This document shows, in pieces, positions 1 to 64,000 of a stretch of 64,000 nucleotides of DNA. Under the pieces are notes generated by a model. The model made no database searches. It worked only from the letters and a program-made list of their open reading frames with translations, and was not told where the DNA came from. The position numbers and the translations under genes were made by a program. Position 1 is the first letter of the stretch; every line of letters starts with the position of its first letter. Origin of the DNA: Blastococcus sp. CT_GayMR16 (GTDB lineage: Bacteria > Actinomycetota > Actinomycetes > Mycobacteriales > Geodermatophilaceae). Location: NCBI RefSeq assembly GCF_004570875.1, contig NZ_SPQK01000008.1, positions 62,001 through 126,000 on the forward strand, written 5' to 3'.

Positions 1-800
<800 letters not shown>

Positions 801-801
<1 letters not shown>

Positions 802-1292
802 TAGCGGGTCCCTCCCCTCGTGTTGCTCTGCCTGGAAGTGGCTGACTGATTGCCGGTCTGCTGGGTCGCCGGGCCGGACTGGCCGGTGTCCCGGCGAGCC
901 TTGCGCGACTTCTGCGCGAGGACGTCGCTGGAGGCGACCTCGCTCACCTCGACGGTGATGTGGCTGGTCCGCTTGTTGATGCGGAACGCACGCCCCTGCG
1001 CACGCGGACGGATCCGCTTCAGCGTCGGGCCCTCGTCGACGTAGGCAGCGCTGACGACCAGTGCGGCCGGGTCCAGCTGCAGGTTGTGCTCGGCGTTGGC
1101 CACCGCGCTGGCGACCACCTTGGCCACCGGCTCGCTGGCGCTCTGCGGTGCGTAGCGCAGCAGAGCCAGAGCCTCATCGGTCGGCAGGTAGCGGATCAGG
1201 TCCACCACCCGGCGGGCCTTCATGGGAGTCACGCGGACGAACCGGGCCGTAGCCCGGGCGACCGGCGCCTCCTGTCCCAACTGGGAAGTCAT
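801..1292 (-). CDS. rplV: 50S ribosomal protein L22
   Basis: L22 lines the peptide exit tunnel. The 163-residue product has the family hallmarks [21 protein letters not shown] near the N-terminus and [20 protein letters not shown], the beta-hairpin region, near residues 90-115. The last 40 residues (Gln/Ser/Thr-rich) extend beyond the usual 110-120 residue core; such tails are common in actinobacterial L22. It follows rpsS by 20 bases and overlaps rpsC by one base, in standard S10 operon order. Confidence 0.97.
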
Positions 1293-1312
1293 CGAAATCT
1301 CTCTCTACCTGG

Positions 1313-1594
<282 letters not shown>

Positions 1595-1617
1595 GTCTGT
1601 CGGACTCCTCTTCCCGC

Positions 1618-2451
<834 letters not shown>

Positions 2452-2505
2452 GGTTCCTCAGAGTCCCTGTCTGTTCTCTCTGGTCCGGTCAGTGGTCCGA
2501 GCGCG

Positions 2506-2808
2506 TCAGGCGCCCGGGCCCCCGAAGATCTCGATGCGCTCGCCAGGGGCGAGCGAGACGATGGCGCGCTTGGTGTCCTTGCGCTTGCCCATCTGCGTGC
2601 CCCGGCTGCGCTTGCGCTTGCCCTGGCGGTTGATCGTGTTCACGCCGAGGACCTTCACGTTGAAGATCTGCTCGACCGCGATCTTGATCTGGGTCTTGTT
2701 CGCCTCGGGCAGCACGATGAACGTGTACTGCCCGGAGTCGATCAGGCCGTAGCTCTTCTCGGAGATGACCGGGGAGAGCAGAACGTCCCGGGGGTCGCGG
2801 ACGCTCAT
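2506..2808 (-). CDS. rplW: 50S ribosomal protein L23
   Basis: L23 lies at the exit tunnel rim and is the docking site for trigger factor and signal recognition particle. The product is 100 residues, normal for the family, with [11 protein letters not shown] near the N-terminus and the flexible lysine/arginine-rich loop [17 protein letters not shown] around residues 60-76. The ATG overlaps the rplD stop by four bases (ATGA), so translation is coupled. Confidence 0.97.
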
Positions 2809-3746
2809 GCCTTCTCCTCGGTGGTCTCGTCAGCAGCCGCCGCCTTCTTGGCGGGAGCCTTCTTGGCAGCGGCCTTCTTCGCCGGCGCCTCGGCCGCAGC
2901 GGCCTTCTTGGCCGGAGCCTTCTTGGCAGCGACCTTCTTGGCCGGACCCTTCGTGGCGGCGGCCTTCTTGGCCGGCGCCTCGGCGGCGAGGTCCAGGTCG
3001 GTCGTGCCGTGGTCGAGCTCCATCGACGGGATCGCACCCGGGATGTCCGGCGTCGTGAGGTCCGGCTTCTCGACTCCGCGGCCCTTGCCCTTGGCCGGCC
3101 CGGCGACGTACTCGGCGAGCGCGGTCTCGGTGAAGACCACCTCGTCGGAGACCAGGACGTCGTAGGTGTTGAGCTGACCGGCCTCGATCAGGTGCACCTG
3201 CGGCGCGTTGCGCAGGCTCACCCAGTTGAGGACGTCCTCGCGGTCGAGGACGACCAGGACGCGCTTGGCCTGCGTCACCGCGGTGAGCGTCGCCAGGGCG
3301 GTCTTCGTCTTGGGGGCGTCGCCGTCGACGAACGCGGTGACCACGTGCACCCGGCCCTCGCGGGCCCGGTCGGAGAGGGCACCGCGCAGGGCGGCGGCCT
3401 TCATCTTCTTCGGGGTCTTCTGCGTGTAGTCACGCGGGGTGGGGCCGAACACGACACCACCACCGGCGAACTGCGGCGCGCGGGTCGAGCCCTGACGGGC
3501 GCGGCCGGTGCCCTTCTGGCGGTACGGCTTGGCGCCACCACCGCTGACCTGGCCACGCGTCTTCGTCGAGTGCGTGCCCTGGCGGGCCGCGGCCAGCTGG
3601 GCGATGACGACCTGGTGCATCAGGGAGACGTTCGCGTTGGCGTCGAAGAGCTCACCGGGCAGCGTCACGCTGCCGGAGGTCTCCCCTGCCGGGGTGCGGA
3701 CGTCGACCTGGCGGTCGGTACGCGTCTCGGTGGATGAAAGCGTCAC
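2805..3746 (-). CDS. rplD: 50S ribosomal protein L4 with lysine/alanine-rich C-terminal tail
   Basis: L4 binds 23S rRNA and extends a loop into the exit tunnel; in enterobacteria it also represses the S10 operon. Residues 1 to about 215 form the normal core, including the loop [23 protein letters not shown] trimmed to its family signature GTGRARQGS. The protein is 313 residues against a usual 205-225. Residues about 255-313 hold five PAKK units in an Ala/Lys repeat ending in an acidic DETTEEKA. The four-base overlaps with rplC and rplW show operon coupling. Confidence 0.96.
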
Positions 3747-4408
3747 TTCTTGTCACTCCCCACGGGGCCGCCCTTGACCGCGGAACGGACGAGGAGGAGG
3801 CCACCCTTCGGGCCGGGAACAGCACCCTTGATGAGCAGCAGCCCGCGCTCGGTGTCCACCTTGTGGACGACGAGCGACAGCGTCGTCGTCCTCACGTGGC
3901 CCATGCGGCCGGCCATCTTGAGGCCCTTGAACACGCGACCGGGGGTCGACGCGCCACCGATGGAACCGGGAGACCGGTGCTTGCGCTGGGTGCCGTGCGA
4001 CGCGCCGAGGCCCTTGAAGCCGTGACGCTTCATGACGCCGGCGGTGCCCTTGCCCTTGCTGGTGCCGATGACGTCGACCTTGGCCACGCCGTCGAAGACC
4101 TCGGCGGAGAGCTCCTGGCCGACCGTGTACTCGCCGGCGTCCTCGGTGCGCAGTTCCACCAGGTGCCGCCGCGGCGTCACGCCCGCCTTGGTGAAGTGTC
4201 CGCCCTCGGGGCGGTTCACCTTGCGCGGGTCGATCTCACCGAAACCGAGCTGGACGGCCGAGTAGCCGTCGACCTCGGGGGTGCGCACCTGGGTCACCAC
4301 ACACGGGCCCGCCTTGACGACGGTCACCGGCACGAGGCGGTTGTTCTCGTCGAAAACCTGGGTCATCCCCAGCTTCTCGCCGAGGAGACCGCGAAATGTG
4401 CTCGCCAT
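3743..4408 (-). CDS. rplC: 50S ribosomal protein L3
   Basis: L3 is an early-assembly protein whose extension reaches the peptidyl-transferase centre. The 221-residue product has the family signature [13 protein letters not shown] at the N-terminus and the central [19 protein letters not shown] and [15 protein letters not shown] motifs (about residues 128-165). The stop overlaps the rplD start by four bases. rpsJ lies 15 bases upstream. Confidence 0.98.
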
Positions 4409-4423
4409 GTCTGCTGACTGCCC

Positions 4424-4729
4424 TTACTGAATGTTGACGTCGACCGAGGCCGGCAGGTCGATGCGCATGAGCGCGTCCACCGTCTTCGGCGTCGGGTCGA
4501 GGATGTCGATGAGCCGCTTGTGCGTGCGCATCTCGAAGTGCTCGAACGAGTCCTTGTACTTGTGCGGCGAACGGATCACCGCGTACACGTTCTTCTCCGT
4601 CGGCAGCGGCACAGGGCCGACCACTCGTGCTCCGGTCTTCGTGACCGTCTCCACGATGCGTCGCGCCGAGGCATCGATCGCCTCGTGGTCGTAGGCCTTC
4701 AGCCGGATGCGGATCTTCTGTCCCGCCAT
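4424..4729 (-). CDS. rpsJ: 30S ribosomal protein S10 (NusE)
   Basis: S10 is both a head protein of the small subunit and, as NusE, a partner of NusG and NusB in transcription. The 101 residues start [19 protein letters not shown] and contain [20 protein letters not shown], both diagnostic. It is the first gene of the S10 operon. About 100 bases separate it from tuf, and that gap carries a strong hairpin, but no convincing separate promoter was found for rpsJ, so some read-through from tuf is likely. Confidence 0.98.
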
Positions 4730-4789
4730 CGCTGTCTTCTGCTCCTGCCGATCGGTGTTCGAGTAGCTGAATGGGTCTGTTGACCCGGG

Positions 4790-4825
4790 TGACGGGCGGC
4801 GGCCGTTGCAGGCCGCCGCCCGTCA
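4790..4825 (-). terminator. hairpin after tuf
   Basis: A perfect 15-bp inverted repeat (arms 4790-4804 and 4811-4825, six-base loop) starts 7 bases after the tuf stop codon on the minus strand. A second small hairpin (GGGTC, TGTT, GACCC at 4773-4786) follows. There is no U-tract. It is placed to terminate or attenuate str-operon transcription before rpsJ. Confidence 0.65.
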
Positions 4826-4831
4826 GGGGTA

Positions 4832-6025
<1,194 letters not shown>

Positions 6026-6100
6026 TGGGTTCCTCTCTCCGTGTCTTTCGCAGTCGTGCGCGTGTCTAGGGGGTACGGGACGTGCTCAGGTGATGCCGGG

Positions 6101-8197
<2,097 letters not shown>

Positions 8198-8283
8198 CAC
8201 TTACTCCTCTTCGTTCGTGTCCGCGTGCGGGTTCCGGGGGTCGCCCGGGCTTCCCGCCGGCAGCGGGTGCAGGTGAACGGATG

Positions 8284-8754
8284 TCACCAGCGGTAGTGCG
8301 CGAAGGCCTTGTTCGACTCGGCCATCTTGTGCGTGTCCTCGCGACGCTTCACAGCGGCACCGAGGCCGTTGCTCGCGTCGAGCAGCTCGTTCATCAAGCG
8401 CTCGGTCATCGTCTTCTCGCGGCGGCCGCGGCTGTACTGGATGAGCCAGCGCAGGCCGAGCGTGGTGCTGCGGGAGGCGCGGACCTCGACCGGAACCTGG
8501 TAGGTCGCACCACCGACACGGCGGCTGCGGACCTCGAGGGACGGCTTCACGTTGTCCAGCGCGCGCTTGAGCGTGACGACCGGGTCGGTGTCGCTCTTGG
8601 CGCGGGCACCCTCGAGGGCGCCGTAGACGATCGCCTCGGCGATCGAGCGCTTGCCGTCGACCAGCACCTTGTTCACCAGCTGGGTGACGAGCTGCGACTG
8701 GTAGACCGGGTCGACGACGAGCGGGCGCTTCGGCGCGGGGCCCTTGCGCGGCAT
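8284..8754 (-). CDS. rpsG: 30S ribosomal protein S7
   Basis: Primary 16S rRNA binder that starts assembly of the 30S head. The 156 residues match the family exactly, with [10 protein letters not shown] at the start, the central [15 protein letters not shown] motif and the C-terminal NKAFAHYRW. Its ATG overlaps the rpsL stop by one base (TAATG), so S12 and S7 are translationally coupled. An 82-base gap separates it from fusA. Confidence 0.98.
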
Positions 8755-9128
8755 TAGCTCTTCTCCTTCTTGGCGCCGTACTTGCTGCGAGCCTGCTTGC
8801 GGTTGCGGACACCCTGGGTGTCCAGCGAGCCGCGAATGATCTTGTAACGCACGCCGGGGAGGTCCTTCACGCGACCACCACGCACGAGCACCATCGAGTG
8901 CTCCTGCAGGTTGTGGCCGACACCCGGGATGTAGGCGGTCACCTCGATGCCGCTGGTCAGCCGGACGCGGGCGACCTTGCGCAGCGCCGAGTTCGGCTTC
9001 TTCGGCGTCGTCGTGTAGACGCGCGTGCAGACTCCGCGGCGCTGGGGCGAACCCTTGAGCGCCGGAGTCTTGGTCTTCTCGACCTTGTCCTCGCGGCCCT
9101 TGCGGACCAGCTGGTTGATCGTGGGCAT
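8754..9128 (-). CDS. rpsL: 30S ribosomal protein S12
   Basis: Decoding-centre protein. The frame stays open far upstream, but the true start is the ATG at 9128, giving [15 protein letters not shown] and 124 residues, the usual length. The conserved [11 protein letters not shown] and [12 protein letters not shown] segments are present, with lysines at both classical streptomycin-resistance positions (43 and 88 in standard numbering), so no resistance allele is seen there. It is the first gene of the str operon. Confidence 0.98.
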
Positions 9129-9784
9129 GGGTGGCCTGGATCTCCTACCTGCGCTGGGGTGTTGCTTTCGATGTATTGCTGACGTCGTGGTGCTCTGCTG
9201 GTCGTACCTGGGTGCCGGTCCTGCTGGAGGACTTCCCGGCTCCGGCCGCGACGTTCCGTCCGGCCCCCGAGGTCGGGCGTGTCGCCCTACCCGGGACCGG
9301 CCCGATGTCGGACCGAACTCGGTTGCCCCTCGCGACTCGGCGCCGCCACCTTCCGGACCACCATCTCGTGCGATGGCCAGGAGGTGGACCCCGACGACCA
9401 GAAGGCCATCCAGGCGCACCGCGAACGGGAGCAGGCCCAGGGCACCCTGGGCACAGCTGACCACGATACCCGCGCCTCGGAGACCGGTCAAAGCCGGGTC
9501 CCTCACATACGCGGCCACTGGCCGGCGATCGTCCACCGGGGCGGACGACACCCAGGTCAACGAGGCGTCACCCGGTTCTCTCCCGGCCGGCGCACCGCTT
9601 CCCGGGGGGCCCCGGTAGCTCAGGCGACGGTACCCGTCGAAGGGCGCCTCCGGGAGTAGGACGGCGCGACACGAGGGATCCGAGCGCGATCGCCCGGGCC
9701 CTGGGCGCACGACTCCGGCCGGACCGCCAGCCGCTAGCGTGCCGACTAGCGCCGACGAGGGCGCCGCGACAGCGAGGAGGGCAC
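9129..9784. other. long non-coding region between rpsL and the divergent oxidoreductase gene
   Basis: About 650 bases without a credible gene. Open frames in it have no recognisable product and lack the strong GC3 bias of their neighbours. It must hold the str operon promoter and leader (minus strand) and the start region of the oxidoreductase gene (plus strand, with ribosome site GAGGAGG just before 9785). A candidate promoter at 9463-9491 would give an rpsL leader of roughly 330 bases. Confidence 0.6.
9463..9491 (-). promoter_or_regulatory. candidate housekeeping sigma promoter of the rpsL (str) operon
   Basis: On the minus strand a -35 box TTGACC (plus-strand 9486-9491) is separated by exactly 17 bases from a -10 box TATCGT (9463-9468). 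This is the best sigma-70-type match seen upstream of rpsL. It is a sequence match only; the implied 5' leader of about 330 bases is long. Confidence 0.45.
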
Positions 9785-10825
9785 GTGCGCATCGGCATCC
9801 AGGCCAGTTACAGCGGTGGGTTCCAGGAGACCGCGGCGGAGATCCGCGACCTGGAGGCGGCCGGTCTCGACCTGGCCATGGTGGCCGAGGTCTACACGTT
9901 CGACGCGGTGAGCCAGCTGGGCTACCTGGCGGCGGTCACGGAGCGCGTGGAGCTGCTCAGCGGGATCTTCCCCATCTACAGCCGGACGCCGGCGCTGACG
10001 GCCATGACCGCGGCCGGGCTGGACTTCGTCTCCGGCGGCCGCTTCACCCTCGGCCTGGGCGCCTCGGGCCCGCAGGTCATCGAGGGCTGGCACGGCGTCC
10101 CCTACGACGCACCCCTGCAGCGCACCCGGGAGATCGTGGAGATCTGCCGCCAGGTGTGGCGCCGCGACCGCCTGGACCACCAGGGCAAGAAGTACACGAT
10201 CCCGCTGCCGGCCGACCAGGGCACCGGCCTGGGCAAGCCGCTGAAGCTCATCAACACCCCCGTCCGCGAGCGCATCCCGGTGATGCTGGCCGCGCTCGGC
10301 CCCAAGAACGTCGAGCTCGCCGCCGAGATCGCCGAGGCGTGGGAGCCGATCTTCTTCGTGCCGGAAAAGGCGGCGTCCGTGTGGGGCGACTCCCTCGCGG
10401 CCGGGAAGGCCAAGCGGGACCCGGAACTGGGCGATCTGCAGGTCATCACGGGCGTCCCGGTCGCCATCGGGGACGACGTCGAGCCGCTGCTGGACTTCGT
10501 GCGTCCCGCGTTCGCTCTGTACATCGGCGGCATGGGTGCGCGCGGCAAGAACTTCTACAACGACCTCGCCGTCCGCTACGGCTACGAGGCCGAGGCGAAG
10601 ACGATCCAGGACCTCTACCTCGACGGGAAGAAGGACGAGGCGGCCGCGGCCGTCCCCGACGAGCTGATCCGTGCGGCGTCCCTGGTCGGCCCGGAGTCCT
10701 ACGTGGCCGAGCGGATCGCGGCGTTCTCCGAGGCGGGCGTGAACACCCTCATGCTGCAGCCCCTCGACGGCACCCGCGAAGGCCGGCTGACGACCGTCGA
10801 GACGATGAAGCGCCTCGCCGGCTGA
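9785..10825 (+). CDS. LLM-class F420-dependent oxidoreductase
   Basis: A luciferase-like (TIM-barrel) oxidoreductase of the type that uses coenzyme F420 in actinobacteria; substrate unknown. The 346-residue product opens with [13 protein letters not shown] and contains the family-typical LASGPQV-like stretch [16 protein letters not shown] and the [15 protein letters not shown] helix. The GTG start has GAGGAG five bases upstream. It is divergent from the str operon and convergent with rpoC, so it is a monocistronic insert between two ribosomal/RNA polymerase operons. Confidence 0.85.
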
Positions 10826-10837
10826 CGTCCTCGTCCG

Positions 10838-10919
10838 TCCTGGCTCACCGTATGGGGTCCTGGCTCACCGTCGACCGTGAGCCAGGACCCCTGATGATCA
10901 GGAGACCTGATCATCAGGG
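10838..10919. repeat. intergenic cluster of perfect palindromes
   Basis: TCCTGGCTCACCGT occurs twice in direct orientation (from 10838 and 10858). The second copy forms a perfect 15-bp inverted repeat with 10877-10891 (arm 10854-10868, loop eight bases). It is followed, sharing three bases, by a second perfect 14-bp inverted repeat (10889-10902 and 10906-10919, three-base loop, built on TGATGATCAGG). It sits between two convergent genes and looks like a REP/MITE-type dispersed element; only this copy is in the window. Confidence 0.75.
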
Positions 10920-10934
10920 AACCCGAGTGAACGG

Positions 10935-10968
10935 AAGGGCCCCCAGGTCTGGCGACCTGGGGGCCCTT
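10935..10968. terminator. bidirectional terminator between the oxidoreductase gene and rpoC
   Basis: A perfect 15-bp stem (10935-10949 with 10954-10968) with a four-base loop, containing GGGCCCCCAGGTC and its complement, is followed by TTTCGT on the plus strand. It lies 20 bases beyond the rpoC stop and about 110 bases after the oxidoreductase stop, placed to serve both converging transcripts. Confidence 0.8.
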
Positions 10969-10988
10969 TCGTCACTGCCTATCGGGGA

Positions 10989-14894
<3,906 letters not shown>

Positions 14895-14950
14895 CGTGAT
14901 GACCCCTTTCCGGGGCTAGTAATGCCTTTGCTTTTGTCTTTGAGTTCTGG

Positions 14951-14994
14951 CCGCGCCGGGTTTCTCGGAGCTTGCGGAGAGAAACCCGGCGCGG
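14951..14994 (-). promoter_or_regulatory. perfect hairpin in the rpoB-rpoC intergenic region
   Basis: Arms 14951-14966 and 14979-14994 are perfectly complementary over 16 bp (CCGCGCCGGGTTTCTC and its complement) with a 12-base loop. It begins just 6 bases after the rpoB stop codon on the minus strand and has no U-tract, so it is unlikely to be a full terminator. An RNase processing site or an attenuator setting the beta to beta' mRNA ratio fits better. Confidence 0.7.
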
Positions 14995-14999
14995 AACTT

Positions 15000-18485
<3,486 letters not shown>

Positions 18486-18850
18486 GATGCGTCCTTCCAA
18501 GGACCTCACGACGTGCGGGCGGGACTGTGCGGGGTCGTCGTCGGTAATGGCGGAGCTGTCCACCTGGTCTGTCCGAACGTTCCGGAGGGGCCGATCAACA
18601 GGGCGACCGGGACGGATCCCGGGCACCCCTGGTGACCCGTCTCGGCGGGCAGGCAGTCAGAGGGCAGCGCAACAGGAGACCCTACCCCTGCTCGAGCGCG
18701 ATGTCCACGCGGGGGGCGCCGGTGCGACGGGCGCCACATCCGCGGGACGGACGGTCCTGCGAGCACGGGGTACAGCGGGCGTACGCGAGCATGATGCCAG
18801 CCGCTCGACCCTCGTGGAACTGCCACGCCGTCGGCGGACGGGGCCTCTTG
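18486..18850. other. rpoB promoter/leader region
   Basis: A 365-base gap between the last Mce-associated gene and rpoB, on the minus strand. No credible gene is seen. It carries one good promoter match at 18679-18707 and would give an rpoB leader of just under 200 bases. No clear terminator hairpin for the mce operon was found in it. Confidence 0.5.
18679..18707 (-). promoter_or_regulatory. candidate promoter of rpoB-rpoC
   Basis: On the minus strand a -35 box TGGACA (plus-strand 18702-18707) is followed after exactly 17 bases by a -10 box TAGGGT (18679-18684). Five of six -35 bases match consensus and the -10 has the TANNNT form usual in actinobacteria. It means rpoBC can be transcribed independently of the mce operon upstream. 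Confidence 0.5.
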
Positions 18851-19654
18851 CTACGAGCTGGTGAGCAGGGTGAGCTCGCTGATCTTCCAGTCCCCGTCGA
18901 CCCTGGTGATGCGCACCTGGACCGTCTGGGTGCAGGACTGCCCGCCGTCGGCGGTCACCGTGCACTCCGACCCCTCGGGCGCGGCCTGGTCGCCGGTGTT
19001 CACCGACTTCACGACGTACTCGCCGAACACGACGACGGTCGCGGTGTCCTGGGCCTCGTTCACCTGCTGGAGCCCGACGTCGAGCACCTCGTAGCTGGTG
19101 GTCGCCGACACCTGCTCGTAGGTGTCGATGATCCCGCCCTGGCCGAGGTCCTCCTCGTACTGGTCGCGCAGGTCACCGGTCAGGACGTCGAGCTTGCGCT
19201 GCACGCTGCCGTCGGAGTCGCGGTAGTCGTAGGCGTAGAGCGCCTGGACGCCACTGCGGGCCGCCGAGAAGATCGTCGAGTCGACGTAGCTCGGGTTCAG
19301 CCGCTGCCAGAGGAGCAGACCGCCGCCGGCGGCGGCGAGCAGGCACAGCAGCGCCAGCACGAGGACCAGCACCGGGGCCCGGCGGCGCGCTGTGGCGGAC
19401 GCCGCCGCCCCCTTCGACCCGCCCGTCGCGCCCTTCGTGAACACGACCGGACGTGCGGCCGGAGCGGTCTTCGTCTGGGTACGCGTGACGGGGCGCGCGG
19501 TGGCCGTCGGCCGGGCGGGACGCGCGGCGGCCTCCGCAGCCTCCTCCCGCTCGCGCCGGCTGCCGGCGACCCGGGGGCGCGGGGTGGGGCGGGAGACCGC
19601 GCCCGGGCGGGGGCGCGGCGTGGGGCGGGGCCGCTCGTCGGGTGTCTCACTCAT
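18851..19654 (-). CDS. Mce-associated membrane protein (second copy)
   Basis: Accessory subunit of the Mce lipid importer; such proteins are thought to stabilise the complex. The 267-residue product has a long Pro/Arg/Ala/Thr-rich cytoplasmic N-terminus (residues 1-90), one membrane segment (APVLVLVLALLCLLAAAGGG, about residues 93-112), and an extracytoplasmic NTF2-like domain containing SGVQALYAYDYRD and LTGDLRDQYEE. Its start overlaps the preceding gene by eight bases. It is the last gene of the mce operon. Confidence 0.85.
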   Translation of the reverse strand: MSETPDERPRPTPRPRPGAVSRPTPRPRVAGSRREREEAAEAAARPARPTATARPVTRTQTKTAPAARPVVFTKGATGGSKGAAASATARRRAPVLVLVLALLCLLAAAGGGLLLWQRLNPSYVDSTIFSAARSGVQALYAYDYRDSDGSVQRKLDVLTGDLRDQYEEDLGQGGIIDTYEQVSATTSYEVLDVGLQQVNEAQDTATVVVFGEYVVKSVNTGDQAAPEGSECTVTADGGQSCTQTVQVRITRVDGDWKISELTLLTSS

Positions 19655-20558
19655 CGCCGGACGACTCCGTTCCTGCGATCCCGGAGAGGAGCCACCGGTC
19701 GTCCGGCTTCTGCAGCTCCACCCGGATCCGGTAGCGGACGACCTGGGCCTGCTCGCTGGCGGTGCTCTGCTGCGTCGACTGGATGACCAGGACGACCGTG
19801 GCGTCGTCGGCGTCCGCGCGCGTGACGCCCGCGCCGACCACCTCGGTGTTCACGGTGGCCTGGGTGTCGACGATCTGCTGGCGACGGCTGTTGAGCTGCT
19901 CGACCGCCTCGTCGCGCAGGTCACCGGTGGTGACCCCGCGGATCTGCTGGATGTCGTCGTCGAGGGTCAGGTAGTCGAACGACGTCATGTCGACGACGCC
20001 GGAGCGGGCCGCCTGGAGCGCGTCGACGTAGTCGTCGGTGCGAACCGAGGACGCCCCGGGCCGGGTGAACCAGAGGAAGCCGACGCCGGCGAGCAGCAGG
20101 ACCAGCAGCACGGCCAGGACCGGCACCAGCGGGAGCGAGGCCCGCGTGCGCGGTTCGGATCCGCCGTCGCCGCCGTCGTCGCCGTCGCCGCCGTCGTCGC
20201 CCCTCGCGGCCCGGCGGGCACGTCGCCGGGCGGCCTTGTCCTCAGCGGCGGTGTCCTCAGCGGCCTTGTCCTCAGCGGCGGTGTCCTCAGCGGCGGTGTC
20301 CTCAGCGGCGGTGTCCTCAGCGGCGGTGTCCTCAGCGACGGTGTCCTCAGCGACGGTGTCGTCGTCGGAGGAGGGCACGTCGGCGGGCTCGTCGGGGTCG
20401 GGAAGGTCGGAGCCGGGTGTGCCGGTGCCGGACTTCGTCGTCACCACCGGGGACGTGGTCTCGTCCGGGGACGTCGTCTCATCGGGGGACGTCGCCGTCG
20501 GTGCGGCGTCGTCCTCCTCCCGCGGGATCGCCCGCGCGTCGCTGGTCACCCGCGCCAT
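19647..20558 (-). CDS. Mce-associated membrane protein (first copy) with AAEDT repeats
   Basis: A 303-residue paralogue of the next gene: acidic N-terminus, a basic RRRARRAARG patch, one membrane segment (LPLVPVLAVLLVLLLAGVGF, about residues 141-160) and an external domain with SGVVDMTSFDYLTLDDD and VTTGDLRDEAVEQ. The cytoplasmic part contains about nine tandem copies of the five-residue unit AAED(T/K)/VAEDT, encoded by a 15-bp repeat. It starts 42 bases after mceF stops and is part of the mce operon. Confidence 0.85.
   Translation of the reverse strand: MARVTSDARAIPREEDDAAPTATSPDETTSPDETTSPVVTTKSGTGTPGSDLPDPDEPADVPSSDDDTVAEDTVAEDTAAEDTAAEDTAAEDTAAEDKAAEDTAAEDKAARRRARRAARGDDGGDGDDGGDGGSEPRTRASLPLVPVLAVLLVLLLAGVGFLWFTRPGASSVRTDDYVDALQAARSGVVDMTSFDYLTLDDDIQQIRGVTTGDLRDEAVEQLNSRRQQIVDTQATVNTEVVGAGVTRADADDATVVLVIQSTQQSTASEQAQVVRYRIRVELQKPDDRWLLSGIAGTESSGDE
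20231..20360 (-). repeat. 15-bp tandem repeat inside the Mce-associated gene
   Basis: About 8.7 copies of a 15-bp unit (plus-strand form CTCAGCGGCGGTGTC), several identical to each other. The period is a multiple of three, so copy-number change alters length by five residues without a frameshift. It encodes the AAEDT/AAEDK run ahead of the membrane segment. Confidence 0.9.
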
Positions 20559-20600
20559 TCTCCTTCTGGTCTCGTGCTCCCGGCCGGCGGCATGCCGCGC

Positions 20601-21869
20601 TCAGCCGACGGTGCGGGCGAAGGGGTTGGCCTGCAGCAGTCCGCCGAGCACGTCGTCCAGCACCCCGAGGATCGGGCCACCGGCACCTGCGCCGCTCTGC
20701 GGGCCCGTGCTGGCCACTCCCCCGGACCGGCCGATGTTCTGCTCGCCGCGGATGTTGGAGCCGCTCTCGTTCGTCTCGTCGCCCGGGTTCGGGTCGGCGC
20801 CGTTGATCACGTCGCAGGCGACGCTACGGGTATCGGTGTTCGCGACCGCGCCCGGGCTGCCGGTTTCCGCCGTCGACGTGTAGCCGGTGAGGCAGGCGTG
20901 CGGATCGTTGGCGTTGAGCACGAACCCGAAGTGCGCCCGCATGACGCCGCTGTCGTTGCGGACCACGGTGAAGCCACCGGAGACGACGTCGGGATAGGTC
21001 ACGAGCAGCTGCTCGACGCCGTCCAGCCGCGGGATCGTGACCTTGTTGAGGATGTCCAGGTTGCGGACGAGGGAGCCCAGCCCCGGTCCGGCGTCCTGCA
21101 CCAGCTGCTGGAGGGCGGCTCCCGCGTCGGGCGCGTTGACCACCAGCGAGCGCAGATCGGGATCGATGTCGACCAGGGTGTCGGTCACCAGCCGCAGGTC
21201 CGAGGCCCACTGCTGGATCGCCGATCGGCTGTCGATCTGGGTCTCCAGGACGGTCTGGCCGTCGGTGATCAGCCGGAGGGTCTGCGGCAGGGACTGCTCC
21301 GCGCGGGCCAGCAGGAGGTTGCCGTTGTCGATCAGACGGCCCAGGTCGTCTCCCGAGCCGGCGAAGGCCTGCCCGAGCTCGTCGACGACGATCCGCAGGT
21401 TCTCCTGGTCCAGGGAGTTCACGAGCGAGTCCAGGTTCAGGAGCAACTGCTCGACGGGGACCGGGATCGAGGTCTTGTCCTGCGGGATGACGGCGCCGTC
21501 GTCGAGGTAGGGGCCCTCGTTGTCGTCGGGCTCCAGGTTCACGTACTGCTCGCCGACGGCACTGCGCGTGGCGACGACTGCCCGGGTGTCGGCCGGGATC
21601 TTGTCGGCGTCGGGTTCCATGGTCAGGACGACCCGCACGCCGTCGTCGACCAGCTTCATGTCGGTGACCCGGCCCACGGCGACGCCCCGGTAGACCACCT
21701 CCGCGTTGACGAAGATGCCGCCGGAGTCGGTGAAGTCCGCCGCGACGTCGTAGCCGCTGCCGAGGACCAGCCGGTCCAGCCCGACGTACTTGAAGCCGAG
21801 GTAGGACATGCCGAGCACCGCGACGACCGCGAAGGCAAGCAGCTGGAGCTTGGTCTGTCGGGTGATCAC
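20601..21869 (-). CDS. Mce family protein MceF
   Basis: Last of six MCE-domain subunits that form the periplasmic or cell-wall lipid tunnel of a Mce importer. The 422 residues have an N-terminal signal anchor (LQLLAFAVVAVLGMSYLGF), the MCE domain (about residues 38-115, with YRGVAVGRVTDMKL and AVGEQYVNLEP), a long helical region and a Gly/Ser/Asn-rich C-terminal tail. The two cysteines C329 and C353 approximately flank the LTGYTSTAETG segment. The ATG overlaps the mceE stop by four bases. Confidence 0.9.
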   Translation of the reverse strand: MITRQTKLQLLAFAVVAVLGMSYLGFKYVGLDRLVLGSGYDVAADFTDSGGIFVNAEVVYRGVAVGRVTDMKLVDDGVRVVLTMEPDADKIPADTRAVVATRSAVGEQYVNLEPDDNEGPYLDDGAVIPQDKTSIPVPVEQLLLNLDSLVNSLDQENLRIVVDELGQAFAGSGDDLGRLIDNGNLLLARAEQSLPQTLRLITDGQTVLETQIDSRSAIQQWASDLRLVTDTLVDIDPDLRSLVVNAPDAGAALQQLVQDAGPGLGSLVRNLDILNKVTIPRLDGVEQLLVTYPDVVSGGFTVVRNDSGVMRAHFGFVLNANDPHACLTGYTSTAETGSPGAVANTDTRSVACDVINGADPNPGDETNESGSNIRGEQNIGRSGGVASTGPQSGAGAGGPILGVLDDVLGGLLQANPFARTVG

Positions 21870-23167
21870 TGCGGGACTCCCGGGAGCTGGGGCAGGCCTG
21901 GCAGCCCGGTCTGGGGATTCGCGCCCGGGAGCCGGCTGACGAGGTCACCGGGCAGTCCGGGCAGGCTCAGGGTGGAGGTGCTCGGGGAGGAACCCCCGGT
22001 GTTGCCCCCCTGGTTGGCCGGCGACGTGCCGGACTGGCCGCACTCGTCACCGACGAGGTCCTGCGGTTCCAGCTGCTCCAGTGCACCGGTGGCCGGATCG
22101 ATCACGTACCGGCACAGCGTCTGGGTGAGGTCGAGCTCGACCGTGGCCGTCATGTTCGTGAACAGCGCGAACCCGCCGGTCCGCTGGTCCTGGCGGTAGT
22201 TCAGCGGCGTGGGCCCGCCGTCGCCGGCCCCGATGACGGAGCTGGCCGGGAACGGATAGGTCAGCAGCAGGTCCAGCGACCCGGCGAGGTCGGGACCGGC
22301 CGCGGCCAGCTGGGTCAGGATCGGCTGGAGCAGCTGCAGGTCGGCGACGGTGTTGGCGGCGGACTGGTTGATGATCCGGGTGCCGACGTCGCCGAGGCGG
22401 GCGAGGCTCTCCAGCATCGAGACGAGCAGGTCGCGCTGCTGGTTGATGACGTCGAGGCCCGGGCCGATGGTGTCCAGCGCGGTCTCGATCGTGCCGGTGC
22501 GGGCGGCCAATGTGCTGGCAAGGGCGTTCGCGCTGTCCAGCGCCCGGTTGATCTCCGACTTCTGGTCGTCCAGGCCGCCGATGAACGTGTCGAGCTCGGT
22601 GAGGGTGCTGCGGACGGCGGACTCCCTGCCCTGCAGCGCCTCGCCGAGCTCCCGGTTGATCGTCTGCAGCTGGGCGAGGCCGCCGCCGTTGAGGACCAGC
22701 GAGAGCGCGCCGAGCAGCTCCTCGACCTCGACGTTGCGGTTCGTGCGCTCGAGCGGGATGCGCGGCTCTTCGCGGAGGTCGCCCTGTGGGTCCTCGTCGC
22801 CGGGAGCCGCCAGCTCGATGTACTTCTCCCCCAGCAGCGACGACTGCTGGATCATGGCGACCGCATTGGCGGGGAGGTCGACGTCGCCGTCGACGGTCAG
22901 GGTGACCAGCGCCGTCCAGTCGTCGGCGAGCTCGATCTTGTCCACCCGGCCCACCGGGACGTCGGCGACCCGGACGCCGGACTGCTGCACCAGGTCGAGG
23001 ACGTCGAGGAACTCCACCTGGACGGTGTAGGGGTCGTCGCCGACGTCGGCACCGCCGGGCAGGCTGAAGGAGTAGGCGCCGCGGAATCCGCAGCCGGCGA
23101 GCAGCAGCACGCCCGTGCCGAGCGCGGCCAGCTGCTGCAGGCGCCGCCTCATCGGTGTCGCGCTCAT
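21866..23167 (-). CDS. Mce family lipoprotein MceE (LprK-like)
   Basis: The lipoprotein member of the six-subunit Mce set. The 433-residue precursor has a signal peptide ending in the lipobox LLAGC (Cys about residue 26), then the MCE domain (VQVEFLDVLDLVQQSGVRVADVPVG, here trimmed to its VRVADVPVGRVDKIEL signature, and SSLLGEKYIELA), then a coiled-coil-like helical region and a Pro/Gly/Ser-rich tail ending in repeated LPGLPQLPG. It overlaps mceD and mceF by four bases each. Confidence 0.92.
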   Translation of the reverse strand: MSATPMRRRLQQLAALGTGVLLLAGCGFRGAYSFSLPGGADVGDDPYTVQVEFLDVLDLVQQSGVRVADVPVGRVDKIELADDWTALVTLTVDGDVDLPANAVAMIQQSSLLGEKYIELAAPGDEDPQGDLREEPRIPLERTNRNVEVEELLGALSLVLNGGGLAQLQTINRELGEALQGRESAVRSTLTELDTFIGGLDDQKSEINRALDSANALASTLAARTGTIETALDTIGPGLDVINQQRDLLVSMLESLARLGDVGTRIINQSAANTVADLQLLQPILTQLAAAGPDLAGSLDLLLTYPFPASSVIGAGDGGPTPLNYRQDQRTGGFALFTNMTATVELDLTQTLCRYVIDPATGALEQLEPQDLVGDECGQSGTSPANQGGNTGGSSPSTSTLSLPGLPGDLVSRLPGANPQTGLPGLPQLPGVPQ

Positions 23168-24408
23168 CCCTGGCTCCCCGGGATCGACGGGAGTCCGGCG
23201 ACCGAGCGGCCGCTGGCACCGCTGCCGGCACCCCCGCCGCCGAGCAGGGTCAACAGCTCCTGCAGGTCGGGCACGCCGTTGCCGTTCGCGTCGTCGGGGA
23301 TGTTGTTGGCGTCGGCGTCACCGGACAGCAGCCGCGCGCAGATGCCCTCCGGCGTCGTCGGCAGCGGGACGGGCAGCTGCGGGACCTGGACCGGGAGGTC
23401 GGCGATCGTGACCCGCCCGGTCGCGGCGAGGATCTGGCAGACGATGACCTCGGGGGCGGTGGAGCCCACGGAGTTGTCGCGGGTGTCCAGCGTCCCGTAG
23501 TCGGGGTTGTAGGCGTGGGCCAGGTTGCCCAGCGCCGCCGGGGCGACGTCGAGGACCTCGGCCAGCGCCTGCCGCTGCTGGACGAGCGCGAGGGTCACGT
23601 CGGCCAGCCGGTTCACGTTCGTGGTCAGCAGGGTGGTGTTGTCCTGGACGAACCCGGCGACGTCGGACAGCGCCTGGTTGAGCAGGGAGATCGCCGCGGC
23701 GAGGTCCGCCCGCTCCTGGGCCAGCAGGTCGGCCACCGCGGCCATGTTGGTGTTGAACTGCCCCACCTGCGCGTCGATGGTCGCCAGCGCGCTGGTGAAC
23801 GCCTGCAGGTTGTCCAGCGAGGAGAAGAGGTCCTCGCGGTGGTCGGAGAGGGTCTCCACGGCCTGGGAGAACCCGGTGAGCGTCCGGTTGAGCAGCTCAC
23901 CGTTGCCGTCGAGGTTGGCCGCACCGGTGTCGATGAGGTCCGACAGCGCGCCGTTCTTGTTCGCCCCTGTCGGGCCGAGCGCCGAGGACAGCTCGTCGAG
24001 GGCGCCGTAGACCTGGTCCAGCTCGACCGGGGTCGCGGTGCGGTCCAGCGGCACTTCCGCGCCGTCCTCCATCGTCGCCCCGCCGTCGTAGACCGGCGCG
24101 AACTGCACGTACCGGTCGGACACCAGCGACGGCGCCAGGACGATGGCGTCGGCGTCGGCCGGGATGTCGTAGTCGTCGTCGATCAGCATCTCCACGCGGA
24201 CGCGGTCGCCCTCGGGGATGACGTCGGTGATCTCGCCGACGGCGATGCCCAGGATGCGGACGTCGGACCCCGGGTAGAGGCCGACGGTCTGGGTGAACCA
24301 GGCCGTCACGCCGTACTGGCCGACCGGGCGGAGGATCGTCCAGCCCAGTGCCGCCAGCAGCACGACGGTGGCCGCCAGGGCGACACCGCGCTGCATCGAG
24401 CCGCTCAT
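23164..24408 (-). CDS. Mce family protein MceD with Ca-binding-like tail
   Basis: Mce tunnel subunit with an N-terminal membrane anchor (GVALAATVVLLAALGWTIL), the MCE domain (YPGSDVRILGIAVGEITDV, SLVSDRYVQFAP) and a long helical region of about residues 130-290. Near residue 365 the tail contains DADANNIPDDANGNGVPD, which has the spacing of a thrombospondin type 3-like calcium-binding repeat. Its ATG shares one base with the mceC stop (TGATG). Confidence 0.9.
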   Translation of the reverse strand: MSGSMQRGVALAATVVLLAALGWTILRPVGQYGVTAWFTQTVGLYPGSDVRILGIAVGEITDVIPEGDRVRVEMLIDDDYDIPADADAIVLAPSLVSDRYVQFAPVYDGGATMEDGAEVPLDRTATPVELDQVYGALDELSSALGPTGANKNGALSDLIDTGAANLDGNGELLNRTLTGFSQAVETLSDHREDLFSSLDNLQAFTSALATIDAQVGQFNTNMAAVADLLAQERADLAAAISLLNQALSDVAGFVQDNTTLLTTNVNRLADVTLALVQQRQALAEVLDVAPAALGNLAHAYNPDYGTLDTRDNSVGSTAPEVIVCQILAATGRVTIADLPVQVPQLPVPLPTTPEGICARLLSGDADANNIPDDANGNGVPDLQELLTLLGGGGAGSGASGRSVAGLPSIPGSQG

Positions 24409-25433
24409 CAGTTGCCCTCCGAACAGCCCACGGGCAACGGCTCGGGAGCGCCACTGCAGATGACCCCGCCGACCACGGCCGGCAGCAGGTTGTCGACGAA
24501 GCTGTCGAACCAGCGGCCGTTGCCGAGGGTGTTGGTGAACACCCGGACGAACGGCGCCAGGTTGTTGATCGTCTGCCCCAGCGCCGCCCGGTTGCGGGAC
24601 AGGATGTCGGTGACCGTGGAGAGCTGCTGCAGCGCCGGGGTGAGCGCCTCACGGTTGTCGGCGACCAGGCCGGACAGCTGCCGCGAGAGCTCCTGGGTGC
24701 TGGTGAGGATCGAGTCGATCAGCTCCCGCCGCTCCTGCACCTCGGTGAGCAGGGTGTTGGAGTCGACGATCAGCTGGGTGAACTCCCCGTTCCGGTCGGC
24801 GAGCACCTGGCTGACCTGCCGGGTGGCCGTGAGCAGCTGACCGAGCTGTGCGTCACGGGAGGAGATGGTGTCCGAGAGCCGGGCCAGCCCCTCCAGGGAC
24901 GTCCGCACCTCCTCCGGGGTGTCCTTGAAGGTCTCCGACAGCACCTCGAAGGAGCTGGCCAGCTGAGAGGTGTCGATCTGGTCGACCGTCGTCGACAGGT
25001 CGGCGAAGGCCTCCACCACGTCGTAGGGCGAGGCAGTGCGCTCCAGCGGGATCGGCTGGTCGGCGTCCATCTCCGAGCTACCGCGGGGCACCAGCGCGAG
25101 GTACTTGGCGCCGAGCACGGTCTCGATCTTGATGGCTGCCTCGGAGCGGTCGCCGACGAAGGCGTCGGTCACCCGGAACTCCACGGTGACCGCGCCGTCC
25201 TCCAGGGCCAGGCTCTCGACCTTGCCCACCTTCACGCCGGCCACGCGCACCGGGTCGTCGGGCTGCAGGCCGGCCGCCTCGGAGAACTGGGCGCGGTAGA
25301 CCGTGCCGCCACCGATCAGGGGCAGCGACTGCGCGTTGAAGGCGAGGAAGACCAGGGCGGCGATCACGGTCAGGCTGACCGCCCCGATGGTCACCGGGTT
25401 GCGGTCACGGAACGGCTTGGATTCGCGGGCCAT
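24408..25433 (-). CDS. Mce family protein MceC
   Basis: Mce tunnel subunit, 341 residues from the ATG at 25433 (the frame is open upstream, but this ATG gives MARESKPFRDRNPVTIG, a typical short cytoplasmic N-terminus, and overlaps the mceB stop as TGATG). A membrane anchor (AVSLTVIAALVFLAF) precedes the MCE domain with LQPDDPVRVAGVKVGKVESL and VLGAKYLALVP. The helical region runs to the C-terminus, which carries two cysteines close to the end. Confidence 0.92.
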   Translation of the reverse strand: MARESKPFRDRNPVTIGAVSLTVIAALVFLAFNAQSLPLIGGGTVYRAQFSEAAGLQPDDPVRVAGVKVGKVESLALEDGAVTVEFRVTDAFVGDRSEAAIKIETVLGAKYLALVPRGSSEMDADQPIPLERTASPYDVVEAFADLSTTVDQIDTSQLASSFEVLSETFKDTPEEVRTSLEGLARLSDTISSRDAQLGQLLTATRQVSQVLADRNGEFTQLIVDSNTLLTEVQERRELIDSILTSTQELSRQLSGLVADNREALTPALQQLSTVTDILSRNRAALGQTINNLAPFVRVFTNTLGNGRWFDSFVDNLLPAVVGGVICSGAPEPLPVGCSEGN

Positions 25434-26503
25434 CAGTTGCACCCCCGCTCGCCGTTGTCGAGACCGTCGCCGGCCGGGACCTGGACGCCGGTCTCGGTGC
25501 CGTCGGCCCCGGTCACCGGGAGGACGACGTAGCCCGACGCGGAGCACATGAAGAAGTTGAACCAGCTGCCGTTGATGGCGGTGCGGGTGATCAGGTCGAT
25601 CTTCATCGGGGCGAGCTGGAGGAAGCTCTCCAGGACGTCGCCGGTGTCGGCGAGGTTGGTGGAGAGGTCGCCCAGCGCCTGGATGTCGGCGGCCAGCGGC
25701 GGCCGGGCGTCCTCGAGGAAGCCGCTGGTCGTCGTCGCCAGGGTGTCGATGGTCTGCAGCGAGTCGAAGATCGCGTCGCGGTCGCCGGCCAGGCCGGTGA
25801 CGAACTGCTGCAGGCTCACGATCAGGCCGGACAGCTGCTCGTCGCGGGCGGCCACGCTGCCCAGCACGGTGGACAGGTTGTCGATCACGCTGCCGATGAC
25901 GGCGTCCTTGTCCGCGAGCGAGTCGGTCAGGGACGCGACGTGGGACAGCAGGCTCTCCACCGTGCCGCCCTCGCCCTGGAAGACCTGGATGATCTCGAAG
26001 GAGACCCGGTTCATGTCGGCCGGCGACAGCGCCTGCAGCAGCGGCCGGAAGCCGCCGAACAGCGTCGTCAGGTCGAGCGCGGGCTTGGTCTGGGCCAGCG
26101 GGATGACCCCGCCCTCCTCGAGGGTCTCGCCGCCCGAGCCCTCTCCCTCGGTCAGCGAGATGTACCGCTGACCCACCAGGTTGCGGTACTTGATGGTCGC
26201 CTGGACGGCGGCGGGGACCGGGATGTCCGCGCTGACCTCCAGCTCGACGACCGCGGTCGGCCGATCCTGCTTGTCGGTGAGCCCGATGCCCGTGACCTGA
26301 CCGACGCGGACACCGGCGATGCGCACCTCGTCGCCCTCCACGAGGCCGGCGACGTCGGTGAACTCCGCGCGGTAGGCGAGCTGCTCGCCGTACCCGGCGT
26401 TGGTGATCGTGCTGATGAGCACGTAGCTGGCCAGCACCGTGACCAGCCCGAAGATCACGAGCTTGACCATCGGCGCCGCGAGCCCGCGGAACTGGCCCTT
26501 CAT
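25433..26503 (-). CDS. Mce family protein MceB
   Basis: Mce tunnel subunit of 356 residues. N-terminal anchor (MVKLVIFGLVTVLASYVLI), MCE domain with LVEGDEVRIAGVRVGQVTGI and RNLVGQRYISLTEG, then a helical region and a C-terminal FFMCSASGYVVLP segment seen in other MceB proteins. The ATG overlaps the mceA stop by four bases, and the stop overlaps the mceC start by one. Confidence 0.92.
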   Translation of the reverse strand: MKGQFRGLAAPMVKLVIFGLVTVLASYVLISTITNAGYGEQLAYRAEFTDVAGLVEGDEVRIAGVRVGQVTGIGLTDKQDRPTAVVELEVSADIPVPAAVQATIKYRNLVGQRYISLTEGEGSGGETLEEGGVIPLAQTKPALDLTTLFGGFRPLLQALSPADMNRVSFEIIQVFQGEGGTVESLLSHVASLTDSLADKDAVIGSVIDNLSTVLGSVAARDEQLSGLIVSLQQFVTGLAGDRDAIFDSLQTIDTLATTTSGFLEDARPPLAADIQALGDLSTNLADTGDVLESFLQLAPMKIDLITRTAINGSWFNFFMCSASGYVVLPVTGADGTETGVQVPAGDGLDNGERGCN

Positions 26504-27861
26504 CGGAGCATCACCTGCGTCCCCCGCAGCAACGGAGCCATCGAGGAGGCGGCCAGGTCGGAGATCTGGTCCGGGTCCACGCCGGTCTGATACGCGAGGA
26601 TGCTGCGCACGAAGTCCAGTTCTGCTGTCGAGCCGGCAAGGTTGTAGGGCAGGGAGTTCCCGGCGCTCGGCTCGCCCGCCCCCGGCGGGATGTCGTTCGG
26701 CCCGCGGCCGCCCAGGCAGTTCGGGTTGCCGGTCGTCGGGTTGTCCACGGAGTCCACGCCGTCGGCCGGAGGCGTCGGGCAGTAGTACTCGTTGTTGGCC
26801 GCGGCGGCGATCATCGCGTCGATGTCGACGAGCCCCCGGCAGTCCGGGCCGCTCGTGTCGATGTACTCGGGCTGGTCACCCGGCACGTAGGGATTGCGCG
26901 GCGGCAGGCTGACGGTGATGTTCAGGTTCAGCGCCGGGTCGCCGTCGGCACCGAAGGCCTCGCTGATCATCGGGTTGAACCGGGTCAGCCCGTTGAGCAG
27001 GCAGGGGTACTCGGGCGAGTACTTGGCGAACACGCCGAGCACCGGGCGCGAGGTGGCCGCGAGCGAGATCAGGTTCTGCTCGTTGGTCTCCAGGAAGCCC
27101 GCCGTCACGTTCGAGGAGGCGTCGACCACGGTGAACGTGCGGCGCAGCTGCTCGGACTGGTCGACGATCGTCGTGTTGGTGACCGACAGGTTGTCGAGGA
27201 CGGCGAGCAGGTCGTCGGCGGCGGCGTCGTAGGTGTCGGCGAAGTCGGCGAGCTTGGAGATGTCGTCCTGTAGCTGCGGGAGCACAGTGTTGATCTCGCC
27301 GAAGTACTCGCCGGTCGTGGCGAGGTTCTCCCCGAGCGAGTTCCCCCGGCCGCGCAGCGCGTCGGCGATGGCCCCCAGCGTGTAGGCGAGGTCCTGCGGA
27401 GCCACGGCCTGCAGCAGCGGGAGCGTGTCGTCGATGACCCGCTGCAGCTCGATGGCGTTCTCGCTGCGGTCCTGACCGATCTCGTCGCCGTCGGCCAGTC
27501 GCTCGTCGCCGGGGTTGTCGGGCATCTCCAGGGCGACGAAGCGCTCGCCGAACAGGGTCTTGGGCAGCAGCCGCGCACTCACGTCCGCGGGGATCTGGTC
27601 GAGGTAGTCGGGGTTGATGGCCAGCTCGATGGTGGCGCCGTCCGCGCTCGCGTTCACCTCGCGGACGTCGCCGACGATGACGCCGCGCACCTTGACGTCG
27701 GAGGCCTCCTGCAGCTGGTTGCCGGCGGTGTCGGTCTCCAGCGTCACGCGGGCGACCTCGGTGAACGCCTTCTGGTAGGTGGCCACGGCCAGCCCGAGGA
27801 GCAGCGCCAGGACGACGAGGAACGCCAGCCCCTGGATCCGGATCCGGATCTTCTTGCTCAT
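26500..27861 (-). CDS. Mce family protein MceA
   Basis: First MCE-domain subunit of the operon, 453 residues. A basic N-terminus and membrane anchor (GLAFLVVLALLLGLAVATY) are followed by the MCE domain with QEASDVKVRGVIVGDVREV and LFGERFVALEMP. The long helical region (about residues 150-300) and a cysteine-containing C-terminal domain (YPCLLNGLTRFNP) follow. It starts seven bases after yrbEB. Lipid substrate cannot be read from the sequence; sterols or fatty acids are the known mycobacterial cargoes. Confidence 0.93.
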   Translation of the reverse strand: MSKKIRIRIQGLAFLVVLALLLGLAVATYQKAFTEVARVTLETDTAGNQLQEASDVKVRGVIVGDVREVNASADGATIELAINPDYLDQIPADVSARLLPKTLFGERFVALEMPDNPGDERLADGDEIGQDRSENAIELQRVIDDTLPLLQAVAPQDLAYTLGAIADALRGRGNSLGENLATTGEYFGEINTVLPQLQDDISKLADFADTYDAAADDLLAVLDNLSVTNTTIVDQSEQLRRTFTVVDASSNVTAGFLETNEQNLISLAATSRPVLGVFAKYSPEYPCLLNGLTRFNPMISEAFGADGDPALNLNITVSLPPRNPYVPGDQPEYIDTSGPDCRGLVDIDAMIAAAANNEYYCPTPPADGVDSVDNPTTGNPNCLGGRGPNDIPPGAGEPSAGNSLPYNLAGSTAELDFVRSILAYQTGVDPDQISDLAASSMAPLLRGTQVMLR

Positions 27862-27868
27862 CGCGCGC

Positions 27869-28738
27869 TCACCCCGCGATCCGGACGGTCGTCGTCGAAC
27901 CCCAGATGGCCAGCGACAGGAACAGGTCGATGATGTTCACCGCGACGATCGAGAACCGGACCGCCCGGCCGACGGCCAGGCCGACGCCCGCCGGACCGCC
28001 GCTGGCGCGGTAGCCGTAGTAGCAGTGGGTCAGGATGATCACGACCGCGAAGACGAGCACCTTCAGGAACGACCACAGGACGTCCTGGGGTGGCAGGAAC
28101 AGGTTGAAGTAGTGGTCGTAGGTGCCGGTGGACTGCCCGTACGCCTGCGTCGCGATGGTCCGCGTCGCGAAGTAGCTGGTCAGCAGCCCTAGCACGTACA
28201 GCGGGATCACGGCGATGAAGCCGGCGATGATCCGGGTGGTCACGAGGAACGGCAGCGACGGCACGCCCATGACCTCGAGGGCGTCGATCTCCTCGTTGAT
28301 CCGCATGGCGCCGATCTGGGCGGTGAACCCGCAGCCGACGGTCGCCGACAGGGCGAGCCCGGCCACCAGCGGCGCGATCTCCCGGGTGTTGAAGTACGCC
28401 GAGAGGAAGCCGGTGAACGCCGAGGTGCCCAGCTGGTCCAGCGCCGCGTAGCCCTGGAGGCCGACCTCGGTGCCGGTGAAGAACGACAGGAAGGCGATGA
28501 CGCCGACCGTGCCGCCGATGACGGCCAGCGCGCCGCTGCCGAAGGTGACCTCGGCCAGCAGCCGGAAGGTCTCCTTCTTGTAGCGCTTGAGCGTGCGCGG
28601 GGTCCAGGCGAGCGCCCGGCCGTAGAACCCGAGCTGATCGCCGAGGTCGTCGAGGGCCCCGATCGGCTGGCGGTAGACCTTCTTGAGTTTCCGCATGCCG
28701 ACCTTGACGCGGTCGGTGGTCGAGAGCAGCGCCATCAC
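27869..28738 (-). CDS. MlaE/YrbE-family ABC permease (YrbEB type)
   Basis: Integral membrane permease of the Mce importer, 289 residues with about six hydrophobic segments. The MlaE signature region EEIDALEVMGVPSLPFLVTTR is present around residues 145-165, and GCGFTAQIGAMRINEE precedes it. Its ATG overlaps the yrbEA stop by four bases, so the two permeases are made in a coupled fashion, as expected for a heterodimeric channel. Confidence 0.93.
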   Translation of the reverse strand: MMALLSTTDRVKVGMRKLKKVYRQPIGALDDLGDQLGFYGRALAWTPRTLKRYKKETFRLLAEVTFGSGALAVIGGTVGVIAFLSFFTGTEVGLQGYAALDQLGTSAFTGFLSAYFNTREIAPLVAGLALSATVGCGFTAQIGAMRINEEIDALEVMGVPSLPFLVTTRIIAGFIAVIPLYVLGLLTSYFATRTIATQAYGQSTGTYDHYFNLFLPPQDVLWSFLKVLVFAVVIILTHCYYGYRASGGPAGVGLAVGRAVRFSIVAVNIIDLFLSLAIWGSTTTVRIAG

Positions 28739-29550
28739 TGCCCCTTCGGCGGAACGAGCTGGAAGTAGATCGCCGTGATCACGAAGTTCACCGCGAACAG
28801 GAGCAGGAACGTGATGACGACGGACTGGTTCACCGCGTCGCCGACGCCCTTCGGGCCACCTCCGGCGCGCAGCCCCTTGTACGAGGCGACCACGGAGGCG
28901 ATCAGGCCGAAGATCAGCGCCTTGATCTCCCCGGACCAGAAGTCGGCGACCTGTGCCAGCGCGCTGAAGGAGGCCAGATAGGCGCCCGGTGTCCCGCCTT
29001 GCAGGATCACGTTGAAGAAGTAGCCACCCGCGACACCGACCACGCTGACCAGCCCGTTGAGCAGGACGGCGACCAGCATCGAGGCCAGCACGCGGGGCAC
29101 GACGAGACGCTGGATCGGGCTGATGCCCAGGACCTCCATCGCGTCGATCTCGTCGCGGATCTTGCGGGCGCCGAGGTCGGCGCAGATCGCCGAGCCGCCG
29201 GCCCCGGCGATGAGCAGCGCGGTGACGATCGGGCTCGCCTCACGGAGCACCGCGAGCACGGACGCCGAGCCGGTGAAGGACTGCGCGCCCAGCTGTCGGG
29301 TCAGCGACCCCAGCTGCAGCGCGATGACCGCGCCGAAGGGGATCGCGACCAGCGCGGTCGGCAGGATCGTGACGCTGGCGATGAACCAGGTCTGCTGGAT
29401 GAACTCGCGGATCTGGAAGGGGCGCTTGGGCAGCGCCCTCAGCACATCCAGGGCGAAGGCGAAGAGGTTGCCGCTGGCAGCGAGCGGGCGGGTCGGCGAG
29501 AACTTGCCGTCGAGCAGCCCCGGCGCCTTCGGCTTGTCGGTCGCCGTCAC
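28735..29550 (-). CDS. MlaE/YrbE-family ABC permease (YrbEA type)
   Basis: Partner permease of the Mce importer, 271 residues and mostly hydrophobic. The family motif is clear: GAGGSAICADLGARKIRDE followed by IDAMEVLGISPIQRLVVPR (about residues 120-160). It overlaps the ATPase gene upstream and yrbEB downstream by four bases each, placing ATPase and both permeases in one translational unit. Confidence 0.93.
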   Translation of the reverse strand: MTATDKPKAPGLLDGKFSPTRPLAASGNLFAFALDVLRALPKRPFQIREFIQQTWFIASVTILPTALVAIPFGAVIALQLGSLTRQLGAQSFTGSASVLAVLREASPIVTALLIAGAGGSAICADLGARKIRDEIDAMEVLGISPIQRLVVPRVLASMLVAVLLNGLVSVVGVAGGYFFNVILQGGTPGAYLASFSALAQVADFWSGEIKALIFGLIASVVASYKGLRAGGGPKGVGDAVNQSVVITFLLLFAVNFVITAIYFQLVPPKGQ

Positions 29551-30686
29551 GCCTCACCACCCTGACGGGGCAGCGTCGCGGTGGCACCCCGGCCGGTAGA
29601 CCCGACGGCGTCGGGCTCCGGCGCCCAGTGCCGGCCGCCGGAGCCCTGGGTGGACTCGTAGGCGCCGGAGTCGGCCTGGGCCAGGAGATCCTCGGGGAGG
29701 GAGGCGCGGATGGCCTCCTGCGTCTCCTCGTCGAACTCGTGCAGCATGCGGGCGACCCGCTCCTGCCGGCGACGCTCCGCCTTGCGCTCGGGCAGGCCCT
29801 CGGTCGGCGTCAGCTGCGGCGGGACTGCGTCGCCACCGCTGGCGCCCTTGGGCCCCACGCCGTTGTGCGCGTCGCCGCCACGGGCCTCCAGCGCCGCCAT
29901 CTCGGCCTCGACCTGGGCGACGTCCTTCTCCTCGCTCATCCCGATCGGGCCCTCGCGGCGCCCGTTGAGGAACTGGCGGACGACGGGCTCCTGCGAGGTG
30001 AGCAGCTGCTCGCGCGGACCGAACATGACCAGGTTCCGGCGGAACAGCAGGCCCAGGTTGTCCGGCACCGTGCGCGCCGTGCCGATGTCGTGCGTGACGA
30101 TCAGGAAGGTCGCGTCGATCTGGGCGTTGAGGTCGACGATCAGCTGGTTGAGGTAGGCGACGCGGACCGGGTCGAGGCCGGAGTCCGGCTCGTCGAACAG
30201 GATGATCTCGGGGTCGAGCACGAGGGCGCGAGCGAGGCCGGCGCGCTTGCGCATACCGCCGGAGATCTCGCCGGGGAGCTTCCCCTCGGCGCCCTGGAGG
30301 CCGACCATGTCCATCTTCTCGAGGACGATGCGCTTGATCTCCGACTCGCTCTTCTTCGTGTGCTCGCGGAGCGGGAAGGCGATGTTGTCGAAGAGGTTCA
30401 TCGAGCCGAACAGGGCGCCGTCCTGGAACAGGACGCCGAAGAGTTTGCGGATCTCGTAGAGCTTGTGCTCGCTCGTCCGCACGAGGTCGGTGTCCTGGAT
30501 GACGATCGAGCCCTTCTCGGGCTTGAGCAGACCGACCAGCGACTTGAGGAACACCGACTTGCCGGTACCCGACGGGCCGAGCAGCACCGAGATCTCGCCC
30601 GGCGGCAGGGTGAGCGTGACATCGCTCCAGATGTTCTGGCTGCCGAACGACTTCGACAGACCCTCGACCTCTACTGCGACGCCCAC
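29547..30686 (-). CDS. Mce/Mla-type ABC transporter ATPase (Mkl-like)
   Basis: Energises the Mce importer. Walker A GPSGTGKS, the signature LPGEISGGMRKRAGLARAL, Walker B IILFDEPDSGLDP and the switch histidine in FLIVTHD are all present in the first 225 residues. The frame is open further upstream, but the GTG at 30686 has GGAGGGG nine bases before it and gives 379 residues starting VGVAVEVEGLSKSFG. About 120 residues follow the ABC core, including a charged ERKAERRRQERVARMLHEF helix; a similar tail is known in actinobacterial Mkl proteins. Confidence 0.92.
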   Translation of the reverse strand: MGVAVEVEGLSKSFGSQNIWSDVTLTLPPGEISVLLGPSGTGKSVFLKSLVGLLKPEKGSIVIQDTDLVRTSEHKLYEIRKLFGVLFQDGALFGSMNLFDNIAFPLREHTKKSESEIKRIVLEKMDMVGLQGAEGKLPGEISGGMRKRAGLARALVLDPEIILFDEPDSGLDPVRVAYLNQLIVDLNAQIDATFLIVTHDIGTARTVPDNLGLLFRRNLVMFGPREQLLTSQEPVVRQFLNGRREGPIGMSEEKDVAQVEAEMAALEARGGDAHNGVGPKGASGGDAVPPQLTPTEGLPERKAERRRQERVARMLHEFDEETQEAIRASLPEDLLAQADSGAYESTQGSGGRHWAPEPDAVGSTGRGATATLPRQGGEA

Positions 30687-30833
30687 GACTGCCTGCCCCT
30701 CCGTTCCGGCTTCATTGCCGGTTCCCCGCCCCGTCGCATTGACGAGCCCCGGCAGTGTGCGACGTCGCAGGCCGGTCCGCATCCGGACGCCCACGAGCCG
30801 CTTCTACTGACGAGTAACGACAACGCTCGCCCT

Positions 30834-30863
30834 AGGTTACGTGCGTCACGCGGTTACCGTGAC
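30834..30863 (-). promoter_or_regulatory. candidate mce operon promoter with operator-like palindrome
   Basis: GTCACG and CGTGAC (30845-30850 and 30858-30863) flank CGGTTACCG-type inner symmetry, a compact operator-like palindrome. A TAACCT hexamer on the minus strand (30834-30839) could be the -10 box, which would place the palindrome over the spacer and -35. The -35 match is poor. It lies about 150 bases upstream of the ATPase start. Confidence 0.3.
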
Positions 30864-30921
30864 CCGCGTCTCCACGAATGCCCCGCGCGGGCCGCTATTA
30901 CGCCTGGTGGGGGTACAGAAC

Positions 30922-30954
30922 AGGGGCCGTTCCCCCGAATGAGGAACGGCCCCT
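30922..30954 (-). terminator. terminator hairpin after rplJ-rplL
   Basis: A perfect 12-bp inverted repeat (AGGGGCCGTTCC 30922-30933 and its complement 30943-30954, nine-base loop), 75 bases after the rplL stop on the minus strand. No U-tract. Together with the larger hairpin directly after rplL it probably ends the rplJL transcript before the mce promoter. Confidence 0.65.
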
Positions 30955-30965
30955 GGTGACGCGAT

Positions 30966-31027
30966 GGAACGGCCCCGGCGCAGGGACCCGGCCCGAGCGG
31001 AGCGAGGGCTGGGGGGCGCCGGGGTCC
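30966..31027 (-). repeat. intergenic hairpin repeat, copy 1 (after rplL)
   Basis: About 62 bases forming a long imperfect hairpin: outer arms CCCCGGCGC and GCGCCGGGG, inner CCC/GGG stem around the invariant loop segment CCCGAGCGGAGCGAGGG. It ends one base before the rplL stop codon on the minus strand. Two relatives lie at 35474-35534 and 35999-36060. Confidence 0.85.
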
Positions 31028-31028
31028 T

Positions 31029-31421
31029 TTACTTGACGGTGACGGTGGCGCCGGCGCCCTCGAGAGCGGCCTTGGCCTTCTCGGCGGCGTCCTTGGCGAC
31101 CTTCTCCAAGACCGGCTTCGGCGCGTTGTCGACCAGGTCCTTGGCCTCCTTGAGGCCGAGCGAGGTCAGCGTGCGCACCTCCTTGATGACCTGGATCTTC
31201 TTGTCGCCGGCAGCCTCGAGGATGACGTCGAACTCATCCTGCTCGGCAGCGGCCTCGTCGCCACCGCCGCCGCCACCGGCGGCGGGGGCGGCCGCGACGG
31301 CCACGGGGGCAGCAGCGGTGACGTCGAACGTCTCCTCGAACTGCTTCACGAAGTCGGACAGCTCGAGGAGGGTCATCTCCTTGAACGCGTCGAGCAGGTC
31401 CGTGCTGGAAATCTTGGCCAT
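31029..31421 (-). CDS. rplL: 50S ribosomal protein L7/L12
   Basis: Stalk protein that recruits translational GTPases, present as dimers bound to L10. The 130-residue product has the N-terminal dimer helices ([20 protein letters not shown]), an Ala/Gly hinge, and the C-terminal domain with [26 protein letters not shown]. The hinge is followed by an acidic [16 protein letters not shown]. It lies 17 bases after rplJ. Confidence 0.98.
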
Positions 31422-31438
31422 GTCGGTCTCCTTCTGGG

Positions 31439-32101
31439 TCAGTCGTCGCTGGCCGCGTCGGCGGCAGCGGTGTCGGTCTCGGTCTCGGGGGTGGTGTCAG
31501 CAGCAGCAGCGTCGGTTGCCGTGTCGTCGGCAACCGTCTCGTCGGCAGCGGGAGCCTCGGCGGCAGGAGCGTCGGCAGCCGGAGCGTCGGCGGCCTTCTT
31601 CTCCTGCAGCGCGGCGGCGAGGCGGGCCATCTGGGACAGCGGGGCCTGGAAGAGCCCGGCGGCCTTGGTCAGGTTGCCCTTCATCGCGCCGGCCAGCTTC
31701 GCCAGGAGCACCTCACGGCTCTCGACGTCGGCGAGGCGGGTGACCTCGCGGGCGTCGACCGTGCGGCCCTCGACGACGCCGCCCTTGACGATCAGGGCCG
31801 GGTTCGCCTTCGCGAAGTCACGGATGGCCTTGGCCGCCTCGACCGGGTCACCCTCGATGAAGGCGATCGCGGTCGGGCCGTTGAGCAGCGGGCCGAGGTC
31901 GGAGAATCCGACCGAGTCCGCCGCCCGCTTCGTCAGGGTGTTCTTGACGACTGCGTAGCTGCTGCCCGCACCGAGGGAACGGCGCAGCTGGGTCAGCTGC
32001 GCCACGGTCAGCCCGCGGTACTCGGTGAGCACGGCCGCACTGGAGTTCTGGAACCGCTCGGTGATCTCGTCGATCACCGCGGCCTTCGCCTGGGTGGGCA
32101 T
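31439..32101 (-). CDS. rplJ: 50S ribosomal protein L10 with acidic C-terminal tail
   Basis: Stalk base protein. The ATG at 32101 (GAGAGGAGG three to four bases upstream) gives [17 protein letters not shown] and a 220-residue protein; open frame upstream is not coding. Core features are [17 protein letters not shown] and [12 protein letters not shown] in the first 60 residues. The family core ends near residue 166, and residues 167-220 are a low-complexity Ala/Asp/Pro/Thr tail (repeated APAADAP and AAEAPAADE). Acidic tails on L10 are seen in other actinobacteria. Confidence 0.96.
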
Positions 32102-32325
32102 GGGCCTCCTCTCGTCTGTCGGGCGACCACCGGCCGGTGCACTGGAGCGATCAGCCGGGCCCGGAGACGAGGAACGCCCCGGCGCAGGGCGCACGGGGCG
32201 AGGAACGAGCGCAACCGCTCGTCTATCGAACCGTCCTCCTGCGCTGGTCGTCCGGAATCCGGAGCCTTCGATCGCACGCGGACGTGCGACGACCTGCGGT
32301 CTTGGGGGGAACAGCGCCGAGCATA
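32102..32325 (-). ncRNA. structured 5' leader of rplJ, candidate L10 autoregulatory leader
   Basis: On the minus strand a -10-like TATGCT lies at 32320-32325, implying a leader of roughly 210 bases. Bases 32166-32223 can fold with closing helix GACGAG/CTCGTC (plus-strand 32166-32171 and 32218-32223), an internal GAGCG-GTTG-CGCTC hairpin and a GCCCCG/CGGGGC helix. L10 or L10-L12 binding to such a leader represses rplJL in many bacteria; here that is inference from position and folding. Confidence 0.4.
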
Positions 32326-32427
32326 CGCCATGCGGGACGAGACCTCCGCCGGGCCGGGTACCGGCGCATCCGGGGAGCGCCCGCGATGCGAAGACCGGAG
32401 GATCCTCCCTCGACGTCAGGAGCCGCC

Positions 32428-33741
32428 GTGCGCACGATCCCCTCCCCCGACCGTTCCATCGCCGGTCGCCTCGCCGGGGTGGTCGGCGACGTCCTCGGCA
32501 TGGTCCCCGTCCGCATCCGGGCCTGGGACGGCAGCGAGTCCGGACCGGACGACGCACCCGTCGTCGTCCTCCGGTCGCGGACGGCGCTGCGTCGGCTGCT
32601 GTGGAACCCGGACGAGCTGGGCCTGGCCCGCGCCTACGTTGCCGGGGAGATCGACGTCGAGGGCGATCTCGCCGAGGGGCTGTCCCGTGTCTGGACGCTG
32701 GTCCGGGCCCGGCCGCCGGTACTGCCCGGGTGGCGGGACCGGCTGCGCTGGGCGGGCACCGCCCTGCGCCTCGGCGTCGTGGGACGGCGCCCGCCACCGC
32801 CGGCCGAGGAGGCGGTGCTCTCCGGGGAGAAGCACAGCACCGACCGCGACAGCGATGCGATCAGCTACCACTACGACCAGAGCAACGAGCTGTACGCGGC
32901 GCTGCTCGACGAGCACATGGCCTACTCCTGCGCGTACTTCCGTGCCGACCCGGCGGACAACGGGGACGCGGGCTACACGATCACCGAGGCGCAGCGGGAC
33001 AAGCTGGAGCTGGTCTGCCGCAAGCTCGGACTGCAGCCGGGCATGCGACTGCTGGACGTCGGCTGCGGCTGGGGGTCGTTGATCCTCTACGCGGCCGAGC
33101 ACCACGGCGTGCACGCCACCGGGGTCACCATCTCCGCGCAGCAGCGAGACCACGTGGAGAAGCTGGTCGCCGAACGGGGCCTGGCCGATCGCGTCGCCGT
33201 CCGGCTGCAGGACTACCGGGAGGTGCCGGTCCCTGCCGTCGGCCCGTACGACGCGGTCGCCTCCATCGAGATGAGCGAGCACGTCGGGCAAGAGCAGTAC
33301 CCGGAGTACGCGGCCACCCTGCACCGGCTCGTGCGCCCCGGCGGGCGGGTGCTCCTGCAGGCGATGAGCCACCCGAGTGCCCCCGGCGGCGGCGCCTTCA
33401 TCGAGCGCTACGTCGCACCGGACATGCACATGCGGCCGGTGTGGGAGACCGCGGCGATGCTCGCCCGGCCGGGCTTGGAGCTGCGCGACGTCGAGAGCAT
33501 CCGCGAGCACTACGCCTGGACCGTGCGCGCCTGGGCCGACACCCTCGAGCAGCGCTGGGACGAGATCGTCGGCCTGATCGGCGAGGCGGGGGCCCGTATC
33601 TGGCGGCTCTACCTCGCCGGCGGTGGGCTGACCTTCGCCGAGAACCGGATGGGGGTCGACCAACTGCTGTTCGTGCGGCCCGGCGACACCGGTGCCAGCG
33701 GCATGCCGGCGACCCGCGCAGGTTGGACCCCCGCGACGTGA
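32428..33741 (+). CDS. cyclopropane-fatty-acid synthase family methyltransferase
   Basis: SAM-dependent enzyme that methylates unsaturated phospholipid acyl chains. The GTG start at 32428 has AGGAG five bases upstream and gives 437 residues beginning [17 protein letters not shown]. Residues about 130-165 hold the [25 protein letters not shown]-type CFA signature, and the SAM motif [11 protein letters not shown] follows near residue 208. [16 protein letters not shown] and the C-terminal [12 protein letters not shown] are also typical. It is coupled to a DUF1295 gene by a GTGA overlap. Confidence 0.92.
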
Positions 33742-34598
33742 GGGCAGGTGTCGACTGGTCGGCCTTCGGGCTCAACGCCGCGATCAGCCTGGCCGTCGTA
33801 TGGGCACTGCTGACGGCGACCTGGCTGGTGGCCCTGCGGGTGCAGCGGCACGCCGTCGTCGACGTCGTCTGGGGCAGCGGGTTCGTCGTCGTGGCGGCGG
33901 CGAGCCTGCTGCTCGCCCGGGCCCAGGACGCCGGCAACCCGGCCCGCGGCCTGCTCGTGCTGGCGCTGACCGGGATCTGGGGACTGCGGCTGGCCGTGCA
34001 CATCGGCCGGCGCAACGCCGGGAAGGGCGAGGACCCGCGGTACGCCGACATCCAGGCGCGGGCGACCGGCAGCCCGGCGATGCACATGTACCGCCGGGTC
34101 TATGTGACCCAGGCGGCCGCCCTGTGGTTCGTCTCGCTCCCGGTGCAGGTGGCGATGTACCAGCGCGGACCGCTCTGGTCGGGCGCCTCGCTGATCGTGA
34201 CCGTGCTCGGCATCGCGGTGTGGGCGCTCGGGCTGTTCTTCGAGGCGGTCGGCGACTGGCAGCTCGAGCGGTTCAAGGCCGACCCCGCGAACGCCGGCGT
34301 CGTCAACGACCGCGGGCTGTGGCGGTACACCCGGCACCCGAACTACTTCGGCGACGCGTGCGTGTGGTGGGGGCTTTTCCTGCTGGCCGCCTCGCACTGG
34401 TCGGGGCTGCTGTTCGTGCTCTCGCCGGTGCTCATGACCTGGACGCTGGCGAAGGGCACGGGAGCGCCGCTGACCGAGAAGCGGATGTCCAGCTCGCGGC
34501 GCGGCTACGCCGACTACGTCAGCCGCACCAGCGGCTTCCTGCCATTACCCCCGCGACGCTCCGCGCCGCACCGCGGCCAACGGCCGTCCCCCAGCTGA
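33738..34598 (+). CDS. DUF1295 (steroid 5-alpha-reductase-like) membrane protein
   Basis: A 286-residue integral membrane protein with about six hydrophobic segments. The C-terminal signature NDRGLWRYTRHPNYFGD (about residues 190-206) followed by WWGLF places it in the DUF1295/steroid reductase C-terminal family, related in fold to isoprenylcysteine methyltransferases. The GTG start overlaps the methyltransferase stop by four bases. A role in finishing or reducing the modified acyl chain is plausible from this coupling but not shown. Confidence 0.88.
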   Translation: MRAGVDWSAFGLNAAISLAVVWALLTATWLVALRVQRHAVVDVVWGSGFVVVAAASLLLARAQDAGNPARGLLVLALTGIWGLRLAVHIGRRNAGKGEDPRYADIQARATGSPAMHMYRRVYVTQAAALWFVSLPVQVAMYQRGPLWSGASLIVTVLGIAVWALGLFFEAVGDWQLERFKADPANAGVVNDRGLWRYTRHPNYFGDACVWWGLFLLAASHWSGLLFVLSPVLMTWTLAKGTGAPLTEKRMSSSRRGYADYVSRTSGFLPLPPRRSAPHRGQRPSPS

Positions 34599-34611
34599 GC
34601 TGAGCCGCTGC

Positions 34612-34655
34612 GCGTTCCGCCGGAGGAGGCCTCCGGCCCCCGTCCGGCGGAACGC
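34612..34655. terminator. bidirectional terminator between DUF1295 gene and rplA
   Basis: GCGTTCCGCCGG (34612-34623) pairs perfectly with CCGGCGGAACGC (34644-34655), and the loop contains a further GGAGGCCTCC palindrome. It lies between two converging stop codons, 14 bases past the DUF1295 stop and 17 bases past the rplA stop. Confidence 0.75.
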
Positions 34656-34672
34656 AGAGCGAACGGTGTTGC

Positions 34673-35392
34673 TCAGGCGGTGGGCTCGTCCACCGTCATG
34701 TTGCGGGTGCGGTTCGGGTCGACCGGGATGCCCGGGCCCATCGTCGTGGAGACGGTGACCTTCTTCAGGTACCGGCCCTTGGCCGACGACGGCTTGGCCC
34801 GCAGGACCTCGTCCAGCGCGGCGGCGTAATTCTCCACCAGCTGGGTCTCACCGAAGGACGTCTTGCCGATCACCAGGTGCAGGTTGGCCTGCTTGTCGAC
34901 GCGGAAGTTGATCTTCCCGCCCTTGATGTCGTTGACCGCCTTGGTGACGTCGGGGGTCACCGTGCCGGTCTTCGGGTTCGGCATCAGGCCACGGGGGCCG
35001 AGGATGCGGGCGATGCGACCGACCTTGGCCATCTGGTCGGGGGTGGCGATCGCCGCGTCGAAGTCCAGGAAGCCGCCCTGGATCTTCTCGATCAGGTCGT
35101 CGGAGCCGACGACGTCGGCGCCGGCGGCCTCGGCCTCGGCGGCCTTGTCACCGGTCGCGAAGACGATGACGCGGGCGGTCTTGCCGGTGCCGTGGGGCAG
35201 GTTGACCGTGCCGCGGACCATCTGGTCGGCCTTACGCGGGTCGACGCCCAGGCGCATGGCGACCTCGACGGTGGCGTCGTAGGACGTCGTCGACGTCTCC
35301 TTGGCCAGCGTGGCGGCCTGGAGCGGGCTGTACAGGTTGTCGCGGTCGACCTTGTCGGCCACTGCGCGGTACTTCTTGCCGTGCTTCGCCAT
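34673..35392 (-). CDS. rplA: 50S ribosomal protein L1
   Basis: L1 stalk protein controlling exit of deacylated tRNA. From the ATG at 35392 (AGAGG seven bases upstream) the product is 239 residues, [19 protein letters not shown], normal for the family. [12 protein letters not shown] (about residue 67), [21 protein letters not shown] (about residue 125) and [12 protein letters not shown] near the C-terminus are diagnostic. It is separated from rplK by 144 bases carrying a hairpin repeat. Confidence 0.98.
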
Positions 35393-35473
35393 GATGTTTC
35401 CTCTCGCGGGACGCTCGCGCCCCGATCGCGTGGTTTCGCGGGCCGGCGAAGGCCCTCCCACTGGTGACGTGCT

Positions 35474-35534
35474 GGAACGGCCCCGGTGCAGGGTCCCGGC
35501 CCGAGCGGAGCGAGGGCCTGGGGCACCGGGGTCC
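35474..35534 (-). repeat. intergenic hairpin repeat, copy 2 (after rplK)
   Basis: Same element as at 30966-31027: shared GGAACGGCCCCGG start and the invariant CCCGAGCGGAGCGAGGG core, ending GGGGTCC two bases before the rplK stop codon. Relative to copy 1, the outer stem has GGTGC paired with GCACC instead of GGCGC with GCGCC, a compensating change. Confidence 0.85.
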
Positions 35535-35536
35535 TT

Positions 35537-35965
35537 CTACTGGACCGTGATGCCCATCGACCGGGCGGTGCCGGCGATGATCTTCTCGGCCTGGTCGAGG
35601 TCGTTGGCGTTGAGGTCGGCCATCTTGGTGGTGGCGATCTCGCGGACCTGGTCACGGGTGACCGTGGCGACCTTCGTCTTGTGCGGCTCGCCCGATCCCT
35701 TGTCGACACCGGCGGCCTTGAGCAGCATGCGCGCGGCCGGCGGGGTCTTGGTGACGAAGGTGAACGAGCGGTCCTCGTAGACCGAGATCTCGACGGGGAT
35801 GACGTTGCCGCGCTGCGACTCGGTCGCGGCGTTGTACGCCTTGCAGAACTCCATGATGTTGACGCCGTGCTGGCCGAGCGCCGGACCCACGGGCGGCGCG
35901 GGGGTGGCCGCACCGGCGTTGATCTGGAGCTTGATGACCGCGGTCAACCGCTTCCTGGGGGGCAT
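35537..35965 (-). CDS. rplK: 50S ribosomal protein L11
   Basis: Binds the GTPase-associated region of 23S rRNA and is needed for stringent-response sensing by Rel. The 142-residue product begins [20 protein letters not shown] and contains the proline-rich [20 protein letters not shown], and the C-terminal RNA-binding domain with [23 protein letters not shown] trimmed to its GSGEPHK motif. It lies between nusG and rplA, with hairpin repeats on both sides. Confidence 0.98.
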
Positions 35966-35998
35966 CTCTTTCTCTCTTCTTCCTTCGTGGTCTTGTCT

Positions 35999-36060
35999 GG
36001 AAGGCCCCGGTGCAGGGTCCCGACCCGAGCGGAGCGAGGGTCGGGGGGCACCGGGGTCCT
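35999..36060 (-). repeat. intergenic hairpin repeat, copy 3 (after nusG)
   Basis: Third copy of the element, overlapping the nusG stop codon. The invariant CCCGAGCGGAGCGAGGG core is kept. The inner stem is CGACCC/GGGTCG where copy 2 has CGGCCC/GGGCC, another compensating pair, and the outer stem has the GGTGC/GCACC form. Confidence 0.85.
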
Positions 36061-36958
36061 ACAACTTCTGGACCTGGCTGAACGACAGCTCGACGGGCGT
36101 CTCGCGGCCGAAGATGGATACCAGCACCTGCAGCTTCTGCTGCTCGGCGTTGATCTCGTTGATGGTGGCGGGCAGGGTCGCGAAGGGACCGTCCATGACG
36201 GTCACCGACTCCCCCACCTCGAAGTCGACGACGGCAGCGGGTGCGGCGGCGGCTCCGGTGGCGGCCTCGCCACCGGCGGCGCGGGCGGCCTGCGGCGTGA
36301 TCGCCGGGACGAGGATCTTCACGACCTCGTCGTGGGTCAGCGGCGACGGGCGCGAGGTGGCGCCGACGAAGCCGGTGACACCCGGGGTGTTCCGGACGGC
36401 GCCCCACGACTCGTCGTTGAGCTCCATGCGGACGAGGAGGTAGCCCGGCAGGACCTTCCGGTTGACCTGCGCGCGCTTGCCGTTCTTGATCTCGGTGACC
36501 TCCTCGGTGGGCACCTCGATCTGATAGATGTAGTCCTCGACGTCCAGGGACTGGATCCGCGCCTCGAGGTTGGTCTTCACCTTGTTCTCGTAGCCGGCGT
36601 AGGAGTGCACGACGTACCAGTCGCCGGGAGCGATCCGCAGCGCCTTCTTCATCGCCTCGGCCGGGTCCTCGTCCTCCTCGACCTCCACCGCGACGTCGGA
36701 GTCGGCAGCGGGCTCGACGAGCGGGTCGCTCACCAGGCTGTCCGTGTCGCCGCTCTCGATCTCGGGGACGACGTCGGCGACCTCGGTGTCGGTGTCCTGG
36801 TCAGCGGTGTCGATGGAGCCCTCGGCCGCGCCGGTCTCGCCGGCACCGGTGTCGAGGTCGACCGCCCCCGGCTCGCCCAGGCGGGCGTCGTCGAGGTCGG
36901 TGGCAGCGCCGCCTTCGACCGGGCTGTCGCGCTCGTTGGGCTCGCGGGGGTCGGTCAC
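36059..36958 (-). CDS. nusG: transcription termination/antitermination protein NusG
   Basis: RNA polymerase-bound elongation factor that links transcription to Rho and to the ribosome. The conserved NGN domain begins near residue 112 ([20 protein letters not shown]) and includes [21 protein letters not shown]; the KOW domain is near the C-terminus ([12 protein letters not shown]). The first 110 residues are an acidic Asp/Glu/Thr-rich extension common in actinobacterial NusG. The gene follows secE by 44 bases, in the classic secE-nusG-rplK order. Confidence 0.97.
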
Positions 36959-37002
36959 AGAAATCTCTTCCTTGTCATGGTGCGTTGCAGCGGGGCGGGG
37001 GA

Positions 37003-37530
37003 TCAGCCGAAGACGGCGATCACGCCCCTGGCGAAGAGCAGGTCCAGGCCGGCCACCAGCGCGACGATGAACGCCACGAAGACGATGACCACCGTGGTGT
37101 ATGTGATGAGCTCGCGGCGGCCCGGCCAGATGACCTTGCGCAGCTCGGCCACGACCTCGCGGAGGAACCGGGCCAGGGAGCGCTTCTGCCGGACGCCGTC
37201 GGCGCGGGCCCGCTCGGCTGCCGCGCGGGAGCGGGTGCCTTCGCCGGTGCGCGCCGGGCGGGAGGCCGACCGGGCGGCCCGCCGCGTCGCCGCGGGCTCC
37301 TCGTCGTCCTCGTCCTCGTCGTCGTCAGGGGCGGTGATGCGCCCACGCCGGCGACGCGACGGGGTGGCCACGACCTTGTCCTCGTCGGCCTCGGCCTCCG
37401 CGGCGATCTCGTCCTCGGCCGCCTCGAGCTCACCGGCGTCGTCGACCCCGGGGGCCTCGGCGTCGAGCTGCTCGTCGGTCAGCTCGGCATCGCGAGCGTC
37501 GTCCTCGCGTCCCGGCTTCTCGTCGCTCAC
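37003..37530 (-). CDS. secE: preprotein translocase subunit SecE
   Basis: Small essential subunit of the SecYEG channel. The conserved part is the last 60 residues: [21 protein letters not shown] and a single membrane segment ([20 protein letters not shown]). The protein is 175 residues because of an N-terminal cytoplasmic extension of about 115 residues rich in Glu/Asp/Ala and Arg, typical of high-GC actinobacteria. It lies between tRNA-Trp and nusG. Confidence 0.95.
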
Positions 37531-37603
37531 TGCGCCTCGCTCGCCTCGTGGTGGTGGCCGCTCGGGTGAGCGGCCGGGTGGTCGGTTACTGCTGTGCGGG
37601 TGG

Positions 37604-37676
<73 letters not shown>

Positions 37677-37859
37677 ATGCCCTGGCCGGGGCCCGGGACG
37701 GCCCGCCTCACCACGGCAGCGCGGATCCTCAGGAAGGTTCCGGGGCACGCCGGTGGCGGGGTCAGCTGCCCCAGGTCTGCGAGTGTACGGGACCGCACCT
37801 GCCCACAGCCAACGTCCCACCGGTCCCCGCGCCGGGGCCGATGAGTTGCCCGACCCGCC

Positions 37860-38111
37860 GCGGTCCTCCCTGCATGACCGGTTCATCGAGCTCGGCCGGC
37901 GGGACGTCGGCGCGACGATCATCGAGGCCGCGCTCGACCAGGCTCGCGCCGCGGCCGGCGGCCGGCACGTGTGGCTCGGCGGCGGGTCCGCCACGGTGCA
38001 GGAGTATCTCCGGGCCGGCCTGCTCACGAACTGCATCTCGAGGTCGTCCCGGTGCTCCTGGGGAGCGAGGAGCGGCTTTTCGAGGACCTCGGCGAGGCCC
38101 TCGACGACTGA
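37860..38111 (+). pseudogene. frameshifted remnant of a RibD C-terminal/dihydrofolate-reductase-family gene
   Basis: One frame reads IIEAALDQARAAAGGRHVWLGGGSATVQEYLRAGLL up to about 38025, in parts of which the family motif VWLGGGSATVQEYL is clear. Another frame continues ELHLEVVPVLLGSEERLF to a TGA at 38109-38111, exactly the expected next family segment. Restoring one base between 38025 and 38026 gives LLDELHLEVVPVLLG. The N-terminal half of the domain is not recognisable upstream, so the gene is both truncated and frameshifted. It lies between tRNA-Trp and aspC. Confidence 0.7.
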
Positions 38112-38193
38112 CGTGCGTGGAGTTCGCGCCGTCGGACGCCGTGGCCCATGTACGCCTTCGTCACTGACGCGCCGTCTTTGACACGATGGGGCC

Positions 38194-39444
38194 ATGACCG
38201 CCGTCTCCTCGGAGTCCGCCCCGTCCGCCACCCTCCCGCCCGCCGAGCGCCGCATCTCCCGCCGCATCGCCGCGATCAGCGAGTCCGCGACCCTGGCCGT
38301 CGACGCCAAGGCCAAGGCCCTGAAGGCCGCAGGCAAGCCGGTCATCGGCTTCGGCGCGGGCGAACCGGACTTCCCGACGCCGGACTACATCGTCGAGGCC
38401 GCGGTGGCCGCCTGCCGGCAGCCGGCCATGCACCGGTACACGCCCGCCGGCGGGCTGCCCGCCCTCAAGGAGGCCATCGTCGCCAAGACGGTGCGCGACT
38501 CCGGGCTGCAGGCCACGGCGGCGAACGTGCTGGTCACCAACGGTGGCAAGCAGGCGGTCTACGAGGCCTTCGCCACGATGCTCGACCCGGGCGACGAGGT
38601 GCTCGTGCCCGCCCCCTACTGGACGACGTACCCGGAGGCCATCCAGCTGGCCGGCGGGGTGCCGGTGCCCGTGGTCGCCGACGAGCAGAGCGGGTACCTC
38701 GTCTCGGCGGCCCAGCTCGAGGCCGCCCGCACGCCCCGGACGAAGGTCCTGCTGTTCTGCTCGCCGTCCAACCCGACCGGGGCGGTCTACCCCCCGGAGC
38801 AGGTCGAGGAGATCGGCCGCTGGGCGCTGGACGCCGGCCTCTGGGTGCTGACCGACGAGATCTACGAGCACCTCACCTACGGCGGAGTCACGGCCCCGTC
38901 GATGCCGGTGGTCGTGCCCGAACTGGCCGACCGCTGCGTCGTCGTCAACGGCGTGGCCAAGACCTACGCCATGACCGGCTGGCGGGTGGGCTGGATGGTC
39001 GGCCCCGCCGACGTCGTCCGGGCCGCGACCAACCTGCAGTCACACGCGACCTCCAACGTCGCGAACGTCTCCCAGGCCGCGGCTGTCGCTGCCCTGACCG
39101 GCGACCTCTCGGCGGTGGCGACCATGCGTGAGGCCTTCGACCGGCGGCGGCAGACGATCGTGTCGATGCTGCGGGAGATCCCGGGCATCGCCTGCCCGGA
39201 GCCCCAGGGCGCGTTCTACGTCTACCCGTCGGTGAAGGGCCTGCTGGGCCGGCCGATCGCCGGGCGGACGGCGGAGACCAGTGCCGAGCTGGCCACGCTC
39301 ATCCTCGAGGAGGCCGAGGTGGCCGTCGTCCCCGGGGAGGCGTTCGGGACCCCGGGCTACGTCCGGATGTCCTATGCGCTGGGCGACGAGGACCTGGTCG
39401 AGGGCGTCACCCGCATGCAGCGACTGCTCGGCTCGGCGGAGTAA
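38194..39444 (+). CDS. aspC: PLP-dependent aminotransferase (aspartate aminotransferase type)
   Basis: Class I/II aminotransferase, probably converting aspartate and 2-oxoglutarate to oxaloacetate and glutamate. The 416-residue product has [15 protein letters not shown] near residue 50, [10 protein letters not shown] near residue 190, and the pyridoxal lysine in [19 protein letters not shown] near residue 253. The location next to trnW-secE-nusG on the opposite strand matches other actinobacteria. The stop is 11 bases from the converging peptidase gene, with no room for a terminator. Confidence 0.92.
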
Positions 39445-39455
39445 GGACCCCCGTC

Positions 39456-40898
39456 CTAGCGGGGTAGGTCGTCCTTCCCGAGCGCCTGCGCCTCGGTGAG
39501 CGCAGCGAGCGCGCCGGGGAGGTCGGCCAGCGCGGTGGCGACGTCCCCCGGCGTGGCGATGGACCACGCGGTGGCGTCGACGTAGCAGCGGATCGCGGCG
39601 TCGAAGGCCTCCGGGCCGGCGGCCTCGCGCGCGGCCAGCAGCGCCGCCCCGCCCTTCCCGTAGACGACGTCGAAGTAGGTGTTGTCGTCGGGGAAGTCGG
39701 TCATCGCCCCCCCGACCTCACCGGGCATCCCCAGCGCGGCCTGGTAGCCGAAGGCCGACTGCTCGTCGACGACGGCCTCGGCCCACGTGGCGAACGCCTC
39801 GTCCAGCCACGGGTCGCGGAACTGCGAGTTGCCGACCATTCCGTAGAACCACATGTGCGCGACCTCGTGCACGAGCACCAGGCGGCTCGGAGTGGCCTCG
39901 AAGATCATGCTCGGGTACTCGATCCCGCCGCCGTAGTCGGGCAGCAGGGCGACCGTCAGCGTGCGGTACGGGAAGGGCCCGACGTGCGCCTCGAGATGGG
40001 TGATCGCGGCACTGGTCCACTCGGCGAGCTGTGGGGCCGGTAGCTCGCCGTCGGGCAGGACGCCGACGGTGACGGCCACCCCGCCGGGCGTGGTCACCCG
40101 CTCGGTGGTGAACAGGCCGGCGGCGACACCGACGTCGCGGGCGACCGGTTCCGTCGAGGTCCAGGTGCGGCGGCCGTCCCGCGCCGGCGAGGGCTCGGCG
40201 GTCGCCCCGGTCATCAGGACCGTGAGGGCCTCCGGGGCCGAGACGCTGACGGAGGTGTCCATGGCGGGGCTGGTCGTGGTCTCCCCGCCCAGGTCGACGA
40301 ACGGGTCCTCCGCCCAGCCGACGCCGGGCTCCCAGGCGAGCAGCGGCGCACCGCTGGCCCACCAGGAGACGCCCTCGTCGGTGCCGAAGCGGTCGAAGCC
40401 GCGACTGCCGAGGGTCAGGGTGAAATCGAGCTCGACCTCGGTGGAGTCGCCGGCGTCGAGGTCGTCCTCGAGAGTGACGACGTAGAGGCCGCCGGGGTCG
40501 GCCGCCGCGGCCTCCTCGTAGCGGCCGGCGTCGACGTCGTCGCCCCGCACGTCGTCGACGACGAGCCGGTTGCCCGCGGGCGCGGAGTCGGGGCCGTTCG
40601 GGACGAGGCGGAAGACGAGCTCGTCGACGCGGCGGTCCGGGGTGAAGACGACCGTCTCGGTGCCGGTGACGGTGACGAGGTCGTCCTCGAGGCGGTAGTC
40701 CAGCGTGACCACCGGCCGCTCGGGATCGGGCCGGGCGCGCTCGGCGGGACAGCCGCCCGCCTCGACCTCGTCGGGGGCCTCGGTGGTGGGGGCCGCGCTC
40801 GGCGCCGTCCCGGTCGTCACGGTGTCGGCGAAGGACGTGCAGCCGCCGAGGAGCAGCACCGCCGCACCGGCCACGGCTGCCCGCCGCGCCGCGCTCAT
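39456..40898 (-). CDS. M1-family zinc metallopeptidase lipoprotein
   Basis: A predicted cell-surface aminopeptidase-like protein of 480 residues. The signal peptide ends in lipobox LLGGC (Cys about residue 20), followed by a Thr/Ala/Pro-rich linker. The zinc motif HEVAHMWFYG (HExxH) and the downstream glutamate in WLDEAFATWAE are present near residues 345 and 366. The exopeptidase GxMEN motif is replaced by GIEYPSMIF. The ATG overlaps the hadB stop by four bases, so it is the third gene of a hadA-hadB-peptidase unit. Confidence 0.85.
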   Translation of the reverse strand: MSAARRAAVAGAAVLLLGGCTSFADTVTTGTAPSAAPTTEAPDEVEAGGCPAERARPDPERPVVTLDYRLEDDLVTVTGTETVVFTPDRRVDELVFRLVPNGPDSAPAGNRLVVDDVRGDDVDAGRYEEAAAADPGGLYVVTLEDDLDAGDSTEVELDFTLTLGSRGFDRFGTDEGVSWWASGAPLLAWEPGVGWAEDPFVDLGGETTTSPAMDTSVSVSAPEALTVLMTGATAEPSPARDGRRTWTSTEPVARDVGVAAGLFTTERVTTPGGVAVTVGVLPDGELPAPQLAEWTSAAITHLEAHVGPFPYRTLTVALLPDYGGGIEYPSMIFEATPSRLVLVHEVAHMWFYGMVGNSQFRDPWLDEAFATWAEAVVDEQSAFGYQAALGMPGEVGGAMTDFPDDNTYFDVVYGKGGAALLAAREAAGPEAFDAAIRCYVDATAWSIATPGDVATALADLPGALAALTEAQALGKDDLPR

Positions 40899-41317
40899 GC
40901 CAGGCGGACGATCGCGCGCGCCAGGGAGAGCACCTTCTCGCCGCCGGCGGTCACGGTGAGATCGACCCGCACCCCGCCGTCCTCGAGCAGTGCCCCGACC
41001 TTGCCGCGGACGGTCACCTCGGCACCGGCGTCGTCGTCGGGGACGACGACCGGGCGCCCGAAGCGCACGTTGTACTCGACGAGGGCCCCGGGATCACCGG
41101 TCCAGTCGCTGACGGCGCGGCCGGCCAGCGCCATGGTGAACATGCCGTGCGCGATGACGTCGGGGAGGCCGACGGAGGTCGCCACCCGCTGGTTCCAGTG
41201 GATGGGGTTGAAGTCACCGGACGCGCCCGCGTAGCGGACGAGGTCGGCGCGGGTGACCGGAAAGGTCCGCTCCGGCAGCTCGGTGCCGACCTGGACGTCG
41301 GCGAGACGGAGCGTCAT
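40895..41317 (-). CDS. hadB: (3R)-hydroxyacyl-ACP dehydratase subunit HadB-like (MaoC family)
   Basis: Hot-dog fold dehydratase subunit carrying the catalytic hydratase 2 motif: YAGASGDFNPIHWNQ supplies the Asp and His of the active site, followed by GLPDVIAHGMFTMALAG. Length 140 residues, as in mycobacterial HadB. In mycobacteria HadA and HadB form the dehydratase of the type II fatty acid synthase. The four-base overlap with hadA supports a heterodimer. The organism's exact lipid product is not evident. Confidence 0.88.
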   Translation of the reverse strand: MTLRLADVQVGTELPERTFPVTRADLVRYAGASGDFNPIHWNQRVATSVGLPDVIAHGMFTMALAGRAVSDWTGDPGALVEYNVRFGRPVVVPDDDAGAEVTVRGKVGALLEDGGVRVDLTVTAGGEKVLSLARAIVRLA

Positions 41318-41760
41318 GCCTCACCCCGGGCGACGAGCATCGACGTGGAGGCGCAGACTGGCTCCCCGTCCTCCGTGGCGACGTCGACCCGAGCGGTGAG
41401 CAGGTCGTTGCCGGCGACGGTCCGGGCGGCCTCGATCGTCGTGGTCGCGACCAGGCGGTCACCGGCCCGGATCGGCCGGTGGTGCGTGAAGCGCTGCTCG
41501 CCGTGCACGACGCGGCTGTAGTCGAGTGCGACATCCGGGTCGTCGAGCACGACCATCGCGGCCTCGAGGGTCAGCGCGATCGCGAACGTCGGCGGGGCGA
41601 TGACGTCGGGATGGCCGGCCGCCCGGGCGGCCTCGGTGTCGCGGTGCAGCGGATCGTCCGAGCCGATGGCGCGCGCGAACTCGGCGATCTTCGCCCGGCC
41701 GACCTCGTAGACGGCGGAGGGCGGGTAGCTGCGCCCGACCAGTTCCCGGTCCAGCGCCAT
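41314..41760 (-). CDS. hadA: (3R)-hydroxyacyl-ACP dehydratase subunit HadA-like
   Basis: A 148-residue MaoC N-terminal-domain protein, starting MALDRELVGRSYPPSAVYEVG. It has the substrate-binding hot-dog fold (VIAPPTFAIAL, VVHGEQRFTHHRPIRAGD) but no catalytic Asp-His pair, as expected for HadA, which partners the catalytic HadB. Gene order rpmG-hadA-hadB close to trnW-secE-nusG mirrors the mycobacterial locus, except that the tRNA, aspC and peptidase arrangement differs and no hadC is present. Confidence 0.87.
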   Translation of the reverse strand: MALDRELVGRSYPPSAVYEVGRAKIAEFARAIGSDDPLHRDTEAARAAGHPDVIAPPTFAIALTLEAAMVVLDDPDVALDYSRVVHGEQRFTHHRPIRAGDRLVATTTIEAARTVAGNDLLTARVDVATEDGEPVCASTSMLVARGEA

Positions 41761-41793
41761 GCTCCCGCCCTCTCGCGTCTGTGGCTGACTAGG

Positions 41794-41958
41794 TCAGCGG
41801 GTCTCGCGGTGCACCGTGTGCTTGCGGTCCTTGGGGCAGTACTTCTTCAGCTCGAGCCGGTCGGGGTCGTTCCGACGGTTCTTGCGGGTGATGTAGTTGC
41901 GGTTCTTGCACTCCTGGCACGCCAGGGTGATCTTCGGTCGGACGTCGGTGGCTGCCAC
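41794..41958 (-). CDS. rpmG: 50S ribosomal protein L33
   Basis: A 54-residue protein read from a GTG at 41958 with AGGAG seven bases upstream. It starts [27 protein letters not shown] trimmed here to the [11 protein letters not shown] motif; together with the later YCPKD it gives the CxxC...C pattern, of which the last pair is reduced to one cysteine ([10 protein letters not shown]). [15 protein letters not shown] is the usual L33 C-terminus. Residue 14 and 17 cysteines plus the single later one suggest partial loss of the zinc site. Confidence 0.93.
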
Positions 41959-42055
41959 GTGAGTGCTCCTAGCCTTGTGCGTCCGCGGCGGCGGATGCCG
42001 ACGCGGTGTCTTCGTACGTGCGGACGGACCCCGGAGAGCCGGGGTCCGTCGGGAG

Positions 42056-42129
42056 TAGCGGTGACCGGACTTGAACCGGTGACACAGCGATTATGAGCCG
42101 CTTGCTCTACCAGGCTGAGCTACACCGCC
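42056..42129 (-). tRNA. tRNA-Met (CAT), elongator type
   Basis: Minus strand folds as a 74-base cloverleaf: acceptor GGCGGTG with CACCGCT and discriminator A, D-arm AGCTCAGCCTGGTAGAGC, anticodon arm AGCGG-CTCATAA-TCGCT with anticodon CAT, and T-arm CCGGTTCAAGTCCGG. The first acceptor pair is G-T, a pairing rather than the unpaired first base of an initiator tRNA, and the three G-C anticodon-stem pairs of an initiator are absent. Confidence 0.95.
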
Positions 42130-42186
42130 AGGACGACCACGCGGCCCGGTCTCTCGACAGGACCGGCAGGTCGGCGTTCATGCTAG

Positions 42187-42259
42187 AGCCCCTTTACGGA
42201 ATCGAACCGTAGACCTTCTCCTTACCATGGAGACGCTCTGCCGACTGAGCTAAAGGGGC
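42187..42259 (-). tRNA. tRNA-Thr (GGT)
   Basis: A 73-base cloverleaf on the minus strand: acceptor GCCCCTT with AAGGGGC and discriminator T, D-arm AGCTCAGTCGGCAGAGC, anticodon arm TCTCC-ATGGTAA-GGAGA with anticodon GGT, and T-arm ACGGTTCGATTCCGT. It lies 57 bases upstream of the tRNA-Met gene on the same strand and is probably cotranscribed. Confidence 0.95.
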
Positions 42260-42330
42260 GTGCTCGAAGAGCCGTCGGAGACTTTACCTCGCCGTCGCCG
42301 CGTGGCCCGCCAGGGGGTCGGCGCGCCGCG

Positions 42331-44880
42331 TCAGGCCCGGACGAACAGCCGGCGGTGCGTGGCGCCCGGCCCCGCGGACCGGACGCCGGTGCGGGCGAGC
42401 AGCCAGGTCTCGAGCCGGTCGTCGGGCAGCGGCCGGCTGACCAGGAACCCCTGCAGCTTGTCGCAGCCCATCTCGGCCAGCAGGTTGCGGGTCAGCTCGT
42501 CCTCGACGCCCTCGGCCACGACCCGCAGCCCGAGGTTGTGCGCCAGCTCGATGATCGAGCGGGCGATGAAGGACTCCCCCTGGCTGGTCGACATGCCCAG
42601 CACGAAGGACTTGTCGATCTTGACCTCATCGATCGGCAGTTGCCGCAGCTGGGACAGCGACGAATACCCGGTGCCGAAGTCGTCCATGGACAGCCGCAGC
42701 CCGAGCGCGTGCAGGTCGCCCAGCACGCTGCTGTCGCGCACCGAATCGTCGACGACGCTGCCCTCGGTCAGCTCCAGGGTCAGCAGCTCCCCGGGCACGC
42801 CGTGACGCTGCAGTGCCCGCCGCACCCGCGAGACCAGGTCGGGCTCGGTCAGGCAGTGCACCGAAAGGTTCACCGCGACCGAGAGCGCGATGTCCTGGTC
42901 CAGCCATCGGCGGCAGCGGGCCAGCGCGAGGTCCAGCACGTGGTCGGTCACGGCGCCGATCCGGCCGATCTGCTCGGCCAGGTGGATGAAGTCGTCGGGC
43001 GGGATCGAGCCGTAGCGCGGATGGGCCCAGCGCACCAGCGTCTCCACCGAGACGATGTCGGAGGTCTGCGCGTCGATGATCGGCTGGAAGACGACGCTGA
43101 TCTGCCCGTCGGCCATCGCCTGCTCGAGCTCGGTGCCCAGCTGCAGGCGGCGCAGGCTCTGCTGGTCGAGGACGGGGTGGTAGCTCGCGACACCGCCGGA
43201 ATCGGCCGCGGCGAGCAGGGCGACGTCGGCGCGCTGCATGAGCATCCCGGCGTCAGTGCCGTGCACCGGTGCTGCGGCGACGCCGATGGTCAGCGTGACC
43301 TCGAGGTCCAGGCCGGCGACGCGCGACCGGGTCGAGGCGGCCTCGCGCAGGCGCCGTGCGGCCCGCTCGGTGGCGGCCAGGGACAGCCCGGGCAGCAGGA
43401 CGGCGAACTGCTCGCCCTCCATCCGGGCCAGCAGTGCCTGCGGGGGTGCGTGCTCGCGCAACAGCCCGGCGGTGACCAGGAGCAGCTCGTCGCTGGCGGC
43501 GTGGCCCAGGGTGTCGGTGACCTCGGTGTAGTTGCCGAGGGCGGCCAGGATCAGGCCGGCGCGGGCCCCGACGGGGTCCTCGGCGAGCAGCTGGTCGATC
43601 TCGGCGGCCAGCCGCTGGCGGTTGGGCAGGCCGGTCAGCCGGTCGTGGTCGGCGTCGTAGCGGATCTGGGTGAGCAGCTGCTGATGGCGGATCGCCGCGT
43701 TGACGTGCGTGAGCATGGAGTCCAGCGCGGCACGGTCGCTGTCGGCGAAGGAGACGATGTCGCTGCGGCGGTCGCAGACCTCCAGGTAACCCGGCTCCCC
43801 CGCGGCGGTCATCACGGGCGCACCGATCAGGTCGGAGACGCCACGCCGGGCGAGGGCGGCGATCTCCTCGCTGTCGGCCCGGCCCATGGAGACCAGGAGC
43901 GGTCCCCCGTCGGAGGTCACCGCCCGCCGGCGGAAGACGTCGTCCGGGTCGCCGGGGCCGTCGTACCAGACGGCGCCGTTCTCGGCGGAGACGACCAGCC
44001 GCGGCTCCTCGTCCAGGTAGGGCGGCAGCCAGAGGGCCACCCGCTCGGCGTTGAGCAGCTCCCGCACGGCCTGCACGATCTGCCGCGTGCCGGCCTCGTC
44101 CGGTGAGACCTGCTCGACCCGGCGGGCGAAGTCGTAGACCCGCTCCACGCTGTGGCCCTCGCGGGTGACCGACCCGAAACGCCGGTACACGAGCGCGAGC
44201 GCGCCGAGGAGCGGCGCGATGAGCAACCAGGCCCACGGGGTGACGCTGACCAGCAGCAGGACAGCCAGGCCGACGAGGACCGACACCGGCCCGACCAGCA
44301 CGACCGGGACGAAGAGGCTGGCCCACAGCGTGCGGCCGGGGTAGCCCTGCGTGGCGCAGATGGCGCCGGCGATGAGCGCGGCGCCGACCATGCTCGCAAC
44401 CAGGACGGCGACGAGGTAGGCGAACCAGGTCGAGGGATCGACGATGTCCCCGGCCGGCAGCAGGCGGAGCACGCCGACGGCCGCGCACACCTCGAGGACG
44501 ACGACGGTGACGTTGAAGACCACCTTCGGCCGCGGGTAGCCCTGCACCACGACGCTGACCCCGATGCCCAGGGCCCAGGCGACCGCCGTCCAGGACCCGC
44601 CGATGGCGACCAGCGACATCACGAAGGCGAGTTCGCTGGGCGACCAGGAGAAGCTCTGCTTGCGGAACTCGAACTGGACGTTGAACGATTCGGCGGCGAG
44701 GAAGCCCAGGAATGCGGCGATCAGCAGTGGGACGTCGACGGGCTTGTTCATCGGGACGAGCGCCCAGAGAGCGATCGGGACCGCGACGGCGATCCCGATC
44801 CAGGCCACCGTCCACTGACTCAAGAAAGTCAGCGGCCGACGTGGCACGCGGTCGTCCTGCTCGGCCACTGATACCTGCAT
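42331..44880 (-). CDS. membrane GGDEF/EAL protein with degenerate cyclase motif
   Basis: A predicted cyclic di-GMP enzyme of 849 residues. Residues 20-235 hold about seven or eight membrane segments, residues about 245-405 a GAF-like domain, 410-570 a GGDEF domain and 590-835 an EAL domain. The cyclase signature is MEGEQF (487-492) instead of GGDEF, so synthesis is unlikely. The phosphodiesterase residues look intact: ETL (613-615), VNLS, LELTEG, DDFGTGYSS, KIDKSF and VAEGVE. Weak ribosome site at the ATG; an internal GTG five codons in is an alternative start. Confidence 0.92.
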   Translation of the reverse strand: MQVSVAEQDDRVPRRPLTFLSQWTVAWIGIAVAVPIALWALVPMNKPVDVPLLIAAFLGFLAAESFNVQFEFRKQSFSWSPSELAFVMSLVAIGGSWTAVAWALGIGVSVVVQGYPRPKVVFNVTVVVLEVCAAVGVLRLLPAGDIVDPSTWFAYLVAVLVASMVGAALIAGAICATQGYPGRTLWASLFVPVVLVGPVSVLVGLAVLLLVSVTPWAWLLIAPLLGALALVYRRFGSVTREGHSVERVYDFARRVEQVSPDEAGTRQIVQAVRELLNAERVALWLPPYLDEEPRLVVSAENGAVWYDGPGDPDDVFRRRAVTSDGGPLLVSMGRADSEEIAALARRGVSDLIGAPVMTAAGEPGYLEVCDRRSDIVSFADSDRAALDSMLTHVNAAIRHQQLLTQIRYDADHDRLTGLPNRQRLAAEIDQLLAEDPVGARAGLILAALGNYTEVTDTLGHAASDELLLVTAGLLREHAPPQALLARMEGEQFAVLLPGLSLAATERAARRLREAASTRSRVAGLDLEVTLTIGVAAAPVHGTDAGMLMQRADVALLAAADSGGVASYHPVLDQQSLRRLQLGTELEQAMADGQISVVFQPIIDAQTSDIVSVETLVRWAHPRYGSIPPDDFIHLAEQIGRIGAVTDHVLDLALARCRRWLDQDIALSVAVNLSVHCLTEPDLVSRVRRALQRHGVPGELLTLELTEGSVVDDSVRDSSVLGDLHALGLRLSMDDFGTGYSSLSQLRQLPIDEVKIDKSFVLGMSTSQGESFIARSIIELAHNLGLRVVAEGVEDELTRNLLAEMGCDKLQGFLVSRPLPDDRLETWLLARTGVRSAGPGATHRRLFVRA

Positions 44881-44969
44881 TTCGTGGGGAAGACGGGCGG
44901 CGCCGAGGCTAACAGCGGATCGGCCCTCACGAAGGCTGTTGGCAGTCGCGTCGGACGGCTGGTGAAACG

Positions 44970-45027
44970 ACTCAGGGCAGCCGGTCGTAAGACCGGCTGC
45001 CCTGAGTTCACGCGCTGAGCAGCGCGT
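44970..45027 (-). terminator. strong terminator and companion hairpin after the GAKWGR-peptide gene
   Basis: A perfect 17-bp stem with a four-base loop (44970-44986 and 44991-45007) is preceded, in the direction of minus-strand transcription, by a 7-bp hairpin (45010-45016 and 45021-45027). They start 20 bases after the peptide stop codon. The bases after the large stem read CGTTTC. Their strength indicates the tiny gene has its own transcript that ends here, before the GGDEF/EAL gene. Confidence 0.85.
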
Positions 45028-45046
45028 TATGAATCAGATGCGTTGA

Positions 45047-45157
45047 TCAGACAGCGACCGTGCGGCCCCACTTGGCACCGCGACCCCACTTGGCACCGCG
45101 GCCCCACTTGGCTCCGCGAACTGCGCTCTGACCAGACTGGACGTTGTTGATCCCCAT
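45047..45157 (-). CDS. 36-residue peptide with three GAKWGR repeats, function unknown
   Basis: A short open frame starting at an ATG with a near-perfect ribosome site (GAGGAGG five bases upstream) and ending before strong terminators. Residues 1-14 are MGINNVQSGQSAVR; residues 15-32 are three exact tandem copies of GAKWGR; the end is TVAV. The product is basic (six Arg/Lys in the repeats plus one Arg), with three Trp at a six-residue period and no signal peptide. The 18-bp DNA repeats differ at third positions, which suggests selection on protein. I do not recognise a family. No maturation enzyme lies next to it. Confidence 0.65.
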   Translation of the reverse strand: MGINNVQSGQSAVRGAKWGRGAKWGRGAKWGRTVAV

Positions 45158-45387
45158 GATTGCCTCCTCGGCATGACTGACTGCGGCATGCGGCAGCCAC
45201 TTACGCGCGGGGGCAGAGCGTCGTTCAGTACGGACCGCGCTGGAGACATTGCTTCCCGTCACTCGTCTGGACAAGCTTCGAAGATCACGACGGGGTGACG
45301 GTCCCTCGCGTCGTAGCGCTCCGTAGTCAGAATTAAGCGACTTGTCACCAAACGGGTGAACGGATAGGTCCTCCGTCGATCCGTAAC
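45158..45387 (-). promoter_or_regulatory. leader/promoter region of the GAKWGR-peptide gene
   Basis: About 230 bases of noticeably lower GC than the surroundings and without coding bias. A weak promoter match on the minus strand, TTGTCC then 17 bases then CAATGT, lies about 115 bases upstream of the ATG. TCACC-CGTTT-GGTGA forms a small hairpin further upstream. No known riboswitch consensus was recognised. Confidence 0.4.
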
Positions 45388-47487
45388 TCACCTCGGCAGC
45401 CGTACCCGGCCGCCGCGTCGCTCCTCCATCTGCTCGATGCGGTCCGCAGGCCCGGGGGCAACGGCATCCAGAATCGGGTCGTACCAGTGCGACTGCGGCG
45501 ACGTGGGCGGGGCGGGATGCCCCAGCACACCGGCCGTCCGCTCGAAGGAGTCGCGGGCCTGTTCCGCGATCCCGAGGACCGCGAGCCCCTCGTCAGGGGT
45601 CAGCGCTGCGATCTCGGCCGTCGGCTCGAACGTCAGCCCGTGAAACCCCCCGTTGTCCCAAGTGCCGTCGTAGCCGAGCCCCATCGCGGCATAATCCGCG
45701 AGCAGCCCCAGAACCACGCCCGCAGAACCAGGCGCCAGGGATACGGCGAGATCGACAGTCATGGTCCACAAGAATGCGCGGTCCTGCGCCTCCCTCTGCT
45801 CCTCGAGGCCATGCAACGTGTACGCGAGTTCCTGGCCGTAGTTCTGCACCGCGAGGTAGGCATTCGGGACCACGACCGCGGGTAGTTGCGGGAGCGAACT
45901 GCCGCCGCTGATGTCGACCGGCTGGGCGGTCACCCAGCCCTGCAAGGCCTCCTCCACAACTGCCGAGGCGCTCCGGTCCAAGGTCACGTAGCCGAGGCCG
46001 CGCAACAGCGCGGCGTCGGCGGCTGGGAGAGAACCATCCACCCCGGACATGAGCACCTCTCCGGCGAGCGAGACGTGCACGGCCGTCCGTCGGCCAGCGC
46101 GGTCGACACCGCGTTCGCCGCAGCCCGGGCGACCGGCCAGTCGTCCGCCTTCCCGTCCTCCAGGCGCACCCAGGGCCTCGAGCCCACCACGCACGACCGC
46201 CTCGCCTGCTGGACCCTCCACCGCCCCGGCCGACGCCACGAGTGCCTGCAGCGACGTTCCGCAGTCCTCCCAGGTACGCGCGAGAAGAACGCCCCACACC
46301 CAGGGCCTGTTCAGGAAGGCGGCCCCGGCTGCCGGATCGGTGCCCTCGCCGAGGATCGCCACGACGGCGACGAGTGCGTCGACCGGTGCCGCCACGTCGC
46401 TCAGTGGATTGATCCGATCGACGGAGGCCGCCCCGAGCACCCGCTCGCGGAGCGCGATCTGCCGCCCCCACGCGGCGACCGTCTGCGGGTCGAGGCCGCG
46501 CGGGCCCAGCGCGAGGCTCGCGGCGAGGACGGTGCCCATGCCCAGGACACCGAGGTCGTCGAGGCCGGCGGGATCGTCGGCCGACGTGTACTCGGCCGCC
46601 AGAACCTCGGCGACCGGCCCCGTTCCGTCGTTCCGAGCGGCGGCGCCGAGTGCGAGAGCGACCACTCGGGCGAGGGCACTCTGCGGTCCGTAGTCACCAC
46701 CGCCGAGGTGTTCCAGAGCATCCCTCGTCCCGACCGGTCCCAGGCCGGCCAGAAGGGCGCCGGCGAAGGACACGGACCCCGCGAAGGCCAACGCGTCGCG
46801 CGCCAGATCCTCCCGGTCTTCCGGGTTGATGAACTGACCAAACCCGTCTGCGAGCGCGCGGCCACGGCGGGCGAGCTCCAGGTCACCCCAGCCCGGCAGC
46901 TGAGCGGCCAGGTACGCAACGACCCGGTTCGCGTCACCCGGCGCCCTGCGGCCCCCGACCGCGGCCCATGCGTCGTCCAGCACGCGCGCCGTCGCGGCCG
47001 CGTCGTCCTCGAGTTCCTCCAGCAGCGCGGTGTGCCGTCGTCGCCGGCGCCCCTCCCCGGCCTCGACGTCGGCCACAATCGCCCGGACGTCGGCGCCGCC
47101 GGACATGACCTGCAGCCGCAGGTCCTCGACCTGCCCGAGGCGCCGCCATGCCTCGGCGAACTGCTCGCTCTGTTCGGCCCCCAGCGCGGCCACTTGGCGC
47201 CGGGTCTCCCGGAGGCGCTCCTCGTGGGTCCTCAGCCGACCGCTCGCCGGCAGCACGGCGGCGGAGACCTCCCGGACCAGCGCGGTGACTGCGACCACCT
47301 GCGCGGCGGCCGCAGCGGCGTCGTCCCCCAGCCACCCTGGCGCGGCGTCGGCGGCTCCGAGGAGACGGTCGTCGACGGCGGCGACACACACGCCGGCGCC
47401 GGCTATGGCGCGGACGAGGTCGGCCAGCGCGTCGGGGTCGCCCGGCGGCATGTCCAGCGGGATCTGATCGGGCATCTCGGTGCTCAT
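45388..47487 (-). CDS. large type VII/WXG-like protein of unknown function, with two compensating frameshifts
   Basis: 699 codons from an ATG that overlaps the preceding small gene by four bases (ATGA). Residues 1-180 are strongly helical and Ala-rich with heptad-like charge (RRQVAALGAEQSEQFAEAWRR, here cut to the EAWRRLGQVEDL part), followed by a RRRRR patch and an Ala/Leu/Gly-rich middle that resembles the DUF6571-like proteins found beside actinobacterial WXG genes. Between about 46170 and 46080 the coding bias moves to another frame (reading LEDGKADDWPVARAAANAVS) and then returns. There is no signal peptide. Function unknown. Confidence 0.6.
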   Translation of the reverse strand: MSTEMPDQIPLDMPPGDPDALADLVRAIAGAGVCVAAVDDRLLGAADAAPGWLGDDAAAAAAQVVAVTALVREVSAAVLPASGRLRTHEERLRETRRQVAALGAEQSEQFAEAWRRLGQVEDLRLQVMSGGADVRAIVADVEAGEGRRRRRHTALLEELEDDAAATARVLDDAWAAVGGRRAPGDANRVVAYLAAQLPGWGDLELARRGRALADGFGQFINPEDREDLARDALAFAGSVSFAGALLAGLGPVGTRDALEHLGGGDYGPQSALARVVALALGAAARNDGTGPVAEVLAAEYTSADDPAGLDDLGVLGMGTVLAASLALGPRGLDPQTVAAWGRQIALRERVLGAASVDRINPLSDVAAPVDALVAVVAILGEGTDPAAGAAFLNRPWVWGVLLARTWEDCGTSLQALVASAGAVEGPAGEAVVRGGLEALGAPGGREGGRLAGRPGCGERGVDRAGRRTAVHVSLAGEVLMSGVDGSLPAADAALLRGLGYVTLDRSASAVVEEALQGWVTAQPVDISGGSSLPQLPAVVVPNAYLAVQNYGQELAYTLHGLEEQREAQDRAFLWTMTVDLAVSLAPGSAGVVLGLLADYAAMGLGYDGTWDNGGFHGLTFEPTAEIAALTPDEGLAVLGIAEQARDSFERTAGVLGHPAPPTSPQSHWYDPILDAVAPGPADRIEQMEERRGGRVRLPR

Positions 47488-47771
47488 TCGGCGCTCGCCC
47501 GTCCGTGCGGCTCCTGCAGCGCGCCGTCCAGCCGCAGCCACGAGTTGGCCACCGCGGCGGTCGTGTCGCCGAGCAGGCCGCTGCCGACCGGAGCGGTGTC
47601 CTGGAGGCGGACGGCGATCTCCTCGGCGTCGCCGGCCGCACCGCGCAGGGAGTTGGCCAGCCGGTACACCTCGGCCACGGGCACATCGATCGACATGCCG
47701 GGCAGTGTGTCGGCGCGGACGCTGTGCCCGCCGGCGTCGTCCACAGGCTCGCTGGCGGGGTAGGCCGCCAC
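47484..47771 (-). CDS. small WXG100-like helical protein, hypothetical
   Basis: Up to 95 residues from a GTG at 47771; an ATG at 47696 (MSIDVPVAEVYRLANSL) would give 70. Neither start has a clear ribosome site. The core is two helices separated near GSGLLGDTTAAVANSWLRLDGAL, with a Trp but no exact WxG. Size, composition and the four-base overlap with a large helical downstream gene are what one expects of an ESX/type VII-type substrate pair. No EccC-like ATPase is in the window. Confidence 0.5.
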   Translation of the reverse strand: MAAYPASEPVDDAGGHSVRADTLPGMSIDVPVAEVYRLANSLRGAAGDAEEIAVRLQDTAPVGSGLLGDTTAAVANSWLRLDGALQEPHGRASAE

Positions 47772-47822
47772 CCGATCGGGTGTCCACAGTGTCCACAGGT
47801 GCTGTCCACAGGCGGTGGACAG
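47738..47822. promoter_or_regulatory. cluster of DnaA-box-like TGTCCACA repeats
   Basis: TGTCCACAG occurs at 47781-47789 and 47790-47798 back to back, TGTCCACA again at 47803-47810, a CGTCCACAGG at about 47738-47747 and an inverted GTGGACA at 47815-47821. The actinobacterial DnaA box consensus is TTGTCCACA; each copy here matches eight of nine positions or fewer. It lies in the divergent promoter gap between the WXG-like and TadE/G-like genes. Confidence 0.45.
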
Positions 47823-47835
47823 GGCTGTCTCCGCC

Positions 47836-47841
47836 TACGCT
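47836..47841 (+). promoter_or_regulatory. -10 box of a probable leaderless transcript
   Basis: TACGCT at 47836-47841 is followed by seven bases and then directly by the GTG start at 47849. This TANNNT-N7-GTG arrangement is the hallmark of leaderless mRNAs in actinobacteria. No ribosome site precedes the GTG, which fits. Confidence 0.55.
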
Positions 47842-47848
47842 GCCCGGC

Positions 47849-48277
47849 GTGCGGAGGGATGCGGACACGGCGGAGCGGGGATCGACGCTGCCCTTCGTGC
47901 TCGTCTGCTGGACCGTGGCGGCCCTCATGGCCTTCGGCGCGATCGCCGCCTCCGACGCCTTCCTCGAACAGCAGGAGGTGCAGTCGGTGTGCGACGGCGC
48001 CGCCCTCGCCGCCGCCAACCGCACCGACGAAGCGGTCGTCTACACCAGCGGCGTCGGCACCGAGCTGCCGCTCACGCGGGCGACGGCGCAGGCCGCGGTC
48101 GCCGACCAGCTCGGCGACGGCGGCATGCAGTTGGACTCCTGGGCGGCGGAGACCGACGGCGCCGAGGTGACCGTCCGTTGCACGCGGTACGTCGACATCG
48201 CCTTCGGCTGGCTGTTCCTCGGCGGCGAGCAGCTCGAGCGCACCGCCACTGCGAGCGCGCGCGCCCCCACCCTCTAG
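47849..48277 (+). CDS. TadE/TadG-like secreted or membrane-anchored protein
   Basis: A 142-residue protein starting VRRDADTAERGSTLPFVLVCWT. The ERGSxLPF segment followed by a hydrophobic stretch (TVAALMAFGAIAASDAFLEQQ) and QSVCDGAALAAAN is the TadE/G-type N-terminus of pilus-assembly-like proteins (compare the helicase/secretory neighbours of Flp pili). Two cysteines (in SVCDG and VRCTRY) could form a disulphide. No other tad genes are in the window, so it appears orphaned or part of another system. Confidence 0.65.
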   Translation: MRRDADTAERGSTLPFVLVCWTVAALMAFGAIAASDAFLEQQEVQSVCDGAALAAANRTDEAVVYTSGVGTELPLTRATAQAAVADQLGDGGMQLDSWAAETDGAEVTVRCTRYVDIAFGWLFLGGEQLERTATASARAPTL

Positions 48278-48282
48278 AACAG

Positions 48283-48319
48283 CGACGGCCCCCGACCACA
48301 GAAGGGTCGGGGGCCGTCG
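48283..48319 (+). terminator. terminator after the TadE/G-like gene
   Basis: A perfect 15-bp stem (48283-48297 and 48305-48319, built on GACGGCCCCCGACC) with a seven-base loop lies six bases after the stop codon and immediately before the converging tRNA-Tyr gene, so it may end both transcripts. Confidence 0.8.
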
Positions 48320-48329
48320 TACCGAGGCG

Positions 48330-48411
48330 TGGCGGGTGAAGGATTCGAACCTTCGTAGGCTAAGCCGACGGATTTACAGTCCGCTCCCATTGGCCACTCG
48401 GGCAACCCGCC
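48330..48411 (-). tRNA. tRNA-Tyr (GTA)
   Basis: An 82-base class II tRNA on the minus strand: acceptor GGCGGGT pairing with ACCCGCC and discriminator A, anticodon arm GCGGA-CTGTAAA-TCCGT with anticodon GTA, a long variable arm (CGGCTTAGCCTACG region) and T-arm GAAGGTTCGAATCCTTC. CCA is not encoded. Confidence 0.95.
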
Positions 48412-48499
48412 GTGCGGTGGTACCGGAGAAGAGTACAAGAACCGTGGACGGCGTTCCCGAACCCCGGGGGGACGCCCCGCGCAGTGAAAGGGATGAGCC

Positions 48500-48991
48500 A
48501 TGGCAGACGCGTCCTTCGACGTCGTGAGCAAGGTCGACCGCCAGGAGATCGACAACGCCCTCAACCAGGCGGGCAAGGAGCTGTCGCAGCGATTCGACTT
48601 CCGGGGCGTCAATGCCACCGTCGCGTGGGCCGGCGACGAAGGCGTCACGCTGCAGGCCGACACCGAGGAGCGGGTCGTCGCGGCGCTGGACGTCTTCAAG
48701 GAGAAGCTCATCAAGCGGGGGATCTCGCTGAAGTCGCTGGACGCCGACGAGCCGCAGTCCTCGGGGAAGACGTACAAGATCTCCGCCCGCATCAAGCAGG
48801 GCATCGAGTCCGACACCGCGAAGAAGATCGCCAAGCTCATCCGCGACGAGGGCCCCAAGGGCATCCAGGCGCAGATCCAGGGCGATCAGCTGCGGGTCAG
48901 CGGCAAGAAGCGGGACGACCTGCAAGCGGTGCAGCAGCTGCTGCGCGGCGCCGAGCTCGACGTCGCCCTGCAGTTCGACAACTACCGCTGA
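48500..48991 (+). CDS. yajQ: YajQ family nucleotide-binding protein
   Basis: A 163-residue protein with the complete YajQ signature: [21 protein letters not shown] at the start, [49 protein letters not shown] trimmed to its KKRDDLQ motif, and the C-terminal ALQFDNYR. Members bind nucleotides, and some Gram-negative homologues bind cyclic di-GMP. A GGDEF/EAL gene lies 4 kb away, but no operon links them. Its end overlaps the 3' end of a decayed gene on the other strand by ten bases. Confidence 0.95.
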
Positions 48992-49173
48992 TCGACGCTC
49001 AGATCGGGGCGTCTGGTGGCTCCCCGCCAGGGAGTCGGGCGCGGTAGCCAGCGGGGCACGTTCGCGCAGAACTCGTCGTAGGACGGCCCGTAGACCTCGC
49101 TCAGCGTGGGTTCCTCGTAGCTGCGCACGAACGCGTGCTGCGCCAGGGCGATGACGACCAGGTAGGCGAACAG
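48982..49173 (-). pseudogene. C-terminal remnant of an isoprenylcysteine carboxyl methyltransferase-family gene
   Basis: The minus strand reads YLVVIALAQHAFVRSYEEP and on to PSYDEFCANVPRWLPRPTP before a TAG at 48982-48984. The YEEPTL...GPSYDEFCANVPRW pattern is the C-terminal signature of this membrane methyltransferase family. Upstream of about 49173 the frame leaves the family, so the N-terminal two thirds are missing. It ends abruptly at the point where a truncated TetR gene begins on the other strand. Confidence 0.7.
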
Positions 49174-49516
49174 CCTGGTCGAGCACTTCCTCTCGCGCTG
49201 GGATGCGGGGACGCTGGAGGGTCAGGTTCTCCTGAGCCTGCTTCGTTCCGCCGCCAGTGACGCCGACGCGGCAGCCGCCATGCGCGAGCTCTTCGCCTCC
49301 CAGCTCGTGCCCGCGCTGCGCCGCCTGATTCCCGACGAGTCCGAGGTGCCGCAGCGCGCGGCCCTCCTGGCCAGTCAGATCCTCGGCCTAGCGCTGGCTC
49401 GATCCGTCCTCGAGCTCCCTCCGTTCGACGCGATGCCGCCGAACCTGATCGCAGCGAACGTCGGGGCGACCATCCAGCGCTACCTCCACGAGCCGCTGCG
49501 GCCGTCCGGGAGTTGA
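49166..49516 (+). pseudogene. C-terminal remnant of a TetR-family regulator gene
   Basis: The open frame from 49166 reads ANSLVEHFLSRWDAG, then LLSLLRSAASDADAAAAMREL, LASQILGLALARSVLELPP and AANVGATIQRYLHEPL, the ligand-binding C-terminal half of an actinobacterial TetR regulator. The helix-turn-helix N-terminal domain is absent: a TAG at 49163-49165 and unrelated sequence precede. An internal ATG at 49280 could start only a 78-residue fragment. Confidence 0.7.
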
Positions 49517-49527
49517 GCGGGACGTTC

Positions 49528-50403
49528 TCAGCGCTGCTCGAGCTCGCGGGCCATGCCCTCGAGCCGGGCGATCCGCTCGGGCATCGGGGGGTGACTGGCG
49601 AACATCGACGCCAGCCCCTGGCCGCGGAACGGGTTGGCGATCATCAGGTGGCTCTGGGTGACCAGCCGGTCGTCCTGCGGCAGCGGCAGCGCCGAGGCGC
49701 CGCGCTCGATCTTGCGGAGCGCGCTGGCGAGGGCCAGCGGGTCCTGGGAGAGCTGAGCACCCGAGGCGTCGGCCTGGAACTCCCGGCTGCGGCTGACCGC
49801 CAGCTGCACGAGGCCGGCGGCGACCGGGCCGAGAATGATGAGCAGGAGCCCCCCGAGGGCGTTGCCGCCGCCCCGGTCGTCGGAGCGGCCGCCGAACAGC
49901 GACGCGAACATCGCCATGTGCGCCAGGTAGGTAATCACCGTGGCCATCGCGCCGGCGACGGAGCTGATCAGGATGTCGCGGTTGTAGACGTGGGAGAGCT
50001 CGTGGGCGAGGACCCCGCGCAGCTCGCGGCGGTCGAGCAGCTCGAGGATGCCCTGCGTGACGCAGACCGCCGCATTGCGGGGGTTGCGGCCGGTGGCGAA
50101 GGCGTTGGGCTGGTTGGTCGGGCTGACGTACAGCCGGGGCATCGGCTGACGTGCGTCGGTGGCCAGCTCGCGGACGATCGAGTACAGCTGTGGGGCCTGC
50201 GTCTCGGTAATGGGAAAAGCCCGCATCGCCCGCAGCGCGAGCTTGTCGGAGTTGAAGTACGCGTAGCCGTTGATGCCGAGCGCGATCACGAGGGCGATGA
50301 AGAGACCACCCCGGCCGCCGATCAGGGCCCCGGCGGCCAGGATCAGGCCCCCCATGAGCCCGAGGAGCAGGGCGGTCTTCAGTCCGTTGTTCCAGCGTTG
50401 CAC
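49528..50403 (-). CDS. htpX: zinc metalloprotease HtpX homologue
   Basis: Membrane protease of the M48 family that degrades damaged membrane proteins. From the GTG at 50403 it has 291 residues ([18 protein letters not shown]), with two N-terminal membrane segments and two central ones. The zinc motif [12 protein letters not shown] (HExxH, about residue 130) and the third ligand in [13 protein letters not shown] (about residue 205) are present. [16 protein letters not shown] at the C-terminus is typical. It is divergent from korAB. Confidence 0.92.
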
Positions 50404-50578
50404 GACCCGTCCAACGCGACCGTGCTGGCCGCCGTTCCCTCCCGGAGCGGCGCCGCTCCCCCCTCGGAATGACGCACGAGCACCGCAGGTTGCTGGCGTG
50501 TGCAGATCATCGTGTCCGGATCCACATCCCGGCCGCGGACACACGCACGTAACCTCGGCCGGTGGAGGTACACCACTG
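50404..50578. promoter_or_regulatory. divergent promoter region between htpX and korA
   Basis: A 175-base intergenic region. On the plus strand TAACCT (50550-50555) is a possible -10 box and GGAGG lies ten bases before the korA ATG. The GGAGCGGCGCCGCTCC palindrome near 50445-50460 may be an operator or a hairpin in the htpX leader. No strong -35 match was found for either direction. Confidence 0.4.
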
Positions 50579-52527
<1,949 letters not shown>

Positions 52528-52531
<4 letters not shown>

Positions 52532-53637
52532 CTGCGACCTCTCCACATGTGCACGACCTCGGCATGCCCGAGGGCCCCAGCCCGATCGACGCCGCGATCG
52601 CGCGGTCGATCGAGGCGAACGGCGCCAAGCAGACCGAGCTCAAGGCCAAGGACTTCAAGACCGACCAGGAGGTGCGCTGGTGCCCCGGCTGCGGTGACTA
52701 CGTCATCCTCAACGCCGTCCAGAGCTTCCTGCCCAGCCTCGGCATCGCCCGCGAGGACATGGTCATCGTGTCCGGCATCGGGTGCTCCTCGCGCTTCCCG
52801 TACTACATGAACACCTACGGGATGCACTCCATCCACGGTCGCGCCCCGGCGATCGCCACCGGGCTGGCCACGTCCCGTCCCGACCTGTCGGTCTGGGTCG
52901 TCACCGGGGACGGCGATGCGCTCTCCATCGGCGGCAACCACCTGATCCATGCGCTCCGCCGCAACGTGAACCTGACGATCCTGCTGTTCAACAACCGGAT
53001 CTACGGCCTCACCAAGGGCCAGTACTCGCCGACGTCCGAGATCGGCAAGGTCACCAAGTCCACGCCGATGGGCTCGCTGGACCACCCGTTCAACCCGCTG
53101 TCGCTGGCGCTCGGCGCCGACGCCACGTTCGTCGGACGGGCCATGGACTCCGACCGCAAGGGCCTCACCGACGTGCTGCGGCAGGCCGCGGAGCACAAGG
53201 GCACCTCGCTGGTGGAGATCTACCAGAACTGCAACATCTTCAACGACGGTGCCTTCGAGCTGCTGAAGGACCCGGCCACCGGCACCCAGTGGTCGATCCC
53301 GCTCGAGCACGGCAAGCCCCTGGTCTTCGGTCCCGACGGCGCCTCGTGCGTGGTGCGCGACGACTTCGGCGGGCTGCGGATCGGCGAGACCAACCAGGTC
53401 GACGCCGGCGAGATCGTCGTCCACGACGCGCACCGGGAGAACCCGGCCTACGCCTTCGCGCTGTCGCGGCTGTCCTCCCAGGATCTCCGCTACACCCCGA
53501 TGGGCGTCTTCCGGTCGATCCGGAAGCCGACCTACGACGCGATGATGGCCGAGCAGCTCGACGTCGCCAGCACCGAGGAACCGGCCGACCTCGCGGCCCT
53601 GCTCAACGGCAACGACAACTGGGTGGTGGGGGGCTGA
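52528..53637 (+). CDS. korB: 2-oxoacid:acceptor oxidoreductase beta subunit (KorB)
   Basis: Thiamine-diphosphate-binding subunit, 369 residues. WCPGCGDYVIL near residue 50 and GIGCSSRFPYYMNTYGMHSIHGR contribute the iron-sulphur and TPP sites, and the TPP motif GDGDALSIGGNHLIHALRRN follows near residue 130, with NNRIYGLTKGQYSPT. Coupled to korA by a four-base overlap and followed after seven bases by a small gene, so the operon has three genes. Confidence 0.95.
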
Positions 53638-53644
53638 GAGCCTC

Positions 53645-54175
53645 GTGACGGACGCCGACCGGGTCGCTGAACTGCTGCGCGCTCGCGGCGCGGAAGCGAT
53701 CGACCACCCGGGCGGAACGCTGTGCGCCCACCTGGAGCGGGTGCAGCACAAGCTCGCGGACCTGGGGGCGTCGCGGCGCCTGCAACTGGCCGGTCGGGCG
53801 CACGCCGTCTACGGCACCGACGGCTTCGACGTGGCACTCCTGACTCTCGATGAGCGCCCGCTCCTGGCCGACATCGCCGGCGAGGACGTCGAGCGGCTGG
53901 TCTACCGCTACGGCGCCTGCGACCGGTCGAGGACGTGGCACGGCCTGGCCGAGACCCGCCAGGTCTGGGACCGGTTCACCGGCGCGTGCGAGGCGCTCGA
54001 CGCCGAGGATCTCCGGGACTTCGCCGACCTGAGCATCGTGAACGAACTCGACATCGCCGAGCACGCCCCCGAGTTCCTGGCGCAGCACAGCGACTTCATC
54101 CGCCGGTTGACCGCCGAGTGGGCGCCGCTGCTGAGCCCGTCCGTAGCGGACGAGGTGCGGCGAGTACTCGGCTAG
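53645..54175 (+). CDS. DUF6817-like protein of unknown function
   Basis: A 176-residue soluble protein with a conserved-looking histidine pattern: HPGGTLCAHLERVQHKLADLGA, then AGRAHAVYGTDGF, then a C-terminal DLRDFADLSIVNELDIAEH. This pattern of His residues and the AHAVYGT segment resembles DUF6817 proteins, whose fold recalls HD-domain hydrolases. No enzymatic role is established. The gene is seven bases after korB and overlaps the converging dehydrogenase gene by four bases at its end. Confidence 0.6.
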   Translation: MTDADRVAELLRARGAEAIDHPGGTLCAHLERVQHKLADLGASRRLQLAGRAHAVYGTDGFDVALLTLDERPLLADIAGEDVERLVYRYGACDRSRTWHGLAETRQVWDRFTGACEALDAEDLRDFADLSIVNELDIAEHAPEFLAQHSDFIRRLTAEWAPLLSPSVADEVRRVLG

Positions 54176-55320
54176 CGGGGCGTGACGCGGAGCAGCTTGT
54201 CGCCGTCGCCGCCGTTGTCGGTGGTCACGTACAAGGCGCCGTCCGTGCCCTGCTGGACGGTCCGGATGCGGCCGTACGCGCCCTCGAGCTCCGGCAGCCG
54301 GAACTGCTCCTGGAGCGCGCCGTCGTCGTCCAGCCGCAGGGCGAGCACGCCCTGCCCCTTGAGGACGCCGAGCAGCATGAGGCCGTCGTAGGCCCCCCAG
54401 TCCTCGCCGTCGAGGAACGTGCCCCCGCTGGTGGCGATCGTCTGCGCCCCGGAGGACCAGACGGCCGGGATGGCTCCGGCGATCCCGGGATCGGTCATCG
54501 GGACGCTCTCGTCGTAGCCACCGTCGGCGCCGTCGGGGTTCCAGCCGTAGTTGCCCCCGGGCCGCAGGAGGTTCACCTCGTCGTCCCGGCTCGAGCCCTG
54601 CTTGACGGAGAAGACCTGGCCCGTGCCCGGCCGGACGGCGAGGCCCTGGACATTGCGGTGCCCATACGTCCACACAGCCACCTCGCCGGTCGCGGGGTCG
54701 GCGAGCAGCACCTTGCCCGCCCACGTCGTGCGGTCCTGCGGATTGCTGCCGACGGCGTTGTCGCCCGTCCCGATCAGCAGCGCGCCGTCGGGGCTGAACC
54801 GCAGCCGGCAGCCGCCGTGCCGGCCGGAGCCCGGATTCACCGGGATCCCGCCGATCAGCGGATCCGCTACGCGGGTGGCCGTGCGCCAGTCGTCGGAGAC
54901 CGTCCAGCCGACGACCGCGATCGACGGGCTCGATCCCGCACTGATGCCCTGGCAGCTGTAGAACCGCCGGTTGTCGTCGAAGGCGGGGTCGAGCACCAGG
55001 CCCATCAGGCCGGTCTCACCCTGGGCGAAGAGGTCCCCGAAGTCGGCCTCCACCTCCTGGACCGTGCCGTCGGGCAGGACGGCGGTGAACCCGCCGGCCC
55101 GTTCGTCGACGAGCAGCGTGCCGTCGGGCGCCTGCGCGACGTCCCAGGCGTGGTCGAGCCCGTCGGCGACGACGACGACCTCGAGCGCCGGTGCGCCCGA
55201 CGGGGAGGCGGTGACGGCCGGCTCCTCGCCGGCGTCCTCCTCGGGCGCCGCCGAGCACCCGGCCAGCAGTGCGGCCACCATGCAGGCACCCACCGCGAGC
55301 CTGCGAGGGGTGGGGGGCAT
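54172..55320 (-). CDS. PQQ-dependent sugar dehydrogenase-type lipoprotein
   Basis: Predicted cell-surface six-bladed beta-propeller of the glucose/sorbosone dehydrogenase family. From the ATG at 55320 (GAGAGGA upstream) it has 382 residues with lipobox LLAGC (about residue 22). Repeated propeller motifs include DHAWDVAQAPDG, GLVLDPAFDDNRRFY, LRFSPDGALLIGTGDN, YGHRNVQGLAVRP and GGNYGWNPDG. A PQQ synthesis cluster is not in the window, so the cofactor and substrate remain assumptions from family. Confidence 0.85.
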   Translation of the reverse strand: MPPTPRRLAVGACMVAALLAGCSAAPEEDAGEEPAVTASPSGAPALEVVVVADGLDHAWDVAQAPDGTLLVDERAGGFTAVLPDGTVQEVEADFGDLFAQGETGLMGLVLDPAFDDNRRFYSCQGISAGSSPSIAVVGWTVSDDWRTATRVADPLIGGIPVNPGSGRHGGCRLRFSPDGALLIGTGDNAVGSNPQDRTTWAGKVLLADPATGEVAVWTYGHRNVQGLAVRPGTGQVFSVKQGSSRDDEVNLLRPGGNYGWNPDGADGGYDESVPMTDPGIAGAIPAVWSSGAQTIATSGGTFLDGEDWGAYDGLMLLGVLKGQGVLALRLDDDGALQEQFRLPELEGAYGRIRTVQQGTDGALYVTTDNGGDGDKLLRVTPR

Positions 55321-55333
55321 GCTGGTCCTCTCT

Positions 55334-56389
55334 CTAACTGGTGCGGGTGACCACGTAGTCGCACAGCGCCGAGAGCGCGTCGCGGACGTCGCCCGCGGGA
55401 ATCTCGTCGAGCCGGACGCGGGCGCGGTCGGCGTACTGGGCCAGCACCTCGTTGGCGCGGGCCAGGGAGCGCGACGAGCGCAGCAGGGTGAGCGCCTCCG
55501 CGTGGTCGGCGTCGTCACTGATGGGAGCGGCCACGAGCTCCCGCAGCCGCGCCTCGGCCGGGTCGTTCCCCGCGAGCGCGAACAGCGCGGGCAGGGTCGC
55601 GATGCCTTCGCGCAGGTCGGTGCCGGGCAGCTTTCCGGAGGCGCCGTCCTGGCTGACGATGTCGAGCAGGTCGTCGGAGATCTGGAAGGCCACCCCGACC
55701 TCCTCGCCGAAGGCGGTGAGTGCCTGCACGAGGGTCTCCTCGACCCCGGCGAAGCTCGCGCCGAAGCGGGCGGAGGTCGCCACCAGCGAGCCGGTCTTGT
55801 CGGCCAGGACGTCGAGGTAGTGGGCGATGGGGTCGTCGCCGGGCTGGGCGCCGACGGTCTCCTTGATCTGACCGGTGACCAGCCGCTCGAACGTCTGTGC
55901 CTGGATCCGTACGGCGTCCGGGCCGAGGTCGGCCAGGAGGTCCGACGCCCGGGCGAAGAGCAGGTCGCCGGTCAGGATCGCGATGCTGTTCGTCCAGCGG
56001 CTGTTGGCGCTGGGAGCGCCGCGCCGCACGACCGCCTCGTCCATGACGTCGTCGTGGTACAGCGTCGCCAGGTGGGTCAGCTCGCAGACGACGGCCGCGC
56101 GGATCACCTCCGGGGCCTGCGGATTCCCCAGCTGGGCGGCCAGCAGCGCGAGCATCGGCCGGAAGCGCTTGCCCCCCGCGGACATCAGGTGGCCGGCGGC
56201 CTCGCGTACGAAGGGGTGCTCGCTGCCGACGGCCGTGGTCAGCGCCGACTCGACGCGGATCAGGCCCTCGGCCAGCGAGGCACCCAGTGCTCCCTCGGGG
56301 AGCCAGGGGCCGATGGTCGACGCCGGCGTGGAGCCCCGGTGCCAGACCTCGGTGGAAGTGCCCTCGACTGCGGCACGGGCTCCGGTCAT
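55334..56389 (-). CDS. long-chain polyprenyl diphosphate synthase
   Basis: Class I trans-prenyltransferase making the side chain of a quinone, most likely menaquinone in an actinobacterium. From the ATG at 56389 it has 351 residues. GGKRFRPML, the first aspartate-rich motif YHDDVMDEAVVRRG (DDxxD), GDLLFARA and the second motif FQISDDLLDI (DDxxD) are all visible. The ATG shares a base with the nuoN stop (TGATG), tying it to complex I expression. Confidence 0.93.
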   Translation of the reverse strand: MTGARAAVEGTSTEVWHRGSTPASTIGPWLPEGALGASLAEGLIRVESALTTAVGSEHPFVREAAGHLMSAGGKRFRPMLALLAAQLGNPQAPEVIRAAVVCELTHLATLYHDDVMDEAVVRRGAPSANSRWTNSIAILTGDLLFARASDLLADLGPDAVRIQAQTFERLVTGQIKETVGAQPGDDPIAHYLDVLADKTGSLVATSARFGASFAGVEETLVQALTAFGEEVGVAFQISDDLLDIVSQDGASGKLPGTDLREGIATLPALFALAGNDPAEARLRELVAAPISDDADHAEALTLLRSSRSLARANEVLAQYADRARVRLDEIPAGDVRDALSALCDYVVTRTS

Positions 56390-57927
56390 CAACCGACGAA
56401 GATAGCCGCCCGCTCGGCGAGGTCGAGCACCGACCCGGGCACGATGCCGAGCGCCAGGGTGGCCGTGGCGGTGATCGCGAGGACGATCGTCGTCGGGAGG
56501 CCGGGCACGCCGACGGTCGGACCGTCGGCAGCCGGCGGCGAGAAGTACATGAGCACGATGACCCGCAGGTAGAAGAACGCTGCCACCGCGCTGGCCAGCA
56601 GCGCGACCAGCGCCAGCGGCCAGGCGCCGCTCTCGATGGCCGCCCGGAACACCGCGAACTTCCCGGTGAACCCGGCCGTGAGCGGGATGCCGGCCAGCGC
56701 CAGCAGGAAGAGGCTCATGACCGCGGCCGTCAGTGGCGACCGTGACGCCAGCCCCGCCCACTGCGACAGATGGCTCGCCTCGCCGTCGCCGTCCCGCACG
56801 AGGGTCAGGACCGCGAACGCGCCGAGCGTCGTCAGGCCGTAGGTCAGCAGGTAGAACATCGTCGCTGCCAGGCCGGAGCCGTCGCCGCTGCTGCCGAGAC
56901 CGATGACGCCGGTGAGGAGGAAACCGGCGTGCGCGATCGAGGAGTAGGCGAGCATCCGCTTGAGGTCGGTCTGGGTCAGGCCGAGGATCGCGCCGACGAT
57001 CATCGAGACGATCGCGACGCCGTAGATGAGCGGTCGCCACGTCCACTCGCTGGTGCCGAAGGCGACGTAGAGCAGGCGCAGGATCGCGCCGAACGCGGCG
57101 ACCTTCGTGCAGGCCGCCATGAACGCCGTCACTGGCGTCGGGGCGCCCTGGTAGACGTCCGGCGTCCAGGTGTGGAACGGCGCCACGCTGGCCTTGAACA
57201 GCAGGCCGACGATCAGCAGGGCCAGGCCCAGGACGAGCAGCACGTCGCCGCCGTCCTCGACCGCGGCGGCGCGAATGTCGCTGAGCCGGATGCTGCCGGT
57301 GGCGCCGTAGACCAGGGCCAGGCCGTAGAGGAAGAACGCCGAGGCGAAGGCACCCAGGAGGAAGTACTTCACCGCCGCCTCCTGGGACAGCAGCCGGCGA
57401 CGGCGGGCCAGGCCGCTGATCAGGTACAGCGGCAGGCTGAGCACCTCGAGCGCGACGAACATGATCAGCAGGTCGTTCGACGCGACGAACAGCATCATGC
57501 CGCCGATGGCGAACGTGGCCAGCGGGTAGACCTCGGTCTGGACCCGCTCCGAGGTCAGCAGCTCCCGGTCGCGCGGGCTCCCGGCCGGGACTGCGGCAGA
57601 GGTGACGAACGACGACCGGGCCGGGTCCAGGGACCGCTCGGCGAACAGCAGGATCGCCAGGGCACCGAGGCCGGCGATCGTCGCCTGCAGGAAGAGCCCC
57701 GCGCCGTCGACGGCCAGCGCGCCACCCGCGGTGACCTCGCGGCTGCCCGCGAGCAGCAGCGTGGAGACCAGCGCCCCGAGGGTGCCCACCAGCGCGAGGG
57801 CGACCTGGACGGGGTGCCGTGCCTCGCGGGGCGCGAACGCCTCCACGAGGACGCCGACGCAGGCCGCGCCGAAGATGAACAGCAGCGGTGTGAGCGCGGC
57901 GAGGGAGAGGTCGGGCGCCTCGATCAT
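56389..57927 (-). CDS. nuoN: NADH-quinone oxidoreductase subunit N
   Basis: Antiporter-like proton-pumping subunit of complex I, 512 residues with about 14 membrane segments. The conserved lysine and glutamate region includes KYFLLGAFASAFFLYG and FKASVAPFHTWTPDVYQGAPTPVTAFMA cut to its FHTWTPDVY motif. It overlaps nuoM by four bases and the prenyl synthase by one. Confidence 0.95.
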   Translation of the reverse strand: MIEAPDLSLAALTPLLFIFGAACVGVLVEAFAPREARHPVQVALALVGTLGALVSTLLLAGSREVTAGGALAVDGAGLFLQATIAGLGALAILLFAERSLDPARSSFVTSAAVPAGSPRDRELLTSERVQTEVYPLATFAIGGMMLFVASNDLLIMFVALEVLSLPLYLISGLARRRRLLSQEAAVKYFLLGAFASAFFLYGLALVYGATGSIRLSDIRAAAVEDGGDVLLVLGLALLIVGLLFKASVAPFHTWTPDVYQGAPTPVTAFMAACTKVAAFGAILRLLYVAFGTSEWTWRPLIYGVAIVSMIVGAILGLTQTDLKRMLAYSSIAHAGFLLTGVIGLGSSGDGSGLAATMFYLLTYGLTTLGAFAVLTLVRDGDGEASHLSQWAGLASRSPLTAAVMSLFLLALAGIPLTAGFTGKFAVFRAAIESGAWPLALVALLASAVAAFFYLRVIVLMYFSPPAADGPTVGVPGLPTTIVLAITATATLALGIVPGSVLDLAERAAIFVG

Positions 57928-59495
57928 CGGTCGGACCCTCCGAGGTCGCTCATGGTGGCGCTGACGGCCGGTTCGATCAAGTTCAGCAGCGGCTGCGGGT
58001 AGACGCCCAGCACGATGATCAGGGCGACGAGGGGCGCCACGACCGACAGCTCACGACGGTCGAGGTCGAGCACCCGGAGGGTGCGGCGCGGCGCCGTCAG
58101 GACGGCGGTGGAGCCGCCGTCGGAGGGGACGGGCTCGTCGTCGTCCTCGACCATGAGCACGCCCGCCGGCGGGCCCTGCATCGTGCGCTGGTACATCAGC
58201 AGGATGTAGAGGGCGGCCAGGATGATGCCCACGGTCGCGATGATGGTGAAGACCGGCTGCGACGGGAACGAGCCGATCAGCACGAGGAACTCGCTGACGA
58301 AGCTGTTGGTGCCCGGCAGCGCCAGCGACGCGAGGCCCGCCAGCAGGAAGACGCCGGCCAGGATCGGCGCCTTCGCCGCCACCCCGCCGTAGTCGCGGAT
58401 CTGCCGCGACCCCCCGCGGGCGATGAGCATGCCGACGACGACGAACAGCAGGCCGGTCGCGATGCCGTGGTTGACCATGTAGAGCACCGCACCGGTGGCG
58501 GCCTCGGTCGTGAACGCGAAGATGCCCAGGGCGATGAAGCCGAAGTGGGAGATCGACGTGTAGGACACCAGCCGCTTCATGTCGCTCTGCCCCATCGCCA
58601 GCAGGGCGGCGTACAGGATGCCGGCGACGGCGAGGACCAGCACGTACGGCGCGAAGTACCGCGAGGCGTCGGGGAACAGCGGCAGGCAGTAGCGCAGGAA
58701 GCCGAACGTGCCGACCTTGTCCAGGACGCCGACCAGCAGCACCGCACCGCCGATGGGGGCCTCGGAACCGGAGTCGGGAAGCCAGGTGTGGAACGGCACG
58801 AGCGGCGCCTTGATCGCGAACGCGACGAAGAAGCCGAGGAAGAGCAGCTTCTGCACGCCGGGGGTGATCTCGAGCTGGCGCAGCGCGTCGAAGGCGAACG
58901 TGCCCTCGCCGAGCTGGCTGGCGCTCACCACGTACAGACCGATGACGGCGGCCAGCATGATCAGGCCGCCGACCAGGCTGTAGAGGAAGAACTTCACCGC
59001 GGCGTACTGCCGGCGCGGGCCGCCGAAGCTCCCGATGATGAAGTACATCGGGACGAGCATCGCCTCGAAGAAGACGTAGAACAGGAAGATGTCGGTCGAG
59101 GCGAAGACGCCGACCATCATCGCCTCGAGCAGCATCAGCCAGGCGAAGTAGGCCTTCATCGACCGGCCCGGGAACTCGTCGCGCCACGAGGCGCCGACGA
59201 CTACCGGCACCAGCACGCCGATGAGCAGCAGCATCACCAGCGCGATGCCGTCGACGCCCAGGGCGATCTGCACCCCGAAGTCCGGGATCCAGGCGAACTC
59301 GGTCGTGAGCTGGAACCGGTCACCGCCGGTGTCGAACGCCACGGTCGCGAGGACGGCGAGCAGCAGCACCACGAGGCTGATGCCGAGGGACAGCTGCTTG
59401 GCGAGCAGGTCGCGCCCGCGGGGCAGCGCGGCGACGACCGCGGCACCGACGGCCGGCAGCGCGATCATCACCAGCAGGAACGGGAAAGAGTTCAT
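57924..59495 (-). CDS. nuoM: NADH-quinone oxidoreductase subunit M
   Basis: Second antiporter-like complex I subunit. The ATG at 59495 (GGAGG six bases upstream) gives 523 residues starting MNSFPFLLVMIALPAVG. Conserved segments: FEAMLVPMYFIIGSFGG, KFFLYSLVGGLIML, IKAPLVPFHTWLPDSGSEAP and SYTSISHFGFIALG. A cytoplasmic loop near residue 460 (acidic, EDDDEPVPSDGGS) is longer than in enterobacterial NuoM. Confidence 0.95.
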   Translation of the reverse strand: MNSFPFLLVMIALPAVGAAVVAALPRGRDLLAKQLSLGISLVVLLLAVLATVAFDTGGDRFQLTTEFAWIPDFGVQIALGVDGIALVMLLLIGVLVPVVVGASWRDEFPGRSMKAYFAWLMLLEAMMVGVFASTDIFLFYVFFEAMLVPMYFIIGSFGGPRRQYAAVKFFLYSLVGGLIMLAAVIGLYVVSASQLGEGTFAFDALRQLEITPGVQKLLFLGFFVAFAIKAPLVPFHTWLPDSGSEAPIGGAVLLVGVLDKVGTFGFLRYCLPLFPDASRYFAPYVLVLAVAGILYAALLAMGQSDMKRLVSYTSISHFGFIALGIFAFTTEAATGAVLYMVNHGIATGLLFVVVGMLIARGGSRQIRDYGGVAAKAPILAGVFLLAGLASLALPGTNSFVSEFLVLIGSFPSQPVFTIIATVGIILAALYILLMYQRTMQGPPAGVLMVEDDDEPVPSDGGSTAVLTAPRRTLRVLDLDRRELSVVAPLVALIIVLGVYPQPLLNLIEPAVSATMSDLGGSDR

Positions 59496-59564
59496 TGCGC
59501 GCCTCCGCAAGCTTCGGCTCGGCAGCTCACGATCGGGGTCCCTCTCGGAAGGTCAGGAGCCGGC

Positions 59565-61469
59565 TCATCCCGCCGTCACCGCCAGCAGTGCACCCGCGAC
59601 CAGCACGGCGCCGCCGAGCATCCCGAGGGCGTAGGTGCGCACGAAGCCCGTCTGCGCGCGACCCAGGCGCGAGGAGGACCCGCCGAGAGTCGCCGCGAGA
59701 CCGTTCACGGCGCCGTCCACGCCACGGTTGTCGAAGAAGACCAGCGCCCGGGTCAGCCACTGGCCGGGGCGCATGAACAGCGACTCGTTGATCGTGTCGG
59801 CGTAGAGCGCCTTGCGGGCGGCGCGGGTCACCGGGGAGACGCGCACGGGGGCGGTCACCGGCACCTCGCGGCGGCCGACGAACAGCCAGGCGAGGAACAC
59901 CCCGATCAGCATGACGACGGTCAGGGCGATGCCGATCGTGAGCGGCGCGATCACGTGCTCGGCCTCCTCCGGCTCGCCGAAGACCGGCTCGAGCCAGTCC
60001 GACAGGGGGAAGAACGACACCAGCAGGGCACCGGAGAACACCGACCCGATCGCGAGCACGATCATGGGCACCGTCATGACCGACGGCGACTCGTGCGGGT
60101 GCACGCCGTCCTCCCACCGCGCGCGGCCGAAGAAGGTCATGAACATCAGCCGGGTCATGTAGAAGGCGGTGAGCCCGGCGGCGAGGACGGCGATCCCGCC
60201 GGTCGCGTACCCGAGGGTGTCGCCACGGTCGAACGTGGCCTCGATGATCGCGTCCTTCGTGAAGTACCCCGACAGGAAGGGGAAGCCGATCAGCGCGAGG
60301 TAGCCGAGGCCGAAGGTGACGAAGGTGACCGGCAGCTTCTTCCAGAGCCCGCCGAAGCGGCGCATGTCGACCTGGTCGTCCATGGCGTGCATGACCGAGC
60401 CCGCGCCGAGGAACAGCCCGGCCTTGAAGAAGCCGTGCGCGAGCAGGTGGGCGAGGCCCGCGACGTAGCCGACCGGTCCGAGCCCGACGGCCAGGAACAT
60501 GTAGCCGATCTGGCTGACCGTCGAGTAGGCCAGCACCTTCTTGATGTCGTCGTAGGCGCAGCCGGCGATCGCACCGATCAGCAGGGTGAGCGCGCCGATC
60601 AGCATGACGACCGTCCGGGCCGTCTCCGTCAGGTCGTAGATCGGTGCCGAGCGCGCGATCAGGTAGACCCCGGCCGTGACCATGGTCGCGGCGTGGATGA
60701 GGGCCGAGACCGGGGTCGGGCCCTCCATGGCGTCGGGGAGCCATGCCTGCAGCGGGAACTGGCCGGACTTGCCGCACGCGCCCAGCAGGAGCAGCAGCCC
60801 GAGGGCGGTGATCGTGCCACCGGCCAGCGTGCCGACCCCGCCGAACACGCCCTCGTAGGACGTCGTCCCGAGCTGGCTGAACATCAGGAAGATCGCCAGG
60901 GCCAGGCCGACGTCGCCGACCCGGTTCATGATGAAGGCCTTCTTCGCTGCCGTGGCCGCCGCGGGGCGGGTGTACCAGAACGCGATCAGCAGGTAGGACG
61001 CGAGACCGACGCCCTCCCAGCCCACGTAGAGGGCCACGAAGCTGTTGCCGAGGACGAGCAGCAGCATCGCCGCGATGAACAGGTTCAGGTAGGCGAAGAA
61101 TCGGCGGCGACCGGGGTCGTGCGCCATGTAGCCGATCGAGTAGATGTGGATCAGCGAGCCGACGCCGGTGATCAGCAGCACGAACATCGCCGACAGCGGG
61201 TCGTAGAGCAGCCCGGCCCGCACGTCGAGGTCGCCGGCGGAGATGAACGTGAAGAGGTCGACGCCGGCCGACTTCTCCTCCAGCCCGGCCAGCTGGAACG
61301 TGCAGAGCAGGCCGAGCACGAAGGACGCGACGACGGTCGCCGTCCCGAGCAGATGGCCCCAGCGGTCGGTGCGACGACCACCCAGCAGCAGCACCGCGGC
61401 ACCGGCGAGCGGCAGCGCGATCAGCAGCCAGGACGAAGCGAGCAGGCCCTCGGCGGGCAGCGTGTCCAT
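59565..61469 (-). CDS. nuoL: NADH-quinone oxidoreductase subunit L
   Basis: Largest antiporter-like subunit of complex I with the long lateral helix. 634 residues and about 16 membrane segments. [50 protein letters not shown] (trimmed to [20 protein letters not shown] motif) and [13 protein letters not shown] are diagnostic. It follows nuoK by ten bases; a 69-base gap separates it from nuoM. Confidence 0.95.
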
Positions 61470-61479
61470 TCCGTCCCCG

Positions 61480-61779
61480 TCAGTACTTCAGCAGGTTGGC
61501 GTCGTCGACCGAGGCGGACCGGCGGGTCCGGTAGATCGACATGATGATCGCGAGACCGACGACGACTTCCGCGGCGGCGACGACCATGACGAAGAACGCC
61601 ATGATCTGACCGTCGACGGTGCCGTTCGCGCGGGCGAAGGTGACCAGCGTCAGGTTCACCGAGTTGAGCATCAGCTCCACGCACATGAACACGACGATGG
61701 CGTTGCGGCGGACGAGGACCCCGACGGCGCCGATCGTGAAGAGGATCGCGGCGAGCACCAGGTACCAGGAGAGGGTCAT
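61480..61779 (-). CDS. nuoK: NADH-quinone oxidoreductase subunit K
   Basis: A 99-residue, three-helix membrane subunit, exactly the family length. Conserved glutamates lie in [15 protein letters not shown] and [17 protein letters not shown]. The ATG overlaps the nuoJ stop by four bases. Confidence 0.96.
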
Positions 61780-62582
61780 CGGTCTCCCCCGTCCAGCGGC
61801 GCCGGGTCCAGCGTGCCGAGGGCGGCGTCCGGACTGCCGAGCTGCTCCCGGCCGGTGGGTCGCGGCATCTGGTCGGGCTCCTGGGGTTCGAGGCCGGTGG
61901 CGAGCGAGTCCTCGGCCACCCGCCCGTCGGGCAGGATCGCCGGGACGGCAACGGAGTTGGCCCGCGCGAAGACACCCGGGCCGGGCAGGGTCCCCTGCCG
62001 GTCGGTGAGGAAGCGGGCCCGCGACAGTTCCTTCTGACTGCGCCGGCTGCCGGGCTCCCGCTCGATGTGGGCGAGCACCATCGCACCCACCGCGGCGGTG
62101 ATCAGCAGAGCGCTGGTGACCTCGAAGGCCAGCAGGTACTTGGTGAACAGCAGCTCGGCGATCGCCGGGATGTTGCCCGTGCCGCCGGTGTCGCCGTCGA
62201 GACCGTCCGTCGGCAGGTCCTGGGTGGCCCGGGCGATGCCCGCACCCACGAGGCCCGCGAAGCCGACGCCCAGGATGATCGCGGCGACCCGCTGCCCGCG
62301 CAGCGTCTCCACGACCGAGTCCGAGGAGTCGCGGCCGACGAGCATCAGCACGAACAGGAAGAGGATCATGATCGCGCCGGTGTAGACGATGATCTGCACC
62401 GCGCCGAGGAACGGCGCCTCCTGGACGACGTAGAAGACGCCGAACGCCAGCATGGTGTTGACCAGCCAGAGCGCCGAGTGGACGGCGTTGCGGCTCAGCA
62501 CCATGCCGAGCGCACCGGCCAGCGCGATCGGCCCGAGCACCCAGAAGACGACGGTCTCGCCACCGCCGAGGGTCTGCGTCAT
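61776..62582 (-). CDS. nuoJ: NADH-quinone oxidoreductase subunit J
   Basis: Membrane subunit with about five helices in the first 165 residues, from the ATG at 62582 that overlaps the nuoI stop by four bases (268 residues). [20 protein letters not shown] and the conserved [17 protein letters not shown] are present. Residues about 175-268 are a hydrophilic tail (Pro/Gly/Asp-rich) beyond the usual core, as in other actinobacterial NuoJ. Confidence 0.94.
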
Positions 62583-63202
62583 ACCCGCTCCCCGGCGACC
62601 GGCTCGTTCGGCGACGATCCCGGCACCCGCAGGTAGTAGTCTTTCTCGTCGTCGCCGAGACGCATGGGGTGCGGCGGCTGCTCCATGCCCGGCAGCAGCG
62701 GAGCCATGAGCTGCTCCTTGGTGTAGATCAGGTCCTGGCGGTTGTCGTCGGCCAGCTCGAAGTCGTTGCTCATCGTCAGGGAGCGGGTCGGGCAGGCCTC
62801 GATGCACAGCCCGCAGAAGATGCAGCGCAGATAGTTGATCTGGTAGACGGCGCCGTACCGCTCACCGGGCGAGAAGCGCGCCTCGTCGGTGTTGTCGCCG
62901 CCCTCGACGTAGATGGCGTCGGCCGGGCACGCCCAGGCGCAGAGCTCGCAGCCGACGCACTTCTCCAGGCCGTCCGGGTGCCGGTTGAGCACGTGCCGCC
63001 CGTGGTAGCGCGGCTTGGTCACCTTCGGCTCGAACGGGTACTGCTCGGTGGTCACCTTGCGGAACATCTGCGCGAAGGTGACGCCGAAGCCCTGGGCCGG
63101 GGCGGCCAGCAGGCTGTCCCGCACCGCCGGTCGGGTGCTCGGGCGTCCCGACGAGCGCTCGACGTCGCCGCCCGATCGCCGGGCGGGTGTGCGGTCAGAC
63201 AT
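62579..63202 (-). CDS. nuoI: NADH-quinone oxidoreductase subunit I (2x 4Fe-4S)
   Basis: Ferredoxin-like subunit that passes electrons towards the quinone site. The 207 residues contain two 4Fe-4S motifs, [18 protein letters not shown] and [18 protein letters not shown]. The N-terminus is longer than average and Arg/Ser-rich, and an alternative internal start is possible. The ATG overlaps the nuoH stop by eight bases. Confidence 0.95.
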
Positions 63203-64000
63203 CGCCGTCCTCCTTCATCGTCGTGGAGCCGCGTCGTCCGGTGCTCACGACGGTCGCCCCGTCGCTGGCGACCGGCTGGCGCCGGATCCGTGGGGACGGC
63301 GGCACGCGCAGGTCCATCGGCGGGACGGGGAAACCGCCCTCGGCCCGCTTGGGCGCACCGGTCGCACGGCGCCGCGGTCCGGCCGGCGGCAGGACGTCGG
63401 GCTCCGGATCGGTCGCGTGGATCTCCCCCGCGCTGGCCTGCTCGGCCATCAGCCGGGTGTCCCGGTTCGCCGACCGGCTGGCGAGGAGCAGGCCGGCCAG
63501 CACCACGATGGCGGCCGGGACGCCGACGTAGAGGGCCACCTCACCGGTGGAGAGATCCGCCTCCCGGGACACGGTGCGCATGGTGGCGACGACGAGGATC
63601 CACAGCAGCGCGGTCGGGACGAGGACCTTCCAGCCGAACCGCATGAACTGGTCGTACCGCAGCCGGGGCAGCGTGCCGCGCAGCCAGATGAAGACGAACA
63701 GCGCGATGACGACCTTGAGGAAGAACCAGAGCAGCGGCCACCAGCCGGTGTTGGCGCCGTCCCAGATCGAGATCGGCCAGGGAGCCCGCCAGCCGCCGAG
63801 GAACAGCGTCGCGGCCAGCGCCGAGACGGTGACCATGTTGACGTACTCGGCGAGGAAGAAGAGCGCGAACTTCAGCGACGAGTACTCGGTGTGGAAGCCA
63901 CCCACGAGCTCGCTCTCGGCCTCGGGGAGGTCGAAGGGCGCCCGGTTGGTCTCACCGACCACCGCGATCACGTAGATGATGAAGGAGACCGGCAGCAGGA
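63195..64000 (-). CDS. nuoH: NADH-quinone oxidoreductase subunit H (partial, N-terminus outside window)
   Basis: Quinone-site membrane subunit. The 268 visible codons enter the window mid-protein; the conserved [24 protein letters not shown] segment, cut here to [19 protein letters not shown], is followed by [19 protein letters not shown] and [15 protein letters not shown]. The C-terminal 95 residues after the last helices are a hydrophilic Arg/Pro/Ala-rich tail. No stop or start irregularity is seen in the visible part. Confidence 0.95.

Follow-up and report, generated by a model that had tools for sequence, protein, structure and literature searches.

A 36-residue Trp-repeat peptide and the c-di-GMP enzyme encoded directly downstream of it form an old, clade-specific gene pair. 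The peptide gene was found in a 64,000-nucleotide stretch of Blastococcus DNA (hereafter, the window) and had been described as free-standing in an earlier sequence-only reading of that stretch. Instead, it recurrently occupies the position immediately before the gene for the same c-di-GMP enzyme, and conservation of the pair lends strong support to another option raised in that reading, namely, a link to the neighboring GGDEF/EAL protein. We lean toward viewing the peptide as a dedicated regulator or ligand of the adjacent enzyme, ComX/ComP-like in anatomy.

The peptide gene and its leader

The features of the locus are listed in Table 1. Translation of the minus strand from 45157 to 45047 yields MGINNVQSGQSAVRGAKWGRGAKWGRGAKWGRTVAV (36 residues), laid out as MGINNVQSGQSAVR-(GAKWGR)3-TVAV, and a search of the source genome with the peptide revealed the gene to be present in single copy. 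The gene and its GAGGAGG site are as given in the sequence-only reading, which had named no strand; both lie on the minus strand. The reading frame extends open upstream as far as a GTG at 45391 (114 residues). The ATG is preferred over this GTG because of the position of the GAGGAGG site and because relatives keep an SD-like motif at the matching start. Indeed, such a motif was found in 101 of 102 family genes, with ATG serving as start codon in 98 and GTG in four of the 102.

Table 1. Features of the peptide-enzyme locus and other window features mentioned in the text (window positions)
Feature	Position	Strand	Remarks
Partner gene, 849 aa	42331..44880	minus	Seven long predicted helices, GAF, degenerate GGDEF-like motif (RMEGEQF), EAL motifs intact
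Perfect 17-bp hairpin	44970..45007	minus	Terminator-like
7-bp hairpin	45010..45027	minus	3' of stop; read from sequence
Trp-repeat peptide gene, 36 aa	45047..45157	minus	ATG at 45157, stop codon 45049-45047
Three tandem GAKWGR units	45062..45115 (45115-45098, 45097-45080, 45079-45062)	minus	Same protein, DNA silently different
Ribosome-binding site GAGGAGG	45163..45169	minus	Five bases 5' of ATG
Leader element (GCGCGGTCCGTAC...GCTCTGCCCCCGCG...GGCTGCCG)	45191..45240	minus	From alignment of 99 leaders
Open frame, 878 aa	45388-48024	minus	Upstream of peptide
Nearest polyprenyl-synthase-family (PF00348) protein	55487-56212		

The two terminator hairpins that had been reported 3' of the stop, one with a 17-bp stem, are both present, although inspection revealed no clear U run after either. 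In the family, stems of at least 8 bp within 110 nt of the stop were detected for 37 of 102 genes, as compared to 24 of 510 shuffles. Post-stop hairpins are, therefore, common but not general in relatives.

The leader element was defined in the 99 regions having enough upstream sequence, across which it is nearly invariant and more conserved than the peptide unit. RNAalifold applied to these 99 leaders predicted just a weak 5-bp stem (-5.3 kcal/mol), and no covariation signal was seen because the element is too invariant to show any. The possibility that the leader corresponds to a regulon motif was rejected, given that one exact and eight one-mismatch copies of its 14-mer in the genome, as opposed to 19 for the reversed control, are attributable to chance.

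The window peptide matched 0 families in Pfam and NCBIfam, and a search of Rfam with permissive settings gave no match at gathering score. Likewise, comparison of seven relatives' peptides with Pfam, and of six with NCBIfam, gave none above cut-off. As Trp peptides of the family and its relatives range from 16 to 135 residues in length and have no matching model in the libraries searched, annotation can easily miss them.

Distribution of the pair in the Geodermatophilaceae

When the exact peptide was used as query in a tblastn search, 57 of 112 family genomes were matched, a limited reach that arises because the unit changes between species. When the first 400 residues of the enzyme served as query, the enzyme was found in 106 of the 112. 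Inspection of the region upstream of every enzyme copy (108 regions) revealed a Trp-motif ORF in all 108, 101 being recognized by an automatic test (at least two Trp at period six) and seven by eye, a regularity that exceeds chance. Hence, conserved homologues in relatives, the absence of which would have refuted the sequence-only reading by its own terms, do exist. Seven of the 108 regions are omitted from the unit statistics presented below (n = 101). Of these, G065 has a single unit, G101 is degenerate, G070 and G072 are of the secreted SW type, G071 and G073 contain AWN repeats truncated by contig ends, and in G063, the script missed the start despite three clear units. G010 was kept, even though its start is near a contig end.

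Carriers include Blastococcus capsensis, mobilis, aggregatus, litoris and endophyticus, Geodermatophilus obscurus, siccatus, africanus, nigrescens and amargosae, and Klenkia soli. In 19 family genomes, each read over 9-13 kb around the locus, the order of neighbors, named from their sequences alone, is aminotransferase, M1 peptidase, two dehydratase-like genes, enzyme, peptide region, Tad-like gene and YajQ, with small gaps. The 878-residue open frame upstream of the window peptide shows patchy similarity to relatives (about 36-60% in parts, missing in several), unlike the well-kept flanking genes. Two genomes, both incomplete assemblies (88 and 82%), contain two enzyme copies, each with its own peptide. 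The units are AGRWGR and NGRWGR in the one (G067; L125, L126) and TARWGR and TAKWGR in the other (G036; L077, L078).

That the peptide is a scattered repeat was considered in a pattern scan of the genome collection and rejected. At least 113 loci were obtained. Some 23 of them, as judged by eye, read as short ORFs that have both a start codon and a ribosome site, with the rest resembling low-complexity DNA. Among the scan matches listed, the approximately 23 short-ORF loci all come from the family, two being labeled otherwise (Frankiales MAG L320 and 'Bacillus sp.' L327). The record of the latter, 'UNVERIFIED_ORG: Bacillus sp. AZ43', contains the peptide together with an enzyme that is 73.5% identical to that of the window, and its organism label looks wrong. 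Order-level tblastn with the peptide matched G190 and, more weakly, G192. The G190 match was rejected as a homologue since the repeat there lies inside a 484-residue open frame, with 0 of 13 compared window genes around it.

Variation and selection in the repeat unit

Examination of the 101 genes revealed 67 different first hexapeptide units (e.g., GAKWGR, GVKWTR, GHKWSR, and TAKWNR). Trp and the Arg found two residues after it are invariant in all 101. The residue before Trp is Lys in 57 genes, Arg in 40, Ser in three and Met in one, that after it is only Gly, Ser, Thr, Asn or Ala, and the position two before Trp is occupied by 14 residue types. Genes contain two (34 genes), three (43), four (21) or five (3) units. 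In all 102 family genes, the last Trp lies 2-7 residues from the C-terminal end, being the second-last residue in 27.

Comparison of neighboring units within a gene (195 pairs) revealed 267 synonymous versus 15 nonsynonymous codon differences. At the protein level, 183 of the pairs are identical, and silent differences are seen in 148 of these 183. The nonsynonymous rate within a gene is 0.008 (mean silent rate, 0.37), whereas between species, at a silent rate of 0.3-0.4, it is about 0.17 per site. In ten genes, the full units are not all alike, and eight of these differ solely in the last residue of the last unit. The sequence-only reading was, therefore, correct in noting that the DNA repeats differ at silent positions, as holds for all three units of the window, and in taking the protein repeat to be what is kept, as holds family-wide; its view that the gene bears the signs of being expressed likewise stands, in that the sequence looks like an expressed protein-coding gene.

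The codon pattern indicates that selection acts on the peptide product. The units of one gene are thus old copies that have diverged silently while being held to the same amino acids, with the shared sequence changing between species. Units identical inside a gene yet free to change between species represent an unusual pattern that asks for a mechanism, and argue that the peptide product serves a function for which it matters that the units be equal.

The partner enzyme

The gene encoding the enzyme starts 166 bases after the peptide stop codon and is similarly oriented. In an AlphaFold2 model, seven long helices precede the GAF domain (mean pLDDT 73, pTM 0.59). A fold search with the membrane-GAF model gave 12 matches with E below 0.001, which look like GAF-type sensor proteins, and no solved structure resembling the helical part. 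In all 30 family rows considered, EAL motifs are present and GGDEF is degenerate (RMEGEQF and variants); one of the rows termed 'outside' in this motif count (L214) is the window itself. GGDEF is intact in two rows of a family of relatives (f16). Given a degenerate GGDEF alongside EAL motifs that are present, the enzyme is probably a c-di-GMP phosphodiesterase in the Geodermatophilaceae.

Relatives beyond the family

Other families, both of the order and of the class, contain membrane-GAF orthologues at about 25-34% identity. In one clade, the enzyme gene again lies 3' of a gene for a small Trp protein. Of 21 enzyme places other than those of the family orthologues, 20 were read, with G282 being left out. 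Multiplication of a Trp motif recurs in relatives with unlike units (G117, G119, G132, G309, G348, G070). The peptide of G117 contains GALWG twice, those of G119 and G132 contain DGNTWTF and DGGSWTF repeats, and that of G309 contains a signal-like segment and four copies or near-copies of GDIVWQ. Tails of relatives' peptides include VVWL, AIWG, DFDWN, GSSWT, EFEWH, ITWN, HKWY, and TRWG. A hydrophobic N-terminal segment is present in 20 of the 24 relatives listed, as opposed to 0 of 102 family peptides. The last Trp is 2-13 residues from the end in 22 of the 24 (34-35 in G123 and G136) and is the second-last residue in 15. Proteins of 43-74 residues encoded upstream of the orthologous enzyme at L163, L165, L174-L178, L180, L181, L202, L203 and L205 begin with a hydrophobic segment and have a Trp motif that is either in the C-terminal part or close to it; those submitted to Pfam or NCBIfam found no match.

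In a maximum-likelihood tree of 59 membrane-GAF domains, the 32 rows labeled by eye as having a Trp protein fall, together with G121, into one clade of 33 (support 100/97), and the 26 rows outside the clade were labeled, also by eye, as having none. G121, labeled 'no' in the tree, was found afterwards to contain a 16-residue ORF ending in GFGWH that had fallen below the first length cut. An automatic check was also performed, in which a row passed if an ORF preceded by an SD motif and ending within 350 nt had Trp among its last five residues, the enzyme starts used being in part entered by hand or estimated. With outside row G352 dropped for lack of upstream sequence, 14 of 22 rows inside the clade versus 0 of 25 outside passed (p = 9e-7). 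In the other eight clade rows, the Trp is found 7-35 residues from the end. As background, 36 of 351 SD-preceded ORFs of the same loci, peptides included, have Trp in the last four residues. A second, distant enzyme homologue in G023, a family genome, is without a Trp ORF and was left out of the tree. Trp-peptide families number eight in the same order, the window's own included, and one outside (G348). It is in this distribution that the age and clade-specificity of the pair are seen.

Co-variation of the unit and the membrane domain

In 50 genomes whose loci held the full domain, the distance between units was correlated with that between membrane domains once GAF distance was removed (partial r 0.30, p 0.001). 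In the reverse test, relating unit to GAF with membrane-domain distance removed, the value was 0.06 (p 0.15). When the neighboring Tad-like protein was also removed (n = 34), the value for the membrane domain was 0.36 (p 0.001), with GAF and the Tad-like neighbor giving 0.09 (p 0.08) and -0.09 (p 0.86), respectively. This co-variation of the unit with the enzyme membrane domain is only suggestive, because distance-matrix tests are inflated by shared ancestry and because the membrane domain is a faster clock.

Proposed function

The reading of the peptide as a partner of the enzyme draws on conservation of the pair, the holding of units identical at the protein level, the recurrence of Trp multiplication, the tracking of the membrane domain by the unit, the presence of two different units in genomes with two enzymes, and the signal-like segments of relatives. 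The sensor part of its own enzyme, that is, the membrane helices and perhaps GAF, would recognize the Trp unit, with several identical units offering either several equal ligands or one multivalent ligand. Binding of the peptide would change the activity of the EAL phosphodiesterase and, in turn, the c-di-GMP level. The Trp tail of relatives would be placed outside by a signal peptide or membrane segment, such that the deep form of the system may involve a peptide, either secreted or tethered, that is perceived at the outer face in the way that ComP perceives ComX. In the Geodermatophilaceae, where the signal-like segment is missing, either another export route would be used or the peptide would act from inside; because none of the family peptides has a hydrophobic segment, an outer-face ligand would have no known route there.

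A more far-reaching version is offered tentatively, as a possibility that we would not presently favor. Here, the peptide would be a gene-encoded signal with a c-di-GMP enzyme as receptor, such that a multi-copy Trp-unit precursor, perhaps released in the family at the invariant Arg, gives rise to species-specific 'pherotypes' co-evolving with the membrane domain of the adjacent phosphodiesterase, in a system shared by eight families of the order and one outside. The literature, searched with most subscription journals outside the scope, provided no report recognizable as this pair. The pair would be categorically new, with the reservation that its working mode may prove to be a variant of peptide-receptor signaling. 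For many of the c-di-GMP enzymes that bear membrane sensors, no signal is known. Were the peptide the partner of the enzyme, a large actinobacterial group would gain a gene-encoded and easily synthesized c-di-GMP input.

Alternative explanations

The peptide could instead be a regulatory leader (arrest) peptide. In this view, ribosomes translating the short ORF would stall close to the Trp or at the stop codon, and so determine whether the hairpins are read through into the c-di-GMP gene, with secretion being monitored, in relatives, by the signal-like segment, as SecM and MifM do. The short ORF precedes the enzyme by 27-258 nt in the relatives covered by the automatic check and 166 nt in the window, the leader element is strongly conserved, and Trp is second-last in 15 of 24 relatives and 27 of 102 family genes, while among arrest motifs described in the literature, some require the stop codon and one, KYxIW, contains Trp (PMC10987492). 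The post-stop hairpins also fit such control in the part of the family that has them (37/102), but many members are without. Moreover, stalling offers no role for tandem units whose amino acid sequence is kept identical, Trp aside there is no C-terminal motif common to the different families, the downstream gene is not secA, secDF or yidC, and a post-signal spacer exceeding 30 residues, used as a search criterion in that same source (PMC10987492), is impossible in 43-residue members such as G138 and G223. We thus deem this explanation rather unlikely. The sequence might also be taken for a repeat lacking function, or for an element of RNA or DNA mistaken for an ORF, given that the leader is more conserved than the unit. 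Yet silent codon variation goes together with retention of the start, ribosome site, frame and stop, a pattern that largely contradicts the notion and renders it highly improbable.

Two further proposals are both considered improbable, to a similar degree. The Trp units could be cores of a RiPP precursor, modified by an unlinked enzyme (through cross-linking, prenylation or otherwise) and exported as natural products or pheromones. Multi-copy identical cores of changeable sequence with invariant Trp and Arg would suit such a precursor, as would the presence in the genome of three polyprenyl-synthase-family (PF00348) proteins, the nearest about 10 kb away. Still, the conserved neighborhood is without an adjacent modification enzyme, and the statement in the sequence-only reading that no maturase is adjacent holds. 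Its suggestion of a Lys-Trp cross-linked product is not supported, as a search for SPASM radical-SAM proteins in the genome returned solely the mycofactocin maturase, and the Lys before Trp is replaced by Arg in 40 of 101 genes and by Ser or Met in four. This maturase, MftC, was identified at L345, 487-1956 (+), by TIGR03962 (651 bits). Alternatively, a cytosolic basic Trp peptide could bind c-di-GMP, RNA or DNA, acting in the same pathway with no contact to the enzyme. In line with this idea, the residue preceding Trp is basic in 97 of 101 genes, Arg is at +2 in 101 of 101, and the family lacks a signal peptide; against it, units of relatives are neutral or acidic (DGNTWTF, GDIVWQ, DFDWN), many accompanied by a signal-like segment.

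Comparison with known systems

Lys-Trp radical-SAM RiPPs would be expected to have a dedicated SPASM maturase and conserved Lys and Trp; here, MftC was the only SPASM-domain protein found, and although Trp is conserved in 101 of 101 genes, Lys precedes it in just 57. SecM, MifM and Apd-type arrest peptides (PMC10987492) are similar in that a short ORF lies upstream of a gene for a membrane protein, the encoded peptide often having a C-terminal motif as well as a signal or membrane segment. They differ in that the present peptides share no arrest motif beyond Trp, in some cases have spacers that are too short, contain identical tandem units and precede another kind of gene. An N-terminal secretion or membrane signal is seen in 0 of 102 family peptides and 20 of 24 relatives, and in place of the published criteria of a conserved C-terminal motif and a spacer of over 30 residues (PMC10987492), only Trp is common to the families, with members of 16-43 residues among them.

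Among c-di-GMP enzymes, RpfR and dCACHE receptors perceive quorum-sensing molecules directly, these being BDSF and AI-2, respectively; in the passages of the 2022 census drawn on here, these are the quorum inputs to c-di-GMP, with no peptide signal being described (PMC8846402). The ligands in these cases, a fatty acid and AI-2, are not gene-encoded peptides. DbfQ, portrayed in excerpts of PMC12714742 as a periplasmic protein and small regulator acting on the sensor kinase DbfS, offers the likeness of a small protein encoded beside a membrane sensor in a biofilm and c-di-GMP context. On the basis of those excerpts, the present system differs in its tandem Trp units, in the lack of a signal peptide in the family and in that the partner is itself a c-di-GMP enzyme.

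Membership in ComQXPA was rejected, since no ComQ is adjacent and the partner is not a kinase. Specifically, no ComQ-like isoprenyl transferase (PF00348) adjoins the pair, the receptor ComP is a histidine kinase while the partner here is a GAF-GGDEF-EAL c-di-GMP enzyme, and tandem identical units, as well as the signal-like segment of many relatives, set the present peptides apart. It is nonetheless ComX-ComP that the pair resembles in anatomy. In PMC4008528, ComX is presented as a short precursor of variable sequence in which a Trp lies close to the C terminus, and ComP as a multi-helix receptor whose variable part is the membrane part. Here too, a short, very variable, Trp-bearing putative precursor is encoded adjoining the gene for a multi-helix membrane protein, the candidate receptor, the membrane part of that protein is more variable than its cytoplasmic part, and the Trp, found within 5-10 residues of the C terminus in ComX, lies close to the end in all 102 family genes and in 22 of 24 relatives.
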